DNA of 64,000 nt, taken from contig JAFOFB010000015.1 in assembly GCA_017387505.1 (NCBI GenBank), positions 1 through 64,000 of the forward strand, read 5' to 3'. Positions 1-64,000 of this stretch are shown here, in pieces. How positions within the stretch are numbered: position 1 is the stretch's first letter; the number at the start of each line of letters is the position of its first letter. Made by a program: the position numbers and the translations under genes. Under the pieces are notes generated by a model. It made no database searches, was not told the origin of the DNA, and saw nothing but the letters and a program-made list of their open reading frames with translations. The stretch is from Methanocorpusculum sp. GTDB lineage: Archaea; Halobacteriota; Methanomicrobia; Methanomicrobiales; Methanocorpusculaceae.

Positions 1-300
1 GGCTACTTGGAATCTGTGTATGAGGAATGTTTGGAGGATGAATTACTGAATGCAGGTTTTTCTGTGAAGCGTCAGGTTCGTATTCCTGTAATCTATAAGG
101 GAAAGGTGATGAAGAAGTGTTTCTATGCTGATATGGTTGTGAATGACTGTATTCTTTTAGAGTTAAAGGCTGTCTCTTCACTGAATCCGATGCATGAGAG
201 ACAGCTTGTGAGCTATATGAAATCTACGGGGATGAAGGAGGGGATGCTTCTGAACTTCGGGCATGTTAGAAGCCTACAATGGAGAGTATTCTCTCCATGA
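1..300 (+). CDS. GxxExxY family protein, 5' end cut off by the window
   Basis: The reading frame is open from base 1, so the start lies upstream. The first visible residues are GYLESVYEE, which matches the G-x-x-E-x-x-Y signature that names this family. A D...ELKA pattern follows (YADMVV, then ILLELKA), as in PD-(D/E)XK nuclease folds. About 99 codons are present; family members are near 120-125 residues, so about 20-25 are missing. Family membership is well supported by motif. A nuclease-like role is inferred from the fold, and no activity is known for most members. The codon use is plain and AT-leaning, as in accessory genes. Confidence 0.75.
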   Translation, partial: GYLESVYEECLEDELLNAGFSVKRQVRIPVIYKGKVMKKCFYADMVVNDCILLELKAVSSLNPMHERQLVSYMKSTGMKEGMLLNFGHVRSLQWRVFSP

Positions 301-347
301 TTTTTTTGGCTGTATTTTGCGTACCTGCCGCGATAAGCAGGCAAATG

Positions 348-356
348 ACTATAATC
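348..356 (+). promoter_or_regulatory. TATA box of candidate small RNA, copy A
   Basis: CTATAATC at 349-356 sits 33 bases before the first stem of the small RNA. The second copy has CTATATAC at 34733-34740, 34 bases before its first stem. The matching distance fits an archaeal promoter with its start site near 380. Confidence 0.5.
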
Positions 357-379
357 TCAGAAGACTAATTATTTCCTGT

Positions 380-491
380 TAAGTCGAAAAGTGGTATGAC
401 TGGCTGAACAGACTGGTAACCTGTTCATGAAAGCCGGTTCATCTCCTTTTCTTTTGAAAACTGTTCTGTGTTTATTTTTGTATTTTATTTT
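380..491 (+). ncRNA. Candidate small RNA, copy A (two hairpins, exposed CUCC, U-rich tail)
   Basis: Stem 1 is AGTC 382-385 with GACT 398-401. Stem 2 has an outer part GGCT 402-405 with AGCC 432-435 and an inner part GAACAG 406-411 with CTGTTC 421-426. It has a 9-base loop and a 5-base 3' bulge. A single-stranded segment with CTCC at 443-446 follows, then a T-rich tail to about 491. Copy B at 34764-34870 keeps the stem-2 loop and bulge lengths and shows compensated pair changes. The exposed CUCC could pair with Shine-Dalgarno sequences. Function is inference; the structure is read from the sequence. Confidence 0.6.
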
Positions 492-515
492 CTTTGTTTC
501 TGTTTTTCTTTCTAT

Positions 516-819
516 GAGTTCCCGCAGGCAATCAGGGCGAGGGGCGAGAGGATTGACCGAAGGTCAAGACTCAAGCCATTGAGCAAGACATGAAGTGTCT
601 TGCGGGGAGCGTAGCGACTAAGCCGATAGCACGGCGATTAGACGTGCGTTAGCTTCGAGAGGTCGAAGGCGAAGGAGCGGCTCGTATTTTCGTAGCCCGA
701 CGGAAACACCACTAAAAGAGCATCAACCGTTTTATCTATCTTAAAAAAGAATCATCACAAAAAATCTGATTGCCCGCCGAAAAGCCCGCCGCGATAAGCA
801 GGCGGGCAGGCGGGAACTC
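516..819 (+). repeat. Structured non-coding element closed by long inverted repeats
   Basis: GAGTTCCCGC (516-525) is the exact reverse complement of GCGGGAACTC (810-819). Just inside, GCAATCAG (528-535) pairs with CTGATTGC (766-773). The right side carries an extra GC hairpin (GCCCGCC 784-790 with GGCGGGC 801-807). Perfect internal hairpins include TTGACC-gaa-GGTCAA, CTCA-agccat-TGAG, CAAGACA-tgaag-TGTCTTG and TTCGA-gagg-TCGAA. No convincing ORF lies inside. It could be a folded RNA or a MITE-like element. No transposase is visible. Confidence 0.55.
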
Positions 820-870
820 CTAAACCAACACCCAAACACCCAAAACACACCCAAAGTATCATATGAAAAA

Positions 871-880
871 CCTTATAGTA
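871..880 (+). promoter_or_regulatory. Probable TATA box for the DUF1858 gene
   Basis: CCTTATAGTA lies about 25-30 bases before the ATG at 904, so the transcript would be leaderless or nearly so. There is no strong ribosome binding site before the start. Confidence 0.4.
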
Positions 881-903
881 CTTGTTAATCCAAAATTATA
901 GGT

Positions 904-1089
904 ATGGCACTTACTTTAGATTCAACTATCGCCGACCTTCTCCGCGAGAAGCCGGAAAGCGCAGCAGTCCTCCAGAGCTTCGGCATGGGATGCCTTGGAT
1001 GCGCAATCGCAAACAACGAGACCATCCGCGAAGCAGCAATGGTTCACGGAATCCCATTAGAAGAGCTTGCAGCAAAGCTCGGCTTCTAA
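904..1089 (+). CDS. DUF1858 domain protein (CxxC redox-disulfide type)
   Basis: A 61-residue protein that is entirely one DUF1858 domain, with a short helical N-terminus (TIADLLREKPES) and the CLGC motif at Cys30-Cys33. Related proteins are often called hybrid-cluster-protein-associated redox disulfide domains. The paired cysteines suggest a redox or metal-binding role in the cytoplasm, but no substrate is known. Length is typical for the family. It appears monocistronic, with its own TATA-like box just upstream. A longer frame starting at 882 in another phase is a shadow. Confidence 0.85.
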   Translation: MALTLDSTIADLLREKPESAAVLQSFGMGCLGCAIANNETIREAAMVHGIPLEELAAKLGF

Positions 1090-1209
1090 ATACCCCTCAA
1101 TTTTTCTTTTCTGTAACTTTCTATACAGCCTGTTCTTCGTTTATCATTCCAGGCAAAACTCCCTCAAAGGTAACATCTTTTAAATCTCGAGATAAACTAT
1201 AGAATAATT

Positions 1210-1686
1210 ATGGCCGACACTCCTCCAAAACCCGCGGAAAAACCGAATATTCAGGCCGCAGTCCTGCCGCAAATAGACGAAGAACGGGCAAAAGAGCTTG
1301 CCCGTGAGTGGATTGAGTCAAATAACCTGCCTCCAAAGAAACAGTCATACAGAATTGGAAAAGCGGTTATGGTCTACTATCCGTTCTGGGAATTTATACG
1401 CGAAGACGGCTCTAAAATAAAGACATCGTACCGTCCTGCATGCGGAACGCTCATGACGGATTTACAGAAAATGAACCGCACAAAATCTCTGACAGAAGAT
1501 ATCCCGGAGAACCTCACCACCCTTCCAATATCGATAAATGCCTCATACTATTACCCGGAAATCCATGGAATCCTGCTGCATCCGGCACTCTTCATCTTAG
1601 ATGCGGCTGTTGTTATCTTCATTGTTTACCAGAGCAGGATGTTCTCCCTCATAAGCGAGAAGAAGGAGGGCAGAAATGGTTCTTGA
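1210..1686 (+). CDS. Unknown protein with C-terminal membrane segment
   Basis: I do not recognise this 158-residue protein. It has a Pro/Lys-rich N-terminus, a short central stretch with aromatic residues (VMVYYPFWEFI) and one hydrophobic segment near residues 122-140 (LHPALFILDAAVVIFIVY), so it is probably membrane-anchored. The same 'YxPFW' pattern occurs in the next gene (LLYLPFWRFI), which suggests the two are related in origin or work together. Its last 11 bases overlap the next start, implying translational coupling. Confidence 0.7.
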   Translation: MADTPPKPAEKPNIQAAVLPQIDEERAKELAREWIESNNLPPKKQSYRIGKAVMVYYPFWEFIREDGSKIKTSYRPACGTLMTDLQKMNRTKSLTEDIPENLTTLPISINASYYYPEIHGILLHPALFILDAAVVIFIVYQSRMFSLISEKKEGRNGS

Positions 1687-3169
1687 ACGCTCAGTGGAAG
1701 ACAGGATTGTCGAGAGCATGTATCCTGCCCTGATTACAAAAGGGGTTGCAGACAAAAATATTCAGAAGTGGTTCACCAAAGGGGTCAAGTCACCTGATTT
1801 AGCAAAGAAAGCCCACATCACAGAAAACTACCTGCTCTATCTTCCATTCTGGCGATTCATTGCTCAGGGAAAAGCTGTAGGATGCGGATACTCCGAGTAT
1901 CATGAATCAACAGGCAATGTACTTCGAAACGTCTTCGAGGAGCTGGTTGACGAGGAGTTTGTCTGGACTGAGTGTGCATGCGATACCGGAAAGTATGGAA
2001 TCCATGAGCTCTGGCTCGAACCGGGAGGGGAAGTGCCATATGTTCCAGGAACAGTTGCGGCGATGGATGCCGGTGGTTCTGCGGTTGATGCAAGCACCAG
2101 AGGGCGCGAAGCTGTTCACGAGATGATTCGGCAGAAGATGGTAAAGCGCATCGAAAACGTCACGCTCGACAAGACCTTCCTCATCCCGAAGGTTTTCGAA
2201 CTAGTGTATGCTCCGGTCTGGATTGCGCACTACACCTATGAAGGCGGACATTTTACAGTAATCGTGGACGGAGTCAAAGGAGAGATTTTAGGGGGCACAG
2301 CTCCAGCAAATCTGACGGCCAGGACACGCTTTATGATTCTCTCATTTGCGGCAGGGGGTCTTATGATTGGAACTGCCCTTGGAATGATTCTGCACTCCGG
2401 GTCTTTTGCAATATCAGAACTAATTCAGCTGATTATGCTTCTGATGGGCGTTGCGCTTTGTATGGTTGCGTATCCTGCATTCCGTGCAGGAAAAACATTT
2501 GAGGCGTCTGGTACGATGAAAAACATCGACCGTCTGCGGCCTTCGCTTCGTGTTCCAAAGGAGCTTACAGACTATGAAATCTTAACCCGCGAGAACAGTA
2601 TCTTAGCATGTCCTGAGTGCGGGGCAAAGGTTGAACAGCCCTGGGGTGAGGTTGTAACGCACTGTGCGGTCTGCAGTAAACTCTTAGATGTTACAGCAGA
2701 TGAGGTTGAGGTAATCAACTACATGACTGCAAAGCCCGACCTTCTGTCTGTTGCGGCGATGGGGGACAAAAAGCCGGAATACATTCCGTTCTGGAAGTTT
2801 GAGGCTGAGATTTCAATCTCGGATTACTTAACAGAGGGTGATTCTGAAACAGGCCTTCCGTCGATTGAAGGAAAACGCAGTTACTATATTTGTGCAGGAG
2901 ACATCCCGAGATACTTATCAGAGCCCTGGGAGATTGATTTGACTATCAGAAATCCTGAACTCGTGGCGGCTGATGACATCGAAGGCATGATGCCTGTCTT
3001 AATCAACAGGAAGACAGGAACAGAACTTTCAGAGTTCCTGTATCTCAGATACGAGACCATGAAGCCTGGAATCCTTCAGGTTCTTCGTTACAACTTTGAT
3101 GTGACCTCTGCGGAAATTGTTTATATCCCGTATTACAAAGAATCATCCTCATATATCCCCGGGGTTTGA
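1676..3169 (+). CDS. Membrane protein with zinc ribbon
   Basis: A 497-residue protein. Two membrane segments lie near 219-239 and 248-268. A rubredoxin-like zinc ribbon follows, with Cys312, Cys315, Cys330 and Cys333. Modules containing 'PFW' recur at about 57-59, and 'YIPFWKFEAEI' occurs after the ribbon, resembling the PFW segment of the upstream protein. A GGAGG site precedes the ATG. It overlaps the preceding gene by 11 bases, and its TGA overlaps the ATG of recQ, so the three form one transcript. No function is assigned; archaeal and bacterial proteins of this layout remain uncharacterised. Confidence 0.8.
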   Translation: MVLERSVEDRIVESMYPALITKGVADKNIQKWFTKGVKSPDLAKKAHITENYLLYLPFWRFIAQGKAVGCGYSEYHESTGNVLRNVFEELVDEEFVWTECACDTGKYGIHELWLEPGGEVPYVPGTVAAMDAGGSAVDASTRGREAVHEMIRQKMVKRIENVTLDKTFLIPKVFELVYAPVWIAHYTYEGGHFTVIVDGVKGEILGGTAPANLTARTRFMILSFAAGGLMIGTALGMILHSGSFAISELIQLIMLLMGVALCMVAYPAFRAGKTFEASGTMKNIDRLRPSLRVPKELTDYEILTRENSILACPECGAKVEQPWGEVVTHCAVCSKLLDVTADEVEVINYMTAKPDLLSVAAMGDKKPEYIPFWKFEAEISISDYLTEGDSETGLPSIEGKRSYYICAGDIPRYLSEPWEIDLTIRNPELVAADDIEGMMPVLINRKTGTELSEFLYLRYETMKPGILQVLRYNFDVTSAEIVYIPYYKESSSYIPGV

Positions 3170-4689
3170 TGAAAAAGCATCACGAAATACAGGATACTTT
3201 AGAGAGATTCTTCCATCTCCAGGCATTTCGCCCGAATCAGGAGGCAATCATTCAGTCGATTGTCTCCGGGCATGATGTTTTGGCAGTGATGGCTACCGGA
3301 GGCGGCAAATCGCTTTGCTATCAGCTTCCGGCTTTGATGCTTTCCGGGATGACTGTTGTCATCTCTCCGCTTATCGCACTGATGAAGGACCAGGTGGATG
3401 CGCTTTTGTCTCAGGGAGTTAATGTTGCGATGCTTAACTCTTCGCTGACTTACGATAGACAGCGGTCTATTGAGGCGGCGGCGATTGCCGGAAAAATCCG
3501 TATTCTCTATGTGTCTCCAGAGCGTGCAGTGCAGGCGGACTTTGTTGATATGCTTCAGAAATGCAATGTTTCGCTTTTCGCAGTAGATGAGGCACACTGT
3601 ATTTCTATGTGGGGTCATCAGTTCAGACCTGAGTACCGGAGGATTAAGGGGCTTCGGGCATTTTTCCCCGGAGTTCCTTTTGCGGCATTTACGGCGACTG
3701 CAACCAGAAGAGTTCGGGATGACATCATAAACGAACTGCGCCTGCAAAGCCCGGACATTTTTATCGGAAACTTTGACCGCCCGAACCTGAGATACGCGGT
3801 TTATAAAGAGCCTCACCGCGAAGTCCGCATGAAAAAAATTGCGAGCTATGTTATGGCTCACAGAAATGTTTCCGGAATCATCTACTGCTTCTCGCGGGCT
3901 GATACAGAAGAGATGGCGGCATATCTGATGAAGTCACACATTATGGCATCTCCCTATCATGCAGGAATGTCGACGCGTGACCGCGCCCGCGTGCAGGAGA
4001 TGTTTCAGTCAAACACCATCTCTGTGGTCTGTGCAACTATAGCCTTCGGTATGGGGATTGACAAACCTGATGTGCGTTATGTTATCCATGCGCACATGCC
4101 AAAGGATTTGGAGTCATACTATCAGGAGACAGGACGCGCGGGACGTGACGGCCTTCCTTCTGACTGTCTTTTGTTCTACTCGGCAGGCGATCGCGCAAAG
4201 ATGCTTCGCCTAATGGAAAAGGAGACTGATGAGGCGAAGATGCCTGCGGTTCGCGAGAGGCTTTATCAGCTCTATTTCTACTGCGAGACTAAGGAGTGCA
4301 GGAGAAAACTTCTCCTCAAATACTTCGATCAGGAGATGGACAACTGCGGAAACTGTGATAACTGTGCGGCAAAGAAGCGCGCTTCGAGAAAATCTGCGCC
4401 CGCAAAAGCCGCAGAGCTTCTGCCAAAGGAGATGGAAGAGGAGATTGTTTTCGCGGTTGGAGAGCTTGAAGGGATGCTTACTGTTCCTGAGTTTGTTTCT
4501 TTCTTAATCGGTCTTGACCGCTTAAAGACAAAGACTTTCGGTCTTAGAAGGCACAAGAGTTACGGTGTTGCGAAATATTATCAGAGGTCTGTTGTGACAA
4601 ACACTGTTGAGAGTTTAATCGAGAGCGGTCGCCTTCGAACAGCTGGAGATACAATCAAGAAAGTGTACTCCGGAAAGGGCAGACGTTAA
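3169..4689 (+). CDS. RecQ-family ATP-dependent DNA helicase
   Basis: A 3'-5' DNA helicase of the RecQ family, about 506 residues. Visible motifs are the P-loop MATGGGKSLCYQLP, the DEAH box FAVDEAHCISMWGHQFRPEYR region, the motif VI region ETGRAGRDGLPSD and the zinc-binding Cys cluster CETKECRR...CGNCDNC. The C-terminal part resembles a reduced RQC winged helix, and there is no HRDC domain. ATG 3169 is chosen over TTG 3166 because it overlaps the preceding TGA (TGATG). Roles in replication-fork repair are known for the family. The protein is shorter than bacterial RecQ at about 600 residues. Confidence 0.93.
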   Translation: MKKHHEIQDTLERFFHLQAFRPNQEAIIQSIVSGHDVLAVMATGGGKSLCYQLPALMLSGMTVVISPLIALMKDQVDALLSQGVNVAMLNSSLTYDRQRSIEAAAIAGKIRILYVSPERAVQADFVDMLQKCNVSLFAVDEAHCISMWGHQFRPEYRRIKGLRAFFPGVPFAAFTATATRRVRDDIINELRLQSPDIFIGNFDRPNLRYAVYKEPHREVRMKKIASYVMAHRNVSGIIYCFSRADTEEMAAYLMKSHIMASPYHAGMSTRDRARVQEMFQSNTISVVCATIAFGMGIDKPDVRYVIHAHMPKDLESYYQETGRAGRDGLPSDCLLFYSAGDRAKMLRLMEKETDEAKMPAVRERLYQLYFYCETKECRRKLLLKYFDQEMDNCGNCDNCAAKKRASRKSAPAKAAELLPKEMEEEIVFAVGELEGMLTVPEFVSFLIGLDRLKTKTFGLRRHKSYGVAKYYQRSVVTNTVESLIESGRLRTAGDTIKKVYSGKGRR

Positions 4690-4803
4690 TTCTGCTCATC
4701 TGTTTTCCCTGTCATTTAAAGAACCCTAATGTACCATTAGAACTAACATTACCTTGTCTATGGATTCATTATTCATTCACCAATTCCATAGGAGACTTAT
4801 TAC

Positions 4804-6030
4804 ATGTACTTATCTGACACTACCAAGTATCTTATTCACATCAACATCGAGGCAGAGGGGGTGGTTGAGAAAACCGACGTAGTCGGTGCAATCTTCGGTC
4901 AGACCGAAGGTCTATTGGGCGAAGACATGGATTTGCGTGATCTTCAGCGAAGCGGAAGAGTTGGAAGAATTGATGTAACGCTTACTTCCAAACACGGAAA
5001 GACCGCGGGCGATTTGTATATCGCTTCATCCCTTGACCGTGCTGAAACAGCGATTCTGGCTGCGGCTCTTGAGACTATTGAGAGAATAGGTCCTTGTGTT
5101 TCCCGCATCAGTGTTGAGGGTATCGAGGACCTTCGGGCAATTAAGCGCCGAAAGATTGTCGACCGTGCAAAGTAGCTTTTGATGGAGTCCTTTGATGAGG
5201 TTGGTCTTTCAACGAATGAAATCTTAGCAGAAGTCCGTGAGGCAAGCCGGATTGTTAAGATTACAGCAATAGGAGATGAGCGTCTTCCGGCAGGACCGAC
5301 AGTTCTTGAGTCTGATGCAATTATTATTCTTGAGGGAAGGGCTGATGTTTTGAATCTTCTCCACTGCGGTATTAAGAATACTGTTGCTGTCGAGGGTACT
5401 AAAGTTCCGGAGATTGTTGCAGAACTTTCACGTAAGAAGAATACAACTGTGTTCGTTGACGGTGACCGCGGAGGGGATTTAATCTTAAAAGAGCTTCTGC
5501 AGGTTGCAGACGTTGACTTTGTTGCCTTCTCTCCGCGCGGAAGAAGTGTTGAGGATATGACGAGAAAGGAGATTATCAAGTCTCTTCGAAATAAAGTCCC
5601 GGCAGATGTTGTCCGCGCACAGGTTGCAAAGAATGAGCCTCTTTCTGATTTGGTGTTTGAAATTACAGCGCCGGAAGATGAGGCTGAGCCTGCTGCTCAG
5701 TCAGAGCCTGTTATCCCTGAAGCAGTTGAGGAAAAGCCTGAGCCAAAAGAGCCGATTTCTTCAGTCGAGGGGCATGCCGAGTACATGAAAGGGACGGGCC
5801 GCGCACGGGTTCTGAACTCTGATGCAGTGATTCTTGGAGACTATACTATAAAGGGGCTCGAAGATATTCTTCCAAGGCTTGATGATGATGCCGCAGGAAT
5901 TATTGTTGACTCCGCTGTTGGTCAGAAGTTTGTTGATACTGCATACAAGAAAGGCATCAAGTACATTGCAGCCCGCGAATTTACAGGTATTGTTCACAGA
6001 CCTGCCGGAATCAGATTGATTCCACTCTAA
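4804..6030 (+). pseudogene. dnaG: Archaeal DnaG primase, interrupted by one in-frame TAG
   Basis: Two parts in the same frame, 4804-5172 and 5176-6030, form one archaeal DnaG. The first 123 codons are the conserved N-terminal domain ([20 protein letters not shown]). After TAG (5173-5175) comes the Toprim domain (IILEGRADVLNLL, then VDGDRGGD) and a C-terminal region. Homologues normally read RAKELL across this point, so the TAG sits where a Glu codon (GAG) is expected. A GGAG site precedes the first ATG. The second part could restart at TTG 5179 or ATG 5182, but no good ribosome site is visible. Archaeal DnaG associates with the exosome and has primase activity. This may be a nonsense mutation, sequence error or readthrough. 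Confidence 0.88.
5173..5175 (+). other. In-frame amber codon inside dnaG
   Basis: AAG-TAG-CTT: a single G-to-T change from GAG would explain it. The frame, the length and the family-specific sequence on both sides are otherwise intact. Confidence 0.85.
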
Positions 6031-6031
6031 C

Positions 6032-6039
6032 TTTTTTTT
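6032..6039 (+). terminator. Oligo-T terminator after dnaG
   Basis: Eight T residues start two bases after the dnaG stop. An A-run follows that could serve the converging rpoL transcript from the other side. Confidence 0.45.
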
Positions 6040-6071
6040 GAAAAAAGAAATATTGTGTCCGCTTATGCGGA

Positions 6072-6344
6072 TTAGTTCTTCAGGCAGGACAGCAGGTCGT
6101 CGCAGCGTGCGTTGATGCGCTTTGCTGCTTCAAGGATTGCGGTTGCTGCATCCTTCTTTGCACCCTGCTTCATGGTAACAAGCATCTCCGGGTCGGAGAA
6201 CTGGAACTCGATAACGTATTTTGCTACATCCACTTCCTCGTCTAAGAGAAGCTCTTCGACAAGTGCGTTTACGAAGGTGTGTCCTTCACCTTCAAGGACG
6301 AGCTGTATTTTTTCCTTTTCAAGCTCAATAATCTTCAGCTTCAT
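6072..6344 (-). CDS. rpoL: DNA-directed RNA polymerase subunit L (Rpo11)
   Basis: A 90-residue match to archaeal RpoL/Rpo11, which pairs with subunit D in the alpha-like assembly platform of RNA polymerase. The characteristic segment GEGHTFVNALVEELLLDEEVDVAKY is intact, and the C-terminus is the usual long helix (DAATAILEAAKRINA). It converges on dnaG and is transcribed from its own promoter just upstream. Its partner rpoD lies 1.8 kb away in the S11 operon on the other strand. Confidence 0.96.
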   Translation of the reverse strand: MKLKIIELEKEKIQLVLEGEGHTFVNALVEELLLDEEVDVAKYVIEFQFSDPEMLVTMKQGAKKDAATAILEAAKRINARCDDLLSCLKN

Positions 6345-6365
6345 TGTGTAGTATTATTTGCTGCT

Positions 6366-6380
6366 ACGAACCTATATTTA
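6366..6380 (-). promoter_or_regulatory. Core promoter of rpoL
   Basis: Read on the minus strand, AATAAATATAGG lies about 25 bases before the rpoL ATG (6344). This places the transcription start at or close to the start codon, giving a leaderless-type arrangement. Confidence 0.45.
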
Positions 6381-6483
6381 TTACGGGTTTTCCACCATGC
6401 GTGATTCTCTTTGTCATGGGGTAAACTGCCCAAAGTATTATTATGTCTGAGACACAATATACTAGAGCACTCAATTTAGTGGA

Positions 6484-6529
6484 GCAGTACTCGAAAGATA
6501 CTGCGAGTGTCACCTCTTCGAAAGAAGAG
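6484..6529 (+). other. Two tandem hairpins upstream of tRNA-Ser
   Basis: GCAGTA 6484-6489 pairs with TACTGC 6499-6504. CTCTTC 6514-6519 pairs with GAAGAG 6524-6529 across a GAAA tetraloop. They lie between the divergent rpoL and tRNA-Ser. They may be part of a tRNA precursor leader or a small RNA. Confidence 0.4.
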
Positions 6530-6551
6530 TTATGATGCGGAATTATCTGTA

Positions 6552-6636
6552 GCAGATGTAGCCAAGCCTGGTATGGCGCAGGGTTGCTAACCCTGTGTCC
6601 CTCTGGGACTCGGGGGTTCAAATCCCTCCGTCTGCG
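6552..6636 (+). tRNA. tRNA-Ser (anticodon GCU)
   Basis: An 85-base class II tRNA. The acceptor stem is GCAGATG (6552-6558) with CGTCTGC (6629-6635), and the discriminator is G. The anticodon loop TTGCTAA has GCT at 6586-6588 between CAGGG and CCCTG. A long variable arm (GTCCC-tct-GGGAC) is the hallmark of tRNA-Ser, and the T arm has GGTTCAAATCC. No CCA is encoded. It decodes AGC and AGU. Confidence 0.95.
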
Positions 6637-6751
6637 CTTATTTTCACGCATAACCACACCCCGGCACTGCATTCGTTTTGAACGGATTAATGTGTAACTT
6701 CAGGAACGTATGAAATAAGACGTCCCACTCTCACAACAGAGAGGTAAAACA

Positions 6752-7204
6752 ATGGTTGAAGAGTCAGAATTAAAATATTTTGTGCGGATCATTAACACTG
6801 ATCTGGACGGTACCCAGCCTGTTCATCTTGCGCTGACCAGTATTAAGGGAATCGGTCTTCACGCAGCACTTATCATCTCCCGCCGTGCAGGCGTTGACAC
6901 CCATGCAATCGCAGGTCTCTTAGAAGATGAGCAGGTCGCAGCACTCGAAGAGCAGGTTCTTGCATATGCCGCAACTGTACCAAAATGGATGGTCAACCGC
7001 CCCGTAGATGTGTACACTGGTGAAAAGAAACACCTCTATGGCAGCGACCTTGCACTTGCAAAGGAAGATGACATCAACCTCATGAAGAAAATGCGGTGCT
7101 ACCGTGGTGTTCGTCATGAGAACGGCTTAAAAGTCCGTGGACAGTGCACTAAATCTACCGGCAGATTCGGTAAGATCGTCGGCGTTTCCAAGAGAAAGAA
7201 GTAA
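6752..7204 (+). CDS. rps13: 30S ribosomal protein S13
   Basis: 150 residues, matching archaeal S13, which sits at the head of the small subunit and contacts the P-site tRNA and 50S bridges. The helix-hairpin-helix SIKGIGLHAALIISRRAGVD and the basic C-terminal tail (RGVRHENGLKVRGQCTKSTGRFGK) are clear. GAGAGG before the ATG serves as the ribosome site. It is the first gene of the S13-S4-S11-RpoD-L18e-L13-S9-RpoN operon, the standard archaeal order. Confidence 0.97.
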   Translation: MVEESELKYFVRIINTDLDGTQPVHLALTSIKGIGLHAALIISRRAGVDTHAIAGLLEDEQVAALEEQVLAYAATVPKWMVNRPVDVYTGEKKHLYGSDLALAKEDDINLMKKMRCYRGVRHENGLKVRGQCTKSTGRFGKIVGVSKRKK

Positions 7205-7219
7205 TTAAGGTGAGTAAAA

Positions 7220-7765
7220 ATGGGATACCCAGGAAAGAACACTAAACAGTACTCATCTCCAAAACGCCGCTTTGAAAAAGCACGTATCGAGACTGAGCGC
7301 GTCCTTGCAATCAACTATGGACTTCGTAACAAACGCGAAATCTGGAGAGCAACTGAAGTTTTAAGAAAGCACCGTGGAGGAGCACGTGAAGTTCTCGCAA
7401 TGACTTCCTCTATGGGTGAAACCCCGAAGACTGTCGCACGCCGCGCCGAGCTTCTCGGCACCCTTCAGCGCTACGGCATCGTCGGTGCAACCGCTGGAAT
7501 GGATGACATTCTCAGTTTAAAGGTTGAGGACATCTTAGAGCGCCGCCTTCAGACCGTCGTTTACCGCAAGGGTCTTGCACGCAGCATGAAACAGGCACGT
7601 CAGCTTATCACTCACGGTCACATCGCAATCGATGGAAAGCGTGTCAGTGTCCCAAGCTACATGGTCACTGTTTCCGAAGAAGCAAACATCGCATACTACG
7701 CAACCTCCTCGTTTGTTGATGAAGCAAACGGTGAGCGCCAGCGTATCATGAACCAGAGGGCATAA
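7220..7765 (+). CDS. rps4: 30S ribosomal protein S4
   Basis: 181 residues. S4 nucleates assembly of the 30S body by binding 16S rRNA. The N-terminus [23 protein letters not shown] is typical of archaeal S4. The S4 RNA-binding domain is near residues 110-165 ([20 protein letters not shown], then [16 protein letters not shown]). It lies 15 bases after rps13 and 2 bases before rps11, in one operon. Confidence 0.97.
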
Positions 7766-7767
7766 CC

Positions 7768-8163
7768 ATGGCAGAAGCAGCTGAAAAATGGGGCATTGCC
7801 CACATCTTCGCCTCGTTCAACAACACTATCATCACTGTCACCGACTTATCCGGTGCAGAGACCATCTGCAAGTCCAGCGGTGGTATGGTTGTCAAGCAGG
7901 CACGCAATGAATCCTCGCCGTACGCAGCAATGCAGATGGCAATCAACATTGCACAGGCAGCAAAAGACAAAGGAATTATCGGCCTTCATATCCGTGTTCG
8001 CGCACCAGGAAACGGCAGACAGCGCTCTCCGGGACCAGGATCACAGGCAGCAATCCGTGCACTTTCCCGTGCAGGAATCCGTATCGGAAGAATTGAAGAC
8101 GTGACTCCCGTACCGCACGACTCCATTCGTGTTAAGGGCGGAAGAAGAGGCAGGAGAGTCTGA
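7768..8163 (+). CDS. rps11: 30S ribosomal protein S11
   Basis: 131 residues. S11 forms part of the platform and the mRNA exit region. Its signature appears as [21 protein letters not shown], and the conserved C-terminus is [22 protein letters not shown]. Its TGA abuts the rpoD ATG at 8164, so the two are likely coupled. Confidence 0.97.
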
Positions 8164-8991
8164 ATGGATCTGGTATTCAGCAGGCTCGATGACTCTGTCG
8201 CACGTTTCACTATCCACGGAGCGACCCCTGCATTTGCCAACGCCCTTCGTCGCTCAATGATTGGAGAGGTTCCAACTCTCGCAATCGAAGACATTCGCAT
8301 CTACGACAACACCAGCGTTCTCTTTGATGAGATTCTCGCACACAGACTTGGTATGATTCCAATCAAGACCGATCTGTCTCAGTATGCCCCAAGAGCAGAA
8401 TGCTCCTGCGGCGGCGTTGGATGTCCGGGATGTACAGTTACCTTCACTCTGAGCGCTGAAGGTCCGAAGATGGTTACTTCCGGAGATCTCATCTCTATGG
8501 ATCCAAAGACCGTTCCAGTCCTTGATAATATCCCAATCATCAAGCTTTGGGAAGGACAGAAGGTTGTTCTGGAAGCAACTGCTGAAGTCAACTACGGTAA
8601 AGAACACGCAAAGTGGGAACCAACTCTCGCATGCGGCTACAAAGAATTCCCGGTTATTACTATTTCCGAGAAATGCGACGGCTGCGGAAAATGCGTTTCC
8701 GAGTGTCCACGCGATGTTCTGGAAATTGCCGACGGCAAAGTTTCCATCCGTGTTGTAAACGGTGAGAGCAAAGAAAAGGACTGTTCGATGTGCCGTCTCT
8801 GTGAGACTGCATGTATGGACAGCGAAATCGGAGACGAGTCCGCAATCAAGATTGATGCAGATTCTACCAGATTAATCTTTGTTGTAGAAAGCGACGGCTC
8901 ACTGCCGGTAAAAGAAATCATCGAACGTGCACTGCTGCATATCAAATCAGTATCCACAGACTTAATTGATGCATTACAGGAGGGACTGTAA
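8164..8991 (+). CDS. rpoD: RNA polymerase subunit D (Rpo3) with ferredoxin-like domain
   Basis: 275 residues. Subunit D, with L, N and P, forms the alpha-like scaffold of archaeal RNA polymerase. The N-terminal dimerisation core (TPAFANALRRSMIGEVPTLAIEDI) is followed by a zinc-type Cys group (Cys80, 82, 87, 90). An inserted ferredoxin domain has two full four-cysteine sets: Cys171, 174, 177, 181 and Cys207, 210, 213, 217. Two complete sets suggest two 4Fe-4S clusters, as known for many methanogen D subunits. It is encoded between S11 and L18e as usual. Confidence 0.96.
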   Translation: MDLVFSRLDDSVARFTIHGATPAFANALRRSMIGEVPTLAIEDIRIYDNTSVLFDEILAHRLGMIPIKTDLSQYAPRAECSCGGVGCPGCTVTFTLSAEGPKMVTSGDLISMDPKTVPVLDNIPIIKLWEGQKVVLEATAEVNYGKEHAKWEPTLACGYKEFPVITISEKCDGCGKCVSECPRDVLEIADGKVSIRVVNGESKEKDCSMCRLCETACMDSEIGDESAIKIDADSTRLIFVVESDGSLPVKEIIERALLHIKSVSTDLIDALQEGL

Positions 8992-9345
8992 ATGAATAAA
9001 TCTAACCCCCGCCTCGAATCCTTAATCATGATGCTTAAACGCGCATCTAGAGAGAACGAGGCAAACATCTGGCGCGAGATTGCAGGACGTCTTGAGACCT
9101 CCAGCAAGAACCACGCAGAAGTAAATGTCAGTAAGATCAACCGCTACGCAAACGAGAACGAAATCATCATCGTTCCAGGCAAAGTCCTTGCCGCAGGAAC
9201 CATTGGTGCAGCTGTTAAAGTTGCAGCATTAAACTTCTCCGATGCAGCACGCGAGAAAATCACCGAGGCAAACGGAACCTGCATGACTATCGAAGAGCTC
9301 GTTGCAGCAAATCCGAAGGGAAGCCGTGTCAGAATTCTGAGGTGA
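8992..9345 (+). CDS. rpl18e: 50S ribosomal protein L18e
   Basis: 117 residues. An archaeal/eukaryotic 50S protein of the L15-like fold. The N-terminus (NPRLESLIMMLKRASRENEANIWREIAGRLE) and the segment VPGKVLAAGTIGAAVKVAALNFSD are diagnostic. It starts directly after the rpoD stop and lies 6 bases before L13. A normal member of this operon. Confidence 0.95.
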   Translation: MNKSNPRLESLIMMLKRASRENEANIWREIAGRLETSSKNHAEVNVSKINRYANENEIIIVPGKVLAAGTIGAAVKVAALNFSDAAREKITEANGTCMTIEELVAANPKGSRVRILR

Positions 9346-9351
9346 ATTAGA

Positions 9352-9774
9352 ATGGTTACCGTTATTGATGCAGAAAACCTTCTTCTTGGAAGACTCTCCA
9401 GTATCGTTGCCACCCGCGTTCTTGCAGGTGAAGAGATTGCAATCATCAACGCTGAGAAAGCAATCGTTTCCGGAAACCGCGCAATGGTCTTAAACGAATA
9501 CTACGTCAAGCGCGTACGCGGATCCGTCGAAGGCGGTCCGTTCTACCCGAGACGCCCAGACCAGCTTGTTAAGCGTACCATCCGCGGTATGCTTCCATAC
9601 AAGACCCGCCCGGGAGCAGCAGCTTTCCGCCGTGTCAAGGCATACGTCGGCGTTCCGTACGAGTTCAAAGACGCAGAAGCAGAAGTCCTTGCAGACGCAC
9701 ACCGCGACAGACTTTCCGGTGCACGCTATGTTGCAGTCGGTGAGATCAGCAAGAACCTTGGAGCAAAGTTCTAA
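9352..9774 (+). CDS. rpl13: 50S ribosomal protein L13
   Basis: 140 residues, archaeal L13p. VIDAENLLLGRLSSIVATRVL at the N-terminus and YYVKRVRGSVEGGPFYPRRPDQLVKRTIRGMLPYK in the middle are standard. It is followed 16 bases later by S9, a pairing kept across archaea and bacteria. Confidence 0.96.
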   Translation: MVTVIDAENLLLGRLSSIVATRVLAGEEIAIINAEKAIVSGNRAMVLNEYYVKRVRGSVEGGPFYPRRPDQLVKRTIRGMLPYKTRPGAAAFRRVKAYVGVPYEFKDAEAEVLADAHRDRLSGARYVAVGEISKNLGAKF

Positions 9775-9790
9775 AACAGGTGAATGAAAC

Positions 9791-10189
9791 ATGAAAGTAA
9801 TTAACACCAGTGGAAAGAGAAAGACCGCTATTGCACGCGCAACCTTCCGCGAGGGCAAGGGCAGAGTTCGTATCAACTCCGTACCATTAGAGGTTTACTC
9901 CAACGAGATTATCAGAATGAAGATCTCTGAGGCAATTGCACTCGCACCAGGAGCAATCGACAACGTTGATGTTGACATCGAAGTCTCCGGTGGAGGAGTC
10001 ATGGGTCAGGCAGAGGCAGTCCGTACTGCACTTGGCCGCGGTATCCTTGGCTGGACCAACGATCCGAAGATTAAGGAAGTCTACCTGTCCTACGACAGAA
10101 CTCTCCTTGTCAACGATTCCCGTCAGAAGGAAATGAAGAAGCCACACGGCCGTGGTGCACGTGCGCGCTTCCAGAAATCCTACCGTTAA
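9791..10189 (+). CDS. rps9: 30S ribosomal protein S9
   Basis: 132 residues. S9 lies in the 30S head, and its basic tail reaches the P-site tRNA. The tail ([17 protein letters not shown]) is intact, as is [20 protein letters not shown]. The ATG is preceded by CAGGTGAATGAAAC, giving an AGGTGA ribosome site. It is the last ribosomal protein before rpoN. Confidence 0.97.
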
Positions 10190-10263
10190 GTACCGAAGGT
10201 CGAATATATTGGAGGGAAACCTCCCTCCAATTCGAAACTTTAATAAGGACACAAAGATAACTT

Positions 10264-10452
10264 ATGATACCAGTTCGATGTTTCACATGTGGGAAAGTTG
10301 TTTCCACATACTGGGAAGAATATCAACAGAGAACAGCAGCCGGTGAGGACCCGAAAGATGTCCTTGATTCACTTGGATTAGACCGTTACTGCTGCAGAAG
10401 AATGCTTCTGTCTCACAAAGAGACTGTTGATGAGTTGTACCCCTACACGTGA
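10264..10452 (+). CDS. rpoN: RNA polymerase subunit N (Rpo10)
   Basis: 62 residues. A small zinc-binding polymerase subunit. The atypical zinc site is visible as CFTCGK near the N-terminus and the adjacent CC in [12 protein letters not shown]. Length and sequence are typical. It follows S9 by 74 bases and precedes tRNA-Pro. Confidence 0.96.
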
Positions 10453-10467
10453 AGCATGAGAATGAGC

Positions 10468-10542
10468 GGGGCCGTAGGGTAGCCTGGACCATCCTATTAC
10501 GTTCGGGACGTAGTGACCTGAGTTCGAATCTCAGCGGCCCCA
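10468..10542 (+). tRNA. tRNA-Pro (anticodon CGG)
   Basis: 75 bases. GGGGCCG (10468-10474) pairs with CGGCCCC (10535-10541), and the discriminator is A. The anticodon stem TTACG/CGTAG closes the loop TTCGGGA, with CGG at 10504-10506. The T arm contains GTTCGAATC. The gene sits inside the rpo/ribosomal operon and is followed at once by T7. It reads CCG. Confidence 0.95.
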
Positions 10543-10549
10543 TTTTTTT
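10543..10549 (+). terminator. Oligo-T after tRNA-Pro
   Basis: Seven T residues directly follow the tRNA discriminator base, a usual archaeal stop signal for tRNA transcripts. Confidence 0.5.
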
Positions 10550-10579
10550 CTCCCTGATTCATGGATGTGATTTTCTATA

Positions 10580-10777
10580 ATGACAGCTACTAGTTATACT
10601 CGTTATGAACGTGCCAGAATTGTAGGAGCACGCGCTTTGCAGATTTCGATGGGAGCTCCTGTCCTTGTCCGCACTGCAAAAATCGATCCGCTTGACATTG
10701 CTCTTGTGGAATTCGATGAGAACCGTGTCCCAATAACTGTCAGAAGACAGTTCGGTAACGTTGTTGAGGATCTTTAA
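10580..10777 (+). CDS. rpoK: RNA polymerase subunit K (Rpo6)
   Basis: 65 residues, the counterpart of bacterial omega and eukaryotic Rpb6. The core [22 protein letters not shown] is characteristic. It follows tRNA-Pro and runs directly into enolase, whose ATG comes straight after the TAA. Confidence 0.94.
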
Positions 10778-11980
10778 ATGACTGAGATTGCAGATATTCT
10801 TCTCCGTATGATTGTCGACTCTCGCGGCAATCCGACTGTTGAGGCAGAGATTACTACTGTTTCCGGCGGCTTTGGCCGTGCATGTGCACCAAGCGGTGCA
10901 TCTACCGGAATCTACGAAGCACACGTTCGCCCATGTGATGAGGCAATCGAGGACGCAAGAAAGACTCTTATCCCGCAGCTCATCGAGCTCGATGCAGCAG
11001 ACCAGAGAGGTTTTGACTACGTCCTTCACGAGATTGACGGAACTGAGAACCTTTCCGGCATTGGTGCAAATGTTGCAGTTGCTCTCTCCCTTGCAAACGC
11101 AAAGGCAGCAGCATCCGCACAGGGAATGGAACTTTTCCAGTACCTTGGAGGAGCTTTTGTTCAGCACCAGACTCCGCTTCCGCTCGGTAACGTTATCGGC
11201 GGCGGAGCACACGCAGTCGATGCAACCGACATTCAGGAATTCCTGATTGTTCCAACCGGTGCAGGCAATGCATCTGAAGCTGTCTTTACCAACGCTCTTG
11301 TCCACAAGCGCATCAAAGAGATTCTTGTTGCGCGCGGCAAGGGATGCGGAAAAGGTGACGAAGGCGGATGGGCTCCGAAGATTTCCGACCTTGAAGCGTT
11401 CGAAATCGTAAAAGAAGCAACTGACAAGGTCTTTGACGAGACTGGAATCGAGGTCCGCATGGGTCTTGATGTTGCATCTTCCGAGATGTGGGATGCAGAG
11501 AAACAGCGGTATGTCTATAAGAACGCAGAGCGTACAACTGAGGAGCAGATCGCATACATTGCAGAGCTCATCGATGACTACAACCTGATTTATGTCGAAG
11601 ACCCGATTCAGGAAGAAGACTTCGAAGGCTTTGCCGCCATCACCTCCGAGGTTAAGGACCGCGACACTCTCATTTGCGGAGACGATCTCTTCGTAACCAA
11701 TGTCGAACGTCTGGCACAGGGTATTGAGATGAATGCAGGTAACTGTGTTTTAATCAAGCCGAACCAGATTGGTACCCTGACTGATACCTTTGAGACCATC
11801 GACCTCGCACACCGCTGCGGTTACGAGACTGTCATGAGTCACAGATCAGGTGAAACAACCGATGCCACCATTGCACACTTAGGAACTGCATTCGAATGCT
11901 GCTTCTTAAAGTGCGGTGTCGTCGGCGGCGAGCGCATCGCTAAATTAAATGAACTTATAAGAATTGAGGAGCATTTCTAA
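10778..11980 (+). CDS. eno: Enolase (phosphopyruvate hydratase)
   Basis: 400 residues. Converts 2-phosphoglycerate and phosphoenolpyruvate in the cytoplasm. It shows the substrate loop [10 protein letters not shown], the metal ligands around LDVASSEM and [10 protein letters not shown], the GDDLFVTN segment, and the C-terminal catalytic region [19 protein letters not shown]. Length is slightly below bacterial enolase at about 430. The rpoK-eno-rps2 order is normal for archaea. Confidence 0.97.
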
Positions 11981-11981
11981 A

Positions 11982-12590
11982 ATGGTCGACAATGAACTTG
12001 GAATTGAATTAACTGAACCATTAGTATCTGTAGAAGAATATCTTTCTGCTGGTGTCCACATCGGTACCCAGCAGAAAGACAACGACATGAAGGACTTCAT
12101 CTACCGCGTCCGTTCTGACGGTCTTTACATCATCGACATCAGAAAGACTGACGAGCGTATCAAGCAGGTTGCAAAGTTCCTTTCCCGCTACGAGCCAGGA
12201 AAGATTTTCGTTGTCACTTCCCGTCAGTACGGTCAGTACCCGGCACAGAAGTTCGCAGACACCCTTGGTGCAATCTCCCACGTTGGCAGATTCATCCCGG
12301 GAACCTTAACCAACCCGAAGCTCCCGAAGTACGTTGAGCCGGAAATAGTTATCGTCACCGATCCAATCGGAGACTCTCAGGTTATCACCGAGGCAGTCCA
12401 GTGCGGAATCCCGGTCATCGCACTCTGTGACATCAACAACCAGACCAACAATGTCGATCTTGTCATCCCGACCAACAACAAGGGACGCAAGGCACTCTCC
12501 ATGATCTACTTCCTCTTAACCAGAGAGATCATGAAGCAGAAGGGCATTGTTTCCTCCCTGACTGTTGAAGACTTCGAAGCTGACCTCTAA
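11982..12590 (+). CDS. rps2: 30S ribosomal protein S2
   Basis: 202 residues. Archaeal S2 with the N-terminal [33 protein letters not shown] 11982 is chosen because GAGGAG at 11966-11971 gives good spacing. A frame-extending TTG at 11964 would lie inside the enolase end and ahead of that site. It is the last gene of the cluster and is followed by a T11 terminator. Confidence 0.96.
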
Positions 12591-12615
12591 GTCAGTTTCT
12601 AAGAAAATCATATCC

Positions 12616-12626
12616 TTTTTTTTTTT
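12616..12626 (+). terminator. T11 terminator after rps2
   Basis: Eleven consecutive T residues begin 25 bases after the S2 stop. The remaining gap to 12904 holds repeated CTGT/TTCNTCTGT words but no gene or clear structure that I can support. Confidence 0.55.
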
Positions 12627-12904
12627 GAATTTGTTTTAGTCTGTTTTCGTCTGTAATTATTTCAGACTGTGTTCATCTGTATTTTCTTTTCATGTATTCG
12701 TGTCTTGGAAACCACTCATTGGGTACTAAAAACAACGCGCAGGATACGTTTTCACTATTCGGATATTGATATGAAATAGCAAATACGCCTTGGATAAACG
12801 TATTTCACAAAACAAGCTTCAAAATAGTCTTAAAATCCGGTGAGGGCAGCAGTATCCACACTGCTTTGTACTCCACATCCCCCACCTAACAATAATATAT
12901 GACG

Positions 12905-13831
12905 TTAAGTGTTTTTAATCTTACCGTCTTTACCGGTCAGAATACCGAGTTTGCGCAGGTCATTTACTACTGCTTTGAGGTAGTCCGCGGTGATATCGAA
13001 GGAGATTACATCTTTAGTTCCCTCAAGCGGGAAGGATGGTGCTCCAAGTGCTTCGAGGAGTGCTTCTTCGGATGCATTTCCTTCTGCGACGAGTTCGTGA
13101 ATCTTTCCAACGAATGCCTGCTTGAAGAAGACTGCATCAACGAACTTTGCTGCTTCGTCCTCATCGACATCAACGTGGTCGAGGAAGTCTGCGATTTCAT
13201 CGGTGTTGACGAAGAGAACTTCAGTTCCGACAGTGATTACGTATTCAGTGGTCGAAGAGGTTCTGACATGGCTTGCGATTCCGCATTCAGCGAGGTCCTC
13301 GGAGGTTACTGCCGGGAAGTCGGTGTATGCGTACATGATTCTCATCTCATCTGCAGGCTTTACTCCGGTTAAGCGGTAGTCTTCTCCTGCCTCTTCTAAC
13401 AGTCCGTTGTCCTCTAAGGTTGCAAGAATCATTAAGGATGAGACAAACTTGTCTGCGGCTTCCTTTCTGATTGCATCGTCTCCGGTTGCATCAATGGACT
13501 GGAGCTGTGCTAACATCTGGGACGGGGTTGCATCAGATAAGAGGTCACCTTCTTTGTGCTCGGCGAAGAATTTTTCGAGGGTTTCTTTTCTTTCGACGAG
13601 GTCGTTTTTCATGTGGAGGAGGTCTTCGTCGACTTCATTTTCCTCGGCATCCTTTTTGGCGAGGAGGTCGATGAGGTTCATGAACTCAGCGATGGTTCCT
13701 TCGAAGTATGGCTCTCCGGTGAATTTGTGCTCAACCGAGATGCGGGAACCGCACTCCTTTTCACGGAGGAATTTCTGGAACTCGACAGCATCCTCGTGAG
13801 AGTAAAAGATGATTTTTTCTTCGAGTGTCAT
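12905..13831 (-). CDS. Unknown acidic protein
   Basis: 308 residues and strongly acidic (many Glu/Asp runs, such as AKKDAEENEVDEDLLHMKNDLVE, likely coiled coil near residues 55-95). There is no signal peptide and no membrane segment. The C-terminal part (FDITADYLKAVVNDLRKLGILTGKDGKI) looks like a winged-helix end. A central region repeats the Asp-rich phrase FLDHVDVDEDEAAKFVDAVFF. I do not recognise the family. It is monocistronic and divergent from purF. Codon use matches the highly expressed neighbours, so it may be abundant. Confidence 0.8.
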   Translation of the reverse strand: MTLEEKIIFYSHEDAVEFQKFLREKECGSRISVEHKFTGEPYFEGTIAEFMNLIDLLAKKDAEENEVDEDLLHMKNDLVERKETLEKFFAEHKEGDLLSDATPSQMLAQLQSIDATGDDAIRKEAADKFVSSLMILATLEDNGLLEEAGEDYRLTGVKPADEMRIMYAYTDFPAVTSEDLAECGIASHVRTSSTTEYVITVGTEVLFVNTDEIADFLDHVDVDEDEAAKFVDAVFFKQAFVGKIHELVAEGNASEEALLEALGAPSFPLEGTKDVISFDITADYLKAVVNDLRKLGILTGKDGKIKNT

Positions 13832-13917
13832 TCTAAGTAGATAGTTAGTTTCGCATAAGGGATATATCTACCTCTCAGTCGGTTAAATGTATATCCGGCT
13901 TTGGCAAATATTTCTGT

Positions 13918-15309
13918 ATGTGCGGAATCGCCGGGACAGCCGATACAACACCTGCAGCACCAGTTCTCTACCATCTCCTCCATGCACTGCAGCATCGCGG
14001 GCAGGAGAGTGCGGGAATATTTGTCTGGGACGGAACTTCGGTACAGAAGCAGAAAGGATACGGACTGGTCTCGGAAGTGTTCAGTGATGCCGACCTCAAA
14101 CGGTTTACCGGAACGGTTGGTATCGGGCATGTCCGATATCCGACAACCGGCGGCTCGAAGCCGGAAAATATCCAGCCGTTTCATTTTCTCTTCCGCGGGC
14201 ATTCTTTATCGGTGGTACATAACGGAAATCTGGTAAACACTGAGGCTTTGCGGGACGAATATGCAGGCCGCGGCGTTACCTTCTCCTCAACCTCGGACAC
14301 CGAGGTTATCGGAACGGTTCTCGCCGGAGAGCTGGTGAAGGGAAAAAGTCCGGAGGATGCCGTACTCTTTGTACTGCAGAAACTCTCCGGCTCATATGCT
14401 GTTATCTGTATGCTTGACGGGCAGCTTTTCGGATTCCGCGATCCGCTTGGCATAAAGCCGTTCTGCATGGGAAAAACAAAGACAGGAGGATACATCCTTG
14501 CCTCGGAAAGCGCCGCACTTGATGCTGTCGGAGCGGAGCTTCTGCGGGATGTGCGTCCGGGAGAGTTTGTCTTAGTCGGTACAGACGGCATCGTTTCATC
14601 ACAGTTGGTGAAGGCGGAATCTCCTGCGCACTGTATCTTCGAGTACATCTATTTTGCCCGCCCTGATTTGATTCTCGACGGGGTGCCGGTATATGATGTC
14701 CGCAGAAAGACCGGGGAGATTCTCGCCCGGGAATCGTCTGCCGCTGCGGAAATGGTATCCCCTGTTCCGGATTCCGGGACTGCTTCCGCGGTTGGATTTG
14801 CAAAACAAAGCGGCATCCCGTTTCGGGAAGCCCTCATCAAAAACCGCTATACGGGCAGAACCTTTATTCTTCCCAGTCAGGAGAAGCGTGAGCTTGGCGT
14901 CCGCATGAAACTGAATCCGGTTCGCTCTCACGTACAAAACCGCTCGGTGATTCTGGTGGATGACAGTATTGTCCGCGGCACTACCGCGAAACGGATTTTG
15001 TCTCTGGTCCGTGATTTTGGCGCAGCGGAGATTCATCTGCGGATAGCATCTCCTCCGGTAATTGCTCCCTGTTATCTGGGAACGGATTTTCCGACCAGAG
15101 AGGAGCTTATCTCTTCTGCAAAGACGGTTGATGAAGTCCGGGATACTATCGGGGCGTCAACACTTGTCCATGTATCACTGTCAGGTCTGATAGAAGCATC
15201 CGGTTTGCCGAAAGAGTCCCTCTGTCTTGGGTGTCTGACCGGGATGTATCCTCTGGAGATTGCAGGAGAAGTTTGCGAAAAGAAAAAAATGTGTGTTTAC
15301 CGTAGATAG
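13918..15309 (+). CDS. purF: Amidophosphoribosyltransferase
   Basis: 463 residues. Catalyses the first committed step of purine synthesis, from PRPP and glutamine to phosphoribosylamine. The nucleophile Cys2 follows the start Met (MCGIAGT), which fixes ATG 13918. The PRPP loop is VILVDDSIVRGTTAKRIL. Cysteines at AHCIFEY, IAPCYLG and CLGCLTG match the four Fe-S ligands of the Bacillus-type enzyme. The stop is TAG, one of few in this window, and the next in-frame stop comes only six codons later. It converges with the DUF3781 gene, whose end overlaps it by 13 bases. Confidence 0.96.
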   Translation: MCGIAGTADTTPAAPVLYHLLHALQHRGQESAGIFVWDGTSVQKQKGYGLVSEVFSDADLKRFTGTVGIGHVRYPTTGGSKPENIQPFHFLFRGHSLSVVHNGNLVNTEALRDEYAGRGVTFSSTSDTEVIGTVLAGELVKGKSPEDAVLFVLQKLSGSYAVICMLDGQLFGFRDPLGIKPFCMGKTKTGGYILASESAALDAVGAELLRDVRPGEFVLVGTDGIVSSQLVKAESPAHCIFEYIYFARPDLILDGVPVYDVRRKTGEILARESSAAAEMVSPVPDSGTASAVGFAKQSGIPFREALIKNRYTGRTFILPSQEKRELGVRMKLNPVRSHVQNRSVILVDDSIVRGTTAKRILSLVRDFGAAEIHLRIASPPVIAPCYLGTDFPTREELISSAKTVDEVRDTIGASTLVHVSLSGLIEASGLPKESLCLGCLTGMYPLEIAGEVCEKKKMCVYRR

Positions 15310-15563
15310 TACGGGACGAACTTCTTGTGAGCGGTGATAATGGTCTTGCTGTTTGCATTAATCGTTATCACGTAGTCCTCCGACTCTGCATACCAGTTTT
15401 TCCCGATTCTGGTAACAGCACCTTCGGAATTTTTTATTCTGTCTTTACACCATGACATCACATCGGCTGTTTCCAGCTGCAGGTTTCTTCTGATTCTTTC
15501 GCTTCCCTGCTCAGTGATATGTAAATGCTCTAATTGAGAAAGTAATTCGTTTTTCGCCGTCAT
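15297..15563 (-). CDS. DUF3781 family protein
   Basis: 88 residues from ATG 15563. The frame stays open to 15755, but the upstream part is low-complexity and not family-like. The sequence ELLSQLEHLHITEQGSERIRRNL, then DVMSWCKDRI, GKNWYAE and TIITAHK, matches DUF3781, a small family found in bacteria and some archaea with no known role. No signal peptide or membrane segment. It overlaps the 3' end of purF in a tail-to-tail arrangement and was perhaps acquired horizontally. Confidence 0.8.
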   Translation of the reverse strand: MTAKNELLSQLEHLHITEQGSERIRRNLQLETADVMSWCKDRIKNSEGAVTRIGKNWYAESEDYVITINANSKTIITAHKKFVPYYLR

Positions 15564-15884
15564 AATAGAACCCTTCTGTGTACGGCTGCCTGATTGAGAC
15601 ATTCTGCTGCCTGTATCTTTGGCAGCAATACGGGGAGAGAATACTTCCTCTGTTGTTCTAAATTCTGAAAACTGCTGTGATATATGTGAAGGATAACACA
15701 TCTCCGGGGTGTTTGGAGGGGGGAGATTTATCATTTCTGTGTTATGCACTAACATATATCATTTCATCTATATACTCACTGTTACTATTTATTTTTTATC
15801 CGCTTATTGCGTTTTTACTGGGTAATTTTTTGACAGCGGGTTAAGTTATTATGTAATTGTGATGAATCATATTCCGGCACATTC

Positions 15885-15928
15885 AAACACCACAGAACGG
15901 ATGGCAGGTGAGTTTCGGCGTGGTGTTT
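15885..15928 (+). promoter_or_regulatory. Stem-loop in the amtB leader
   Basis: AAACACCAC (15885-15893) pairs exactly with GTGGTGTTT (15920-15928), about 70 bases before the amtB start. It could be an operator or leader structure for nitrogen control. I see no GGAA-N-TTCC NrpR-type palindrome in the same stretch. Confidence 0.4.
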
Positions 15929-15996
15929 TTCCGCGTTTGGGGTTTTCCTGTTTTTCGTTTTTCTTTCTGTTTCATGTGCAGTACAGGTGAACGATT

Positions 15997-17199
15997 ATGG
16001 TTCTTGATACTGGTGCAACGGCCTGGGTTCTGATTTCAGCTGCATTGGTATTGCTGATGGTTCCCGCTGTAGGCCTTTTCTATGGAGGAATGGTAAGACG
16101 GAAGAATGTTATCTCAACGATGATGCTTTCTTTCGTTTCTCTTGCTCTTGGTATTGTTCAGTGGATTATTATCGGCTACACGCTGGCGTTTGGCGGCGAT
16201 GTTGCAGGGCTGATTGGTTCACTGGAGTTTTTCGGACTCAGCGGTATTCCGTTTGATGGGGTGACGAATGGGATTCCAGATATCCTGTTTGTCTGTTTCC
16301 AGATGATGTTTGCCTGTCTGGCCCTTGCGATTCTGACGTCCGGTCTGGTCGGAAGGGTGAAGCTTTCGTCCTATATTGTGTTCGGGCTTTTGTGGCTGAC
16401 GCTTGTGTACGCTCCGCTTGCTCACTGGGCATGGGGAGGAGGCTGGGCTTCCCAGCTTGGCGCGCTTGATTTTGCCGGAGGAACGGTTGTTCATATCAGT
16501 TCCGGCTTTGCGGCGCTTGCTTTGGCACTTGTTATCGGAAAGCGGATTGGGTTTGGTGCGCAGAATTTTGCGCCGCATAATATTCCAATGACGCTGATTG
16601 GCGGTATGTTTCTGATTCTTGGATGGTTCGGGTTTAATGCAGGTTCTGCCCTTGCCGCAGACAGTCTTGCCGCGAGTGCGTTTCTGGTGACTGCCGCTTC
16701 TGCGGCTTCCGGTGCGTTGACGTGGATGGCTGTTTCTGCGAAGAGCGGAAAGCCCGGTTCGCTCGGGTTTATTTCCGGTGCTCTCGCAGGTCTGGTTGGA
16801 ATTACGCCGGCGGCGGGATATGTGAATGTTGCCGGGGCTTTGGTTATCGGGGTTCTGACGTCTCTGTTCTGTTATGCCGCTTTACGCTGGAGAATGAAGA
16901 GGAGACTTGATGAGTCGCTTGATGCCTGGGCAATTCACGGTATGGGCGGTGTCTGCGGAGCGGTTCTGACGGGAGTGTTTGCGGTCTCTGCACTTTGCGG
17001 AGTCGGCGGTCTTCTGGAAGGAAATGTTCTGCAGTTTGCGGTTCAGCTTCTGGATGCGGGTGTTGCCGCAGGGTATTCGTTTGCGGTGACGTTTGTTCTT
17101 GCCTGGATTATCAATAAGACGCTTGGTCTGAGAGTTTCGCATGACGAGGAGTATGTTGGTATGGATATGAGCCAGCATGGAGAGCAGGCGCATGCCTGA
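15997..17199 (+). CDS. amtB: Ammonium transporter AmtB
   Basis: 400 residues with about 11 membrane segments. The Amt hallmark stretches are present: VPAVGLFYGGMVRRKNVISTMMLSF near the N-terminus, DFAGGTVVHISSGFAALALAL (one pore His) and DAWAIHGMGGVCGAVLTGVF (second His). It imports ammonium across the cell membrane. AGGTGA lies before the ATG. It is followed 12 bases later by glnK, the usual pair in which GlnK blocks the channel when nitrogen is plentiful. Confidence 0.97.
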   Translation: MVLDTGATAWVLISAALVLLMVPAVGLFYGGMVRRKNVISTMMLSFVSLALGIVQWIIIGYTLAFGGDVAGLIGSLEFFGLSGIPFDGVTNGIPDILFVCFQMMFACLALAILTSGLVGRVKLSSYIVFGLLWLTLVYAPLAHWAWGGGWASQLGALDFAGGTVVHISSGFAALALALVIGKRIGFGAQNFAPHNIPMTLIGGMFLILGWFGFNAGSALAADSLAASAFLVTAASAASGALTWMAVSAKSGKPGSLGFISGALAGLVGITPAAGYVNVAGALVIGVLTSLFCYAALRWRMKRRLDESLDAWAIHGMGGVCGAVLTGVFAVSALCGVGGLLEGNVLQFAVQLLDAGVAAGYSFAVTFVLAWIINKTLGLRVSHDEEYVGMDMSQHGEQAHA

Positions 17200-17211
17200 G
17201 GAGGTTTTCGT

Positions 17212-17544
17212 ATGAAGATGGTTGTTGCGGTTATCCGTCCTGAGAAGGTGGAAGGTGTGTTGAATGCTTTGGAGGAACATGATGTTCCGGGAGTGACTAT
17301 TACGGAGGTTTCCGGTCGCGGTGAGCAGGGAGGTATCTGTCTGCAGTATCGTGCGGGGAAGATGCGTGTTCATACGCTTCCGAAGACGAAGCTGGAGATT
17401 GTTGTTCCGGATTTGGATGTGGATATGCTGATTTCTCTTATCCGCGGGTATGCACGTACCGGTGAGAAAGGGGACGGGAGGATTTTTGTGCTTCCGGTTG
17501 AGGCGGCGGCGTGGGTTCGCACTGATGAATATCTGACTGAATAA
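17212..17544 (+). CDS. glnK: PII signal protein GlnK
   Basis: 110 residues. PII proteins bind 2-oxoglutarate and ATP/ADP and gate AmtB. The core MKMVVAVIRPEKVEGVLNAL and the C-terminal GEKGDGRIFVLPVE are standard. Tyr46 of the T-loop is kept, but position 51, where bacterial enzymes uridylylate Tyr, is Met (QYRAGKM). This protein therefore cannot be uridylylated there and is probably controlled by effector binding alone. It is followed by a T10 terminator. Confidence 0.96.
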   Translation: MKMVVAVIRPEKVEGVLNALEEHDVPGVTITEVSGRGEQGGICLQYRAGKMRVHTLPKTKLEIVVPDLDVDMLISLIRGYARTGEKGDGRIFVLPVEAAAWVRTDEYLTE

Positions 17545-17569
17545 TTTTCATTCACCAGCCTCATCCCTC

Positions 17570-17579
17570 TTTTTTTTTT
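17570..17579 (+). terminator. T10 terminator after amtB-glnK
   Basis: Ten T residues beginning 25 bases after the glnK stop. Confidence 0.5.
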
Positions 17580-17619
17580 GGTGTTGCTGATAAGATATGG
17601 CGTTCTTCCGGATTCTTGA

Positions 17620-17637
17620 GCAAAAAATAGCAGGGTG
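17620..17637 (+). repeat. 18-base direct repeat, left copy
   Basis: GCAAAAAATAGCAGGGTG, identical to 18470-18487. The two copies bracket the membrane protein and small lipoprotein genes. Confidence 0.7.
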
Positions 17638-17644
17638 GTGATTT

Positions 17645-18289
17645 TTATGATTTTGTTTTGTCCGTCAGCATGAGAATTCCTGCCGCAGCGCCAAGCAGTG
17701 CCCAGATGCCGTATCCGATAAGCAGGCTTTCGGGGCTGTAGTACCAGACATCCGGGATTGGTACACCGTAGTCATATGCCTGTGCGGTGTTGTAGATTTT
17801 GTAGTAGAAGAAGGTCATGCCTGCTCCTGCCAATGCGTGGAGAACGCCGAGAACTTTTGCGGCTTTTGCGTTTGCGGTTTTGCTTCGGACTGCAAATGCG
17901 GCAAATCCGTAGAGGATGGAGAGCGGGACTGCGAGGTCGAGCATGAGTTTCATGAAGCTGTCCAGTCTGAATCCGAGGAATCCCCATCCGGTCACGGTGA
18001 GGATGGTGAAGTAGAGAAGTATGAGGATAATTGGTGTGATTGTGAGGATTGTAGGGATTTTGCGTATGGTTTTTCGTTTGAGTCCAACAATTCCTGCAAC
18101 AGCCGGGAGGAGGAGGAGAATTATTTCTCCTACGGAGAGAATTACAGCAAGGATGATGGTTGGTATGACTTCATGAAGGATTCCGTCAACATTCCAGATG
18201 GCGAAGTAACATGCAATGTAGGAAAGGATGGAGAAGAGATAGATGAGAGATATGTTTCTCTCATGCAGGATGAGGTCTTTGAGTGTCAT
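17645..18289 (-). CDS. Multi-spanning membrane protein of unknown function
   Basis: 214 residues with about six hydrophobic segments (for example LIYLFSILSYIACYFAIW, IILAVILSVGEIILLLLPAVAGIVGL, IPTILTITPIILILLYFTILTV and a C-terminal GIWALLGAAAGILML). There are no recognisable catalytic motifs, and I do not recognise a family. It is transcribed after the small lipoprotein gene at 18301-18432, 11 bases apart, so the two are probably co-expressed at the membrane. The pair is flanked by exact 18-base direct repeats, which hints at gain as a unit. Confidence 0.75.
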   Translation of the reverse strand: MTLKDLILHERNISLIYLFSILSYIACYFAIWNVDGILHEVIPTIILAVILSVGEIILLLLPAVAGIVGLKRKTIRKIPTILTITPIILILLYFTILTVTGWGFLGFRLDSFMKLMLDLAVPLSILYGFAAFAVRSKTANAKAAKVLGVLHALAGAGMTFFYYKIYNTAQAYDYGVPIPDVWYYSPESLLIGYGIWALLGAAAGILMLTDKTKS

Positions 18290-18300
18290 AGCTTATCTCC

Positions 18301-18432
18301 TTAAACAATGGTGGTTGGCGGTACTGGAACTCCGGGCTCAGTTGGTTTCGTGCTTTCCGATTCTTGAATGCATCCTGCAGAAAGTACAACCGCGAGAAGC
18401 AGTAGGGTTAGAACTAGAAGCGGCTTTTTCAT
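18301..18432 (-). CDS. Small lipoprotein
   Basis: 43 residues. It starts with a Lys-rich n-region (MKKPLL), a hydrophobic core (VLTLLLLAVVL) and a clear lipobox LSAGC, followed by a short Ser/Thr/Pro-rich tail (ESTKPTEPGVPVPPTT). The lipobox matches that of the two solute-binding proteins elsewhere in the window (AAVVLSAGCI). After processing only about 23 residues would remain outside the membrane. It lies just upstream of the membrane protein gene on the same strand. Its function is unknown. Confidence 0.65.
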   Translation of the reverse strand: MKKPLLVLTLLLLAVVLSAGCIQESESTKPTEPGVPVPPTTIV

Positions 18433-18469
18433 GATTGATAATCTCCGTGGTGTGTATTAAAGATATTGG

Positions 18470-18487
18470 GCAAAAAATAGCAGGGTG
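18470..18487 (+). repeat. 18-base direct repeat, right copy
   Basis: Identical to 17620-17637. It lies in the promoter region between the minus-strand lipoprotein gene and the plus-strand regulator gene. Confidence 0.7.
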
Positions 18488-18540
18488 TAAAAAAGTGCTC
18501 AAAGTATTTATTAGCAGTAAAGAAGAAATGGAGAATATCT

Positions 18541-19092
18541 ATGTCTGCGGGTTCTGCTGTTGTGCGGTTCTTTGTTCTTGTCTTTGCAGTTTCGCTGATG
18601 TGTTTTCCGGCTTGTACTTTGGATGATGGGGTGTATTTCGGCTCTTCCATATTTACCCCCTCTGATTCAGAAATCGTTCCTGTTGATGATGGAACACAAA
18701 TTATTGAACACACACCACTTTGGGATTTGTATTTCTGGAAGTCGAAGATTATGTTGTTTTTTGATTCGCTATGGAACGACACACCTTATCAGCATTTTAT
18801 CCGAACTGTTGTCATCCCTTTAGTATCTGCGGTTCTTGGAATTATTCTGTTCGTTGTCCTCTTCTCCCGAAAAAATCCAGACCACCTCTCCCCCACTGCG
18901 GCAAAAGTTCTTGCCTTCCTCGAAGAACATCCGGTATCAACTGAGCCTGCGATAATTCGCGGGGTTGGAAAATCCCGCGGGGCGGTATCATATCAGCTTC
19001 ATCGCCTGCTCTTTGACGGGAAAATTTACTCAGCGGAGATTAGCGTGGATTGGCGGTTCCCTTTTCAAAAAGAAAAAAAAGAAATCCTGTAA
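18541..19092 (+). CDS. Membrane-anchored winged-helix regulator
   Basis: 183 residues. A signal-like N-terminus (RFFVLVFAVSLMCFPAC) is followed by an outer segment of about 60 residues and a membrane helix near 90-112 (FIRTVVIPLVSAVLGIILFVVLF). The C-terminal wHTH reads SPTAAKVLAFLEEHPVSTEPAIIRGVGKSRGAVSYQLHRLLFDGKIY. This layout, with an outside sensor and an inside DNA-binding domain, is common in Methanomicrobia. The ATG has GGAG at good spacing. Divergent from the lipoprotein gene, so those are its most likely targets (inference). Confidence 0.8.
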   Translation: MSAGSAVVRFFVLVFAVSLMCFPACTLDDGVYFGSSIFTPSDSEIVPVDDGTQIIEHTPLWDLYFWKSKIMLFFDSLWNDTPYQHFIRTVVIPLVSAVLGIILFVVLFSRKNPDHLSPTAAKVLAFLEEHPVSTEPAIIRGVGKSRGAVSYQLHRLLFDGKIYSAEISVDWRFPFQKEKKEIL

Positions 19093-19102
19093 GGAAATAC
19101 CC

Positions 19103-19990
19103 TTACACTTCTTCTCTAACCCTTCTCACAGCTTCGCACATATTGGAAAGCTTCTGATATGCACCGTCTGCAGTATGCATTCTAAGGCCGCAATCCGGGT
19201 CGAAGAGAATATTCTCTTTTCCGAACACATCAATGCAGGCATACATGGCGGCCTCGATTTCCTCAACTGTCTCCACCTTCTGGTCGGAACTCTTCACACA
19301 TCCGCATCCAATCTTTTTGCCGCGTAAGTCATACTTTGAGAGTGTCTCTAAGTTTTCAGGAGAGACTGCATACTCGAAATCTAAAATATCGACCGGGAGT
19401 TTCGTCCACTCGGAAGCTACTGCATCGAGGATTCCGCAGGTGTGAACGCAGGACGGAGTTTTGATTCCGTCGAAGATAACAGAAAGGCACTTCTTTGCTG
19501 TATCAACAGACATCGCCCCGGTGGATAAAATCGGTTCGTCCACCTGGATAATCGAGCATCCTGCATTTGCGAGATGGACTGCCTCTGCGTGAAGGGCATG
19601 AGCTAAATCTAGTGCCACCTCTTCTTTATTTCTGTACTGCGGGGTATTGATTTGCAGGGCATATGCAAGTGTGCACGGGCCGGTTAAGATTCCCTTAACC
19701 TGTTTCGTCTGGGTTAAGGCATATTTAGTATCTGCAACGGTGATTGGTTTTCCAGCAGCCCCTATTTTTCCAACAACTGAACTGCCGGAGATTCCCGGAA
19801 GCTTCGAGACAAAAGCCTGCACCATGTCTGCTCTCACCTGTCCGTCAGAGATAATGTCCACTCCGGCACGAATCTGTTCGGCAATAGCGAACTTTACGGC
19901 TTTCTTGTACGGGTCGAAGAGCGAGAATCCTCCTTTTACACACGGGAATGAGCCGACAACTGTAGTCGGCAGAAGACAGGGCAGTTTCAT
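19103..19990 (-). CDS. Methionine synthase, MetE C-terminal type
   Basis: 295 residues, corresponding to the catalytic barrel of cobalamin-independent MetE without its N-terminal half. Archaeal enzymes of this kind move a methyl group from a methylcobalamin protein to homocysteine. Zinc ligands are visible as CVHTCG (His and Cys) and a later Cys in DPDCGLR. The N-terminus LLPTTVVGSFPC and the QVDEPILSTG stretch are diagnostic. ATG 19990 is chosen because homology begins at once. The open frame to 20194 lies inside the neighbouring gene. Confidence 0.88.
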   Translation of the reverse strand: MKLPCLLPTTVVGSFPCVKGGFSLFDPYKKAVKFAIAEQIRAGVDIISDGQVRADMVQAFVSKLPGISGSSVVGKIGAAGKPITVADTKYALTQTKQVKGILTGPCTLAYALQINTPQYRNKEEVALDLAHALHAEAVHLANAGCSIIQVDEPILSTGAMSVDTAKKCLSVIFDGIKTPSCVHTCGILDAVASEWTKLPVDILDFEYAVSPENLETLSKYDLRGKKIGCGCVKSSDQKVETVEEIEAAMYACIDVFGKENILFDPDCGLRMHTADGAYQKLSNMCEAVRRVREEV

Positions 19991-20034
19991 GTAATAGGGT
20001 ACAGCGTTGTACGGGAAAAAGGTTTGGGATTTAC

Positions 20035-20811
20035 TTACAGATACCCAATCGGACATCCAAGAAGCGTTGTTACCCCAATCAGCAGAATTATCACTGCCGC
20101 AATAATTGGAAGATGCAGAACATAAATCTGTAATGGGTACTTTCCAATCTTTGAAAGGACTTCGCCCACTTTTCCGCCATCCGGGATATTCCATCTTCTA
20201 TATCCATTCGGATACAGCACAGAGCCAAGAGCAACTCCCAAAAGCATCACACCAAGCCACGGCACAATCGGGAAATAATCACGCGGATAGAAACCATCCG
20301 GCAAAATTCCAAACGGCATAAGAAACGCAGGCCCTGAAATTGTCTCAAGGAAAAGACCAAGAGCGATTAAGAGAACTGCGGAAATAAAATTCCACTTGCC
20401 AAAACGCAGGAAAGGAATTGTAAGAATCATACACCAGCCCATCATCTGCAGGAAATTAAAGAACATATAACGTCCGTCACCGATTGCGAAGTGAATAAAA
20501 ATCGATGCAGCGACAGCTATTCCAACACCAATTAAGATAATCTGAATGCCCCGCTTCACAATCGCCGCATAATATTCATTCTTTGGACGACCTGCCATTC
20601 TCCCGTGCCGAAGAATCAGAGAAACACCTGCGATAATCACGAAAATGCTTGTGCCAAGCCAGATGTAATTACAAATCCATTCCCATACCGAGATTGAAAT
20701 AACATGGAATGTGCCGAGCATGAAAAACGTGTGGAAAAAAATCATACCCAGAAGAGAAAATCCTCTAACAGCGTCAACCTCCCAGTATCGTTTGGATTTT
20801 TGAGTCTCCAT
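20035..20811 (-). CDS. DUF1624 membrane protein (acetyltransferase-like)
   Basis: 258 residues with about seven membrane helices. The N-terminus RYWEVDAVRGFSLLGMIFFHTFFML with Asp-Arg-Gly and a His in the first helices is typical of the heparan-alpha-glucosaminide N-acetyltransferase/DUF1624 group. The C-terminal KYPLQIYVLHLPIIAAVIILL also fits acyltransferase-3-like folds. The substrate is unknown. It runs on the same strand as the methionine synthase, with 44 bases between. Confidence 0.8.
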   Translation of the reverse strand: METQKSKRYWEVDAVRGFSLLGMIFFHTFFMLGTFHVISISVWEWICNYIWLGTSIFVIIAGVSLILRHGRMAGRPKNEYYAAIVKRGIQIILIGVGIAVAASIFIHFAIGDGRYMFFNFLQMMGWCMILTIPFLRFGKWNFISAVLLIALGLFLETISGPAFLMPFGILPDGFYPRDYFPIVPWLGVMLLGVALGSVLYPNGYRRWNIPDGGKVGEVLSKIGKYPLQIYVLHLPIIAAVIILLIGVTTLLGCPIGYL

Positions 20812-20848
20812 TTCTTTACTGTTAGCGCTTGAGAGGTATTAGGTTTGT

Positions 20849-22393
20849 GTGGCAGATTTATATTTTCTAAATACAATCTTTTATCCAATGATTACCTTCT
20901 TAATCGGTATCTTAATTCTCATCATAGGATATTTTACATGGGGAAAGATTGCCGAGAAAATATTCGTGCCTGATGACCGATTGACGCCAGCATACGCAAA
21001 CGGAGACGGTGTCGAGCGGGTGCCTCTGTCATCAAAGCGCAACATGATGCTTCAGCTATTAAACATCGCAGGAATGGGTCCAATAGTGGGCGTCGCCCTT
21101 GGAATCAAGTTCGGTCCAATCGTCTTCCTGTTAATTCCGATTGGAAATGTCATAGGAGGGGCAATTCATGATTACTTTGCCGGAATGATTTCGATTAGAA
21201 ACAACGGAGCTGACCTGCCAACTCTTATCAAAAAATTCTTCGGCAGATTCGCAGGCGGCATCTTCGTGGTGTTTGTCTCGGTGGCTTTACTGCTGTTAGT
21301 AACCACGTTTACCAACATTCCGGCAAACTTCATTGCAAACCTTCTGCCGTTTGGAACAGCCGTTCTTGTCATCTCGATTATCGGAATCTTCGCATACTAC
21401 ATCATCTCATCCATCTTCCCGATTGACAAAATCATCGGAAGAATCTATCCGTTCTTCGGAAGCTTACTGATTCTGATTACAATTATTGTATGTATTGCAT
21501 TAATCCCGCAGGCAGGGCTTATCCCGGATTTGCCGCTGAGTGCCGAGGGAATTCTTGCGTCATTTACCGCACACCCTGAGGGCCAGCCGATTCTTCCGAT
21601 GCTCTTTATCACAATAGCCTGCGGTATCATGTCAGGATTCCACGCAACCCAGTCTCCGGTTGTTGCAAAGACCATCCGGCACGAAAAAGAAGGCCGCAGG
21701 ATTTTCTACGGAATGATGATTGTCGAGGGTGTCATCGCGATGATTTGGGCTGCGGCAACTTCGATTCTGTTTACAATAAATCCTGAGACTCTCTCCATCT
21801 CCAACGGAAATACGATTCTCACAACTGCTGTGTTTACTCTCCTCCCATACTTCCTTGGAGTCTTAGCGATTATTGTCTTCATCTTCCTTGCGATTACAAG
21901 CGGAGACACTGCACTTCGTGTTCTTAGAACCACAACCGCAGAGTTCCTGCATTCTGACCAGACGAAGGTAAGAAACCGTGTCTTAACAGTCCTTCCGTTT
22001 GTCGTAATAATTTGCGGACTTCTCATCTGGTCTAACTTAAGCCCGACAGGATATTCGGTTCTCTGGAACTACTTCGCATGTTTCAACCAGATTATCGCAT
22101 CCTGTGCTCTTCTTCTGGCAACAGCATATCTTGCCTGCAAAGCAAAGCCCTGGATTATCACAGCTGTCCCCGCGGTATTTATGAGCTTCATCTGTCTGAC
22201 CTATCTGCTCTGGTCAAGCCCTGAACACATCGCAGGAGTTCCGTTTGGAATCGGTCTGCCGCTTGAAGTGTCTTACGTGATATCTGTAATTCTCGCAGTA
22301 ATTCTTTGTGCGGGTGCTGTTATCTGCGGCAGGCGGCTTTCAAAGAAATCTGACTTCGAGCCGGACTGTCCTGCAAAGTATCCTGAAGAATAA
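20849..22393 (+). CDS. cstA: Carbon starvation protein CstA family transporter
   Basis: 514 residues with many membrane helices. The CstA core is present: RNMMLQLLNIAGMGPIVGVALGIKFGP, then GNVIGGAIHDYFAGMISIRNNG, then CGIMSGFHATQSPVVAKTI. Family members import peptides or pyruvate. It begins at GTG 20849 with GAGAGG upstream; no ATG gives full homology. It is shorter than the E. coli protein of about 700 residues and resembles the compact archaeal/clostridial form. Confidence 0.9.
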   Translation: MADLYFLNTIFYPMITFLIGILILIIGYFTWGKIAEKIFVPDDRLTPAYANGDGVERVPLSSKRNMMLQLLNIAGMGPIVGVALGIKFGPIVFLLIPIGNVIGGAIHDYFAGMISIRNNGADLPTLIKKFFGRFAGGIFVVFVSVALLLLVTTFTNIPANFIANLLPFGTAVLVISIIGIFAYYIISSIFPIDKIIGRIYPFFGSLLILITIIVCIALIPQAGLIPDLPLSAEGILASFTAHPEGQPILPMLFITIACGIMSGFHATQSPVVAKTIRHEKEGRRIFYGMMIVEGVIAMIWAAATSILFTINPETLSISNGNTILTTAVFTLLPYFLGVLAIIVFIFLAITSGDTALRVLRTTTAEFLHSDQTKVRNRVLTVLPFVVIICGLLIWSNLSPTGYSVLWNYFACFNQIIASCALLLATAYLACKAKPWIITAVPAVFMSFICLTYLLWSSPEHIAGVPFGIGLPLEVSYVISVILAVILCAGAVICGRRLSKKSDFEPDCPAKYPEE

Positions 22394-22476
22394 GGATACT
22401 CTCTAACTTTTTTCATTCCAAAACTAAAACCCAACACTATATTTAATCATCTAACAAGTCCAATAATATACAACAT

Positions 22477-22502
22477 TTTGTCCGCCGTCTATATCGGACA
22501 AA
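22477..22502 (+). promoter_or_regulatory. Hairpin in the aRF1 leader
   Basis: TTTGTCCG (22477-22484) and CGGACAAA (22495-22502) form a perfect 8-base stem with a 10-base loop, between a TATA-like AATAATATA (22462-22470) and the prf1 start. It may act as an operator or mRNA leader element. Confidence 0.45.
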
Positions 22503-22517
22503 CAGGTTGTACATAAT

Positions 22518-23804
22518 ATGGCAGGCGAATATTCCCAAAACGAAGTCGAAAAAGACGAAGCGCGAAAGCGGTATGAGTTCAAGAAGGCTCTTGAACGCCT
22601 CGAGGAGAAGGAAGGTTCCGGAACTGAACTTATCTCTCTCTACATCCCGCCGGACAAGCAGATTTACGATGTCACAGCACACCTCCGTGACGAATACGGA
22701 CAGTGTGCAAACATCAAGAGCAAGCAGACCAGAACCAACGTTCAGAGTGCAATCTCCTCTATCCTTGCACGCTTAAAGTACTACAAGGCACCGCCGGAGA
22801 ACGGAATGGCAGTTTTCTGCGGAGCAGTCAACATCGGTGGAGACAAGACTGACCTTGAATCCATCATCGTTGAACCTCCAGAGCCGATTAGAACTTACAG
22901 CTACCGTTGCAGTTCCTCCTTCGAACTTGAAACCTTAAAGGACATGCTTGACGACAAGTTTGTCTATGGTCTCTTAGTTATCGACCGTCGTGAGGCACAC
23001 TGGGGATTCCTGCGCGGAACCAGAATCGAATCCTTAGGAGGTACCCACTCCACTGTTCCTGGAAAGCAGAGAAAGGGAGGTCAGTCCAGTATTCGTTTCG
23101 AGCGTCTTCGTTTAATCGCAATCCACGACTTCTACACCAAAGTCGGAGAGCGTGCATCCGAAGCATTCTTAGCCGAGCCGAACTTCTTTGACAAGTTCAA
23201 GGGTCTCTTAATCGGAGGTCCGATGCCGACCAAAGAAGAGTTCGCAGAAGGAGACTTCCTCCACCACGAAATCAAACGCAGAATTGTCGGTCTCTTTGAT
23301 GCATCCTACACCAACGAGTTCGGTCTCAAGGAACTTGTTGACAATGCACAGGATGCACTCCGCGGAGTTGACATCGCTGACGAGAAGTGGGAGATGGCAA
23401 GATTCTTCAAGGAACTTGTAAAGGACAACGGGGCAGCAGCATACGGAGAAGACTCTGTACGTGCAAATCTCGAAGCAGGTGCAGTCGATACCCTTCTCTT
23501 ATCCGAGAAGCTTAGAAAGGCACGCTTAACCATCACCTGCGGAAACTGCGGAGCTCAGGAAGTCAAGACCATGCAGATTGAGGCAGGAAAGAAGTTCAAG
23601 GACTTACCGCTTGGACGCTGTCCGAACTGCCAGTCCTCCTTAATCCTTGAGAAAGAAGAGGATATCATTGACGAGCTCACTGCCTTAGCTGATATGTCAA
23701 ACACCCGCGTTGAAATCATCTCCGACGACTTCGAAGAAGGAGGAATGCTCATGTCCGCATTCGGCGGAATTGCTGCAGTTCTCCGTTACCCAACAGGACT
23801 CTAA
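22518..23804 (+). CDS. prf1: Peptide chain release factor aRF1
   Basis: 428 residues. The archaeal/eukaryotic class I release factor, which reads all three stop codons. The NIKS decoding motif is at 65-68, and the catalytic GGQ is at 187-189 within KGGQSSIRFERLR. The C-terminal domain has a CxxC pair (CGNCG, CPNC) that likely binds zinc. All elements are intact, so TAG should be a normal stop here. This bears on the TAG in dnaG. It is 2 bases from argS. Confidence 0.97.
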   Translation: MAGEYSQNEVEKDEARKRYEFKKALERLEEKEGSGTELISLYIPPDKQIYDVTAHLRDEYGQCANIKSKQTRTNVQSAISSILARLKYYKAPPENGMAVFCGAVNIGGDKTDLESIIVEPPEPIRTYSYRCSSSFELETLKDMLDDKFVYGLLVIDRREAHWGFLRGTRIESLGGTHSTVPGKQRKGGQSSIRFERLRLIAIHDFYTKVGERASEAFLAEPNFFDKFKGLLIGGPMPTKEEFAEGDFLHHEIKRRIVGLFDASYTNEFGLKELVDNAQDALRGVDIADEKWEMARFFKELVKDNGAAAYGEDSVRANLEAGAVDTLLLSEKLRKARLTITCGNCGAQEVKTMQIEAGKKFKDLPLGRCPNCQSSLILEKEEDIIDELTALADMSNTRVEIISDDFEEGGMLMSAFGGIAAVLRYPTGL

Positions 23805-23806
23805 AT

Positions 23807-25483
23807 ATGTACCGTGAATATCTTGCAAAAACAACCGAACTCCTTCAGGAAGCAACAGGGTTATCGGATGTTTTAATTACTGACGGCGGCGACCACGCTG
23901 ATGTCGCATCGACAGCAGCTTTTGCTCTTGCAAAGGCTGAGAAGAAGAACCCTGCATTAATCGCTAAGGACATTGTTGAAAAGATTGCCGCAAATCCAAA
24001 GTCTGCCGGAATTGAGGTAACCTGCAAAGGTCCGTACATCAACTTCGTCTTCGGCTCTGAATATGTTGCAGAGTCTGTTGAAGCAGCCCGCAAAGAAACC
24101 TACGGTCAGCTTCCGGAAAAGACTGAAAAAGTCATCATCGAACACACCAGTGCAAACCCGAACGGTCCGCTTCACGTTGGACACATCAGAAACACTGTAA
24201 TCGGTGATACTCTTGTCCGCGTTTTCAGAAAGGCAGGATATCCTGTCGAGGCTCAGTATTACTTAAACGATATGGGACGCCAGATCGCTATCGTTGCATG
24301 GGGTGTCAAGAACCTCCACTACGAGCGCGAAGCAGGCGAGAAAGGAGACGAGTTTATCGTCCGTCACTATGTCGAGGCAAACAAGATTGCAAAGGAAAAG
24401 CCGGAGATTGATCCTGAGTTCGATGTCATGATGGAAAAAATCGAGGCAGGAGACGAGGAGACGGTTAAGCTCTTCCACGATTCTGTTGACATCTGTGCAG
24501 AAGGTATCAATGAAACTCTTGCCTCCATGAACGTCCACCATGACAGATTTGTCCGCGAGACCACTTTCCTCTGGGATGGATCTATGGCAGAAGTTCTTGG
24601 AAGAATCGAGAAGATGGAAGATACCCAGTTCGATGGAAAGATGATGTACCTCGACCTCTCCAAGCAGGGATTCGGAAACCGTTACGTTCTTCGCAGAAGC
24701 AACGGTACATCTGTCTATGCAGCACGTGATCTTGCTTTCCACCTCTGGAAGAACACCCAGTGTGACAGAAGCATCGATGTCCTTGGTGCAGACCACAAGT
24801 TAATCGGTTCTCAGCTTCAGACCACCCTCTCCCTTATCGGCGAGAGACCGCCGGAGATTGTAAACTTCGAGTTCGTATCTCTTCCGGAAGGTTCGATGAC
24901 CACCAGAGGCGGTGTTTTCATCACTGCTGATGAGTTAATCGCTGAGACCAAGAAGCGTGCATTAGAGGAGGTTACTGTCCGCCGTCCGGAACTTTCCGAA
25001 GAAGAGCGTGAGAAAATCGCAAACGCAGTTGCTGTCGGTGCTGTCCGCTATGATATCGTCAAAGTCTCTGCAGAAAAGTCCACTGTCTTTGACTGGAAGG
25101 AAGCTCTCGACTTCGAACGCCAGAGTGCTCCGTATGCACAGTATGCACATGCAAGAGCCTGCTCTATCTTAGAGAAGGCAAAAGAGGAAGGCGGATTTAA
25201 TGAGTGTTATGAGTTCTCCGACTCTTACGAAATCGCTCTTGCAAAGCACATTGCACAGTTCCCGTACGTTATCGAGAAGGTTGTTGTGGAACTTCGCCCG
25301 CATCTTCTGGCAACTTATGTCCGCGACTTAGCAGACCTTTTCAACTCCTTCTACCGCTTCGACCCGGTCTTAAAGGCAGAAGGCAAAGTCCGCGATGCAC
25401 GCTTAACTTTAGTTGATGCATGCAGAAATACTCTCCACCAGGCTCTCGATGTCTTAGGTATCGAGGCTCTGGAGAGTATGTAA
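23807..25483 (+). CDS. argS: Arginyl-tRNA synthetase
   Basis: 558 residues. A class I aminoacyl-tRNA synthetase that charges tRNA-Arg. The HIGH motif appears as HVGH in ANPNGPLHVGHIRNTVIGD. The second signature is degenerate (GSMTTRGGVF), as usual in ArgS lacking KMSK. The C-terminal DALR anticodon domain begins at SAPYAQYAHARACSI. It follows aRF1 directly and is probably co-transcribed. Confidence 0.97.
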   Translation: MYREYLAKTTELLQEATGLSDVLITDGGDHADVASTAAFALAKAEKKNPALIAKDIVEKIAANPKSAGIEVTCKGPYINFVFGSEYVAESVEAARKETYGQLPEKTEKVIIEHTSANPNGPLHVGHIRNTVIGDTLVRVFRKAGYPVEAQYYLNDMGRQIAIVAWGVKNLHYEREAGEKGDEFIVRHYVEANKIAKEKPEIDPEFDVMMEKIEAGDEETVKLFHDSVDICAEGINETLASMNVHHDRFVRETTFLWDGSMAEVLGRIEKMEDTQFDGKMMYLDLSKQGFGNRYVLRRSNGTSVYAARDLAFHLWKNTQCDRSIDVLGADHKLIGSQLQTTLSLIGERPPEIVNFEFVSLPEGSMTTRGGVFITADELIAETKKRALEEVTVRRPELSEEEREKIANAVAVGAVRYDIVKVSAEKSTVFDWKEALDFERQSAPYAQYAHARACSILEKAKEEGGFNECYEFSDSYEIALAKHIAQFPYVIEKVVVELRPHLLATYVRDLADLFNSFYRFDPVLKAEGKVRDARLTLVDACRNTLHQALDVLGIEALESM

Positions 25484-25643
25484 TATAGTGGGAAAGCATT
25501 CCCACCGCCTGTTTTTTTGTCCGGGATAATCACCGGATTTATTTGGAAAAGCAAACCGCTAATACGCGTGGATTTATGGATTGTATCTAACACATCCCAC
25601 TTCCAAAAAGATATACCCTCATATCTCATACCTACCTTAACTC

Positions 25644-26432
25644 ATGAATAACACCATCATATACTACTTCACAGGAACAGGCAACTCCTTATCCATCGCC
25701 AAAAAAATAGCAGAAAACACAAACGCAGAATTAATCGGAATCCCACACGCACTCAAAAACCAGCAGCCAATCCCCAAAGACACCTCTGTTGGAATCGTCT
25801 ACCCGCTCTATGCAGGAGGGCTTCCGAATATGGTTGTACGCTTCCTCAAAACAGTAAACCTCTCTAACGCAGGATACCTCTTCTTCGTTGCAACCGAAGG
25901 AGGAAAAATGGGAGCTCCGACAGCTCAGGCAACACGTCTTTCAAAAGCCGCAGGTCACACCCTTGACGCATCTTGGTGGATACAGATGCCGGACAACTAC
26001 ATCCCGTTATCCGCCCCTCCGCAAACACCGGAACAGAAAAAAATGTACGATGCTGCAAGGAAAAAAGCAGACGTAATCATCGAGGCCGTAAAGAATCGCG
26101 AAAAACACATCGAAGGAATGGGATTTGCAGGAAAACTCTTCGGATTTGCATACGGACCGTTCATCAAACATATTGCAGAATCCGACAAAAAATTCACAAT
26201 CTCTGCAAACTGCAGTGAATGCGGAATCTGCGCTGAAGTATGTCCCGCAGACAACATTATAGTCGGCAAACACGGAAACCACGAATGGCACCACAAGTGC
26301 GAAGGATGCCTTGCATGCCTTCACTTCTGCCCCGAAGAAGCAATCAACATCGGAAAGAAAACCGAACTTCGCCCACGTTACAGACACCCCACTGTATCAG
26401 TCTCTGACATGAAACAGCAGAAAGGTGAGTAA
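25644..26432 (+). CDS. EFR1-type flavodoxin-ferredoxin fusion
   Basis: 262 residues. An N-terminal flavodoxin-like domain (IYYFTGTGNSLSIAKKIAE, with the FMN phosphate loop TGTGNS) is joined to a C-terminal ferredoxin with two 4Fe-4S motifs: CSECGICAEVCP and CEGCLACLHFCP. This arrangement defines EFRODO-like (EFR1) proteins, which probably move electrons between FMN and Fe-S clusters in the cytoplasm. The partner is not evident from the neighbours. The gene stands alone. Confidence 0.9.
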   Translation: MNNTIIYYFTGTGNSLSIAKKIAENTNAELIGIPHALKNQQPIPKDTSVGIVYPLYAGGLPNMVVRFLKTVNLSNAGYLFFVATEGGKMGAPTAQATRLSKAAGHTLDASWWIQMPDNYIPLSAPPQTPEQKKMYDAARKKADVIIEAVKNREKHIEGMGFAGKLFGFAYGPFIKHIAESDKKFTISANCSECGICAEVCPADNIIVGKHGNHEWHHKCEGCLACLHFCPEEAINIGKKTELRPRYRHPTVSVSDMKQQKGE

Positions 26433-26475
26433 ACCTCCGCAACTATTAATATCTCTGAAAACTCATATGTAAAAA

Positions 26476-26706
26476 GCACTCATCCGAGGGTTTGAATCCC
26501 GGATATCGGTGCTGACTGAAGTAAGTCCGACGTGTTTCAAAGACACTGCCTTTCAAGGCTTAGGGATTACGACGAGTCAGCATAATTCACATTACGAACT
26601 AGTAATGCATGCTGCTCTTTTCGTGACTTACGCAGATTTCTGAACAACAGCGATACACAGGAATCTGTTCGTCAGGATGTACGGTTCTGACGCAGTCGAT
26701 TAATCG
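26476..26706 (+). ncRNA. Highly structured region upstream of rps15
   Basis: Hairpin GCAC 26476-26479 with GTGC 26509-26512 encloses TCCG-a-GGG/CCC-GGA. Next, GCTGACT 26511-26517 pairs with AGTCAGC 26575-26581 and encloses GTAA-g-TCC/GGATTAC and two small hairpins (GTGT/ACAC, CCTT/AAGG), giving a cloverleaf-like fold. Further hairpins are CATTAC/GTAATG, a 10-pair stem CAGATTTCTG/CAGGAATCTG and GTCAG/CTGAC. No ORF is supported. It may be a separate small RNA, an S15 mRNA leader, or both. I could not match it to a known family. Confidence 0.5.
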
Positions 26707-26721
26707 CAATGGTGAAAAACT

Positions 26722-27180
26722 ATGGCACGAATGCACGCTAGAAGAAGAGGTATTGCATCCTCCGTTCGCCCATTCAGAACTGAAGCACCTGAGTGGTCCA
26801 ACACCGACGCAAAAGAAATCGAGGCAAAAGTTGTCGAGCTCCGTAAAACCGGTATGACCTGCGCCCAGATTGGTCTCGTCCTCCGTGACAAACACGGTGT
26901 CCCAAGCGTTAAACTTGCAACCGGCAAGAGAGTCAACGCAATCATCCGCGAGAACAACATGGACAACGAACTCCCGGAGAACCTCAGAAACCTCATGACC
27001 AAGGCACTTGGAATGAGAAAGCACTTATCCAACAACAAGCACGACCTTCACAACAAGCGCCAGCTCCAGCTGACCGAAGCAAAGGTTAGAAGACTTGTTA
27101 AATACTACGTCGGAACAGGCCGCCTCCCAACAGGCTGGGCATACTCCCCGGAGACCGCAGAAATTATCCTCTCCAGATAA
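26722..27180 (+). CDS. rps15: 30S ribosomal protein S15
   Basis: 152 residues, archaeal/eukaryotic-type S15 with the N-terminal extension MARMHARRRGIASSVRPFR and the core GLVLRDKHGVPSVKLATGKRV. The long leader is strongly structured. Bacterial S15 is known to regulate its own mRNA; whether that applies here is inference. It heads the S15-RecJ-Pcc1-S3Ae cluster. Confidence 0.97.
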   Translation: MARMHARRRGIASSVRPFRTEAPEWSNTDAKEIEAKVVELRKTGMTCAQIGLVLRDKHGVPSVKLATGKRVNAIIRENNMDNELPENLRNLMTKALGMRKHLSNNKHDLHNKRQLQLTEAKVRRLVKYYVGTGRLPTGWAYSPETAEIILSR

Positions 27181-27195
27181 ATTCGTCAATAGTCA

Positions 27196-28416
27196 ATGTC
27201 GCTCGAAGAAGCAGCCGTAAAAATCGCCTCTTACCTGCGTTCCAAAGATTATGTGGAGGTTTACTCCCATCATGACGCAGACGGCATTGCCGCGGCCGCA
27301 ATTCTCACAGTCGCTCTTCGCCGCGCTGACATCGCATTTCGTCTGAGGTTCTTACCTCACCTGAAAAAAGAAGATGTCGAGCGGCCTGAGATGTCTGTAC
27401 TCTGCGACCTTGGAGCATCAATTCCGGACTTCCCGGAATCGATTGTAATCATTGACCATCATGTGCCGTACGCTAAAGTACCATTCCACATAAACCCGCG
27501 GCTCGAAGGCATTGACGGTGAATCCGAACTTTCAGCCGCCGGATGCGCATACCTTGTCGCCAACGCTCTTGGCGACAACCGCGATCTGGCAGGGCTTGTA
27601 ATGGTTGGAATCATCGGCGACAGTCAGAAACTCTCCGGCATGAACCAGAAAATCATCGGAGATGCAGTAGGCAACAACCTCATAGAAGTTGGAAAAGGAA
27701 TCCTTCTTCCGGGCAGAACCACAAAAGAACAGATTGAATTTTCTGTCCTTCCATATCTTGGAAACCTTTCAGGAGACGGAGAGACTGTAGAAAAAATCGC
27801 ATCCCTTTGTATGAACACTGCCTCAGACGAAGCATACACATCCATGCTTCTCTCAGAGATTATTGTTCGCTCTGATGCATCATACCATGACTTAATGAGC
27901 ATGTATGGAGAATCCTGGAAGCTTCTTCGAGAAGCAGTTCAGGATGCCTATGCCATGACAGCAGTCATCGACGCATGCGGCAAAGCAGGCCGCCCTGACT
28001 TAGGGTATGCCGTTGCCGCAGGTGACATGGCCCAGACTGATATGGCATGGGAGACTGCAAATGCCTTCCGCAGCAAAATCATTGCATCAGCGGCATCCGC
28101 AAAACCGGTTGCCGAAAATGCATGGATGACAGACGATGCTTCAACCGCATCTGATGTGGCAGACATCTTTGTCCGCTCAACAAAAAAGCCGGTTGTTGTA
28201 CTCGCCAGAGCTGAAACTTATCTAAAAGTCTCAGCCCGTGCCCCTGCAGGATGTAATGTCGACTTCGAACAGCTGATGAAAACCTCTGCCGAAAAATTCG
28301 GCGGAGCAGGCGGAGGACACAAAACACGTGCCGGAGGACACAAAACACGTGCCGGAGGAGAACTGCCTCTTGCATGTGAGTCCGAGTTCATAGCCTCATT
28401 AAAAAAATACCTATGA
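27196..28416 (+). CDS. RecJ-like DHH-family exonuclease
   Basis: 406 residues. DHH/DHHA1 phosphoesterase like archaeal GAN/RecJ, a single-strand exonuclease linked to GINS and the replisome. The motifs SHHDADGIAAAAI and IIDHHVPYA form the metal site. The C-terminal DHHA1 motif GGAGGGHKTRAGG is followed by a repeat of GHKTRAGG, caused by a perfect 21-base tandem duplication (28312-28332 and 28333-28353). Homologues carry one copy, so seven residues are inserted at a substrate-binding glycine loop. Its end overlaps pcc1 by 4 bases. Confidence 0.92.
   Translation: MSLEEAAVKIASYLRSKDYVEVYSHHDADGIAAAAILTVALRRADIAFRLRFLPHLKKEDVERPEMSVLCDLGASIPDFPESIVIIDHHVPYAKVPFHINPRLEGIDGESELSAAGCAYLVANALGDNRDLAGLVMVGIIGDSQKLSGMNQKIIGDAVGNNLIEVGKGILLPGRTTKEQIEFSVLPYLGNLSGDGETVEKIASLCMNTASDEAYTSMLLSEIIVRSDASYHDLMSMYGESWKLLREAVQDAYAMTAVIDACGKAGRPDLGYAVAAGDMAQTDMAWETANAFRSKIIASAASAKPVAENAWMTDDASTASDVADIFVRSTKKPVVVLARAETYLKVSARAPAGCNVDFEQLMKTSAEKFGGAGGGHKTRAGGHKTRAGGELPLACESEFIASLKKYL
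28312..28353 (+). repeat. Perfect 21-base tandem duplication in the recJ-like gene
   Basis: Two identical adjacent 21-base units, in frame, each coding GGHKTRA. The lack of any difference between the units suggests a recent event or an assembly artefact. Confidence 0.9.
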
Positions 28417-28640
28417 AAATTACCGGAATCATCATCTCAAAAACCGAGTCGGCAAAAACAATTGCAGAGGCACTGTCTCCGGATAACCAGGGATATATGG
28501 AATGTATCGCTGAATGCGACACAGTCAAAGCGTCTGTTTCAGGCGACTCTGTCAAAACGGTACTCGCAACGGTCGATGACTATCTGATGAACTTATCTGT
28601 TGCATGCAAAACAAATGACGCATGCAGTAAACAACAGTAA
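28413..28640 (+). CDS. pcc1: KEOPS complex subunit Pcc1
   Basis: 75 residues. Pcc1 dimerises the KEOPS complex that makes t6A in tRNAs reading ANN codons. The C-terminal VKTVLATVDDYLMNLSVAC is the recognisable helix, and the position between the RecJ-like gene and S3Ae is conserved in related methanogens. It overlaps recJ by 4 bases (ATGA), so it is likely translationally coupled. Small size and weak motifs make it less certain than its neighbours. Confidence 0.82.
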   Translation: MKITGIIISKTESAKTIAEALSPDNQGYMECIAECDTVKASVSGDSVKTVLATVDDYLMNLSVACKTNDACSKQQ

Positions 28641-28657
28641 ACATAAGGTGAATTATT

Positions 28658-29278
28658 ATGGCAAGAAAGAAAGCAAGTGGCGGACGCAAGCTTGAGGGAT
28701 GGAAAGCAAAGAGCTGGTTCAAGGTCTACGCACCAGAGTTCCTCGGCAAGCAGTTAATCGGAGAAATCGTTTCCTCCAACCCAGAGAACATCCTGGGACG
28801 TGTCATGACCGTCAGCCTCGGTGAATTAATCCAGGACTACTCCAAGATGAACGTCCGTGCATCCTTCAAGATCAACGAAGTTGCAGGAGACGCAGCATAC
28901 ACTCAGTTCCACGGACACGAGATGGCAAAGGAGTTCGTTCGTGCAATGGTTAAGAGAAGAGCAACCAGAATCGACTCTACTTTAACCGTCAAGCCAATGG
29001 GCTCTGCACGTGAAATCCAGGTTACCATCACCGCATTCACTATCTCCCACGCAAGACTCTCCCAGGCACACGAAATCCGTGCAGCAATGGTCAAGACCGT
29101 CGAAGACTTCGCAAAGGAAGCAGACTTCGAGTCCTTTACCTCTGCAATGCTCAAGGGCGAGCTCTCCAAGAAGATGTTCGAGGTTTGCAAACCGATTTTC
29201 CCAGTCAAGAGAATCGAAGTTATCAAATCCGAGTCTGTCTCCTCTGCAGCCGACCGCGCAGCAGCATTAATCAGATAA
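28658..29278 (+). CDS. rps3ae: 30S ribosomal protein S3Ae
   Basis: 206 residues, specific to archaea and eukaryotes (S1e). The N-terminus (WKAKSWFKVYAPEFLGKQLIGEIVSSNPENILGRV) and the ending FPVKRIEVIKSE are diagnostic. It lies 17 bases after pcc1, with AGGTGA upstream of the ATG. The last gene in this cluster. Confidence 0.96.
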   Translation: MARKKASGGRKLEGWKAKSWFKVYAPEFLGKQLIGEIVSSNPENILGRVMTVSLGELIQDYSKMNVRASFKINEVAGDAAYTQFHGHEMAKEFVRAMVKRRATRIDSTLTVKPMGSAREIQVTITAFTISHARLSQAHEIRAAMVKTVEDFAKEADFESFTSAMLKGELSKKMFEVCKPIFPVKRIEVIKSESVSSAADRAAALIR

Positions 29279-29364
29279 ATTCTGATACCTTCCGGGGTTG
29301 CCCCCGGCTATTACCATTTTTCCGTATGTCCGGATTTTCCGGACATACATTGGATTAAAAAAAG

Positions 29365-30561
29365 TTACAGTCCTTTGAGTTGGACTTTCGATTTTACAGT
29401 CAGATACATAAGAACTGACGCTCCAACTCCTGCAAACAGACAGCATGCACCAAGACCTATGATGTAGGTTGGCCATGGAAGAGTTCCGGCAACCATTCCA
29501 AGACATCCAAGAAACACTAATGTGAAGTTAAAGACTGATGATACTGACCCTGTGTCTCCGTCAAACTGGCTCATCAGAATTCCCAGGGCATAAGGTCTTG
29601 CAGCGAAGGCTGCAATCACACAGAAAGTTGTTCCAATGAAGCATACTGCCGCATTCATGTATCCGACTGAGAGCAGAACAAAACTGCTTACAAGCGACAT
29701 TATGATAACAACAACTCCCATGCTTTTATTCGAACCGCCTTTGGTGAGTTTTTGTAATGCGAGCATTCCTGTAGTTCCAAGGATGGCATTTATCGCAAGC
29801 ATATAGCTGTATGTTGTTTTGGCAACTCCAAAGCCTTCTACAAAGATGTATGAGGAAACAGCAAGGTATGCCATAAACGGCAGACTAAAGAGCCCCATCG
29901 CGATAAGGAAAGTCATGAAACTCTTATGCCTGCATACCCAGATCATCCGCTTGAATACGCTTGGAAGACTTCCTGTGAGTTTCTCATCTGCCGGAAGAGA
30001 TTCTGTGAAGAGCAGAGTTATTATGAGACATATGACTGTAAGAAGTCCCGGGAAGGCAAGAGTTGACTGCCAGTTTACTGCTTCGATTAAGTATGCTCCA
30101 AGAACCGGAGATGCAACAGGTCCAATAACTCCAAGGACAACTGTCAGTGTAAATATTGTGTTTCTGACTCTCTCCTCGAAACAGTCTTTGACCAGGGCGA
30201 TTGATACAACAAGCATTCCTCCGCTTGCCGCACCCTGAATCATACGGCAGATAATGAATGTCTCAATCGTTGGAGCGACGGATGCCAGAAGACTTGTTAT
30301 AATATAGGCTATAATGCTGAGTGTTAGAATCGGCTTTCTTCCGTATTTGTCGCTGATAGGTCCTAAAATCAGCATTGATACTGCCTGGAAGAACATGAAT
30401 CCGTAAAGTGTGATATTTAAGACTGCTTCTGTTGTATGGAAGTACTTTACCATCTCCGGCAGTGCCGGCAGAAACATGTCTGTTGAAAACGGAGGTATCG
30501 TACTTAGAATTACGATAAGCAGGATGATTACCCACGAAGGCAGGTATTTCTGGGGGTTCAT
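29365..30561 (-). CDS. MFS multidrug exporter (Bcr/CflA type)
   Basis: 398 residues, twelve predicted helices. The N-terminal STDMFLPALPEMVKYFHTT and the loop 2-3 motif GPISDKYGRKPIL are those of the Bcr/CflA drug:proton antiporters. IQGAASGGMLVVSIALVKDCF is the motif C region. It probably exports small drugs or metabolites. It is monocistronic and converges with S3Ae. The relatives I know best are bacterial, so transfer is possible. Confidence 0.88.
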   Translation of the reverse strand: MNPQKYLPSWVIILLIVILSTIPPFSTDMFLPALPEMVKYFHTTEAVLNITLYGFMFFQAVSMLILGPISDKYGRKPILTLSIIAYIITSLLASVAPTIETFIICRMIQGAASGGMLVVSIALVKDCFEERVRNTIFTLTVVLGVIGPVASPVLGAYLIEAVNWQSTLAFPGLLTVICLIITLLFTESLPADEKLTGSLPSVFKRMIWVCRHKSFMTFLIAMGLFSLPFMAYLAVSSYIFVEGFGVAKTTYSYMLAINAILGTTGMLALQKLTKGGSNKSMGVVVIIMSLVSSFVLLSVGYMNAAVCFIGTTFCVIAAFAARPYALGILMSQFDGDTGSVSSVFNFTLVFLGCLGMVAGTLPWPTYIIGLGACCLFAGVGASVLMYLTVKSKVQLKGL

Positions 30562-31174
30562 TTGTAAGTTATGAATAGTTGCTGAACCATATTAAACTCT
30601 GCTGATTTTTAGGAGAAAAAAATGATAACCCTGGAAATTGTTAATTTCCGGTCGGAAGGGGTTTTTATATTATGACAGCATAACAGCGCAAATTTGCCAA
30701 TCATATAAATCACTTATGCCAATCACACCGAAAACATACAATCAAATCTCACTCAAAAACAGGCTCTTCAAACTCAAAATTGCATGTTTTTTCATTTTTC
30801 AAAATGAAAACACAGTTTTTTCACTTTTCAAAATTTGAGCCTATTTTATTAGTGTAACTAAAGAAAGATAAATTCTTTGGGGCAAATTTAGAAATCACCA
30901 ATCTCAGGCGCATCTGATTTTTGAACATAACAGTGCAAAACGCGAGCTTCACAGAGAAAACACTCATAAAATCCATGCAAAACCATCTCTCGAATCCCAT
31001 TTCCTGCAAAATGCAAAGTCTCTGATTCTGCCTTGTATTGCTAATATCGCTCCAAATTACCTGATTTGTAATTTTGCAAAAGTTCAGGTATATAATATTT
31101 TCCGACCGTAAATGCGATTTTTTCCAGGGTATCATTTTTTTCTCTCTGCAAGGCATAACGCGCATCTGGTCGAA
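30562..31174. other. AT-rich intergenic stretch with T/A-rich repeats
   Basis: There is no gene I can support. A direct repeat of 20 bases with one mismatch occurs at 30786-30805 and 30815-30834 (GTTTTTTCATTTTTCAAAAT type). The first copy also forms TTTTCATTTT (30789-30798) with AAAATGAAAA (30801-30810). A related word lies at about 34419-34438 on the other side of the accessory island, so these may mark its edges. Confidence 0.4.
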
Positions 31175-31477
31175 ATGACTGACAAAAGAAACACTTACAA
31201 AAAAGCAGCACAGCCGGTAAAGAAACCAATCAGAATCACCTTCCGTGTCACAGAAGAAGAACAAACCCTCATTCTTAAACGTACGCGGGAAGCAGGATTT
31301 GAAAGCGAATACCTCAGGTACCGCTGCTGTTTCACAGACAGCCCTGGAATCAGCAACGAAGAACTTCTGGAACTGAAAAACGATGTTACCTACTGTAAAA
31401 AGTGGATTGAAGAACACAGAGAAGTACTTGACAACGTCATATCAGCCCTTCATCTGATTCTCAAACTGCTCTCATAG
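31175..31477 (+). CDS. Small RHH/MobC-like DNA-binding protein
   Basis: 100 residues from ATG 31175 (the frame is open from 31112, but the upstream part is not protein-like). A basic N-terminus (MTDKRNTYKKAAQPVKKP) is followed by IRITFRVTEEEQTLILKRTREAGFESEYLRYRC, which looks like a ribbon-helix-helix domain as in mobilisation accessory or CopG-like proteins. A helical C-terminus follows (DVTYCKKWIEEHREVLDNVISALHLILKLL). The TAG stop is unusual for this genome. It sits just upstream of the palindrome cluster at 31503-31683 and could bind it (inference). Confidence 0.6.
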   Translation: MTDKRNTYKKAAQPVKKPIRITFRVTEEEQTLILKRTREAGFESEYLRYRCCFTDSPGISNEELLELKNDVTYCKKWIEEHREVLDNVISALHLILKLLS

Positions 31478-31502
31478 ATTCTGAATACAGACACATAGAG
31501 AA

Positions 31503-31683
31503 TGTCTGACATTGTCCGACACACGAAAAACGCCAGAAATGTTCTCCAAACCCAAAATCAAAGCAGGACAAATGTCAGAAATCTCTGCTGTGCCGCCCGG
31601 CATGTCTGACAGAATGCGTTCAAATCAGCCTCCAATCTCAAAAACCGCCGGAAATGTCAGACATTTTTACAAACTGTCTGACA
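31503..31683. promoter_or_regulatory. Cluster of six TGTCTGACA-type palindromes
   Basis: TGTC-N-GACA occurs at 31503-31511, 31513-31521, 31603-31611, 31655-31663 and 31675-31683, with an imperfect copy (TGTCAGAAA) at 31573-31581. Steps between starts are 10, 60, 30, 52 and 20 bases, close to whole helical turns, so the sites lie on one face of the DNA. This resembles operator, iteron or centromere arrays bound by RHH proteins; genes for such proteins flank it on both sides. Confidence 0.65.
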
Positions 31684-31720
31684 CAGCATTAAATAATCCA
31701 AAACCCCATTTTCCTTCGGT

Positions 31721-32062
31721 GATAGAATCACCAAAGAGCAAAGAACAGCTGAATCAGGTAAACGGCTGGAATTCAAGCTGTACTTTAAAAACAGTGAACA
31801 ACACCTCTACACCCATCTGAAAAACAAACCAAAACCCGGAGCATATCTCAAAGAGCTTCTTGTAAAAGACATCTCGAATCCCGAAGAATTGTTCATCCGC
31901 GTTTTCGGCGACATTGAACGTGACTACGGCTCAATGCAGAGATTCCTTACAGAATGCGGAATTGATGCAATTCGCGGGCGTCTTAATTCGTATGGTGAAG
32001 TGCAGAGGGAACAGCTGAAAGGTATATTAAAAGACAGATACCGGGAGCTGAAGAATCTATGA
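31721..32062 (+). CDS. RHH/ParR-like protein lacking a normal start codon
   Basis: Open frame from 31697 (after TAA 31694) to TGA 32060-32062, about 113 residues from DRITKEQR. The segment KRLEFKLYFKNSEQHLYTHLKNKPKPGAYLKELLVKDI resembles small plasmid/phage RHH proteins of the 'KSEYIKELIRKD' kind. The frame contains no ATG, GTG or TTG before that segment. A GTG at 31719 is one phase off, so a one-base loss, or a rare start after the GGTGAT at 31718, may apply. Its TGA overlaps the next ATG (ATGA), which argues that the frame is translated. Confidence 0.5.
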   Translation, partial: DRITKEQRTAESGKRLEFKLYFKNSEQHLYTHLKNKPKPGAYLKELLVKDISNPEELFIRVFGDIERDYGSMQRFLTECGIDAIRGRLNSYGEVQREQLKGILKDRYRELKNL

Positions 32063-32280
32063 AAGGACGTGAACGTCTAAAACCAAATAGCAAACTTGGA
32101 TGCAAGCTTACTGTAACTGTATCATCAGAAGAGCTTTCCGTCATAGAACGCAGGATGCAGGAGCTTGGCTGCAAAAGCCTTGCAGACTTCCAGAGAAAAG
32201 CAATGGAAGAGTATGCAGGAGAGAAGATTTTCAGAAAGCGTGTCTATGACATGTCAAAGAAAAACAGGAAGATGATTTAG
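32059..32280 (+). CDS. Small DNA-binding-like protein (RHH type)
   Basis: 73 residues. A basic N-terminus (MKGRERLKPNSKLGCK) is followed by LTVTVSSEELSVIERRMQELGCKSLADFQRKAMEEY, the strand-helix-helix pattern of ribbon-helix-helix proteins, and a basic tail (RKRVYDMSKKNRK). It overlaps the previous frame by ATGA and ends in TAG, directly followed by the next ATG at 32281. Probably a DNA-binding accessory protein of the mobile island. Confidence 0.6.
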   Translation: MKGRERLKPNSKLGCKLTVTVSSEELSVIERRMQELGCKSLADFQRKAMEEYAGEKIFRKRVYDMSKKNRKMI

Positions 32281-32460
32281 ATGAAAAGACACATAGAGGC
32301 CGAATCATGTATTTGCGGTCCGGGAATCGGCCATAAGAAGATTGTATTGCAGAAGGATAAAGGTATTGTTCCCTGTATTGATGCGGAACTCTGGTATGCC
32401 GATGAAGTACGCCGCCGAAATGCTTTGAGACGGCATCAAAAGGCGGTGATTATCGCGTGA
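32281..32460 (+). CDS. 59-residue unknown protein
   Basis: Starts at ATG directly after the preceding TAG and ends in TGA overlapping the GTG of the next gene (GTGA). The product begins MKRHIEAESCICGPGIGHKK and ends in a basic helix (EVRRRNALRRHQKAVIIA). The closely spaced Cys-x-Cys and His could bind metal. No family is recognised. Its tight fit between overlapping neighbours is the best evidence that it is real. Confidence 0.5.
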   Translation: MKRHIEAESCICGPGIGHKKIVLQKDKGIVPCIDAELWYADEVRRRNALRRHQKAVIIA

Positions 32461-32726
32461 CCGGCAATGATCAATCCGAAGAACGCCGCGGTGCATCTCT
32501 TTACAATGACACACCGTTTCGTGCAGAGTTTCTAATGCTTGCAGCAATGGGTTCAATGGAAGAGGAAGCAGGATGGGATTTCATGATGAAGGAAGTATTT
32601 CCAAAAGTCATGCAGGAGGCACGTGAGCATTCCAGAACACCGCATCTTGACTGTGCCTTTATCGAAGGCGTGATGAGCGGATTAAATGCAAGGAGGGCTT
32701 TGAATGCAGTCGGTCAGAAACCATAG
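32457..32726 (+). CDS. Small unknown protein, paralogue of the next gene
   Basis: 89 residues from GTG 32457, which overlaps the previous stop. The second half, HLDCAFIEGVMSGLNARRAL, resembles ADRWFIKGVFAAIQ in the following protein, so the two are probably diverged copies of one small family. There is no membrane segment or known motif. It overlaps the next gene by 23 bases. Confidence 0.5.
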   Translation: MTGNDQSEERRGASLYNDTPFRAEFLMLAAMGSMEEEAGWDFMMKEVFPKVMQEAREHSRTPHLDCAFIEGVMSGLNARRALNAVGQKP

Positions 32727-32937
32727 TATTGTACAGAATCCGGAAAGTCAGAAGGAGATTCTGGAGTTCATTGTGACCTCATACTTCTGCGACCCGTCAT
32801 CTGTGAATGAGCTGATGTGTGCAGTACTTCTCGCAAATGACAACTCATCTAAAACACCGAATGCTGACAGATGGTTCATAAAAGGAGTGTTTGCGGCTAT
32901 TCAGTTTATGGGAGGTGAGCATGGCAACTCTCTGTAG
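32704..32937 (+). CDS. Small unknown protein
   Basis: 77 residues from ATG 32704 with GGAGG upstream. The middle and end (VNELMCAVLLANDNSSKTPNADRWFIKGVFAAIQFMGG) align with the preceding protein. It overlaps the HNH gene start by 17 bases. Typical of phage or plasmid early-region genes; its function is unknown. Confidence 0.5.
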   Translation: MQSVRNHSIVQNPESQKEILEFIVTSYFCDPSSVNELMCAVLLANDNSSKTPNADRWFIKGVFAAIQFMGGEHGNSL

Positions 32938-33535
32938 TATGTCAGATGTTTACATCCTTGACAAAATCAGAAGCGGTGAATGGGTTCCGTCCCTTGACAC
33001 AGGACAGGTCTATTCAAACTCGAAGAAAAGCAACCTGATTTGTACTGAAAATAGTCGGGGCTATATCACAGTCAGCCATGTTCTGCTGTCACATGTTATA
33101 TGGGTTGCCGCAAACGGCCCTGTTCCTGTTGGTTTCCAGCTTGACCACATAAACGGGGACAAAATGGATAACTGGCTCTGCAACCTTCGGCTGGTTACCG
33201 CATCAGAAAACCAGCTTCTGGCAAACGGGCGGTTTACATTTTCTCAGGCCGAGGAAATCAGGCGCAAGTATGCGGATGGTATTGGCGTGATGCAGCTTTC
33301 AAGAGATTACGGCTGCGGACACTCTGTGATTTGCCGCATTGTTCACAATAAGACATACACATCTGACGTCCCGATTGAAGATGTCTTAGAAGAAACAAGA
33401 GCAGGAATTGTCATGGATTTCCAGAGGGGAATCCCGATTAATACTATACGTAAAAAGTACGATGTTCAGCAGGCTGTTGTCAGGAGAATTATCGAATACG
33501 AATTCAGTAATAACGAAAAGGAGGACAAAGAATGA
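32921..33535 (+). CDS. HNH endonuclease (phage/homing type)
   Basis: 204 residues from ATG 32921, chosen for the GGAGGTGAGC just before it. The HNH core is FQLDHINGDKMDNWLCNLRLVTASEN (Asp-His, Asn and a downstream Asn). A C-terminal part with helix-turn-helix-like repeats follows (AEEIRRKYADGIGVMQLSRDYGCGHSVICRIVHNKTY and NTIRKKYDVQQAVVRRII). Such enzymes cut DNA in phages and mobile elements. It marks this stretch as a mobile island. It overlaps the next gene by 4 bases. Confidence 0.8.
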   Translation: MATLCSMSDVYILDKIRSGEWVPSLDTGQVYSNSKKSNLICTENSRGYITVSHVLLSHVIWVAANGPVPVGFQLDHINGDKMDNWLCNLRLVTASENQLLANGRFTFSQAEEIRRKYADGIGVMQLSRDYGCGHSVICRIVHNKTYTSDVPIEDVLEETRAGIVMDFQRGIPINTIRKKYDVQQAVVRRIIEYEFSNNEKEDKE

Positions 33536-34032
33536 AAACCCCTCAGGAATTTCTGGATATTATCCAGAATGCTTATCCGTGTCCTGTGGAATACGGATTT
33601 GAGCGGGCGGCATGGCTTTTTGAATTCAGAGAAGCTCTCTCATGGATGCTTGACTTTGTTCAGCTTGAATACAAGCATCAGGTAGCCTACATTCTGGATA
33701 ATGGTTTGACGTCTGAGAAGTATGCTCTGGTTTCGAAGTACCGTAGTTATACCCGTGTGAACGCGGCAGAAGTTGCAGCCTATAATCAGGAACTGTTTGA
33801 TTCTCTGGTTCATGTGAAGGCAACTGATGCCGAGAAGATTATTGGCAGGCGCAATCTATATCTTGAGGCACGGGGGATTCTGGGTTCTGATATCAGTAAG
33901 TATGAGGTTGTAAATTCGACAGAACTGTCGAAGGTCGTTCCGTCTCACGTGTTTGATAGGCTGACAGAAAAGGAGGAGCGGCTTATGGATTATGTGATTG
34001 AAGAGGTTTCTTTTCCATCGGAGGGTTTATGA
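33532..34032 (+). CDS. Unknown accessory protein
   Basis: 166 residues, mainly helical (for example WLFEFREALSWMLDFVQLEYKHQVAYIL and RLTEKEERLMDYVIEEV). AAGGAGG precedes the ATG, which overlaps the HNH stop (ATGA). No signal peptide, membrane segment or known motif. Its place in the overlapping gene string suggests a role in the same element. Confidence 0.6.
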   Translation: MKTPQEFLDIIQNAYPCPVEYGFERAAWLFEFREALSWMLDFVQLEYKHQVAYILDNGLTSEKYALVSKYRSYTRVNAAEVAAYNQELFDSLVHVKATDAEKIIGRRNLYLEARGILGSDISKYEVVNSTELSKVVPSHVFDRLTEKEERLMDYVIEEVSFPSEGL

Positions 34033-34214
34033 TTCCCTCGTGGCGGAATGTGCCGGAGCTTTGTGACCGGCACAAGCTGACTGTTCTTGTGGCAGAGGAA
34101 GGCTCAGCCCTGATGATTGCAAGGCGTCTTGGGTGTTCCAGGGCGTCAGTTAAGAGTGCTTTGCTGTTTCACGGGATTGCAGAGCCCGGGAGTGTGATGC
34201 GAAGAGTAAGGTAG
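34029..34214 (+). CDS. Small HTH protein
   Basis: 61 residues. The segment LVAEEGSALMIARRLGCSRASVKSALLFHGI reads as a helix-turn-helix of the homeodomain-like kind. The ATG overlaps the previous stop, and the gene ends in TAG. The last gene of the + strand island; it could be a regulator or a recombinase-like fragment. Confidence 0.5.
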   Translation: MIPSWRNVPELCDRHKLTVLVAEEGSALMIARRLGCSRASVKSALLFHGIAEPGSVMRRVR

Positions 34215-34350
34215 GTTTTTGAGTGGAAGATAGTATGAGATTTAGGGGGTGTTACTCCCTTTCCACAATTTTACCCTCATTTTGTATCTGCTTTTGTTAG
34301 ATTCATTAAAGACAGGTTTTTGTCTGAGTTATGAAGGAATATGTGTTTTT

Positions 34351-34453
34351 CGCGAAAGTGCGTTTGGAGGTTTTATGGGGTTTATTTCCTGTTTTGCCTC
34401 TTTATATGTCTTTGTTTTTTTTTACATTTTTCAAAATAAGGGGCACTTTCGCG
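34351..34453. repeat. 11-base inverted repeats around a T-rich segment
   Basis: CGCGAAAGTGC (34351-34361) and GCACTTTCGCG (34443-34453) are exact inverted copies, 81 bases apart. The inner part holds the word ACATTTTTCAAAAT that also occurs near 30791. It may be a small mobile remnant or a large stem-loop. Confidence 0.5.
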
Positions 34454-34471
34454 CGGCGGGAGGCACAAAGT

Positions 34472-34515
34472 GACTCAAGCCATGAGCAAGTCCGCAGGAC
34501 TGGCGATTGAGCGGT
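34472..34515 (+). repeat. Second copy of the GACTCAAGCC hairpin motif
   Basis: GACTCAAGCCATGAGCAAG recurs from 568-587, where one extra T is present. It is followed by a different but equally perfect hairpin (AGTCC-gca-GGACT) and then GGCGATT, which also occurs at about 633. The preserved folds with altered stem sequence point to an RNA or DNA structure. Confidence 0.45.
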
Positions 34516-34581
34516 CAGGGGTTTATATAGTTGAAGATTGAATCATAAGATGCTGGGAGTAATGGCCCAAGCAATTTAAAG

Positions 34582-34590
34582 GGAGGTGAT
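34582..34590 (+). promoter_or_regulatory. Full-length Shine-Dalgarno sequence
   Basis: GGAGGTGAT is the complete complement of the 16S rRNA 3' tail, the strongest ribosome site in this window. It has no annotated gene behind it, only the mini-ORF at 34594-34683. Confidence 0.7.
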
Positions 34591-34593
34591 ACA

Positions 34594-34683
34594 ATCTTCC
34601 AATATGTCATGGCAACACTTGCAATTGCTATTCTCATATCCCGTGAAATTCGGGAATGGTTGCAGTTGTTGAAAAAGAAATAA
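34594..34683 (+). CDS. Candidate hydrophobic mini-protein, holin-like-toxin-like
   Basis: Up to 29 residues: (I)FQYVMATLAIAILIS followed by REIREWLQLLKKK. It has one hydrophobic helix and a Lys-rich end, the layout of bacterial type I holin-like toxins. The Shine-Dalgarno spacing favours ATC 34594 as start; the first in-frame ATG is 34609 (24 residues). A hairpin (AAATAATG 34678-34685 with CATTATTT 34700-34707) spans the stop, and the small RNA copy B follows. The start is uncertain and the reading is speculative. Confidence 0.35.
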   Translation: MFQYVMATLAIAILISREIREWLQLLKKK

Positions 34684-34732
34684 TGAGGGGTCATACCTCC
34701 ATTATTTAATCCACTTGCTATGAGGGAAATTC

Positions 34733-34740
34733 CTATATAC
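34733..34740 (+). promoter_or_regulatory. TATA box of candidate small RNA, copy B
   Basis: CTATATAC, 34 bases before the first stem of the RNA. This is the same distance, within one base, as in copy A. Confidence 0.5.
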
Positions 34741-34763
34741 TTGCACATCATAAGTATTACTTG

Positions 34764-34870
34764 CAAGACATATTGGAAGATGTCCGGGTGAACGGAGTCA
34801 TTAACCGTTTATTAAACCCGGAGTACCTCCTTTTGAAGACTTTTCTGTGTTTATTTTAGTATTTTTTTTT
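34764..34870 (+). ncRNA. Candidate small RNA, copy B
   Basis: Stem 1 is GACAT 34767-34771 with ATGTC 34780-34784. Stem 2 has an outer part CCGGGT 34784-34789 with ACCCGG 34816-34821 and an inner part GAACGG 34790-34795 with CCGTTT 34805-34810. The 9-base loop and 5-base bulge match copy A. CCTCC is exposed at 34826-34830, followed by a T-rich tail matching copy A over about 40 bases (34830-34870). Pair changes against copy A are compensated in both stem-2 parts. Confidence 0.6.
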
Positions 34871-35006
34871 ATCGTGCGTTGTGTATCCGTTCTTTTATCT
34901 CCTGCGTTGTTCAATCCTGCCTTTTTCAATTGTGTATTGCCAACCTCACCTCTCTTTTTTTTGCCCCAAATAATTTAAGCCGTTTTCACCCCTATAGAGT
35001 AGTAGA

Positions 35007-35037
35007 GAGAGGAGGCAGAAAAACCCTCACTCCTCTC
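35007..35037 (+). promoter_or_regulatory. Stem-loop in the leader of the 35079 gene
   Basis: GAGAGGAG (35007-35014) pairs with CTCCTCTC (35030-35037). It lies about 40 bases before the start codon and upstream of its GGAG site, and may modulate translation. Confidence 0.4.
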
Positions 35038-35078
35038 CCCTGCTTGTTTTCCTGTCTCCCCTCTTCGGAGCTATACAT

Positions 35079-35576
35079 ATGGCTGATTTCGCAGAAACAT
35101 CTATTTCGAGAAATGCAAAGAGAGTGTATGCCACTCCAATTACCAGTATCGATACCTTTGAATCCGTAGTTCAGGCATTCAGAGACGACACCGCAATGAA
35201 CATCACCAAAGTAGAATCCTTTGCAACCTACAAGGCAAGAATTGATTATATGGATGCGGCAGGAGATGATATGGGTTATGTTCTTTTCTACGGAACCTCC
35301 AAAGAACAGATTGCAGACGTATCCTCTCTTCTTACAGGAACTGAAGCCGCAGAGACTGTTGCCGGTGTTGGCGGCAGTGCATCGGTTGATGCAGAACAGG
35401 ATTACTGGTCTGTCAAGTTCAGTTGTACCAAAAACGTCACTGTTGGAAGCAAAATCTATGAAGATTCCTTCACCATTGCAATCAACAAAGAGTACATGCT
35501 GATTAACGGTTTCGCCTATGATGAAACTCTTGAAGCAGTTGAAGCCTGGGCAGACACTCAGGATGCTATGGCATAA
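35079..35576 (+). CDS. Unknown soluble protein
   Basis: 165 residues, acidic, with no signal peptide, membrane segment or cysteine motif (one Cys). Predicted alternation of strands and helices; segments such as SFATYKARIDYMDAAGDDMGYVLFYG and DYWSVKFSCTKNVTVGSKIYEDSFTIAI look like a small alpha-beta domain. I do not recognise it. It has GGAG upstream of ATG 35079 and a hairpin in its leader. Codon use is like the core genes, so it may be well expressed. Confidence 0.7.
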   Translation: MADFAETSISRNAKRVYATPITSIDTFESVVQAFRDDTAMNITKVESFATYKARIDYMDAAGDDMGYVLFYGTSKEQIADVSSLLTGTEAAETVAGVGGSASVDAEQDYWSVKFSCTKNVTVGSKIYEDSFTIAINKEYMLINGFAYDETLEAVEAWADTQDAMA

Positions 35577-35712
35577 CATCTCTGACTTCGTCGAGCGAAT
35601 ACTGAATAAAATACTGCCCGTAATCAGGAAAGAAACTGTCAAAAGACTGCTGGTATGGGTGGGCTGGGTTCTGATGCTTGTAGCAGAATCTGTTATAGAA
35701 TCCACAGAATAA
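35566..35712 (+). CDS. Possible 48-residue membrane protein overlapping the previous gene
   Basis: From ATG 35566 the product is an amphipathic N-terminus (MLWHNISDFVERILNKILPVI), a basic stretch and a hydrophobic helix (KRLLVWVGWVLMLVAESVI). It overlaps the preceding gene by 11 bases and runs up to a good terminator, which supports a two-gene transcript. The evidence is only moderate. Confidence 0.4.
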   Translation, partial: LWHNISDFVERILNKILPVIRKETVKRLLVWVGWVLMLVAESVIESTE

Positions 35713-35720
35713 CCCAAATA

Positions 35721-35754
35721 AGGATTAAGCTCTCAGGCTTATCCTTTTTTTTTT
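35721..35754 (+). terminator. Hairpin plus T10 terminator
   Basis: AGGATTAAGC pairs with GCTTATCCT (one bulged T), followed by ten T residues. It closes the 35079 transcription unit. Confidence 0.65.
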
Positions 35755-35997
35755 GGGATTTAAATCGGCTCTTTTTTTTCATTATATCTGCCTCAATCAC
35801 ACAAATATTTGTAAATGTATTATCTGTAATGTTTGTATTTTGGTGTTGGTTTGATTTTGTTATTACAAAAATTATATTAGTAACACTTATTATGGTTAAG
35901 ATGAAATAATGTATGCATACGAGTGATTGTTGTAAACCCGGACACTCGTAATGACCTTGGGGCTGAGGGAAATCCGGCTCTTTTGGACGTGATTTGT

Positions 35998-37560
35998 ATG
36001 ACTTCAAAAAAATCATTAGTATTCCTGGTACTCTGCATCTTAACTGCGGCAGTTGTTCTGTCTGCTGGATGTATTGGAAATTCTGACTCCGATATGGGCA
36101 ACACTCTTGTTTATGCCGGAGATGCTACCGATACTATCAATCCTATTCTGGATCCCCATGGTGAAATTGTCTCATTGGTATTCAACGGTTTGATGAAGTA
36201 TGACGGCAATGCCAACCCTGTTGTTGACATCGCAGAAAGCTACACGTATGATGCGGCAAGCAAGACTTACACATTCAATCTTAGAAAAGGTGTGGCCTGG
36301 CATGATGGTGAGAAATTCACTGCAGACGATGTGAAGTTTACCTACGATGTTCTGATGTATGATGAGACTGTGTCTACTTCAATTCGCAGCAACTACCTTG
36401 ACATCGAAAGCGTAACTGCGATGGATGACTACACTATTGTTATCAAAATGAAGGATGACAATGCAGGTATGCTCGGTCACTTCACTGTTGGAATCCTTCC
36501 TGAACACCTCATGAAAGGAAAGGACATCAGCACTGATTCTTTCAACCAGAATCCTATCGGAACCGGAAAATACAAGTTCGTTGAGTGGGACACTGCCGGC
36601 GGTATGATTATCTTCGAGAAGAACACTGATTACTTCGGCAAAGTTCCAAACATTGACCGCGTCATCTATAAGACTGTCTCTGTTGAAAGCACCAAAGCAA
36701 CTATGCTCTCTACCGGTGAGGCTGACCTTGCATTGCTGAACGCAAACTACGCAAAGACCTTCCGCGGAAACAGTAATTACAAGAACATTGACTTCAAGAC
36801 TGCTGATTACCGTGCAATGTCTATGGACTTTAGAACAGAGTTCTGGCAGAGAAACGGTGACTCTATTGGTGTATTAAACTACGCACTTGACAAAGATGCA
36901 ATCGTTGCAGGTGTTCTTGACGGCAGAGGCGTTACCGCATTCAGTCCAATGCAGCTCAATGAGTATGGTGGAAACCCAGCGGCAGATATCTATCCGTATG
37001 ATCTGAAAAAGTTCCACTCCGAGATGGAAAAACTTGGATGGAAGAAGGGAAGCGATGGAATCTATGAGAGAAACGGAGAGAAGTTCCACTTCACGATTCA
37101 GGTTCGCGGACATGAGGAAGAACGTATCGATATCGCAAATATCTGTGCAAAGATGCTGAAAGAGCAGGGTGTTGATATGGAAATCGTTGTTGTCACTAAG
37201 TTTGACTGGACTGCAGGCTACAATGGATTCCTCTCCGGATATGCAACTGAATTTGATCCGGATGTCATGTATGCAAGCTACGTTACCGGAGGTTCTGACA
37301 ACACTATGCAGTACTCCAATGCAAAAGTTGACGAGCTTTTAGAGAAGGCACGCCACGAGACCAATCCGGAAAAGAGAAAGGCAATCTACTGGGAGTTTGA
37401 AAAGGTCTACTCCGAGACTCCGGGAGTTGTTGTTGTCGCATACCTTGATGGAAACTATGTCAGTATCGCAGGTCTTGACGGACTTGACACTACTCGTGTC
37501 CTTGGACACCACGCAGTAGGAGTTATGTGGAACATTGAAGAGTGGACACTCTCCAAATAA
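35998..37560 (+). CDS. ABC transporter substrate-binding lipoprotein (SBP_bac_5), first copy
   Basis: 520 residues. Signal with lipobox (FLVLCILTAAVVLSAGC), then the peptide/nickel-binding protein fold (LVYAGDATDTINPILDPHG, RKGVAWHDGEKFTADDVKFTYDVL, NPIGTGKYKFVEWD). It would be tethered outside the membrane and deliver substrate to the permease encoded downstream. ATG 35998 is chosen over the open frame from 35923 because the signal peptide starts there. The family takes oligopeptides, nickel or metal chelates. The setting near F430 and B12 genes suggests metal, but this is inference. Confidence 0.92.
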   Translation: MTSKKSLVFLVLCILTAAVVLSAGCIGNSDSDMGNTLVYAGDATDTINPILDPHGEIVSLVFNGLMKYDGNANPVVDIAESYTYDAASKTYTFNLRKGVAWHDGEKFTADDVKFTYDVLMYDETVSTSIRSNYLDIESVTAMDDYTIVIKMKDDNAGMLGHFTVGILPEHLMKGKDISTDSFNQNPIGTGKYKFVEWDTAGGMIIFEKNTDYFGKVPNIDRVIYKTVSVESTKATMLSTGEADLALLNANYAKTFRGNSNYKNIDFKTADYRAMSMDFRTEFWQRNGDSIGVLNYALDKDAIVAGVLDGRGVTAFSPMQLNEYGGNPAADIYPYDLKKFHSEMEKLGWKKGSDGIYERNGEKFHFTIQVRGHEEERIDIANICAKMLKEQGVDMEIVVVTKFDWTAGYNGFLSGYATEFDPDVMYASYVTGGSDNTMQYSNAKVDELLEKARHETNPEKRKAIYWEFEKVYSETPGVVVVAYLDGNYVSIAGLDGLDTTRVLGHHAVGVMWNIEEWTLSK

Positions 37561-37570
37561 TTTTTTTTTT
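37561..37570 (+). terminator. T10 after the first binding protein
   Basis: Ten T residues directly after the stop. This may give partial termination, making binding protein more abundant than the transporter. Confidence 0.5.
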
Positions 37571-37598
37571 ATTTAAGTCATTTATTTGAGTAAATTCT

Positions 37599-38630
37599 AT
37601 GGACAATGTCTTAGAACTCCGGAATCTATCTATCAGTTTTACCAGTCCGGAAGGTACAATCAATGCAGTACGCGATGTAACGCTTGATGTACACAAAGGA
37701 GAAGTACTGGCTGTTGTCGGTGAATCCGGATGCGGTAAAACTGTGATGTGCCAATCTGTTATGAAACTTCTTCCAAAAAACAGCAAAATTGACAGAGGAG
37801 AAATCATTCTGGATGGTACAGATATCACAAACTATTCCGAACGGAATATGAGGAAAATCAGGGGTAAGGATGTGTCAATGATTTTTCAGGATCCTATGAC
37901 CACTCTCAATCCCACAATACCTATTGGAAAACAGATTACGGAGGCAATTCTGGTACATAACAAAATAAGCCGGGAAGATGCAAAGAAACGAGCAATTGAA
38001 CTTCTTGATTTAATCGGTATTGACGATCCGGTTCATAGATTTAATCTGCAGCCGCATTTCTTCTCCGGAGGCATGCGACAGCGATGTGTTTTAGCGATTG
38101 CTCTTGCTTCAAATCCCAAGTTGTTATTTGCAGATGAACCAACAACCGCGCTGGATGTGACAGTTCAGGCAAAAATTCTTGATTTGCTCTTAGAGGTGCG
38201 CGATAAACTCGGATTATCTATTGTTTTTGTCTCGCACGATTTAGGTGTTGTATCACGTATTGCAGACCGCGTTGCCGTCATGTATGCTGGAAAAATTGTT
38301 GAGATTGGAACTGTTGATGAGGTGTTTTATGACCCGCGTCATCCGTACACATGGGGACTTATGTCATCACATCCGTCTCTGGTTAAGCGCGGCGGCGAGT
38401 TGAAATCTATTCCCGGAATGCCGCCTGTGTTAATCAATCCGCCTGACTGCGATATGTTTGCATTCCGCAACAAGTATGCAATGAAGGCGGATTTTGAGCA
38501 GATGCCTCCGATGTTTAAGATTTCGGATACCCATTATGCCGCAACATGGCTTCTTGATTCACGTGCCCCGAAGGTTGAATGTCCGGTATCCCTTCGGAAG
38601 AATGATGACGTAATGGAGGGTTGTTTATGA
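37599..38630 (+). CDS. Opp/Nik-type ABC transporter ATPase (DppD-like)
   Basis: 343 residues. Walker A GESGCGKT, signature FSGGMRQR, Walker [13 protein letters not shown] and the H-loop VSHDLG are all intact. It has the C-terminal oligopeptide/dipeptide transporter tail ([31 protein letters not shown]). It powers import with the second ATPase, and its TGA overlaps that ATG. Operon order is ATPase-ATPase-methyltransferase-permease-permease. Confidence 0.94.
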
Positions 38631-39514
38631 CTCCGATTTTAGATGTAAGAAATCTGAAGCAGCACTTTGTAATTAACCGCAATCTCACAATTCCTGCCGT
38701 AGATGATGTTACGTTTTCTGTTGAGAGAGGTGAGGTATTCGGTATTGTAGGTGAGACTGGTTCTGGAAAATCCACAATTGCACGTTCGGTATTGGGTATC
38801 TATCCGATTACTTCCGGCGAAATTTACTTTAAAGGAAATGAAATCTCCGGAAAGAATGTTTCAAAAGACATTCGAAAAGATGCCGCATGCAACATGCAGA
38901 TTATTTTCCAGGATTCTGCAGCAGCTCTGAATCCGTCTATGCGTGTTGAGAAGATTATTGCAGAGCCAATGGAGATTCAGAAGGTCTATCAGAATAAAGA
39001 TGAGATGGAGGCAAGGATTTCCGAGGTTCTAAAGCAGGTTGGTCTCTCAGAACTGCACAGGAAAAAGTATCCAAGTGAACTTTCAGGAGGCATGCGCCAG
39101 CGTGTTGCTATTGCACGCAGTATTGCGATTAATCCTGATTTAATCATTGCAGATGAACCGATTGCTTCTCTGGATGTTTCAATTCAGGCTCAGATTGTTA
39201 CTCTCTTCCAGCACCTGCAAAAGGAACATAATTTCTCATTCATATTCATTGCACATGATTTGTCTATGGTGAAATTCCTCTCGGACAGGATTCTGGTTAT
39301 GCTGAAAGGAAAAGCAGTGGAGCTTGGAAGAACCGAGGAGCTGTTTGCAAATCCAATTCACCCGTATACAAAAGCACTTTTGTCATCAGCACCTGTTCCA
39401 GACCCTGATTATGAAAAATCCAGGGTTCGGGATGAGTATGATACTTCGAAATTTACCGGCAGAGGTGTTTTTACTGAAGTTTCTCCGGGTCATTATGTGT
39501 TAGTTGAGGAGTGA
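38627..39514 (+). CDS. Opp/Nik-type ABC transporter ATPase (DppF-like)
   Basis: 295 residues. Walker A GETGSGKST, signature LSGGMRQR, Walker B LIIADEPIASLD, and the end HPYTKALLSSAPVPDP. ATG 38627 has GGAGGG just before it and overlaps the previous stop. Partner of the preceding ATPase. Confidence 0.94.
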   Translation: MTPILDVRNLKQHFVINRNLTIPAVDDVTFSVERGEVFGIVGETGSGKSTIARSVLGIYPITSGEIYFKGNEISGKNVSKDIRKDAACNMQIIFQDSAAALNPSMRVEKIIAEPMEIQKVYQNKDEMEARISEVLKQVGLSELHRKKYPSELSGGMRQRVAIARSIAINPDLIIADEPIASLDVSIQAQIVTLFQHLQKEHNFSFIFIAHDLSMVKFLSDRILVMLKGKAVELGRTEELFANPIHPYTKALLSSAPVPDPDYEKSRVRDEYDTSKFTGRGVFTEVSPGHYVLVEE

Positions 39515-39516
39515 AA

Positions 39517-40275
39517 ATGAACGATAAGGAAATTAAAGCCAAGATGACTGCATCATGGGATCATGGTGCACAAGAGTATGATACTTTTGTATCACACGGT
39601 ATTAAGACGAAAGAAGAGAAGGAACTCTGGATTAAGGAGTTTTCTGCAGTACTCCCTACTAAGCCGCTGAAGGTTCTGGATGTCGGATGCGGAACCGGTG
39701 CTATGGGTTTGCTTCTTTCAGAGATGGGACACGATGTCTCCGGTGTTGATTTGTCTGAAGGGATGATGGAGGTTGGAAGAAAGAAGGCGGCTGTACAGAA
39801 TCTTTCCATGACATTTACCAATGGGGATGCTGAGGATGTTCCTTTTGAGGATGAAACATTTGATGTTGTGGTTAACCGTCATCTGCTGTGGACCCTTCCG
39901 CATCCGGATAAAGCGCTGGCAAGCTGGCGACGTGTCTTAAAGCCGGATGGTCATCTTCTGGTAATTGATGGTGTCTGGGATAACGGTTCAACTATTTCCC
40001 GTGTCAGATGCAATCTCAGTATGTCTATTGCTATGCGTGTTGATAAGAATCCACATGGTTCTCATGGATATCAGGAGGATGTAAAGCAGTATCTGCCAAA
40101 TCGAGGCGGGATGCCAAAAGAGAAGGTTGTAGATTCTTTTATGGCGGCCGGTTTTGATGTTCTGGATATTAGAATGCTGACTGATATTGTAAAATGTCAG
40201 AAGATGCAGTTTCCATGGTATCAGAAGATAGCTCCAAAGGATGTCTACTATATGGCTGTTGGAAGGAAACGGTGA
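39517..40275 (+). CDS. Class I SAM-dependent methyltransferase in the importer operon
   Basis: 252 residues. SAM-binding motif I is VLDVGCGTGAMGLLL, followed by GVDLSEGMM, the acidic GDAEDVPFEDETFDVVV and the post-motif RRVLKPDGHLLVIDGVW. Substrate unknown. It lies between the ATPase and permease genes (GTG 39511 overlaps the upstream stop; ATG 39517 has GAGGAG at good spacing). The placement suggests that it modifies the imported compound or makes a methylated metal-binding ligand (inference). Confidence 0.88.
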   Translation: MNDKEIKAKMTASWDHGAQEYDTFVSHGIKTKEEKELWIKEFSAVLPTKPLKVLDVGCGTGAMGLLLSEMGHDVSGVDLSEGMMEVGRKKAAVQNLSMTFTNGDAEDVPFEDETFDVVVNRHLLWTLPHPDKALASWRRVLKPDGHLLVIDGVWDNGSTISRVRCNLSMSIAMRVDKNPHGSHGYQEDVKQYLPNRGGMPKEKVVDSFMAAGFDVLDIRMLTDIVKCQKMQFPWYQKIAPKDVYYMAVGRKR

Positions 40276-40306
40276 GGTTCTGAGTTATTAATATGAGGTA
40301 TTACAC

Positions 40307-41338
40307 ATGAGCACTCTATCCGAACATGGTATCGGCGGTATTTTCCAGAGGTATCCGATTATTACCAGGATTCTGAAAAATATTCTCATCTTTATTGTCA
40401 CCATGCTCATTCTCTCGGTGGTTGTTTTCGTTATAGCACGTCTTGCACCCGGAGATCCGCTTGTTGCATTCTATGGTGATGCTATCGAGACTATGAGCGA
40501 TGCGGAATTGGATGCGGCAAGGCATCGGCTTGGTCTTGACGGTTCGATTGCTTTGCAGTATGTACGCTGGTTCGGCGGTATTCTTGCTGGTGACTTTGGT
40601 CTGTCTTTGCAGTATAAGATTCCGGCAATGGATGTTATTTCTCCGTTAATTGGAAACACTCTGATTCTTGGAGTTACTGCTTATCTGGTTGTGTTTGCAA
40701 TTGCTGTTGTCGTGGCGGTGTTCTGTGCACGCTATGAGGATACCTGGTTTGATCGGGCAATCTGTAAAATCGGTACTGCAACATATTTTATTCCGTCCTT
40801 CTGGCTTGGTCTGGTTCTGATTCTGATTTTCAGTATTAATCTCGGCTGGTTCCCAAGCAGCGGCGCTTATGATTTCGGTATGCAAAATAATCTGCTCAAC
40901 AGACTGGAACATATGGTTCTTCCGCTGATTGTTATGATTGCAAGTCATGTATGGTATTATGCATATATGATTCGGAATAAGTTCACTGATGAGAACAGGA
41001 AGGATTATGTTCTTCTTGCAAAGGCGAAGGGTCTTTCGAAGAATGTGATTCTCTGGAAGCATTCTCTGCGTAATGTTGCTCCGACGATTGTTAATCTCAT
41101 GGCAATTTCTATTCCGCATGTTTTAAGCGGTACTGTGATTGCAGAGGCTGTATTTAACTATCCGGGTATTGGCAATATGGCTGTTGCGGCAGCAAAGTAT
41201 CATGATTACAATCTGCTGATGCTTCTGGTCTTAATTACCGGTGCTATGGTTATTCTCAGCAGTATTGTTGCGTATATGATTAACGAGGTTATCGATCCGC
41301 GTATGAAGGATTCGGGAGGCAGTGTATGGGAGAAGTAA
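40307..41338 (+). CDS. Opp/Nik-type ABC permease, DppB-like
   Basis: 343 residues, about six membrane helices. The N-terminal VVVFVIARLAPGDPLVAFYG and the EAA loop region (DYVLLAKAKGLSKNVILWKHSLRNVAPTIVNLMA) are standard for this permease type. It forms the channel with the DppC-like subunit, whose start overlaps by 13 bases. Confidence 0.94.
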   Translation: MSTLSEHGIGGIFQRYPIITRILKNILIFIVTMLILSVVVFVIARLAPGDPLVAFYGDAIETMSDAELDAARHRLGLDGSIALQYVRWFGGILAGDFGLSLQYKIPAMDVISPLIGNTLILGVTAYLVVFAIAVVVAVFCARYEDTWFDRAICKIGTATYFIPSFWLGLVLILIFSINLGWFPSSGAYDFGMQNNLLNRLEHMVLPLIVMIASHVWYYAYMIRNKFTDENRKDYVLLAKAKGLSKNVILWKHSLRNVAPTIVNLMAISIPHVLSGTVIAEAVFNYPGIGNMAVAAAKYHDYNLLMLLVLITGAMVILSSIVAYMINEVIDPRMKDSGGSVWEK

Positions 41339-42231
41339 CTGATTCAATGTTTGAGATTGTGGGTTCTGAGTACAGGGAGTATGTTCCAGGCAATGTTAAA
41401 CGTTCACGCTTTGCGGTTCTTCGAAAGCTTCCGTGGGTTTCGATAGTTGTTCTAAGCGTTATTGTTCTTGGATGTATTTTTGCTCCGCTGTTCTGTACGC
41501 ATGATCCTTCAATGTTCTATCTTGATCACTTAAATGAGGCGTCGTCAGAGGAGTTCCTGTTTGGAACGGATTCTCTTGGCCGTGATATCTTCTCGGTTAT
41601 CTGGTTTGGAGGAAGAACGTCTCTTGCGATTGGTGTTCTTGGAACTGTAATGATTACGGTCATTGGTATTGCTATCGGGTGCGTTAATGGTATTGTCGGA
41701 ACTCGTGCTGATACTTTGATGCAGCGTGCTATTGAGCTTTTCCACAGTATTCCGACAATTCTTCTTTGTATTCTCCTGATGGCTCTTGTAGGTACTCAGA
41801 ATGTTCTGACTTTGTCGATAGTTATTGCGATTACCGGATGGTTTGCTTTGGCGAGAATTGTCCGAAGTGAAGTTCGTCAGATTCGGGCTAATGAGTATGT
41901 GCTGGCTGCGAAAGCTATGGGCTCTTCGTTCCGGCATCTGGTCTTTGCCCATCTTCTTCCAAATATTATCCCGGCAATTATGTTCGTGGTGATTTCAAGT
42001 GTCAGTTCATGTATTACTATGGAGTCTACACTGAGTTTCCTTGGTCTTGGACTTCCGCTTGAGATTATGTCGTGGGGAAGTATGCTTTCTCTTGCGAACC
42101 GTGCACTTCTAATGAATACCTGGTGGGTGATTGTTATCCCTGGTTTATTTATCATTGTGACTTTGACATGTATTACAACTCTTGCAAATCTCTTTAGAAA
42201 AGAGTCGAATAAGAAGAGCAGCAGACTCTAA
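41326..42231 (+). CDS. Opp/Nik-type ABC permease, DppC-like
   Basis: 301 residues. It has an N-terminal helix, the 'FGTDSLGRDIFS' DppC signature (FLFGTDSLGRDIFSVIWFGGRTSL), the EAA loop (NEYVLAAKAMGSSFRHLVFAHLLPNIIPAIMF) and a C-terminal helix. It ends in a hairpin-T terminator that includes its stop codon. Confidence 0.94.
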   Translation: MGEVTDSMFEIVGSEYREYVPGNVKRSRFAVLRKLPWVSIVVLSVIVLGCIFAPLFCTHDPSMFYLDHLNEASSEEFLFGTDSLGRDIFSVIWFGGRTSLAIGVLGTVMITVIGIAIGCVNGIVGTRADTLMQRAIELFHSIPTILLCILLMALVGTQNVLTLSIVIAITGWFALARIVRSEVRQIRANEYVLAAKAMGSSFRHLVFAHLLPNIIPAIMFVVISSVSSCITMESTLSFLGLGLPLEIMSWGSMLSLANRALLMNTWWVIVIPGLFIIVTLTCITTLANLFRKESNKKSSRL

Positions 42232-42248
42232 TTCTGCTTTTTTTTTTT
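42221..42248 (+). terminator. Hairpin plus T11 terminator of the importer operon
   Basis: GCAGA (42221-42225) pairs with TCTGC (42233-42237), followed by eleven T residues. The permease stop codon lies in the loop. Confidence 0.6.
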
Positions 42249-42323
42249 CTGATTTTTTCCGCAGTTTGTTTTTGGATATGCAGGTTTTCTGATGGAATTT
42301 GGTAAAATAGAGTATGGGGTAGA

Positions 42324-42412
42324 TAAATCCTGTAGAAACACTCTGTGTGTGAGGAACGACGTGTGAGATATCTGAAGTGTGCGTGAATATTTTTTTGCTT
42401 CCACAGGATTTA
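42324..42412. repeat. 10-base inverted repeats in the gap before the second binding protein
   Basis: TAAATCCTGT (42324-42333) and ACAGGATTTA (42403-42412) are exact inverted copies closing an 89-base segment with GTGTG-rich sequence. The whole 42232-42803 gap has no gene I can support. A 62-residue frame at 42379-42567 is weak, with an Ile-rich end and no known family. Confidence 0.45.
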
Positions 42413-42547
42413 AAGTGACAATAGATAATATTTCGCCGTTTGGAATTACGAAAACAATTCATCGAAGTAATTTTTCTTTTATAATTCCTCCTGGTACATA
42501 TTTTGCCCGACAGGGTTCACATTTAGTGTTATGTACAAACAATAAAA

Positions 42548-42736
42548 TATTACTTATTATTATTTAGTCTTTGTGTATTTGATTTATGATTGCGGTCTTG
42601 GTTTCATAAGTTCAGGTTTTGATTGTTTGCTATCACTCGGAAGTAATATTTTAATAATTATTTAATACACGTAATGTCATGTATGTTTATTTTGTTGTGA
42701 TCAATTATTACTTATTTTGAAAATAGTATTACTTAT
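42548..42736. promoter_or_regulatory. TATTACTTAT repeats upstream of the second binding protein
   Basis: Exact TATTACTTAT occurs at 42548-42557, 42706-42715 and 42727-42736. The last two are 21 bases apart, two helical turns. A variant TAACACTTAT lies at 35881-35890 before the first binding protein. Candidate binding sites for a shared regulator. Confidence 0.4.
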
Positions 42737-42803
42737 ATATTATGAACGTGATACATTATTGTGCTTTTTCAGGTTATCTGAACAGTAGTACTTTCTTGAT
42801 ACT

Positions 42804-44369
42804 ATGGCAGCAAAGAAACCCTTTGTACTGGTTGTCCTCTGTGTTCTTGCAGCGGCAGTTGTGCTTTCTGCAGGATGCATCAGCACAGGAGATTCCGGTA
42901 CGGACTTAAGTAATACGCTTGTATATGCTGGGGAAGGGCAGACTACTATCAACCCGATTTTAAACGGGTATCAGGATTTGACTGATTTAGTGTTCACAGG
43001 TTTAATGAAATTCGATGCAAAAGCAAACCCGGTTTGTGATCTTGCAGAGAGTTATACCTATGACCCTGCCTCGAAAACCTACACCTTTAACCTCAGAAAA
43101 GATGTAACATGGCATGATGGTGAGAAGTTCACTGCCGAGGATGTTGTTTTCACCTACAATGTTCTCATTCATGATGATACTATTTCTTCTGAGATTACCA
43201 GCAACTACGAAGACATTGAAAGTGTAACTGCACTGAATGACTATACGGTTGTTTTCAAGATGAAGCAGCCGAATGCAGCCATGCTCTCGTACTTTACCCG
43301 TGGAATTGCCCCAGAACACCTCCTTAAGGGACAGGATATTAACACGGCTTCTTTCAACCAGAATCCTGTTGGAACTGGAAAATACAAGTTCGTTGAGTGG
43401 GACAAGGCAAATTCTATGGTTATCCTTGAGAGAAACACTGACTTCTATGGAAAGGTTCCAAACATTGAACGCATTGTCTACAAACACATTCAGAGTGTAA
43501 ATGCCAGATCTGTTGCTCTTTCCACCGGAGAAGCTGATCTTGCATGGGTTAATGCAAACTATGCTGAGACTTTCCGCGGAAACAGCAACTACAAGAACAT
43601 TGACTTCAAATCTGCAGATTATCGTGCAGTGTCTATGAACTTTGGTTCTGATTTCTGGAAGAAGAATGCAGACTCGGTTGCAGTTCTTTCCTATGCTGTA
43701 GATAAGCAGAGGGTTGTAGACAGCGTATTCTTTGAATATGGTTTCGCCGCATACAGTCCGATTCAGTTAAGCGAGTATGGAGGCAACAAGGCAGCAGACA
43801 AGTACTCGTATAACGTCGAGAAGTTCCACAAAGAGATGGAGAAACTCGGATGGAAGAAGGGAAGCGATGGAATCTATGAGAGAAACGGACAGGACTTCCA
43901 TTTCATCTGTCACGTCAATGCTGATGAAGAAGAGCGTGTTGATGTAGCACAGATTGTGTCTGATATGCTTGAGAAGCAGGGAGTTATCATGGAACTGCGT
44001 GTTGAGGCAAACTGGGATATCGCAAAGTATGATGCATTCCTTGCAGGATATGCAGCAGAGTTTGATCCGGATATGATGTATGCGAACTTTGTAACCGGTG
44101 CAAGCGGTAACAGTATGCAGTATTCCAATGCAGATGTTGATAAGCTCTTAGCGGATGGACGTCATGAAGAAAACACTGAGAAGAGAAAGGCAATTTACCA
44201 TGAGTTTGAAGAAGTCTATGCTGATGCACCAGGTCTCTTTATCATCTGTTACATTGATGCAAACTATGTCAGTATTCCGGGTTTGAACGGACTTGATACT
44301 GACCGTGTTCTCGGACACCATGCGGCTGGTGTTATGTGGAACGTTGAAGAGTGGACTCTCTCCAAGTAA
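42804..44369 (+). CDS. ABC transporter substrate-binding lipoprotein, second copy
   Basis: 521 residues, strongly similar to the 35998 protein throughout (same lipobox AAVVLSAGCI, LVYAGEGQTTINPILNGY, NPVGTGKYKFVEWDKA, and a near-identical ending VLGHHAAGVMWNVEEWTLSK). The two copies flank the single set of transporter genes. Differences concentrate in ligand-lobe stretches, so the two may present different substrates to the same permease (inference). It has its own promoter region with TATTACTTAT repeats. Confidence 0.92.
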   Translation: MAAKKPFVLVVLCVLAAAVVLSAGCISTGDSGTDLSNTLVYAGEGQTTINPILNGYQDLTDLVFTGLMKFDAKANPVCDLAESYTYDPASKTYTFNLRKDVTWHDGEKFTAEDVVFTYNVLIHDDTISSEITSNYEDIESVTALNDYTVVFKMKQPNAAMLSYFTRGIAPEHLLKGQDINTASFNQNPVGTGKYKFVEWDKANSMVILERNTDFYGKVPNIERIVYKHIQSVNARSVALSTGEADLAWVNANYAETFRGNSNYKNIDFKSADYRAVSMNFGSDFWKKNADSVAVLSYAVDKQRVVDSVFFEYGFAAYSPIQLSEYGGNKAADKYSYNVEKFHKEMEKLGWKKGSDGIYERNGQDFHFICHVNADEEERVDVAQIVSDMLEKQGVIMELRVEANWDIAKYDAFLAGYAAEFDPDMMYANFVTGASGNSMQYSNADVDKLLADGRHEENTEKRKAIYHEFEEVYADAPGLFIICYIDANYVSIPGLNGLDTDRVLGHHAAGVMWNVEEWTLSK

Positions 44370-44375
44370 TCTCAT

Positions 44376-44404
44376 ATTGGTAAAATACACCAATTCTTTT
44401 TTTT
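44376..44404 (+). terminator. Hairpin plus T8 terminator
   Basis: ATTGGT (44376-44381) pairs with ACCAAT (44389-44394), followed by TC and eight T residues. Confidence 0.65.
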
Positions 44405-44418
44405 AGTTCTAATGCCTC

Positions 44419-44550
44419 TTAGTCTTGCAGGACAGATTCTTTTTCCTTATTTGCGGATGCAACGTATACTCCAAGAGCCATGACTGCCGGAGCTGCAATA
44501 AACATGTATGAAAAATAGATTGTTGGAATTGCAGTTATACGAAATGATAT
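44419..44550 (-). pseudogene. C-terminal remnant of a membrane protein
   Basis: A 43-codon frame reads ITAIPTIYFSYMFIAAPAVM then ALGVYVASANKEKESVLQD before TAA. It looks like the last helix and tail of a transporter, perhaps TDT/TehA-like. In-frame stops cut it off upstream and it has no credible start. Probably a decayed gene end. Confidence 0.35.
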
Positions 44551-44644
44551 TTAGTAAAATTTTATGAGTATACGTGCACAAATTCGCTGAAAATTCAACC
44601 AATCATTCCTGTAAATCCAGAAAAAGAAAGTAATGTTTGGTAAA

Positions 44645-45328
44645 TCAGTTTGAAAGATGCCGGTTAAGCGCTTCAAGTGTTCCTTTAAGAGAGCCGTCTC
44701 CGACAACATCCGGCACAACACCTGCATCCCGCATTACATCAGCTGTAATCTCTCCAACCGCAATCCGAATCAGACCGCTTATATCAGGAAGCAATGCCTC
44801 TTTAAACGACATGGCACTTGTGAAAAGAATGGCATCTGCATCTTTTATATCGAGAATTTTACCGGTCGGTTTTAGAGAATAGCATCTAAACTCATAAGGA
44901 ATACCGCCTGCATCGGATATTCCTTTTATGAGTTTTTCATTTTTCACTGCGGCACGCGGGATTCCTATCTTCTTTTCTGCAATCCAGTCCTTTAGATACG
45001 GCACAAACGCTCTTGAATAATACTCTGGAAGAATCTCTGGATGGTGTCCGAATCGTTCTAAAATCTCTGCTGTTTTTGGCCCGATTGCAATAATCCGGCA
45101 CGGAATGTCATTTTTCATATCCTGCGCAATCTTTTCTGCCGGATAGGCACTTGTGAAAAACACTGCATCGAACATTCCTTCATGGAATGCAGAGAAAAAC
45201 CTCTCAACTTCTTCTAAATCCAAAACAGCCTCGAGCGGGGACACAATATGTGCCTCGTGCCCGAATGCTTCACATATCTCTCTGTCCTGTAATCCCTTCT
45301 CAGCAAGACGGGTGATTGCGATTTTCAT
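44645..45328 (-). CDS. hemD: Uroporphyrinogen-III synthase, first copy
   Basis: 227 residues. Closes hydroxymethylbilane to uroporphyrinogen III. MKIAITRLAEKG at the N-terminus, FDAVFFTSAYPAEKIAQ, IAIGPKTAEIL and FTSAMSFKEAL are the two-lobed HemD pattern. A clear paralogue lies at 50185-50895 with the same N- and C-terminal sequences (GDGSLKGTLEALNRHL). It is transcribed with the TPR and HEAT genes and abuts the TPR gene end. The presence of two hemD genes is unusual. Confidence 0.9.
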   Translation of the reverse strand: MKIAITRLAEKGLQDREICEAFGHEAHIVSPLEAVLDLEEVERFFSAFHEGMFDAVFFTSAYPAEKIAQDMKNDIPCRIIAIGPKTAEILERFGHHPEILPEYYSRAFVPYLKDWIAEKKIGIPRAAVKNEKLIKGISDAGGIPYEFRCYSLKPTGKILDIKDADAILFTSAMSFKEALLPDISGLIRIAVGEITADVMRDAGVVPDVVGDGSLKGTLEALNRHLSN

Positions 45329-45804
45329 CAGAAACCGCTCCGCTCAAGCTCACTGCTGATTCTGGCAAGCAGTCCTTTGTCCCCGTCCTTTACTGCCAAA
45401 TCCTCAGCATCGCTCAAATCAATAATTGCTGATTCGACATCTCCTGATTCAATAAAAATGACTCCTCTGCCAAGAAATGCCAGTGCCTTCCAGTATCCAT
45501 CTGCTTCACATTCAATGATTCTTGAAAAATCAGCCTCTGCTTTTTCCATCTCTCCAATTTCGAGGTACAACTCGCCGCGTGCATATCTTATTGGATAAGA
45601 TTCGGGTGCTGATTCAAGAGCTGATGTCAAATCACTTTCCGCCTCGTCACTCTTTCCAAGTTCACGCAGAACCGATGCACGATAATACCGGTAATTTGGA
45701 TTCTCAGGATTTTCCTGAATTGCTTTGGAAAAACACAACTCTGCCTCTGTGAGATTGCGATGTTGCAGAGCAGAGAGTCCTGCTGCAAACATCTCTTTAC
45801 TCAT
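45328..45804 (-). CDS. TPR repeat protein
   Basis: 158 residues made of about four tetratricopeptide repeats (AGLSALQHRNLTEAELCFSKAIQENPENPNYRYYRASVLRELGKSDEAESDLTSAL and so on, with the usual Ala/Gly/Pro spacing). A protein-interaction scaffold with no enzymatic motif. It overlaps the HEAT gene by ATGA and runs directly into hemD, so all three are co-transcribed. It may assist assembly of tetrapyrrole enzymes (inference). Confidence 0.82.
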   Translation of the reverse strand: MSKEMFAAGLSALQHRNLTEAELCFSKAIQENPENPNYRYYRASVLRELGKSDEAESDLTSALESAPESYPIRYARGELYLEIGEMEKAEADFSRIIECEADGYWKALAFLGRGVIFIESGDVESAIIDLSDAEDLAVKDGDKGLLARISSELERSGF

Positions 45805-46169
45805 CGCATCCAGCCTTCAAGAGTACGTGATGCAGCACGTACGACATATGGATTTTCATCACTCAGCAGTGCTCGTACTTCATCTGTATAGAAAGAGTCA
45901 CCAATCATTCCAAGACTTTTTGCAGCCATGTATCGGACATGGTCTTTTTTATCAGAAAGGAGCGGTACAAGATTTCTGGCATATGATTTGCATCCTGCAC
46001 ATCCGATTACTTCTGCTGCACGATATCGAAGAACCCAGTTCTCGGCTGATAACAGGGGCAGTACTGCTTTAACGCCTTCTTCACCCATTTTGCTGAGCTT
46101 CTTTGACCCATCATCACGGACGCTTTTATCCAGCGAAAATAACTGCATACAACATTCTCCACTATTCAT
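45801..46169 (-). CDS. HEAT-repeat protein
   Basis: 122 residues with HEAT/PBS-lyase-like repeats (VKAVLPLLSAENWVLRYRAAEVIGCAGC, LVPLLSDKKDHVRYMAAKSLGMIG, VRALLSDENPYVVRAASRTLEGWM). It is the first gene of the HEAT-TPR-hemD unit, divergent from cfbA, sharing a 127-base promoter region that contains the palindrome at 46225. It resembles the small HEAT proteins that sit beside cofactor-synthesis genes; the role is unknown. Confidence 0.82.
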   Translation of the reverse strand: MNSGECCMQLFSLDKSVRDDGSKKLSKMGEEGVKAVLPLLSAENWVLRYRAAEVIGCAGCKSYARNLVPLLSDKKDHVRYMAAKSLGMIGDSFYTDEVRALLSDENPYVVRAASRTLEGWMR

Positions 46170-46224
46170 GATAATTATTACGTTTTTTCAACTATTTCAT
46201 ATTTGTGTATTTTTACTACTGTTT

Positions 46225-46241
46225 GTAATACTAGTTATTAC
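46225..46241. promoter_or_regulatory. GTAATA-N5-TATTAC palindrome between hemD unit and cfb operon
   Basis: An exact inverted repeat, GTAATA (46225-46230) and TATTAC (46236-46241), about 55 bases before cfbA and 55 before the HEAT gene. A candidate operator shared by both divergent units. Related TATTAC words occur before both binding-protein genes. Confidence 0.45.
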
Positions 46242-46296
46242 GAACGAGTTAATCTTTTCTTACATTTTTATATGTTTGAAGATAGAATAATTATCT

Positions 46297-46707
46297 ATGT
46301 CTTTAACGGGCCTTCTTCTTGTCGGGCATGGGAGCAGACTTGAATATAATAAACAGCTCATAACTACAACAGCGGAGCTGATGAAGCAGGAACGTCCGGA
46401 TTATCTGATAAAATCATGTTTCCTTGAATACAGCAGTCCGACTGTTCCTGAAGGTCTTGACAGCATGCGCAGTGAATCCATATCGCGCCTTGTTGTAGTC
46501 CCGCTTTTTCTTGCGAAAGGAATCCATGTTCTTCGGGATATTCCGCGCCTTCTTGGACTTGATACCGGAAAAAAACAGGGAAGCTTCGCATTATTGGACG
46601 GCACTGAAATCCCGCTCGTTTATGCCGAACCGATTGGAATTGATCCTCTTCTGGCATCTCTTATGCTGAAAAATGCTGCTGCTGCAGAAGAACTTATGGA
46701 GGAGTAA
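46297..46707 (+). CDS. cfbA: Sirohydrochlorin nickel/cobalt chelatase CfbA
   Basis: 136 residues, the small homodimeric CbiX-S/CfbA type. It inserts Ni (first step of F430) or Co into sirohydrochlorin. The metal His is in VGHGSR near the N-terminus, and the second His is in LAKGIHVLRDIPRLLG. It heads the cfbA-cfbE-cfbD-cfbB operon, so the nickel role is favoured. A second copy at 58982-59389 is adjacent to sirC. It overlaps cfbE by one base (TAATG). Confidence 0.92.
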   Translation: MSLTGLLLVGHGSRLEYNKQLITTTAELMKQERPDYLIKSCFLEYSSPTVPEGLDSMRSESISRLVVVPLFLAKGIHVLRDIPRLLGLDTGKKQGSFALLDGTEIPLVYAEPIGIDPLLASLMLKNAAAAEELMEE

Positions 46708-47804
46708 TGAGGGTTCTGGTTCTTGATACGATTCATGGCGGCGCCACTCTTGCAGAGGCTCTTGTCCGTTATGGTGATGAAGTTGTTGCTGTCGATGTGT
46801 ATCGCGGCGGAGTTCCCACCGTATCTGAGGTTGAGGATGATAATTATGATGTAATTACCGCTCCGGTTCATCTGGATGCAGATTTTCCTCTTCTGCATAC
46901 AAAAGTACCGGTAATTACTCACCATGAAATGACCGCCCGCCTTGCAGAAGATTATCAGGTAAAACTTATCGAAATCACCGGGGCTCGCGGAAAAACAACA
47001 ACCGCATTTGCTGTAGCCTCCATACTTTCAGGACGCGGAATCCTGCATACAAGTGCCGGAACTTTCCTATACCCTGAAAAAGAGCTTCTGTTTAGAAAAA
47101 GTATCACTCCGGCCTCACTTCTTTTCGCGCTTGATGCCGCATCTAAGATGGGGGCAGAGTGGGTTGTTGCAGAAGAGTCGATTGGAGTCTCCGGTGCAGG
47201 CTGTCTTGGGATTTTGACTTCTGAAAATACGTATCGTATTGCTTCCGGGAAAAAAGATGCCTTATCTGAAAAGATGACATGTCTTAACCGGTGCAGACAT
47301 ACTCTCCTTCCAGAAGATGTCAGAAAACTTGTGTCGGTTCATGATAACTGCATTGTCTCTCCTGCCGGCTCTTTTGAAAACCCGCTTATCGAAATTCCGG
47401 TTTATCGTGCGGCATTACAGACTGCTGCTGCTGCCGCCTCGATTCTTGGTGTGTCTGTAAAACCTCTTGAACAGTTTTCTGCAGTTCCGGGAAGAATGCA
47501 GCTTTTAGAAGAGGGCGGTGTTTTTGTTCTGGATAATTCAAACAGCGGAACTACTGTGGAAAACACCCTTGAGGCTGCTGCTTATTTACAGCAGGTTGCA
47601 GGAAAACCTGTTATACTGGTTGTAGGAGAAGGAGCACATGCTGTATGTGAAGGTCTTACCGGAAGAGATAGTATTCCGGAAAAGGATTTTGCCGCAGTCA
47701 TTCCAGCCGAGGGAAGAGTATTTGATGAGTTGAAAAATGAGGCAGTCTCTCTCGCAAAAGAAAGGGACGCGTCTGTTCTTCTTGCTGTAAAAACATGGAG
47801 GTAA
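46707..47804 (+). CDS. cfbE: Coenzyme F430 synthase CfbE (Mur ligase-like)
   Basis: 365 residues. Uses ATP to close ring F in the last step to F430. The Mur-ligase P-loop is ITGARGKTTTAFAVASIL, and LDNSNSGTTVENTLEAA and VVGEGAHAVCEG lie in the C-terminal half. It lies in its expected place between cfbA and cfbD, 6 bases before cfbD. Diagnostic for methanogens and relatives. Confidence 0.93.
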   Translation: MRVLVLDTIHGGATLAEALVRYGDEVVAVDVYRGGVPTVSEVEDDNYDVITAPVHLDADFPLLHTKVPVITHHEMTARLAEDYQVKLIEITGARGKTTTAFAVASILSGRGILHTSAGTFLYPEKELLFRKSITPASLLFALDAASKMGAEWVVAEESIGVSGAGCLGILTSENTYRIASGKKDALSEKMTCLNRCRHTLLPEDVRKLVSVHDNCIVSPAGSFENPLIEIPVYRAALQTAAAAASILGVSVKPLEQFSAVPGRMQLLEEGGVFVLDNSNSGTTVENTLEAAAYLQQVAGKPVILVVGEGAHAVCEGLTGRDSIPEKDFAAVIPAEGRVFDELKNEAVSLAKERDASVLLAVKTWR

Positions 47805-47810
47805 AAAATT

Positions 47811-48875
47811 ATGCAGTATGTTCACCCGAGACCAAGTTCAATTGTTGCTTCACTATACACTCTTCGCGACCTTCAGGTAGACCTTGCAATTCTTCACGGT
47901 CCTTCCGGATGTTCCTTTAAGCATGCCCGTCTTTTAGAGGAGGATGGAATCCGGGTTCTTACAACATCACTTGGTGACGAGGAGTTTATTTTTGGAGGTC
48001 AGGATGCTTTGGAGGATGTTCTTCGTTATGCTGAAGAGACGTTTCATCCAAACCGGATTGCAGTTGTCGGAACCTGTGTGTCAATGATTATTGGTGAAGA
48101 TTTGGAAGGCGGAATTCTTTCGTCCGGAATCACCACTCCGGCTATTGCCGTATCCATTCATGCAGGATTTAGAGAAAACATCGACGGAGTAATCGCCGCT
48201 CTTGAACCTGCTATGCGTGCCGGCTGGATTTCAAAGGAGGAGTATCTGCGCCAGAGGGAAGTTCTTACCGCGGCAAATGAAACAGAACATCTTCGCGGAG
48301 CTGCTTCAAAGAAATACATCAGCCCCTCCCGCGGTGATTTGAAGCACATTGCATCAGCAGAACTTCTGTCTCTTCTGCGTTCAGGAAAGAAGGGAATGCT
48401 CATTCTCAATGCCAAAAAAGAAACAGCGTATATGTTTGCCGACCATCTCTGTGCAGTACACGAAGCAGTACCTGATGCGAATGTTGTCTATCTGGCAAAT
48501 CTTGAACAGCGCGGGCTTCCAAAAGTCAGGGCGGATGCTTTGGCAATTCTTTCCGACCTTGAGTCATGCGGTATATCTCCAAGACTCATTGGAGCACTTG
48601 ATGAGTATGGTGGAAACGGAGAGAGGATTGCTGATGAGATTGCAAAAGAAAAACCTGATTTCGTGGTATTAACCGGAGTCCCGCATGCTGTGTCACCGGA
48701 GGCTCTCGAAGGGATTACGGTATTTTCTGTTACCAACGGTCCGCGTCAGGTTCAGCCCATGAAAGAGCAGGGGCATGATTTTGTGATGGTGGAAGTTGAC
48801 CTGCATCCAAAAACCCTTGGAGTGTCTCATATTGTGGAAAGTGAGTTCGGAGCGGTTATCCGGAGCATGAAATGA
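47811..48875 (+). CDS. cfbD: Ni-sirohydrochlorin a,c-diamide reductive cyclase subunit CfbD
   Basis: 354 residues, a NifD-like protein. With the NifH-like CfbC it performs the six-electron reduction and ring closure in F430 synthesis. YVHPRPSSIVASLYTLRDLQVDLAILHGPSGCSFKHARLL is typical, with Cys34 as a probable Fe-S ligand. A second conserved Cys is in VVGTCVSMIIGEDL. CfbC is not in this window, so it must be encoded elsewhere. It overlaps cfbB by ATGA. Confidence 0.94.
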   Translation: MQYVHPRPSSIVASLYTLRDLQVDLAILHGPSGCSFKHARLLEEDGIRVLTTSLGDEEFIFGGQDALEDVLRYAEETFHPNRIAVVGTCVSMIIGEDLEGGILSSGITTPAIAVSIHAGFRENIDGVIAALEPAMRAGWISKEEYLRQREVLTAANETEHLRGAASKKYISPSRGDLKHIASAELLSLLRSGKKGMLILNAKKETAYMFADHLCAVHEAVPDANVVYLANLEQRGLPKVRADALAILSDLESCGISPRLIGALDEYGGNGERIADEIAKEKPDFVVLTGVPHAVSPEALEGITVFSVTNGPRQVQPMKEQGHDFVMVEVDLHPKTLGVSHIVESEFGAVIRSMK

Positions 48876-50218
48876 AATCATTTCTGGTATCAGGTGACCG
48901 TTCCGGAGCCGGAAAAACAACTATTACTCTGGCTCTGTGTTCTATCCTTGCAAAGGAAGGTACAGTTCAGGCTTATAAGACAGCTATGGACTACATTGAC
49001 ACCTCTTATCTATCAGGTGTTACAAAAAGGCCTGCCTATAATCTCGATTCATTTGTACAAAGTGATGAGGAGATGGAAGGACTGTTCGCATACGGTGCAT
49101 CTGATGCCGATTTCGGTGTCGTTGAAGGGGTTCGCGGTCTCTATGAGGGTCGTGATGCCTTCTCCGATGCCGGAAGTACAGCATCCATTGCAAAGCGGTT
49201 TAATCTTCCTGTAATTCTGGTACTGAATGCAAGAAGCATTACCCGTTCTGCAGCGGCGGTTGTTCTTGGTTTTCAGAAGTTTGACCCGGAGGTATCAATC
49301 GCCGGTGTTATTCTAAATAATGTCGGCTCGAAACGCCATGTAGAAAAAGCCTCTTCCGCTATTGAACATTACTGCGGTATTCCTGTTTTCGGGGCAGTTC
49401 CACGTGATTCTGCAATGGAGCTTTGCGGACGCCATCTCGGTCTTGTGCCGTTCTATGAAAAAAGTGCCGGTGATTCGGGTTTTTCAGGGAAAATTGATGA
49501 GATTGCAGGTATCGTTTCTGAATGTATTGATATCGATGCAGTAAAAGCAGCTGCCCGTGAGGTAGCACCAAAGCAAAATTCAGTTTCTGAAAGACTTTCA
49601 TCCCGCCCGAAACCATCCGGAAAAGTGGCTGTTGCATATGACGAGGCATTTAATTTCTACTATGGTGAGACAGATGCAGTTATTTCATCTCTTGGATATG
49701 CGGTGGAGTATTTCAGTCCTATTCATGATTCTCTGCCAGATGCTGACGGTTATCTTTTCGGCGGCGGATATCCTGAGATTTTTGCATCTAAACTTTCTGA
49801 GAATGCATCAATTATGGAAGATATCGCATGTGCTGCAAAATACGGTTCTGCTATCTATGCAGAGTGCGGGGGTCTGATGTATCTTACCCGCTCGCTTTCA
49901 GTGTCAGGAAACAGGTATCCTATGTGCGGAGTAATTCCGGGTGAGTGTATTATGCCTGCTGTAAAACGTCTTGGATATGTTACAGGAGAGGCTTATCTGA
50001 ATGGAAAGACACTTCCTTTTGCAGGACATGAGTTCCACTACAGCGGTGTCTGTATGGATGATAATGCAGATTATGCATTCAGATTATCCAGAGGCGAGGG
50101 AATTTGCGGCGGAAAGGATGGTGCGGTATTCAAGAATACCATTGCCGGCTACACTCATCTGATGCCGGTTTCATCACAGGACATTTATCGGGAAATTTTT
50201 GCAGGTGACGGGCTGTGA
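48872..50218 (+). CDS. cfbB: Ni-sirohydrochlorin a,c-diamide synthase CfbB
   Basis: 448 residues. The N-terminal ATP-binding domain (MKSFLVSGDRSGAGKTTITLALCSIL) and the C-terminal glutamine amidotransferase domain (GGGYPEIFASKL, AECGGLMYL with the nucleophile Cys) are those of the CbiA/CfbB family. The N-terminus differs from canonical CbiA, and its place in the cfb operon assigns it to nickel. The true CbiA-like paralogue lies on the other strand at 50892-52214. Its 3' end overlaps the second hemD by 34 bases. Confidence 0.92.
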   Translation: MKSFLVSGDRSGAGKTTITLALCSILAKEGTVQAYKTAMDYIDTSYLSGVTKRPAYNLDSFVQSDEEMEGLFAYGASDADFGVVEGVRGLYEGRDAFSDAGSTASIAKRFNLPVILVLNARSITRSAAAVVLGFQKFDPEVSIAGVILNNVGSKRHVEKASSAIEHYCGIPVFGAVPRDSAMELCGRHLGLVPFYEKSAGDSGFSGKIDEIAGIVSECIDIDAVKAAAREVAPKQNSVSERLSSRPKPSGKVAVAYDEAFNFYYGETDAVISSLGYAVEYFSPIHDSLPDADGYLFGGGYPEIFASKLSENASIMEDIACAAKYGSAIYAECGGLMYLTRSLSVSGNRYPMCGVIPGECIMPAVKRLGYVTGEAYLNGKTLPFAGHEFHYSGVCMDDNADYAFRLSRGEGICGGKDGAVFKNTIAGYTHLMPVSSQDIYREIFAGDGL

Positions 50219-50895
50219 TGTGTTAGATGTCGATTAAGCGCCGCAAGAGTTCCGGCAAGCGAACCGTCTCCGACAACATCCGGATTCACACCTTTGTATC
50301 GCATGGCTTCTGCGGTCATGTTTCCTACGGCAATCAGCAGTTTTCCCTCACGTCCTAAAAGCACTGCGTCGGTAAATGACCGTGCGCTCGTAAACAGCAC
50401 TGCATCCGCATCGCTGACGTCCCAGACATCTCCTCCTGCCTGCAGGGCATAACAGCGGAACTCGAAAGGAACTGCGCCTGCCGCTGTTATTTCGTCGATG
50501 AGTGCTTTATTCTCCACTGCTGCCCGCGGGATGCCGATGCGTTTTCCTGCAATCCAGTCCTGCAGGTACGGCACAAACGCTTTCGAGGTAAACTGCGGCA
50601 GAACCTCTGCTTCATGACCGTATCGGCCGAGAATCTCTGCGGTTTTTGGCCCTACTGCGATAATTCTGCAGATGCCTTTTTGCATCTTCGGCGCGGCTTT
50701 TTCTGCCGGATAGGCGCTGGTGAAAAATACCGCATCGAAGAGTCCGCTGTTGTAGGAGGAAAGGAATGCCGCAATTTCTTTGACGTCCAAAACTGCGGCA
50801 AGCGGGGAGATGATGCAGGATTCATGCCCGAAGGATGCGCAAATCTCTGCATCCTGCAATCCTTTCTCTGCCAGACGGGTTATTGCGATTTTCAT
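50185..50895 (-). CDS. hemD: Uroporphyrinogen-III synthase, second copy
   Basis: 236 residues. Nearly the same N-terminus (MKIAITRLAEKGLQDAEIC) and ending (GDGSLAGTLAALNRHL) as the copy at 44645, with clear divergence between. Here it follows the CbiA gene with an ATGA overlap, so this copy is tied to the cobalt branch, while the other sits beside the F430 operon. Both look functional; neither has stops or gaps. The last 34 bases overlap cfbB tail to tail. Confidence 0.9.
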   Translation of the reverse strand: MKIAITRLAEKGLQDAEICASFGHESCIISPLAAVLDVKEIAAFLSSYNSGLFDAVFFTSAYPAEKAAPKMQKGICRIIAVGPKTAEILGRYGHEAEVLPQFTSKAFVPYLQDWIAGKRIGIPRAAVENKALIDEITAAGAVPFEFRCYALQAGGDVWDVSDADAVLFTSARSFTDAVLLGREGKLLIAVGNMTAEAMRYKGVNPDVVGDGSLAGTLAALNRHLTHHSPSPAKISR

Positions 50896-52214
50896 CGCCT
50901 GACTCCTGCGGCAAATGCGTCTGCGAATGCTTTTCCAAAGTAGATGTGCGTATATCCGGCAAGGGTGTTTCCGCAGACCAAACCGTCTTTTCCGCTGTCG
51001 ATTCCTTTTCCGCGGGAGAGCAGGAAGTCAAACCGTGCATCCCGGTCAGCCTCGCTGACGGAGTAGTGGAACTCATGTCCGCGAAATGCCGTGCCGTTTG
51101 CAAGATAGGAGTTGCCGCAGGTTTTTCCGATACTGTATCCGAGTGCGGCAAACCGCTTCTGCATCAGGGAGTCTGCATCAAGAACTCCTGCCATACGGTA
51201 TGTTTTTCCTGCAGAATCGGTGACGGTGCGAGAGAGCCACATCAACCCGCCGCATTCGCCGAATATCGGAGTTCCGCTGTCTGCGGCTTTTTTCAGACCG
51301 GAGGTGCAGGGGGATGATTCGAGACGCTTTGCATGCAGTTCGGGATATCCTCCGCAGAAGTAGTATGCATCTGCTTCCGGCAGGGTGTCTTCAAGCGGTG
51401 AGAAGAATACAATCTCTGCTCCTGCATTCCGCAGGGCGGTGAAGTTGTCCGCATAGGAAAAGCAGAATGCCGAGTCGTATGCTGCAGCAAGGGTAAATAC
51501 CGGTTCTTTTTCTTCTGCATCCGCGGCCGCTGAAACAGCCGGTGCTGCAGAAGCCGCCTTGAGAATTTCGTCCAGAAGACAGGTCTCCTCGATGAGTTCT
51601 GCCGTTTGTTCCATGCGGGAATCCTCTTCTGCCAGAAGCAGACCTAAGTGTCTGCTTTCTACTGCGAGTGCTTCGGTTCGCGGAATCCATCCGAGAACCG
51701 GAATCGGCAGGGCGGAACAGACCATGCTTCTGTGCCGCTCGCTTCCTCCTTTGGTGAGAACTGCGCCGGCAAACCGCAGGCTTTTGTCAAATCCGGTATA
51801 TCCGCTGACCAGAGCGCCGCAGCTCCTAGACATTCCTTTTACATCCGCGACCAGAATAATCGGCGCATCCAGAATTCTTGCTACATGCGCAGTGCTCGAT
51901 TCGTCTCCGCCGTCTACTCCGTCGTAGAGTCCCATAACTCCCTCGATAACCGCGATATCTGCGCCCCTTGTTGCGGAGACAAATGTCTTTCTGACATTTT
52001 CCTCCGTCATCATAAACGGGTCAAGATTGCGCGACTCGCGTCCGCATACCTGTGTGTGGTGCGTCGGGTCGATGAAATCCGGTCCTACTTTGAACGGCTG
52101 AACAACCAGTCCGCGTTTTCTCAAAGCCGCCATGATGCCGACGGCAGTGGTGGTCTTTCCGCATCCGCTGTGGGTTCCCGCAATGACTATTTTTGGAACT
52201 GATGAGGTCTGCAT
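50892..52214 (-). CDS. cbiA: Cobyrinate a,c-diamide synthase CbiA
   Basis: 440 residues. The canonical CbiA N-terminus (KIVIAGTHSGCGKTTTAVGIMAALRKRGLVVQPFKVGPDFIDPTHH), VIEGVMGLYDGVDG, and the amidotransferase domain with FGECGGLMWLS and the catalytic Cys. It amidates the a and c side chains of cobyrinate using glutamine. It is expressed with the second hemD, divergent from cbiQ. In methanogens one enzyme can serve both F430 and B12; here the functions appear divided. Confidence 0.92.
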   Translation of the reverse strand: MQTSSVPKIVIAGTHSGCGKTTTAVGIMAALRKRGLVVQPFKVGPDFIDPTHHTQVCGRESRNLDPFMMTEENVRKTFVSATRGADIAVIEGVMGLYDGVDGGDESSTAHVARILDAPIILVADVKGMSRSCGALVSGYTGFDKSLRFAGAVLTKGGSERHRSMVCSALPIPVLGWIPRTEALAVESRHLGLLLAEEDSRMEQTAELIEETCLLDEILKAASAAPAVSAAADAEEKEPVFTLAAAYDSAFCFSYADNFTALRNAGAEIVFFSPLEDTLPEADAYYFCGGYPELHAKRLESSPCTSGLKKAADSGTPIFGECGGLMWLSRTVTDSAGKTYRMAGVLDADSLMQKRFAALGYSIGKTCGNSYLANGTAFRGHEFHYSVSEADRDARFDFLLSRGKGIDSGKDGLVCGNTLAGYTHIYFGKAFADAFAAGVRR

Positions 52215-52311
52215 TTCTCTGTAGGAATATTATCCTTAAATAGTTATAAATTGAATTACCTAATAATTAATTTAGTTGCCTTTCTGAATCAGACAGGCTC
52301 TTCGATGCGGT

Positions 52312-53118
52312 ATGAACAGGAAAAACCAGAAAACAATCTTCAGTGAGGATGTCCTGGATGATGTGGCATCAGCAAGTCCGCTCTGCAGTGTTCCTGCCGG
52401 ACTGAAACTCTTTCTCTGTCTTGCGGCGACAATAATTGCGGTTGCTTCTCCGGAGATATGGGTGCCGCTGTTTGTCGGTCTGACCATGATTTTTGCAAGC
52501 CTTGTTCTGGCAAAAGTTCCGCTTCGTCTCTATCTATCGCTTCTGACAATTCCTCTGGCTTTCGGTCTTTCCGGAGCAGTTATTCTGCTCTTCTTTACCG
52601 GCGGCGGCGAAACGCTGGTGAGTTTCTTTTCGTTTTGGGTATATGATATCCAGATAACGACTGCGTCTCTTCACCTCTCGCTTCTGGTCTTTGCCAGAAC
52701 ACTCGGCGGTATGTGTTCTCTCTACTTCCTTGCAGTGACAACGCCTATGACATCGCTTTTTGCGGTTTTCCGGAAACTGCACATCCCGCAGGAGTTTATT
52801 GATCTTACCATGCTCATCTACCGCTACATCTTCGTCTTCATCGGAGAGGCTGTCAGCATCCACAACGCACAGGTTCTCCGCGGCGGTTATCAGACCTGGC
52901 GCAAGGGAATTTCCGCGTTTTCCATGCTTGTTTCCATGCTCTTTATCAAGACATGGGAGCGCGGTGATGAGATTTTCCTCTCCATGAACTCCCGGTGTTA
53001 TGACGGATGTATGGCGCTTCCCGAGGAGCAAACCAAAGCTCCGGTGAAATGTTATGCCGCGGCATTTTCCTATCTGGGAATTCTTCTGATTCTGCTTGCT
53101 CTTGAGGTGATTTTATGA
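52312..53118 (+). CDS. cbiQ: Cobalt ECF transporter membrane subunit CbiQ
   Basis: 268 residues with about six helices. The T-component family pattern is clear: LKLFLCLAATIIAVASPEIWVPLF near the N-terminus, TPMTSLFAVFRKLHIPQEFIDLTMLIYRYIFVF, and the Ala-rich coupling helix (SRCYDG). It couples the ATPase CbiO to the metal-binding CbiM. It overlaps cbiO by 4 bases. The substrate subunits CbiM and CbiN are encoded 5 kb away on the other strand. Confidence 0.92.
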   Translation: MNRKNQKTIFSEDVLDDVASASPLCSVPAGLKLFLCLAATIIAVASPEIWVPLFVGLTMIFASLVLAKVPLRLYLSLLTIPLAFGLSGAVILLFFTGGGETLVSFFSFWVYDIQITTASLHLSLLVFARTLGGMCSLYFLAVTTPMTSLFAVFRKLHIPQEFIDLTMLIYRYIFVFIGEAVSIHNAQVLRGGYQTWRKGISAFSMLVSMLFIKTWERGDEIFLSMNSRCYDGCMALPEEQTKAPVKCYAAAFSYLGILLILLALEVIL

Positions 53119-54275
53119 GTGAAATTCTGCAATTCGATTCTCTTACCTTCTCCTATCCGGGACGCCCAACGTCTCTGGATTCTCTTTCCTTTACCATAGA
53201 ACGCGGGAAAAAAGTCGCGGTTGTCGGCCCGAACGGTGCCGGAAAAACCACGCTTCTTCTGATGTGCAACGGAACACTTATCCCGGATTCCGGTTCTGTG
53301 CTCTTAAATGGAGAGCCTGTCTCCTATGACAAGGCAGGACTTCGCAATCTTCGAACCAAAGTCGGTCTGGTTTTCCAGAACTCTGATTCGCAGGTCTTTG
53401 CGCCGTCGGTTTATGCGGATGTTGCGTTTGGTCCGCTCAATCTCCACCTGCCGCAGGAGGAGATTCAGGAAAGAGTATCTGACGCGATTTTTGCCGTTGG
53501 TCTTTCGGGATACGAAAAACGTGTGCCGCATCATCTCTCCGGAGGGGAGCGGAAACGCGTTGCTATTGCGGGAATTCTTGCGATGAAGCCGGATATTCTG
53601 GTTGCAGATGAGCCGACTTCATCTCTTGATCCGGCGACCTCTGCGGAGATTATGGACCTGCTTGACGAACTCCACGAGGAGGGGACAACGATTCTTCTCT
53701 CGACGCATGATGTGGAGCTTGCCTATTCGTGGGCAGATGAGATTATTCTGCTTGCCGACGGCAAAATCCTGCGTCAGGCGCCCCCGGAGGAGGTTTTTTC
53801 CGATTCTGCTCTCATGAAGCAGGCACGGCTTACCGCGCCGGTTCTGCTTACTCTCTATCAGGAGATGGTTAAACGCGGCGTTCTGCAAAATACCGCACCG
53901 CCGAAGGGAATTCCGGAGATGATGCAGCTTCTTGAAGGAACGCTTGGAAATGCGGCCGGAACGATTTACACGGTTGATACTGACTGCATTGATGAAGCAG
54001 CTCTTGCCCGCATCTGTGAAGAACATGCGGCGGCACACATCGGTGCGATGGGCACGCGTTCGAAAAAGTTCCTTCACTCTGCAGGGGTTGTGCCGGAATA
54101 CACCTACGGTGTTGTTGACAAGTGTCTGCTCGCTGCGATGATTGGCGAAGACGCGGTGATATTTACCTGCGGCGGCATGGTTGAGCGTGTTGACCTCCGT
54201 GTTTCCCAGTTTGAAGCGGTCTCCAGTACCGCAATCCGAGTGGTAAAATTATATCCTATAACCTCCAACAATTAA
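53115..54275 (+). CDS. cbiO: Cobalt ECF transporter ATPase CbiO with C-terminal extension
   Basis: 386 residues. Walker A GPNGAGKTTLLL, Q-loop VGLVFQNSDSQVFAPSVYADVAFGP, signature LSGGERKRVAIAG, Walker B ILVADEPTSSLD and H-loop STHDVELAY. The usual ATPase ends near residue 275. The remaining ~110 residues (GAMGTRSKKFLHSAGVVPEYTYGVVDKCLLAAMIGEDAVIFTCGGMVERV) form an extra domain, probably regulatory or metal-sensing, with Cys in DKC and TCGG. The operon continues to cbiT after a palindrome. Confidence 0.92.
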   Translation: MSEILQFDSLTFSYPGRPTSLDSLSFTIERGKKVAVVGPNGAGKTTLLLMCNGTLIPDSGSVLLNGEPVSYDKAGLRNLRTKVGLVFQNSDSQVFAPSVYADVAFGPLNLHLPQEEIQERVSDAIFAVGLSGYEKRVPHHLSGGERKRVAIAGILAMKPDILVADEPTSSLDPATSAEIMDLLDELHEEGTTILLSTHDVELAYSWADEIILLADGKILRQAPPEEVFSDSALMKQARLTAPVLLTLYQEMVKRGVLQNTAPPKGIPEMMQLLEGTLGNAAGTIYTVDTDCIDEAALARICEEHAAAHIGAMGTRSKKFLHSAGVVPEYTYGVVDKCLLAAMIGEDAVIFTCGGMVERVDLRVSQFEAVSSTAIRVVKLYPITSNN

Positions 54276-54280
54276 TCATG

Positions 54281-54303
54281 AAATTTTACCATAGGTAAAA
54301 TTT
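54281..54303. promoter_or_regulatory. Perfect palindrome before cbiT
   Basis: AAATTTTACC (54281-54290) and GGTAAAATTT (54294-54303) form an exact 10-base inverted repeat with a 3-base spacer. It lies 21 bases before the cbiT start, between cbiO and cbiT. A likely operator, or a hairpin between operon halves. Confidence 0.6.
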
Positions 54304-54323
54304 ACCTGTCCGAGGTTTTGTGA

Positions 54324-54848
54324 ATGATGAACGTACCTGGGGGTCCGACGCCTGCTGAAGTGATGGCAGTATCCCTTTTGAAACTCGGTGTTCGAAGCGG
54401 CGATGTTGCAGCGGATTTGGGCTGCGGGACCGGAACTGTTACCCGCGAAATTGCAAAGACCGCATCGTATGTGTATGCAGTTGACGCCCGCGAGATTGCG
54501 GTATCCTGCACGAAGGAGACCTGTGCAGGTCTCCCGGTGGAGATTATTGAAGGGGAGGTTACTGACTTCCTTTCCCGGCCGCATCGGAAAATCGACTGCG
54601 CATTTCTTGGAGGGAGCAGAAATCTCGCCGAGACGCTGACGCTCCTTGCAGAAGAAGGCACCAGAAGCATTGTTGTCAATGCGGTTCTGTTAGAGACTGC
54701 CTGTCTGGCGATTGAGACGATGAAGCGTCTGGGGATTTTTTCCGATGCACTGCATCTTCAGGTATCGCGTTCGTATGAACTCACCAAACGCACGATGTTC
54801 AAACCGATAAATCCGGTTTACATAATTCATGGAGAAAACACATGCTGA
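54324..54848 (+). CDS. cbiT: Cobalt-precorrin-6B C15-methyltransferase (decarboxylating) CbiT
   Basis: 174 residues. SAM motif [16 protein letters not shown]-terminus [19 protein letters not shown] (CbiT substrate loop) and [12 protein letters not shown] are diagnostic. It methylates C15 and removes a carboxyl in the anaerobic B12 pathway. ATG 54324 is followed by a second ATG at 54327, and either may serve. It overlaps cbiL by 7 bases. Confidence 0.93.
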
Positions 54849-55452
54849 CCGCTGTTGGTTTAGGTCCCGGAGATGCAGAACTTCTGACACTGAAAGCAGT
54901 TCGACTGCTGCAGGAAGCTGATACGGTTTTTGTCCCGGGTGGAATCGCTTATGATCTGGTAAAGCCGTACTGTGAAATATTGTCACGCTTGACTTCCCGA
55001 TGACCCGCGATGAAGCGGAGATATCCCGCTGTATGGAGGAAAACGCTGAAAAGATTCTTCCTGCGGCAAAGAACGGCAGTGCTGTTTTCGGATTAATCGG
55101 CGATCCGAACTACTACTCAACCTTCTCGCGTCTTGCCGAAGCCGTCCGCAGACTTGATTCGTCTGTTGTTGTGGAGACTATTCCCGGCATCAGCTCCATC
55201 ACTGCGGTTGCCTCGCATGCAAAGATTCCGGTAAACGGTGCGTTTCTTGTAACCGACGGACCGGCTGAGCCGGCGACCAAGATTGTCATGAAGGTTACGC
55301 GCCCGCAGGAAAAGAAAGCCGAACTGGAAGCGGAAGGATACACCGACTTTACGGTTGTTGAGCGGATGTACATGGAAGGCGAAGCGGTTTACCGGGAGGA
55401 GATTCCGGAAAAGACGCATTACTTCTGCATCATGATTGCGAGGAAGGTATGA
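54842..55452 (+). pseudogene. cbiL: Cobalt-factor II C20-methyltransferase CbiL, frameshifted
   Basis: The first part from ATG 54842 reads [20 protein letters not shown], then DTVFVPGG and [10 protein letters not shown], the CbiL N-terminus, but hits TGA at 55001-55003 after the phase changes. The rest of the enzyme continues in another phase ([13 protein letters not shown] ... TIPGISSITAVASHAKIP ... IMIARKV to 55452). The join is in GAAATATTGTCACG near 54976-54989. GAAATTGTCACG would restore the frame, so either two bases (AT) were gained or one lost. The enzyme is otherwise full-length. Sequencing error, a recent mutation or recoding are the options. Confidence 0.88.
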
Positions 55453-56219
55453 AGTACACTATTGTCGGCGCAGGATGCGGAGATCCTGAGCTGATTACCG
55501 TCAAAGGACTTCGTTATTTACAGGAGGCAGAGGTGTTAATCTACGCCGGCTCTCTGGTAAATCCGGCGCTGGTGGAACAGTGTCCTGCTTCGGTGAAGCT
55601 GAACTCCTGGGGTATGAGTTTGGAGGAAATCTGTTCTGCAGTAGAGGAGGGTGTGCGTGCCGGAAAGAAGGTGGTTCGTCTTCACTCCGGCGATCCGGCA
55701 ATCTACGGCTCGATTGTCGAGCAGATGGATATTCTGGAGAAGAAGGGCATCTTTGCTGATATCATCCCCGGGGTATCATCCATGTTTGGTGCTGCCGCTG
55801 CTCTGCGGACTGAATATACGCCCCGCTTTACCGATATCCGTATGGTATCAACCGGTATCCAGAAGAAAGGACATAACTGTTCTGTAGAATGTGCTCTTGA
55901 TTACGGAGCCGATATCGCAAAACGCGAGGGCATCACCCGCAGTTCTGCCGGTTTTACTGCATTAAAGGAGCGCCTGTCAGGTTCGATTGTAGTAATCGGA
56001 AATGCTCCGTCAGCTCTCTTTGCCGTATGTTCATTCATTGACGAGGGAATTGTTCCGGCTCTTATCATAGGAACGCCTGTTGGTTTTGTTAATGCGGCAG
56101 AATCAAAGGAGTACCTGCGCACAAAACCTGTCTCTGCGGTTTCCAACGTTGGAACCCGCGGGGGGACGCCGGTTGCTGTTGCGTCCTTAAATGAAATCAT
56201 TACTATGTACGCAGAATGA
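55449..56219 (+). CDS. cbiF: Cobalt-precorrin-4 C11-methyltransferase CbiF
   Basis: 256 residues. Tetrapyrrole methylase fold with the N-terminal GAGCGDPELITVKGLRYLQEAEVLIYAGSLVN, HSGDPAIYGSIVEQMD, and IPGVSSMFGAAAAL. Methylates C11 of cobalt-precorrin-4. It overlaps cbiL and cbiD by 4 bases each (ATGA), so it is coupled in the operon. Confidence 0.94.
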   Translation: MKYTIVGAGCGDPELITVKGLRYLQEAEVLIYAGSLVNPALVEQCPASVKLNSWGMSLEEICSAVEEGVRAGKKVVRLHSGDPAIYGSIVEQMDILEKKGIFADIIPGVSSMFGAAAALRTEYTPRFTDIRMVSTGIQKKGHNCSVECALDYGADIAKREGITRSSAGFTALKERLSGSIVVIGNAPSALFAVCSFIDEGIVPALIIGTPVGFVNAAESKEYLRTKPVSAVSNVGTRGGTPVAVASLNEIITMYAE

Positions 56220-57232
56220 AGCAGATAACAGACCCTGTAAGCGGCTTTGTTTATCCTGCTTCATGGGTTGCAAAGTGCCTGCCGCAAAACATCTCTCTTG
56301 TAGAAAGCGGTTTTGCGGTTCTGACTTCGGACGGAAAGGTTCTAAGAAGAGGATTTACCACCGGTTCTACAGCGGCAGCGGCTGTTTATGCGGCATGTGC
56401 ATCCCTTTGCGGATTGGAAATCTCGCAATCTCCAATTCATCTTCCATGCGGAATCACAGCTGATATTCCATCAAGCGGCAAGGGTGGACTTGGAACTGCA
56501 AAGAAGTTCTCAGGAGACTATCCGTCAGATATCACTGCCGGAATCTGCTTCCATGCTTCGGCTGTTGTCTCTGAATCTGTTACTGTTACAGCAGGGTTTG
56601 GTGTCGGGAGGTTTGTTCGTGATACTCCAAGATACAAAAAAGGAGATGCGGCAATTTCACCGCCTGCTATGCAGAGTATTCTTCTTGCAGCAGAGGAAGG
56701 ATGCAAAGCCGCAGGAATCTCCGGTGCAGAGATTCTCCTGACAATTCCTGATGGAAAACGTATAGGGGAACAGACCCTAAACCCCAGAATAGGGGTTGTT
56801 GGCGGGATTTCGGTTGTTGGAACAACCGGTTTTGTGGAGCCATGGGATGACCACCTAAGCGAGACTATGGAGGAGCGGATTTCTTCTGCTTCGGCTGTTG
56901 TAATTACGACCGGAAGAATCGGTCTTCGGTATTCCCGTCTGCTCTTTCCAGATCATGAATCGGTTCTTGCAGGCTCAAAGATAGCAGAGGCACTTTCTGC
57001 ATCAAAGCACTGCAAAAGTGTTGTTCTCTGCGGGCTTCCCGGGCTGATTCTTAGACACTTTAATCCAGAAACTGCCACATCCAGAGGTTTTGCAACGGTT
57101 GAGGAGCTTATTGCGTCACCTGCCGGTTCTGTTGCTTTAGATGAGGAACTTGGATATATTAAAGAAAAGTATCCAGACATCCGTGTCTGTATCATCAGCC
57201 GGGATGGAAAAGTGATGGGAGATACATCATGA
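56216..57232 (+). CDS. cbiD: Cobalt-precorrin-5B C1-methyltransferase CbiD
   Basis: 338 residues. Core LRRGFTTGSTAAAAVYAACASL, then TAGFGVGRFVRDTPRYKKGDAAISPPAMQ, and GTTGFVEPWDDHLSETM. An extra N-terminal segment of about 40 residues (ITDPVSGFVYPASWVAKCLP) precedes the core, as in other methanogens. Methylates C1. It is coupled by ATGA overlap to both neighbours. Confidence 0.93.
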   Translation: MKQITDPVSGFVYPASWVAKCLPQNISLVESGFAVLTSDGKVLRRGFTTGSTAAAAVYAACASLCGLEISQSPIHLPCGITADIPSSGKGGLGTAKKFSGDYPSDITAGICFHASAVVSESVTVTAGFGVGRFVRDTPRYKKGDAAISPPAMQSILLAAEEGCKAAGISGAEILLTIPDGKRIGEQTLNPRIGVVGGISVVGTTGFVEPWDDHLSETMEERISSASAVVITTGRIGLRYSRLLFPDHESVLAGSKIAEALSASKHCKSVVLCGLPGLILRHFNPETATSRGFATVEELIASPAGSVALDEELGYIKEKYPDIRVCIISRDGKVMGDTS

Positions 57233-57795
57233 AAATAATCGGAGTCGGGTGCGGTCCCGGCATGATAACAGAAGAGGGCATTTCTGTTCTGCGGAATGCA
57301 GAGCTTGTCTTCGGCTCACTTCGGGCAATTGAACTTGCAGGCGAATATATTTCCAGTGCGGAAGTTCATGAGATTACAGATTACAAAGCTCTTCGCTCTT
57401 TACCGGAGGATGCAGTTATTCTCTCAACAGGAGACCCCTTAATGGCAGGTCTTGGATATCTGCCGGGAGATGTAATTCCGGGTATTTCTTCGATGCAGGC
57501 AGCCTATGCAAAACTCCACATCCCCTGGACAAACACTGCAATAGTTAATGCTCATGGAAAAAATCATGCCGAAGCAATTTCAAAAGCTGCGGCAGATATC
57601 AGAAACGGTCATTCGGTTTTCCTGATTGCAGATCCTGAATTCTCAATAGAAGAACTTGCGGCATCTCTTCTGCCTGATATAAAAATCGCTGTGTGTTCCA
57701 ATTTGGGATATGAGACGGAAACGGTTGTGGAAGGTACTTCTTCCAATCCTCCGTCTCCTGTCTCCAGACTATTTTGTGTAGTCTGCGGATACTAA
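57229..57795 (+). CDS. cbiE: Cobalt-precorrin-7 C5-methyltransferase CbiE
   Basis: 188 residues. N-terminus MKIIGVGCGPGMITEEGISVLRNAELVFGSLRAIEL, then LSTGDPLMAGLGYL and IPGISSMQAAYAKL, typical of CbiE, which works with CbiT. The last gene of the cbiT-L-F-D-E operon. It converges with cbiN across a palindrome. Confidence 0.93.
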   Translation: MKIIGVGCGPGMITEEGISVLRNAELVFGSLRAIELAGEYISSAEVHEITDYKALRSLPEDAVILSTGDPLMAGLGYLPGDVIPGISSMQAAYAKLHIPWTNTAIVNAHGKNHAEAISKAAADIRNGHSVFLIADPEFSIEELAASLLPDIKIAVCSNLGYETETVVEGTSSNPPSPVSRLFCVVCGY

Positions 57796-57840
57796 AAAAT
57801 AAAACTATTTTTTTGTTCCGTTCTTAAGAGTGTAAATGTG

Positions 57841-57863
57841 AGGTGTTGTATTATACAACAGCT
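57841..57863. terminator. Palindromic terminator between cbiE and cbiN
   Basis: TGTTGTAT (57844-57851) and ATACAACA (57853-57860) are exact inverted copies with one central base, placed between converging genes. It could end both transcripts. A T7 run at 57808-57815 precedes it. Confidence 0.5.
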
Positions 57864-58153
57864 CAGTCTTTTCTTGCAGCTTTTCTCTGTCCGGCCCAGT
57901 ATCCGAAGATAAGGCAGGAAATTCCGGCACCGAATGCTGCCTGAAGTGCGAAGATTAATGATTCAATTTCACCGCTTGGCGGGGACCATAATGCGGATTC
58001 ATACCATGGGGTATAACCGGTCTCATCGATTAACCCTGCTGCATTTCCGTCAGCCCCTCCCCATTCTGCATCACCTGCGAATGCGAGTGCTCCAACGACT
58101 AATGCAAGAATTACAACAAGTCTGATAACAATTTCAAGAGTTGAACGTTTCAT
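57863..58153 (-). CDS. cbiN: Cobalt transport protein CbiN
   Basis: 96 residues with two membrane helices (IVIRLVVILALVVGALAFAG and IFALQAAFGAGISCLIFGYWAGQ) and an outer loop rich in Gly/Trp (AEWGGADGNAAGLIDETGYTPWYE). CbiN assists CbiM in cobalt capture. It overlaps cbiM by 4 bases. Confidence 0.9.
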   Translation of the reverse strand: MKRSTLEIVIRLVVILALVVGALAFAGDAEWGGADGNAAGLIDETGYTPWYESALWSPPSGEIESLIFALQAAFGAGISCLIFGYWAGQRKAARKD

Positions 58154-58842
58154 GCTGCCTCACCCTGAATCTTTGCAATCTCTTCATCTTCGATGATTCC
58201 GAGAGTCTTTAAGATATCCGGCTTGACGCGGACAACGAACTTTGCAACAAGACCGCAGATTACTCCCTCAATAATTGCGAGCGGAATCTGGGTTACTGCG
58301 AAGACACCTGCAAATGCAACGAAGGCGGAAAGAATGCTTCCGTCAACCGGGAATGCAAGTGCGAGCTGCAGAGCGGTAAGAGAGTAGGTTACCAGGTTTG
58401 CAACTCCTGCGGTGATACCGACAGAAAGACCAAGTCCGAGTTTGAGCTTTCTAAGGCCAAGGAAAACTACCCATGCTACAAGCGGACCAAAGATTGCCAT
58501 CGAGAAGACGTTTGCACCTAAGGTGGTAAGTCCTCCGTGAGCAAGAAGGATTGCCTGGAAAAGCAGGACGATGGTTCCGAGAACGGACGTGACAAACGGT
58601 CCGAAGAATGCTGAGGATAAACCGGTTCCGGTTGGGTGGGAACAGCTTCCTGTGACCGACGGGATTTTCAATGCAGACAGTACGAAGACGAATGCACCGC
58701 ACACTGCCATTAACGGCAGCACTTTCCGATCCTTCTGGATCAGTTTCTTCATCTGCCAGAGACCAATGAGGATAAACGGAACTGAGATGACAGCCCAGAA
58801 TATACACCATTCGATTGGCAGATAGCCCTCCATAATGTGCAT
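58150..58842 (-). CDS. cbiM: Cobalt ECF transporter substrate-capture subunit CbiM
   Basis: 230 residues, about seven helices. The N-terminal MHIMEGYLP places His2 and the amino terminus as metal ligands, and VTGSCSHPTGTGLSSAFFGP carries the second conserved His. These fix ATG 58842. It captures cobalt (less likely nickel) at the membrane. The AT-rich promoter TTAAATATTAA lies about 25 bases upstream on the minus strand. Its ATPase partner is encoded 5 kb away. Confidence 0.93.
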   Translation of the reverse strand: MHIMEGYLPIEWCIFWAVISVPFILIGLWQMKKLIQKDRKVLPLMAVCGAFVFVLSALKIPSVTGSCSHPTGTGLSSAFFGPFVTSVLGTIVLLFQAILLAHGGLTTLGANVFSMAIFGPLVAWVVFLGLRKLKLGLGLSVGITAGVANLVTYSLTALQLALAFPVDGSILSAFVAFAGVFAVTQIPLAIIEGVICGLVAKFVVRVKPDILKTLGIIEDEEIAKIQGEAA

Positions 58843-58981
58843 AAATAAAATTGTAATAATTAATATTTAATTGTATTAGACGTCTGTGTAAATGAAAAGC
58901 ATAACGGAGATGAACAAAATGTTTCCTGCGTGATTTATCGGGAAAAAGAGGTGTTTGGATTATGGATTTTCTGCGCGCTGT

Positions 58982-59389
58982 TCAGAGATGCTGTGTAACT
59001 GCTGCCTCGGCATTTTTCAGCATCAGATTTGCCAGAAGCGGATCTGAACCGAGAGGGTTTGCGTAAATAAGCGGAATATTTCGTCCGTCTTCAAGCGTGA
59101 ACTCTCCGCGGAACTCACCCTCAGATAATCCGAGAATTTCCGGAATATCATAGAGAACATGAATGCCTTTTGCAAGAAACATTGGAATTGCGACGAGATA
59201 ATCGATGTCTTTCTTCCGCATTTCTGCAAGTCCCTCTTCCACACTCGGTTCGTTAAACTCCATGGAGCAGGTGATGATTGTGTACTCATCGGTTTTTTCC
59301 GCAATCATCTTTGCCGTTTCATTAATCAGCTCTTTTCCGTATTCAAGTCTGCTTCCGTGACCAATAATCAGTAATCCGTGTTTTGTCAT
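58982..59389 (-). CDS. cbiX: Sirohydrochlorin chelatase, small CbiX type, second copy
   Basis: 135 residues, paralogue of the cfbA product across its length (IIGHGSRLEYGKELI, LAKGIHVLYDIPEILG, PLIYANPLGSDPLLANLMLKNAEAA). Both metal-binding His residues are kept. It is divergent from sirC, which makes its substrate. With the other copy locked in the F430 operon, this one probably loads cobalt (inference). Confidence 0.9.
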   Translation of the reverse strand: MTKHGLLIIGHGSRLEYGKELINETAKMIAEKTDEYTIITCSMEFNEPSVEEGLAEMRKKDIDYLVAIPMFLAKGIHVLYDIPEILGLSEGEFRGEFTLEDGRNIPLIYANPLGSDPLLANLMLKNAEAAVTQHL

Positions 59390-59491
59390 CCTTCGATATG
59401 TTTATTTTACTATGATATCAATTTTATTTTTATACAGCCATGTTCATTGCATTATATCAATTGTGCAAAATCGGAAAAATTACGGAAGAGT

Positions 59492-60082
59492 ATGTTTAAG
59501 TCAGAATCAGACCAATCACAGTATATGATTCCGCTGATGCTCGACCTTTCCGCGTCCTCTGTATTGATTGTAGGATGCGGTGCTGTCGGACAGCGGAAAG
59601 CCGGCTATTTTGCGGACTCCTGCCGCGAGGTCTTCCAGATAGATGAACTCCCCAAAAACCCGGAGGAACTGATTTCCCGCTATGATATTATTGTCGCGGC
59701 AACCGCGTCGGAATCGCTAAACGAGACCATCTGCAGTATTGCCCGCTCGCAGAATAAATGGTACAACAGCGCAACGGGTATTGGAAACTTCCTCATCCCC
59801 GCGGCATTTTCAGAAGAGAACTTCACGCTTGCTGTTTCCACCGGCGGAAAAGCGCCGGCAGTCTCGGCATATCTTCGCGACTATATCCAAAAAAATCTCC
59901 CTGCAGTTTCGCAGATGATATCCCTGCAGGAGACGCTTCGCACTGAGCTGAAAACCGCCGTTCCTGAGCAGGCGCGCCGGGCAGAGATTCTCCGCGCTGT
60001 TCTCGACGACGATGCTGTCTGGCAGGCACTGGAAACAGGCGATGACGAGACAGCCCTTGCACTTTCCCGGAGGTATATATGA
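59492..60082 (+). CDS. Precorrin-2 dehydrogenase SirC
   Basis: 196 residues from ATG 59492. NAD-binding Rossmann start SASSVLIVGCGAVGQRKAGYF, then IIVAATASESLNETICSIARSQNKWYNSATGIGNFLIPAAF and the dimerisation part LAVSTGGKAPAVSAYLRDYIQ. Oxidises precorrin-2 to sirohydrochlorin, the branch point to siroheme, F430 and B12. The Rossmann part is shorter than in CysG. It overlaps hemA by 4 bases and heads the sirC-hemA-hemB-hemL-hemC operon. Confidence 0.9.
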   Translation: MFKSESDQSQYMIPLMLDLSASSVLIVGCGAVGQRKAGYFADSCREVFQIDELPKNPEELISRYDIIVAATASESLNETICSIARSQNKWYNSATGIGNFLIPAAFSEENFTLAVSTGGKAPAVSAYLRDYIQKNLPAVSQMISLQETLRTELKTAVPEQARRAEILRAVLDDDAVWQALETGDDETALALSRRYI

Positions 60083-61311
60083 ACACCAGCCTTGCCTTAG
60101 CGGTTTTCTCGCACGCCGAGCACAGCAGTGCAGAACTTGCCGCCTGCCGCTTTGCTGACGAGAGCGACTTTTACGCATCCGCTCCCTTTTCCGGATGTAT
60201 GATTCTGCAGACCTGCAACCGTGTGGAAATCCTCATTCACGGCGGGGCTGATGCGCTCTCTGCATACCTTGCGGAGGCGGGCAAAGAGGGCTTTGCTGTT
60301 CTAGAAGGAGAGGCTGTTCTTTGTCATCTGTTAGAGCTTTCCTCCGGCATGCAGTCTCTTATCGTCGGCGAAGACCAGATATTAGGGCAGATGAAGAAGG
60401 CGCTTCTTGCCGCAGAGGAAGCAGGGAGAGCTGATGCCGTAATATCTGCCTGCATTACAGCGGCAGTCCGCTTCGGTGTTTCTGTCCGGCAGAAAACCGC
60501 TATCAACCGGGGGGCGGTATCTATTGGTTCTGCCGCAGTTCTGCTGGCGGAAGAAGAACTTGGGGGACTTAACGGAAGAAACATCCTGGTTGTCGGAGGA
60601 GGAGAGACAGGAAAACTTGTTGCACGCGCCCTCTCCGAAAAGGATATTCGGGCAATCTATGTTGCAAATCGAAGCTATGAAACTGCGGCCGCTTTAGCAG
60701 CTGAAATTGGCGGCCGCGCCCTGAGGCTCGATCAGCTTTACCCAAGCATCGCCCTTGCAGATGTTGTCATCTCCTGCACGTCCGCACCCCACGAAATTAT
60801 CCGTGCAGAACCGATTTCTCAAATCATGGAAAAGCGTCTCTGGCCGCTTGATGACTCTCCGCGAAAGCTTCTCATGATTGACATCGCCTCCCCGCCGGAC
60901 ATCGAGTATGCCTGTGCTGACATCTCAGGAGTATCACTTTACACAATCGATGACCTGAAAGGAATCTCAAAGAGAAATCTTGCATCCCGCAAAAAAGAAA
61001 TCCAGACAGCCGAAGAACTCATTCGCGAATACCTTCCGGAATACATCCGAATCATCAAACGCACTGCCGCAGGAGATGTGCTGTCAGAACTTTACTCATG
61101 GGCAGAAGATATCCGTGTCCGTGAAACAGAAAAAGCTCTTCGGGCAATCCGCTTAGGCGGCGATGCTGAAGAGGTTCTCGAAAAATTCTCCCTGTCGCTT
61201 ACAAAAAAACTCCTTGATGACACCAGTTCAGCAGTCCGCCGTTTTGCTGAAGAAAGCCGCATAGACAAAGCAAAATCCCTTGTAACCACCATCACCGCGA
61301 GGAAACCATAA
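60079..61311 (+). CDS. hemA: Glutamyl-tRNA reductase
   Basis: 410 residues. Reduces glutamyl-tRNA(Glu) to glutamate-1-semialdehyde. The catalytic Cys46 lies in LQTCNRVEI, and VGEDQILGQMKKAL and the NADPH domain ILVVGGGETGKLVARAL are present, followed by the C-terminal dimerisation helices. It begins inside the sirC stop (ATGA) and abuts hemB. Confidence 0.96.
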   Translation: MNTSLALAVFSHAEHSSAELAACRFADESDFYASAPFSGCMILQTCNRVEILIHGGADALSAYLAEAGKEGFAVLEGEAVLCHLLELSSGMQSLIVGEDQILGQMKKALLAAEEAGRADAVISACITAAVRFGVSVRQKTAINRGAVSIGSAAVLLAEEELGGLNGRNILVVGGGETGKLVARALSEKDIRAIYVANRSYETAAALAAEIGGRALRLDQLYPSIALADVVISCTSAPHEIIRAEPISQIMEKRLWPLDDSPRKLLMIDIASPPDIEYACADISGVSLYTIDDLKGISKRNLASRKKEIQTAEELIREYLPEYIRIIKRTAAGDVLSELYSWAEDIRVRETEKALRAIRLGGDAEEVLEKFSLSLTKKLLDDTSSAVRRFAEESRIDKAKSLVTTITARKP

Positions 61312-62277
61312 ATGTATCCGAAAACCCGCATGCGTCGATTACGACGCGAAATTCTCCGTCCGATTTTCACAGAAACACGCCTGTCTCCAGACGCATTCTG
61401 CCTTCCGCTCTTCTTCGATGAAACAGCAGAAGAGGAGATTCCCATCTCCTCCATGCCAGGGCAGGTGAGATACCCGCTTTCCGCAGCAGAGCCGCTTGCT
61501 CAAAAGCTGTATGCTGAAGGAGTTCGGTCTGTAATTCTATTCGGCATCCCGAAGGAAAAGGACTCCTGCGCAACTCAGGCTTTTGCAGAGGATGGTGTAA
61601 TTCAGCGTGCAGTATCGGCGATGAAAAAAGCAGCCCCAAACCTCGTTGTAATCACTGACCTTTGTGCCTGCGAGTACACGTCTCACGGACACTGCGGAAT
61701 TATCCGGGGCGAAGAACTGGACAACGATGAATCCCTTCTTCTGATGCAGAAAATTGCAGTCTCTCAGGCAAAAGCAGGAGCTGACATGGTTGCCCCATCC
61801 TGCATGCTTGACGGCATGGTATCAGCGATTCGTGAAGCACTCGACTATGAAGGATTCTCAAACATCCCGATTATGTCATACAGCACAAAGTTTGCCTCAT
61901 CTCTTTACGGTCCGTTCCGTGAAGCGGCTGATTCCGGCTTTGCCTTTGGAGACCGTAAGTCTTACCAGATGAATCCGGCAAATGCCCGCGAGGCTTTCCG
62001 CGAAAGTGAACTTGACGCAGAAGAAGGTGCAGACATTCTGATGGTAAAGCCTGCAACCTTCTATCTGGATATCTTATCAGATATCCGCTCTCTCGGTTTG
62101 CCGGTTGCCGCATATCATGTTTCAGGAGAGTATGCGATGATTAAAGCTGCTGCCGCAAACGACTGGATTGATGAGAAAAAGGTCGTGATGGAGGCCATGA
62201 CCTCCATAAAGAGGGCTGGAGCAGACCTTATCATAACTTACTACACCCGCGATATCCTGAGGTGGCTTAATGAATGA
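61312..62277 (+). CDS. hemB: Porphobilinogen synthase (delta-aminolevulinate dehydratase)
   Basis: 321 residues. Condenses two aminolevulinates. The zinc cysteines are in [15 protein letters not shown], the first Schiff-base Lys region is [18 protein letters not shown], and the second catalytic Lys is in [15 protein letters not shown]. The Cys-rich metal site marks the zinc-dependent type. It starts right after the hemA stop and overlaps hemL by 8 bases. Confidence 0.97.
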
Positions 62278-63526
62278 TGCTGTATGCGGCAAAAAAAGCC
62301 GCGAACTTTTCGAAGAAGCAAAAACACTTCTACCAGGGGGCGTTGCAAGTCCTGTCAGAGCTATTCAGCCTTATCCGTTCTACACAGAGTCGGCATCAGG
62401 ATGCCGGCTGAAAACTGTTGACGGGCTCGAGTACATCGACTGCTGTTTAGGATACGGCCCGCTTCTCTTAGGCCATGCCCATCCATCTGTGACGCGGGCA
62501 GTCGCAGACCAGTTAACCCGCGGTACACTTTTCGGCACTCCATCAGAACTTGAGATTGAACTTGCCCGCATTGTAACTTCTGACTATCCGTCCATTGATA
62601 TGCTCCGTTTTGTCTCGACCGGAACCGAGGCAACCCTGTCTGCTCTGCGTCTTGCCCGCGGGTTTACCGGAAAGACTGAGATTGTAAAGGTCGAAGGGGG
62701 CTTTCACGGAGCGCATGAATCGGTCCTGATTGCCGCAGGAAGCGGGGCGTTGACTCATGGAACCCCTGACTCTGCAGGTGTTCCGGCTGAGTTTGCTGCG
62801 GCAACAAGGCAGGTTGCCTACAATGATGCTGAAGCCCTCGAAGAGACGCTCTCCAAAAATGACAACATAGCAGCGTTCATCATCGAGCCGGTGATGGGAA
62901 ATGTAGGTCCAATTCTTCCGGAGAAAGGATACCTGGAAGCTGTTCGCGAAATTACAAAAGCACATGATGTTCTTCTCATCTTTGATGAGGTAATCACAGG
63001 TTACCGGCTTGGAATCGGAGGTGCTCAGGTAAAGTTTGGTGTAACGCCTGATATTACAACGCTTGGGAAAATTGTCGGCGGCGGACTTCCTGTTGGTGTG
63101 TTTGGAGCATGCCGGGAAATTATGGAGTGCGTATCTCCATCGGGTGCTGTCTATAATGCCGGAACATTCAACGCCAACCCGCTTTCGATGTTGGCAGGTC
63201 TTTCTGCCCTTCGTTTCCTGCATGAAAATACAGGCCTCTACGCAGACGCTGAAGAAGCAGTCTGCCGTATTCGTGAAAGCATTCATATGGATGCTGAGAG
63301 TTTTGTGTCATGCGGTTCGATGTTCAAATACTTCTTCAGAGATTCAGCTCCGAAAAATTACCGTGAAGCAAAGGAGTCAGACACTGCTGCCTTCAGGAAG
63401 TTCTGGGAGGCCGCTCTCAAATCCGGAGTTTTTCTTCCGCCGTCTCAGTTCGAGACAAACTTCCTCTCATTTGCGCATGACAAAGAAGCGGTCGATAAAA
63501 TCTGTGAGGTGTACTCATGTCTGTAA
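62270..63526 (+). CDS. hemL: Glutamate-1-semialdehyde 2,1-aminomutase
   Basis: 418 residues. A PLP enzyme giving 5-aminolevulinate. [24 protein letters not shown] at the N-terminus, [45 protein letters not shown] with the PLP Lys in GKIVGG, and [13 protein letters not shown] are diagnostic. It overlaps hemC by 10 bases. Confidence 0.97.
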
Positions 63527-64000
63527 TTAGAATAGGCACTCGCGGAAGCAAGCTCGCCCTTGCCCAGACAAACCGTGTTGTATCAGCCCTTGAGGCAAAC
63601 GGTGTTGAGGCTGAGATTGTTGTAATCTCAACACGCGGGGACAGAGTAACTGACCGCGCTTTACATGAGGCAGGAGGTTTCGGGCTGTTTGTTCGCGAAC
63701 TTGACAACGCAATCTTAGATGGAAGAATTGATGCAGCAGTCCACAGCATGAAAGACATTCCGGCAGAACGCCCCAAGGGTACTGCTCTTGCCGCAGTTCT
63801 AAAGCGTGACCCTCCGTTTGATTTTATGGTTGTTGAAAAACCTCTTGAAGAGGTGTTTACGATTGGAACATCCTCTCTTAGGAGACGTGCTCAGCTTCTT
63901 AGATACTATCACAAGTATCCCGAGATGCATGTTGCAAATCTTCGGGGAAACATCGACACCCGTCTTGCAAAACTCGAATCGGGCGAGTATGATGCCATAA
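63517..64000 (+). CDS. hemC: Porphobilinogen deaminase (hydroxymethylbilane synthase), 3' end beyond the window
   Basis: 161 codons from ATG 63517 to the window end with no stop. [66 protein letters not shown], then [13 protein letters not shown] and [19 protein letters not shown] are the HemC core. About half of a ~290-residue protein is present, and the cofactor-binding Cys lies beyond the end. It overlaps hemL by 10 bases. It polymerises four porphobilinogens to feed the two HemD proteins. Confidence 0.96.

Follow-up and report, generated by a model that had tools for sequence, protein, structure and literature searches.

Type I Antitoxin RNAs and a Predicted Methanocorpusculum Family

In Escherichia coli, the type I systems tisB/istR-1, shoB/ohsC, zor/orz and dinQ/agrB combine a small hydrophobic toxin with an antitoxin RNA that is not encoded opposite the toxin and that pairs with the toxin mRNA within its long 5' UTR and not at the start site, as far as the account in PMC4147584 extends. 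The Methanocorpusculum family described here is predicted to share the toxin type and the displaced, pairing antitoxin. Its genes lie in tandem, whereas those of the E. coli systems are divergent, and its predicted pairing covers the Shine-Dalgarno (SD) sequence and the start codon. Fst/par_pAD1, of the Fst/Ldr family, has two contacts in common with those predicted for the archaeal loci, a loop-based kissing start and a second region over the toxin start site, in the outline given in PMC7472228. Unlike the Methanocorpusculum family, it is bacterial, encodes another peptide and has convergent genes with a common terminator and repeats. Within the compass of PMC12390103, type I systems are known only from Proteobacteria, Firmicutes and Tenericutes, to which a cyanobacterial locus was added in 2025. 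No archaeal type I system was found in the literature searched, mostly papers outside subscription, which is not proof of absence.

The RNA considered here is present in a stretch of 64,000 nucleotides (the window), the start of a contig in a Methanocorpusculum genome of 1.43 Mb, 24 contigs and 83.5% completeness. We give a probability of roughly 0.8 to the reading that the family represented by copy B consists of predicted RNA antitoxins of neighbouring small membrane peptides, working in a type I-like way, and that copy A is an orphan member. The class is assigned from sequence, and transcription, repression and toxicity are predicted properties. An antitoxin covariance model built from 15 copies and a toxin profile built from 24 peptides were each searched against 25 genomes of the genus. 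Some of the contigs in this sample come from goat cecum and water deer colon.

The Small RNA and Its Hairpin

The first-pass annotation described a small RNA in two copies, both on the forward strand, and both sit where it placed them (copy A at 348-491 and copy B at 34733-34870). It had noted a TATA box, two stems, a linker ending in CTCC and a T-rich tail. Box, linker and tail are all present, and the box precedes the RNA in the 15 aligned copies. In copy A, the TATA-like box (348-355) is followed by an antisense segment (381-397), the conserved hairpin (398-440, with loop CTGGTAA at 413-419), an anti-SD-like ATCTCC (441-446) and the T-rich tail (451-491). In copy B, the corresponding elements are the TATA-like box (34733-34740), the antisense segment (34767-34781), the hairpin (34783-34822, with the candidate kissing loop at 34797-34803), the anti-SD sequence ACCTCC (34825-34830) and a tail (34830-34870) that is 90% identical to that of copy A over 41 bases and is the probable end of transcription.

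Folding of the 71-base cores gives, in both copies, the two-part stem with a 9-base loop and a 5-base bulge as the hairpin of minimum energy (z -2.39 and -2.13). In the 15 copies, its 12 pairs are 97.2% paired, and 7 of the 12 have changed on both sides. The covariation score was reached by 0 of 500 shuffles and the signal was lost when the partner was slid; a measure of further pair types was not above the shuffles (382 of 500). The two compensated changes seen earlier between copies A and B correspond to columns 39/69 and 45/58, where the family variants are C-G/U-A/G-C and A-U/G-C. The proposed first stem did not survive. It was dropped because, across the 15 copies, the folds predicted for the stretch from TATA box to hairpin have no stem in common. 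The distance from TATA box to transcription start in archaea is usually about 25 bases; if it holds here, much of that segment should fall upstream of the transcript.

The count of two copies was too low for the genome, although it is right for the window. The antitoxin model has 33 matches, spread over 8 of the 25 genus genomes, and this genome accounts for 10. In the window, copies A and B are the only significant matches, a third one having E 0.58. The earlier statement that no family has this layout stands as far as Rfam goes, with 0 matches at gathering scores at either copy. The three Rfam matches within the window are two tRNAs and an S15 leader. The leader (S15-Methanomicrobia ribosomal protein leader, RF03137, at 26493-26570) agrees with the host group. 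A dispersed archaeal RNA pairing with ribosome-binding sites had also been suggested. This holds in outline, but the target is specific, a short peptide gene, which adjoins the RNA in most loci. By sequence, the target is recognised through an antisense stretch (the former first stem and the linker), the CUCC and a loop-loop contact.

The Copy B Cassette

A cassette on the same strand lies upstream of 10 of the copies first examined, copy B included. It opens with a TATA-like box and a short UTR that contains a small hairpin; GG(A/G)GGTGATA then precedes a 28-30-codon ORF, whose stop codon lies within or just before a terminator-like hairpin. A second TATA-like box and the small RNA complete the order. 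For copy B, all features are on the forward strand. The putative promoter of the toxin gene is a TATA-like box (34522-34529, TTTATATA) that is conserved before the UTR in the toxin-gene alignment. The 5' UTR hairpin (34552-34572) has a loop (34560-34566) complementary to the hairpin loop of copy B, with which it co-varies over 20 loci. The SD sequence GGAGGTGAT (34582-34590), recognised in the toxin-gene alignment, precedes the predicted toxin ORF of 29 codons plus stop (34594-34683). The ATC start of this ORF is assigned from spacing, and an in-frame ATG occurs at codon 6. Its profile match has E 1.8e-14, the sequence itself being a row of the profile. A terminator-like hairpin over the stop codon (34678-34707), followed by TTTAA, has a paired region conserved in the 10-locus alignment.

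Upstream of the copy B toxin (window 34353-34451) there is an inverted repeat, CGAAAGTGC ... GCACTTTCG, with arms about 80 bases apart. Both arms are found in 11 of 20 toxin loci examined, and one arm in L010. There are 10 exact occurrences of the pattern in this genome, 5 of them beside a toxin by coordinates, and exact matches are found in only 6 of the 25 genus genomes, all six of which have SD-type loci.

The Predicted Toxin Peptide

The copy B peptide has its hydrophobic half first, then S-x-E-I-R-x-W and lysines. Among 24 peptides, the S, E, R and W of S-x-E-(I/L)-R-x-W are invariant, with a hydrophobic N-terminal half and a net positive C-terminal half. Type I toxins are small and usually hydrophobic, with fewer than about 60 residues; here there are 28-30 codons and the N-terminal half is hydrophobic. 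In 22 ORFs, the conserved half shows 0.315, 0.171 and 0.475 differences per site at codon positions 1, 2 and 3, and the hydrophobic half 0.544, 0.384 and 0.628, so that position 2 changes least, as expected for a translated frame.

Start codons in the SD-type ORFs were assigned by reading from SD spacing. They are ATA, ATC, ATT, ACG or CTG in 25 of 29 distinct ORFs, 7-8 bases after GGAGG/GGGGG. The others are L026, with ATG one codon earlier, and three G017 ORFs with ATG, GTG or TTG. Some ORFs also have an ATG, GTG or TTG in frame at a later codon, and the GTG within the SD sequence is in frame in L002, L003 and L004. Two toxin frames are irregular. L045 (G000:C21:4055-4141) has an in-frame stop and an altered UTR, with an antitoxin-like hairpin remaining, and the frame of L039 (G013:C9:58215-58301) extends past the usual stop after a run of A.

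The toxin profile has 46 matches in 9 of the 25 genus genomes, 15 of them in this genome; among the 12 most complete genomes, 3 have matches. Toxin and antitoxin matches share the same 8 genomes, and G008 has one weak toxin match with no match to the antitoxin model. Outside the genus, 207 other genomes in a search of the order gave 0 matches at E 0.001 or better, and 391 other genomes of a phylum sample gave 0 at 1e-4; distant relatives can be missed because the profile has only 29 positions. Two scans of viral contigs gave no relative of the family. For 5 of the 24 peptides, Pfam, NCBIfam and PHROGs gave nothing significant (best E 0.027, a PHROGs family of unknown function).

Predicted Pairing of Antitoxin and Toxin mRNA

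At the sequence level, the RNA is complementary to the mRNA of its toxin, as in type I systems. The antisense segment of copy B is complementary to the first toxin codons (34594-34608). Co-folded with its own mRNA, copy B forms duplexes of 15 bp (antisense segment) and 12 bp (ACCTCC with the SD region), with the hairpin intact between them; the duplex with its own toxin start region is worth -26.4 kcal/mol. The wording of the antisense stretch varies by locus, and in a first test the own neighbour was best in 10 of 10. Among 21 non-redundant loci, the own neighbour is both row and column maximum in all 21, a fit reached in 0 of 100,000 permutations with relatedness of loci uncorrected. L043 and L034 (near-identical to L026), L031 (near-identical to L041) and L045, with its in-frame stop, were left out of the antisense, loop and co-folding sets, and L036 also out of the latter two. 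In co-folding, every one of the 20 rows and 20 columns has its largest gain with the own partner; the means are -22.9 and -6.4 kcal/mol for own and other partners. The weakest own gain (L002, -11.9 kcal/mol) is below the strongest non-cognate one (-17.4 kcal/mol). The hairpin is kept between two duplexes in the structures of the 20 loci, the inner part of L004 being drawn differently.

Loop of the RNA and loop of the UTR co-vary as well. The pairs include GTCATTA/TAATGAC, TAGTTA/TAACTA, TTCGTTAC/GTAACGAA, TTGTTA/TAACAA, TTGGTC/GACCAA and TGGTTA/TAACCA. Over 20 loci, the fit was reached in 0 of 100,000 permutations (relatedness of loci uncorrected), stronger than in an earlier test of 10 loci (130 of 100,000). 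Because loop types recur between loci, the own partner does not always score highest: it is the row maximum in 14 of 20 loci and the column maximum in 15 of 20. In L002, L015 and L041 the loop pairing is only four to five bases. L004, mis-folded by the script, scored 3, and six bases match by eye. Since toxin and RNA are not copies of each other, the persistence of such a fit through changes in both suggests that pairing is under selection.

In a wider test, each of the 46 toxin matches (L045 counted) was given a partner sought in the next 335 bases, with a cut-off of 13.5, the 95% point of non-cognate antisense scores. A partner at or above 13.5 was found downstream in 34. L025 lies exactly on the cut-off, and for L025, L035, L037 and L041, which pass, 1-3 foreign start regions score higher. 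The other 12 include three at contig ends (L044, L046 and G012:C15:2-46), two split by insertion (L049 and L042), the broken L045 and six weaker ones below the 95% point (L036, L069b, L072, L078, L080 and L081). G012:C15:2-46 is a fragment that clears the cut-off through a match without meaning, and it is counted as unpaired; L069b, L072 and L080 are part of the second-subtype test described below. Among the 46, then, no intact toxin has been shown to be without a matching RNA: 34 have it close by, 2 at 4.6-4.8 kb, and 10 are ends, broken or weak.

A Second and a Possible Third Subtype

In the second subtype, frames of about 50 codons begin with ATG without an SD sequence, and the RNA covers UTR and ATG. 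For 10 such loci, the antisense fit was reached in 0 of 100,000 permutations (row-best and column-best in 9 of 10) and the loop fit in 6 of 100,000 (10 of 10), again with relatedness of loci uncorrected. The loop pairs include TTGTG/CACAA, TCGTG/CACGA, TTTGC/GCAAA and TTCGC/GCGAA. In L070-L080, of this subtype, the toxin frame passes a hairpin and T-run (AAAAGGATGATGAATCTCATCCTCCTTTT) into the promoter-like region of the antitoxin before it reaches a stop; if the hairpin at AAAAGGATGATGAATCTCATCCTCCTTTT terminates transcription, the mRNA would lack a stop codon. L081 (G008:C33) and L069 (G000:C15:553-639) may be a third subtype, with ATG start, no SD sequence and, by eye, the loop pair GACCAAA/TTTGGTC.

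Orphan RNAs and Distant Pairs

Copy A is predicted from its sequence to be an orphan antitoxin of the same family as copy B. It has no neighbouring target. A 19-base pattern with up to 3 mismatches, searched in the 25 genomes, hit copy A, its relative L008 (also an orphan) and three other places with 2-3 mismatches; the reversed control pattern hit at a similar rate. The best duplex of copy A with any of 29 toxin start regions is -18.7 kcal/mol, compared with -26.4 kcal/mol for copy B and its own toxin, and no toxin with the target of copy A was found in either set. Directly upstream of copy A (window 7-300) is a nuclease-like ORF of the PDDEXK_3 (GxxExxY) type (Pfam PF13366); the orphan L116 in G012 likewise follows an ORF that reads, by eye, like it.

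Five RNAs have no toxin just upstream (copy A, L008, L013, L116 and L117), while L097 is too close to a contig end to be judged. Two of the orphans fit toxins encoded in another genome. For L117, in this genome, these are toxins of G012 (-29.0 kcal/mol) and G007 (-28.8 kcal/mol); for L013, in G012, it is one from this genome (-25.9 kcal/mol). Other pairs are far apart. In G012, toxin L049 is about 4.8 kb from its fitting RNA L016 (-29.3 kcal/mol), and in G013 toxin L042 is about 4.6 kb from L014, the RNA that fits it. A gene with a DDE transposase domain adjoins the RNA in L016, and the inserted stretch has, by reading, mirrored ends and a 10-base flanking duplication. Orphans and pairs split by insertion indicate that the RNA need not be the 3' end of its toxin's own transcript.

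Proposed Mechanism and Alternatives

In the mechanism that we propose, the small RNA would be transcribed on its own and make first contact by a loop-loop kiss with the UTR hairpin. It would then zip onto the start region and the SD sequence, giving a three-way junction around its own hairpin, and pairing there would shut out the ribosome. Once the RNA runs out, the peptide would harm the membrane. In most SD-type loci, the near-cognate starts (ATA, ATC, ATT, ACG and CTG) may keep leakage low.

The antisense, loop, second-subtype and co-folding evidence would fit equally well if the RNA repressed its neighbouring ORF and the peptide were an ordinary small membrane protein, one of a family regulated by small RNAs; toxicity is predicted, and the searches with 5 peptides matched no known toxin. 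The loci are patchily distributed, with toxin-profile matches in 9 of the 25 genomes, and genomes carry several diverged copies; some antitoxins are orphans, and the toxin copy L045 is broken. Such features are usual in toxin-antitoxin loci but would be strange for a housekeeping peptide, and we regard this alternative as unlikely. It is very improbable that toxin and antitoxin are a single RNA whose 3' part folds back on its own start region. The antitoxin is indeed on the same strand and close downstream, but a terminator-like hairpin and a second TATA-like box stand between ORF and RNA, five RNAs have no toxin upstream, and in two genomes 4.6-4.8 kb separate toxin and matching RNA, with a DDE transposase gene beside the RNA.

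The first-pass annotation would amount to a general anti-SD RNA that damps many mRNAs. The CACCTCC end, which resembles the 3' end of 16S rRNA, could pair with any strong SD sequence; what gives specificity, however, is the loop together with the stretch 5' of the hairpin, each matched to a single neighbour, and the second subtype has no SD contact. The anti-SD sequence was dropped as sole specificity element because of this match of loop and antisense stretch to the own neighbour, and such a general role seems to us scarcely credible. We give practically no weight to a functionless, neutrally dispersed repeat. There are many copies, and some loci carry an upstream inverted repeat that is present elsewhere too, but neither compensated pairs nor the co-variation of two different genes would arise without selection, the copies are diverged rather than near-identical, and the antisense permutations, loop permutations and hairpin covariation all contradict it.

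Beyond the predicted type I-like antitoxins themselves, a wider proposal is about an even bet. In it, archaea would have type I systems, and this family would be self-diversifying, with some 15 toxin-profile matches per genome at most, each with its RNA key (a kissing-loop code and a split antisense address). Non-AUG starts would hold toxin translation down, and orphans such as copy A would give immunity against toxins of other strains or elements. The family, some 30 naturally varied RNA-RNA pairs, offers material on how orthogonal antisense specificities evolve, and it may provide a handle on methanogens of livestock guts.

Comparison with Other RNA-Controlled Systems

AapA1/IsoA1 of Helicobacter pylori uses loop-loop pairing, and its antitoxin is encoded opposite the toxin. 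CreTA has archaeal as well as bacterial examples. AapA1/IsoA1 is, as predicted for the family described here, a type I arrangement regulated via toxin-mRNA structure, in the account of PMC6733600; unlike that family, AapA1/IsoA1 is bacterial and has another toxin. CreTA is likewise a toxin-antitoxin system controlled by a small RNA, to the extent covered in PMC9458426 and PMC10097628. Its toxin is an RNA, and its antitoxin serves as guide for a CRISPR effector; here, by contrast, a peptide is the predicted toxin and a plain antisense RNA the predicted antitoxin. In Methanosarcina mazei, sRNA162 acts on a transcription-factor mRNA, and the account of it that we draw on claims no toxin-antitoxin pair.

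Type I prediction in TADB 3.0 needs toxin and antitoxin on opposite strands, as set out in PMC10767807, a prediction rule and not a definition of type I. Toxin and RNA are on the same strand in every locus examined that has both parts, so TADB 3.0 would not find the Methanocorpusculum loci. Orphan toxins labelled type I have been listed via TADB 3.0 in marine genomes (PMC12654330), where the part drawn on leaves unstated whether any are archaeal. Common search rules would miss the family because its ORFs are tiny, mostly lack ATG and share a strand with the RNA. If our reading is true, it carries type I into a second domain of life, with a peptide, a gene order and a pairing geometry of its own.
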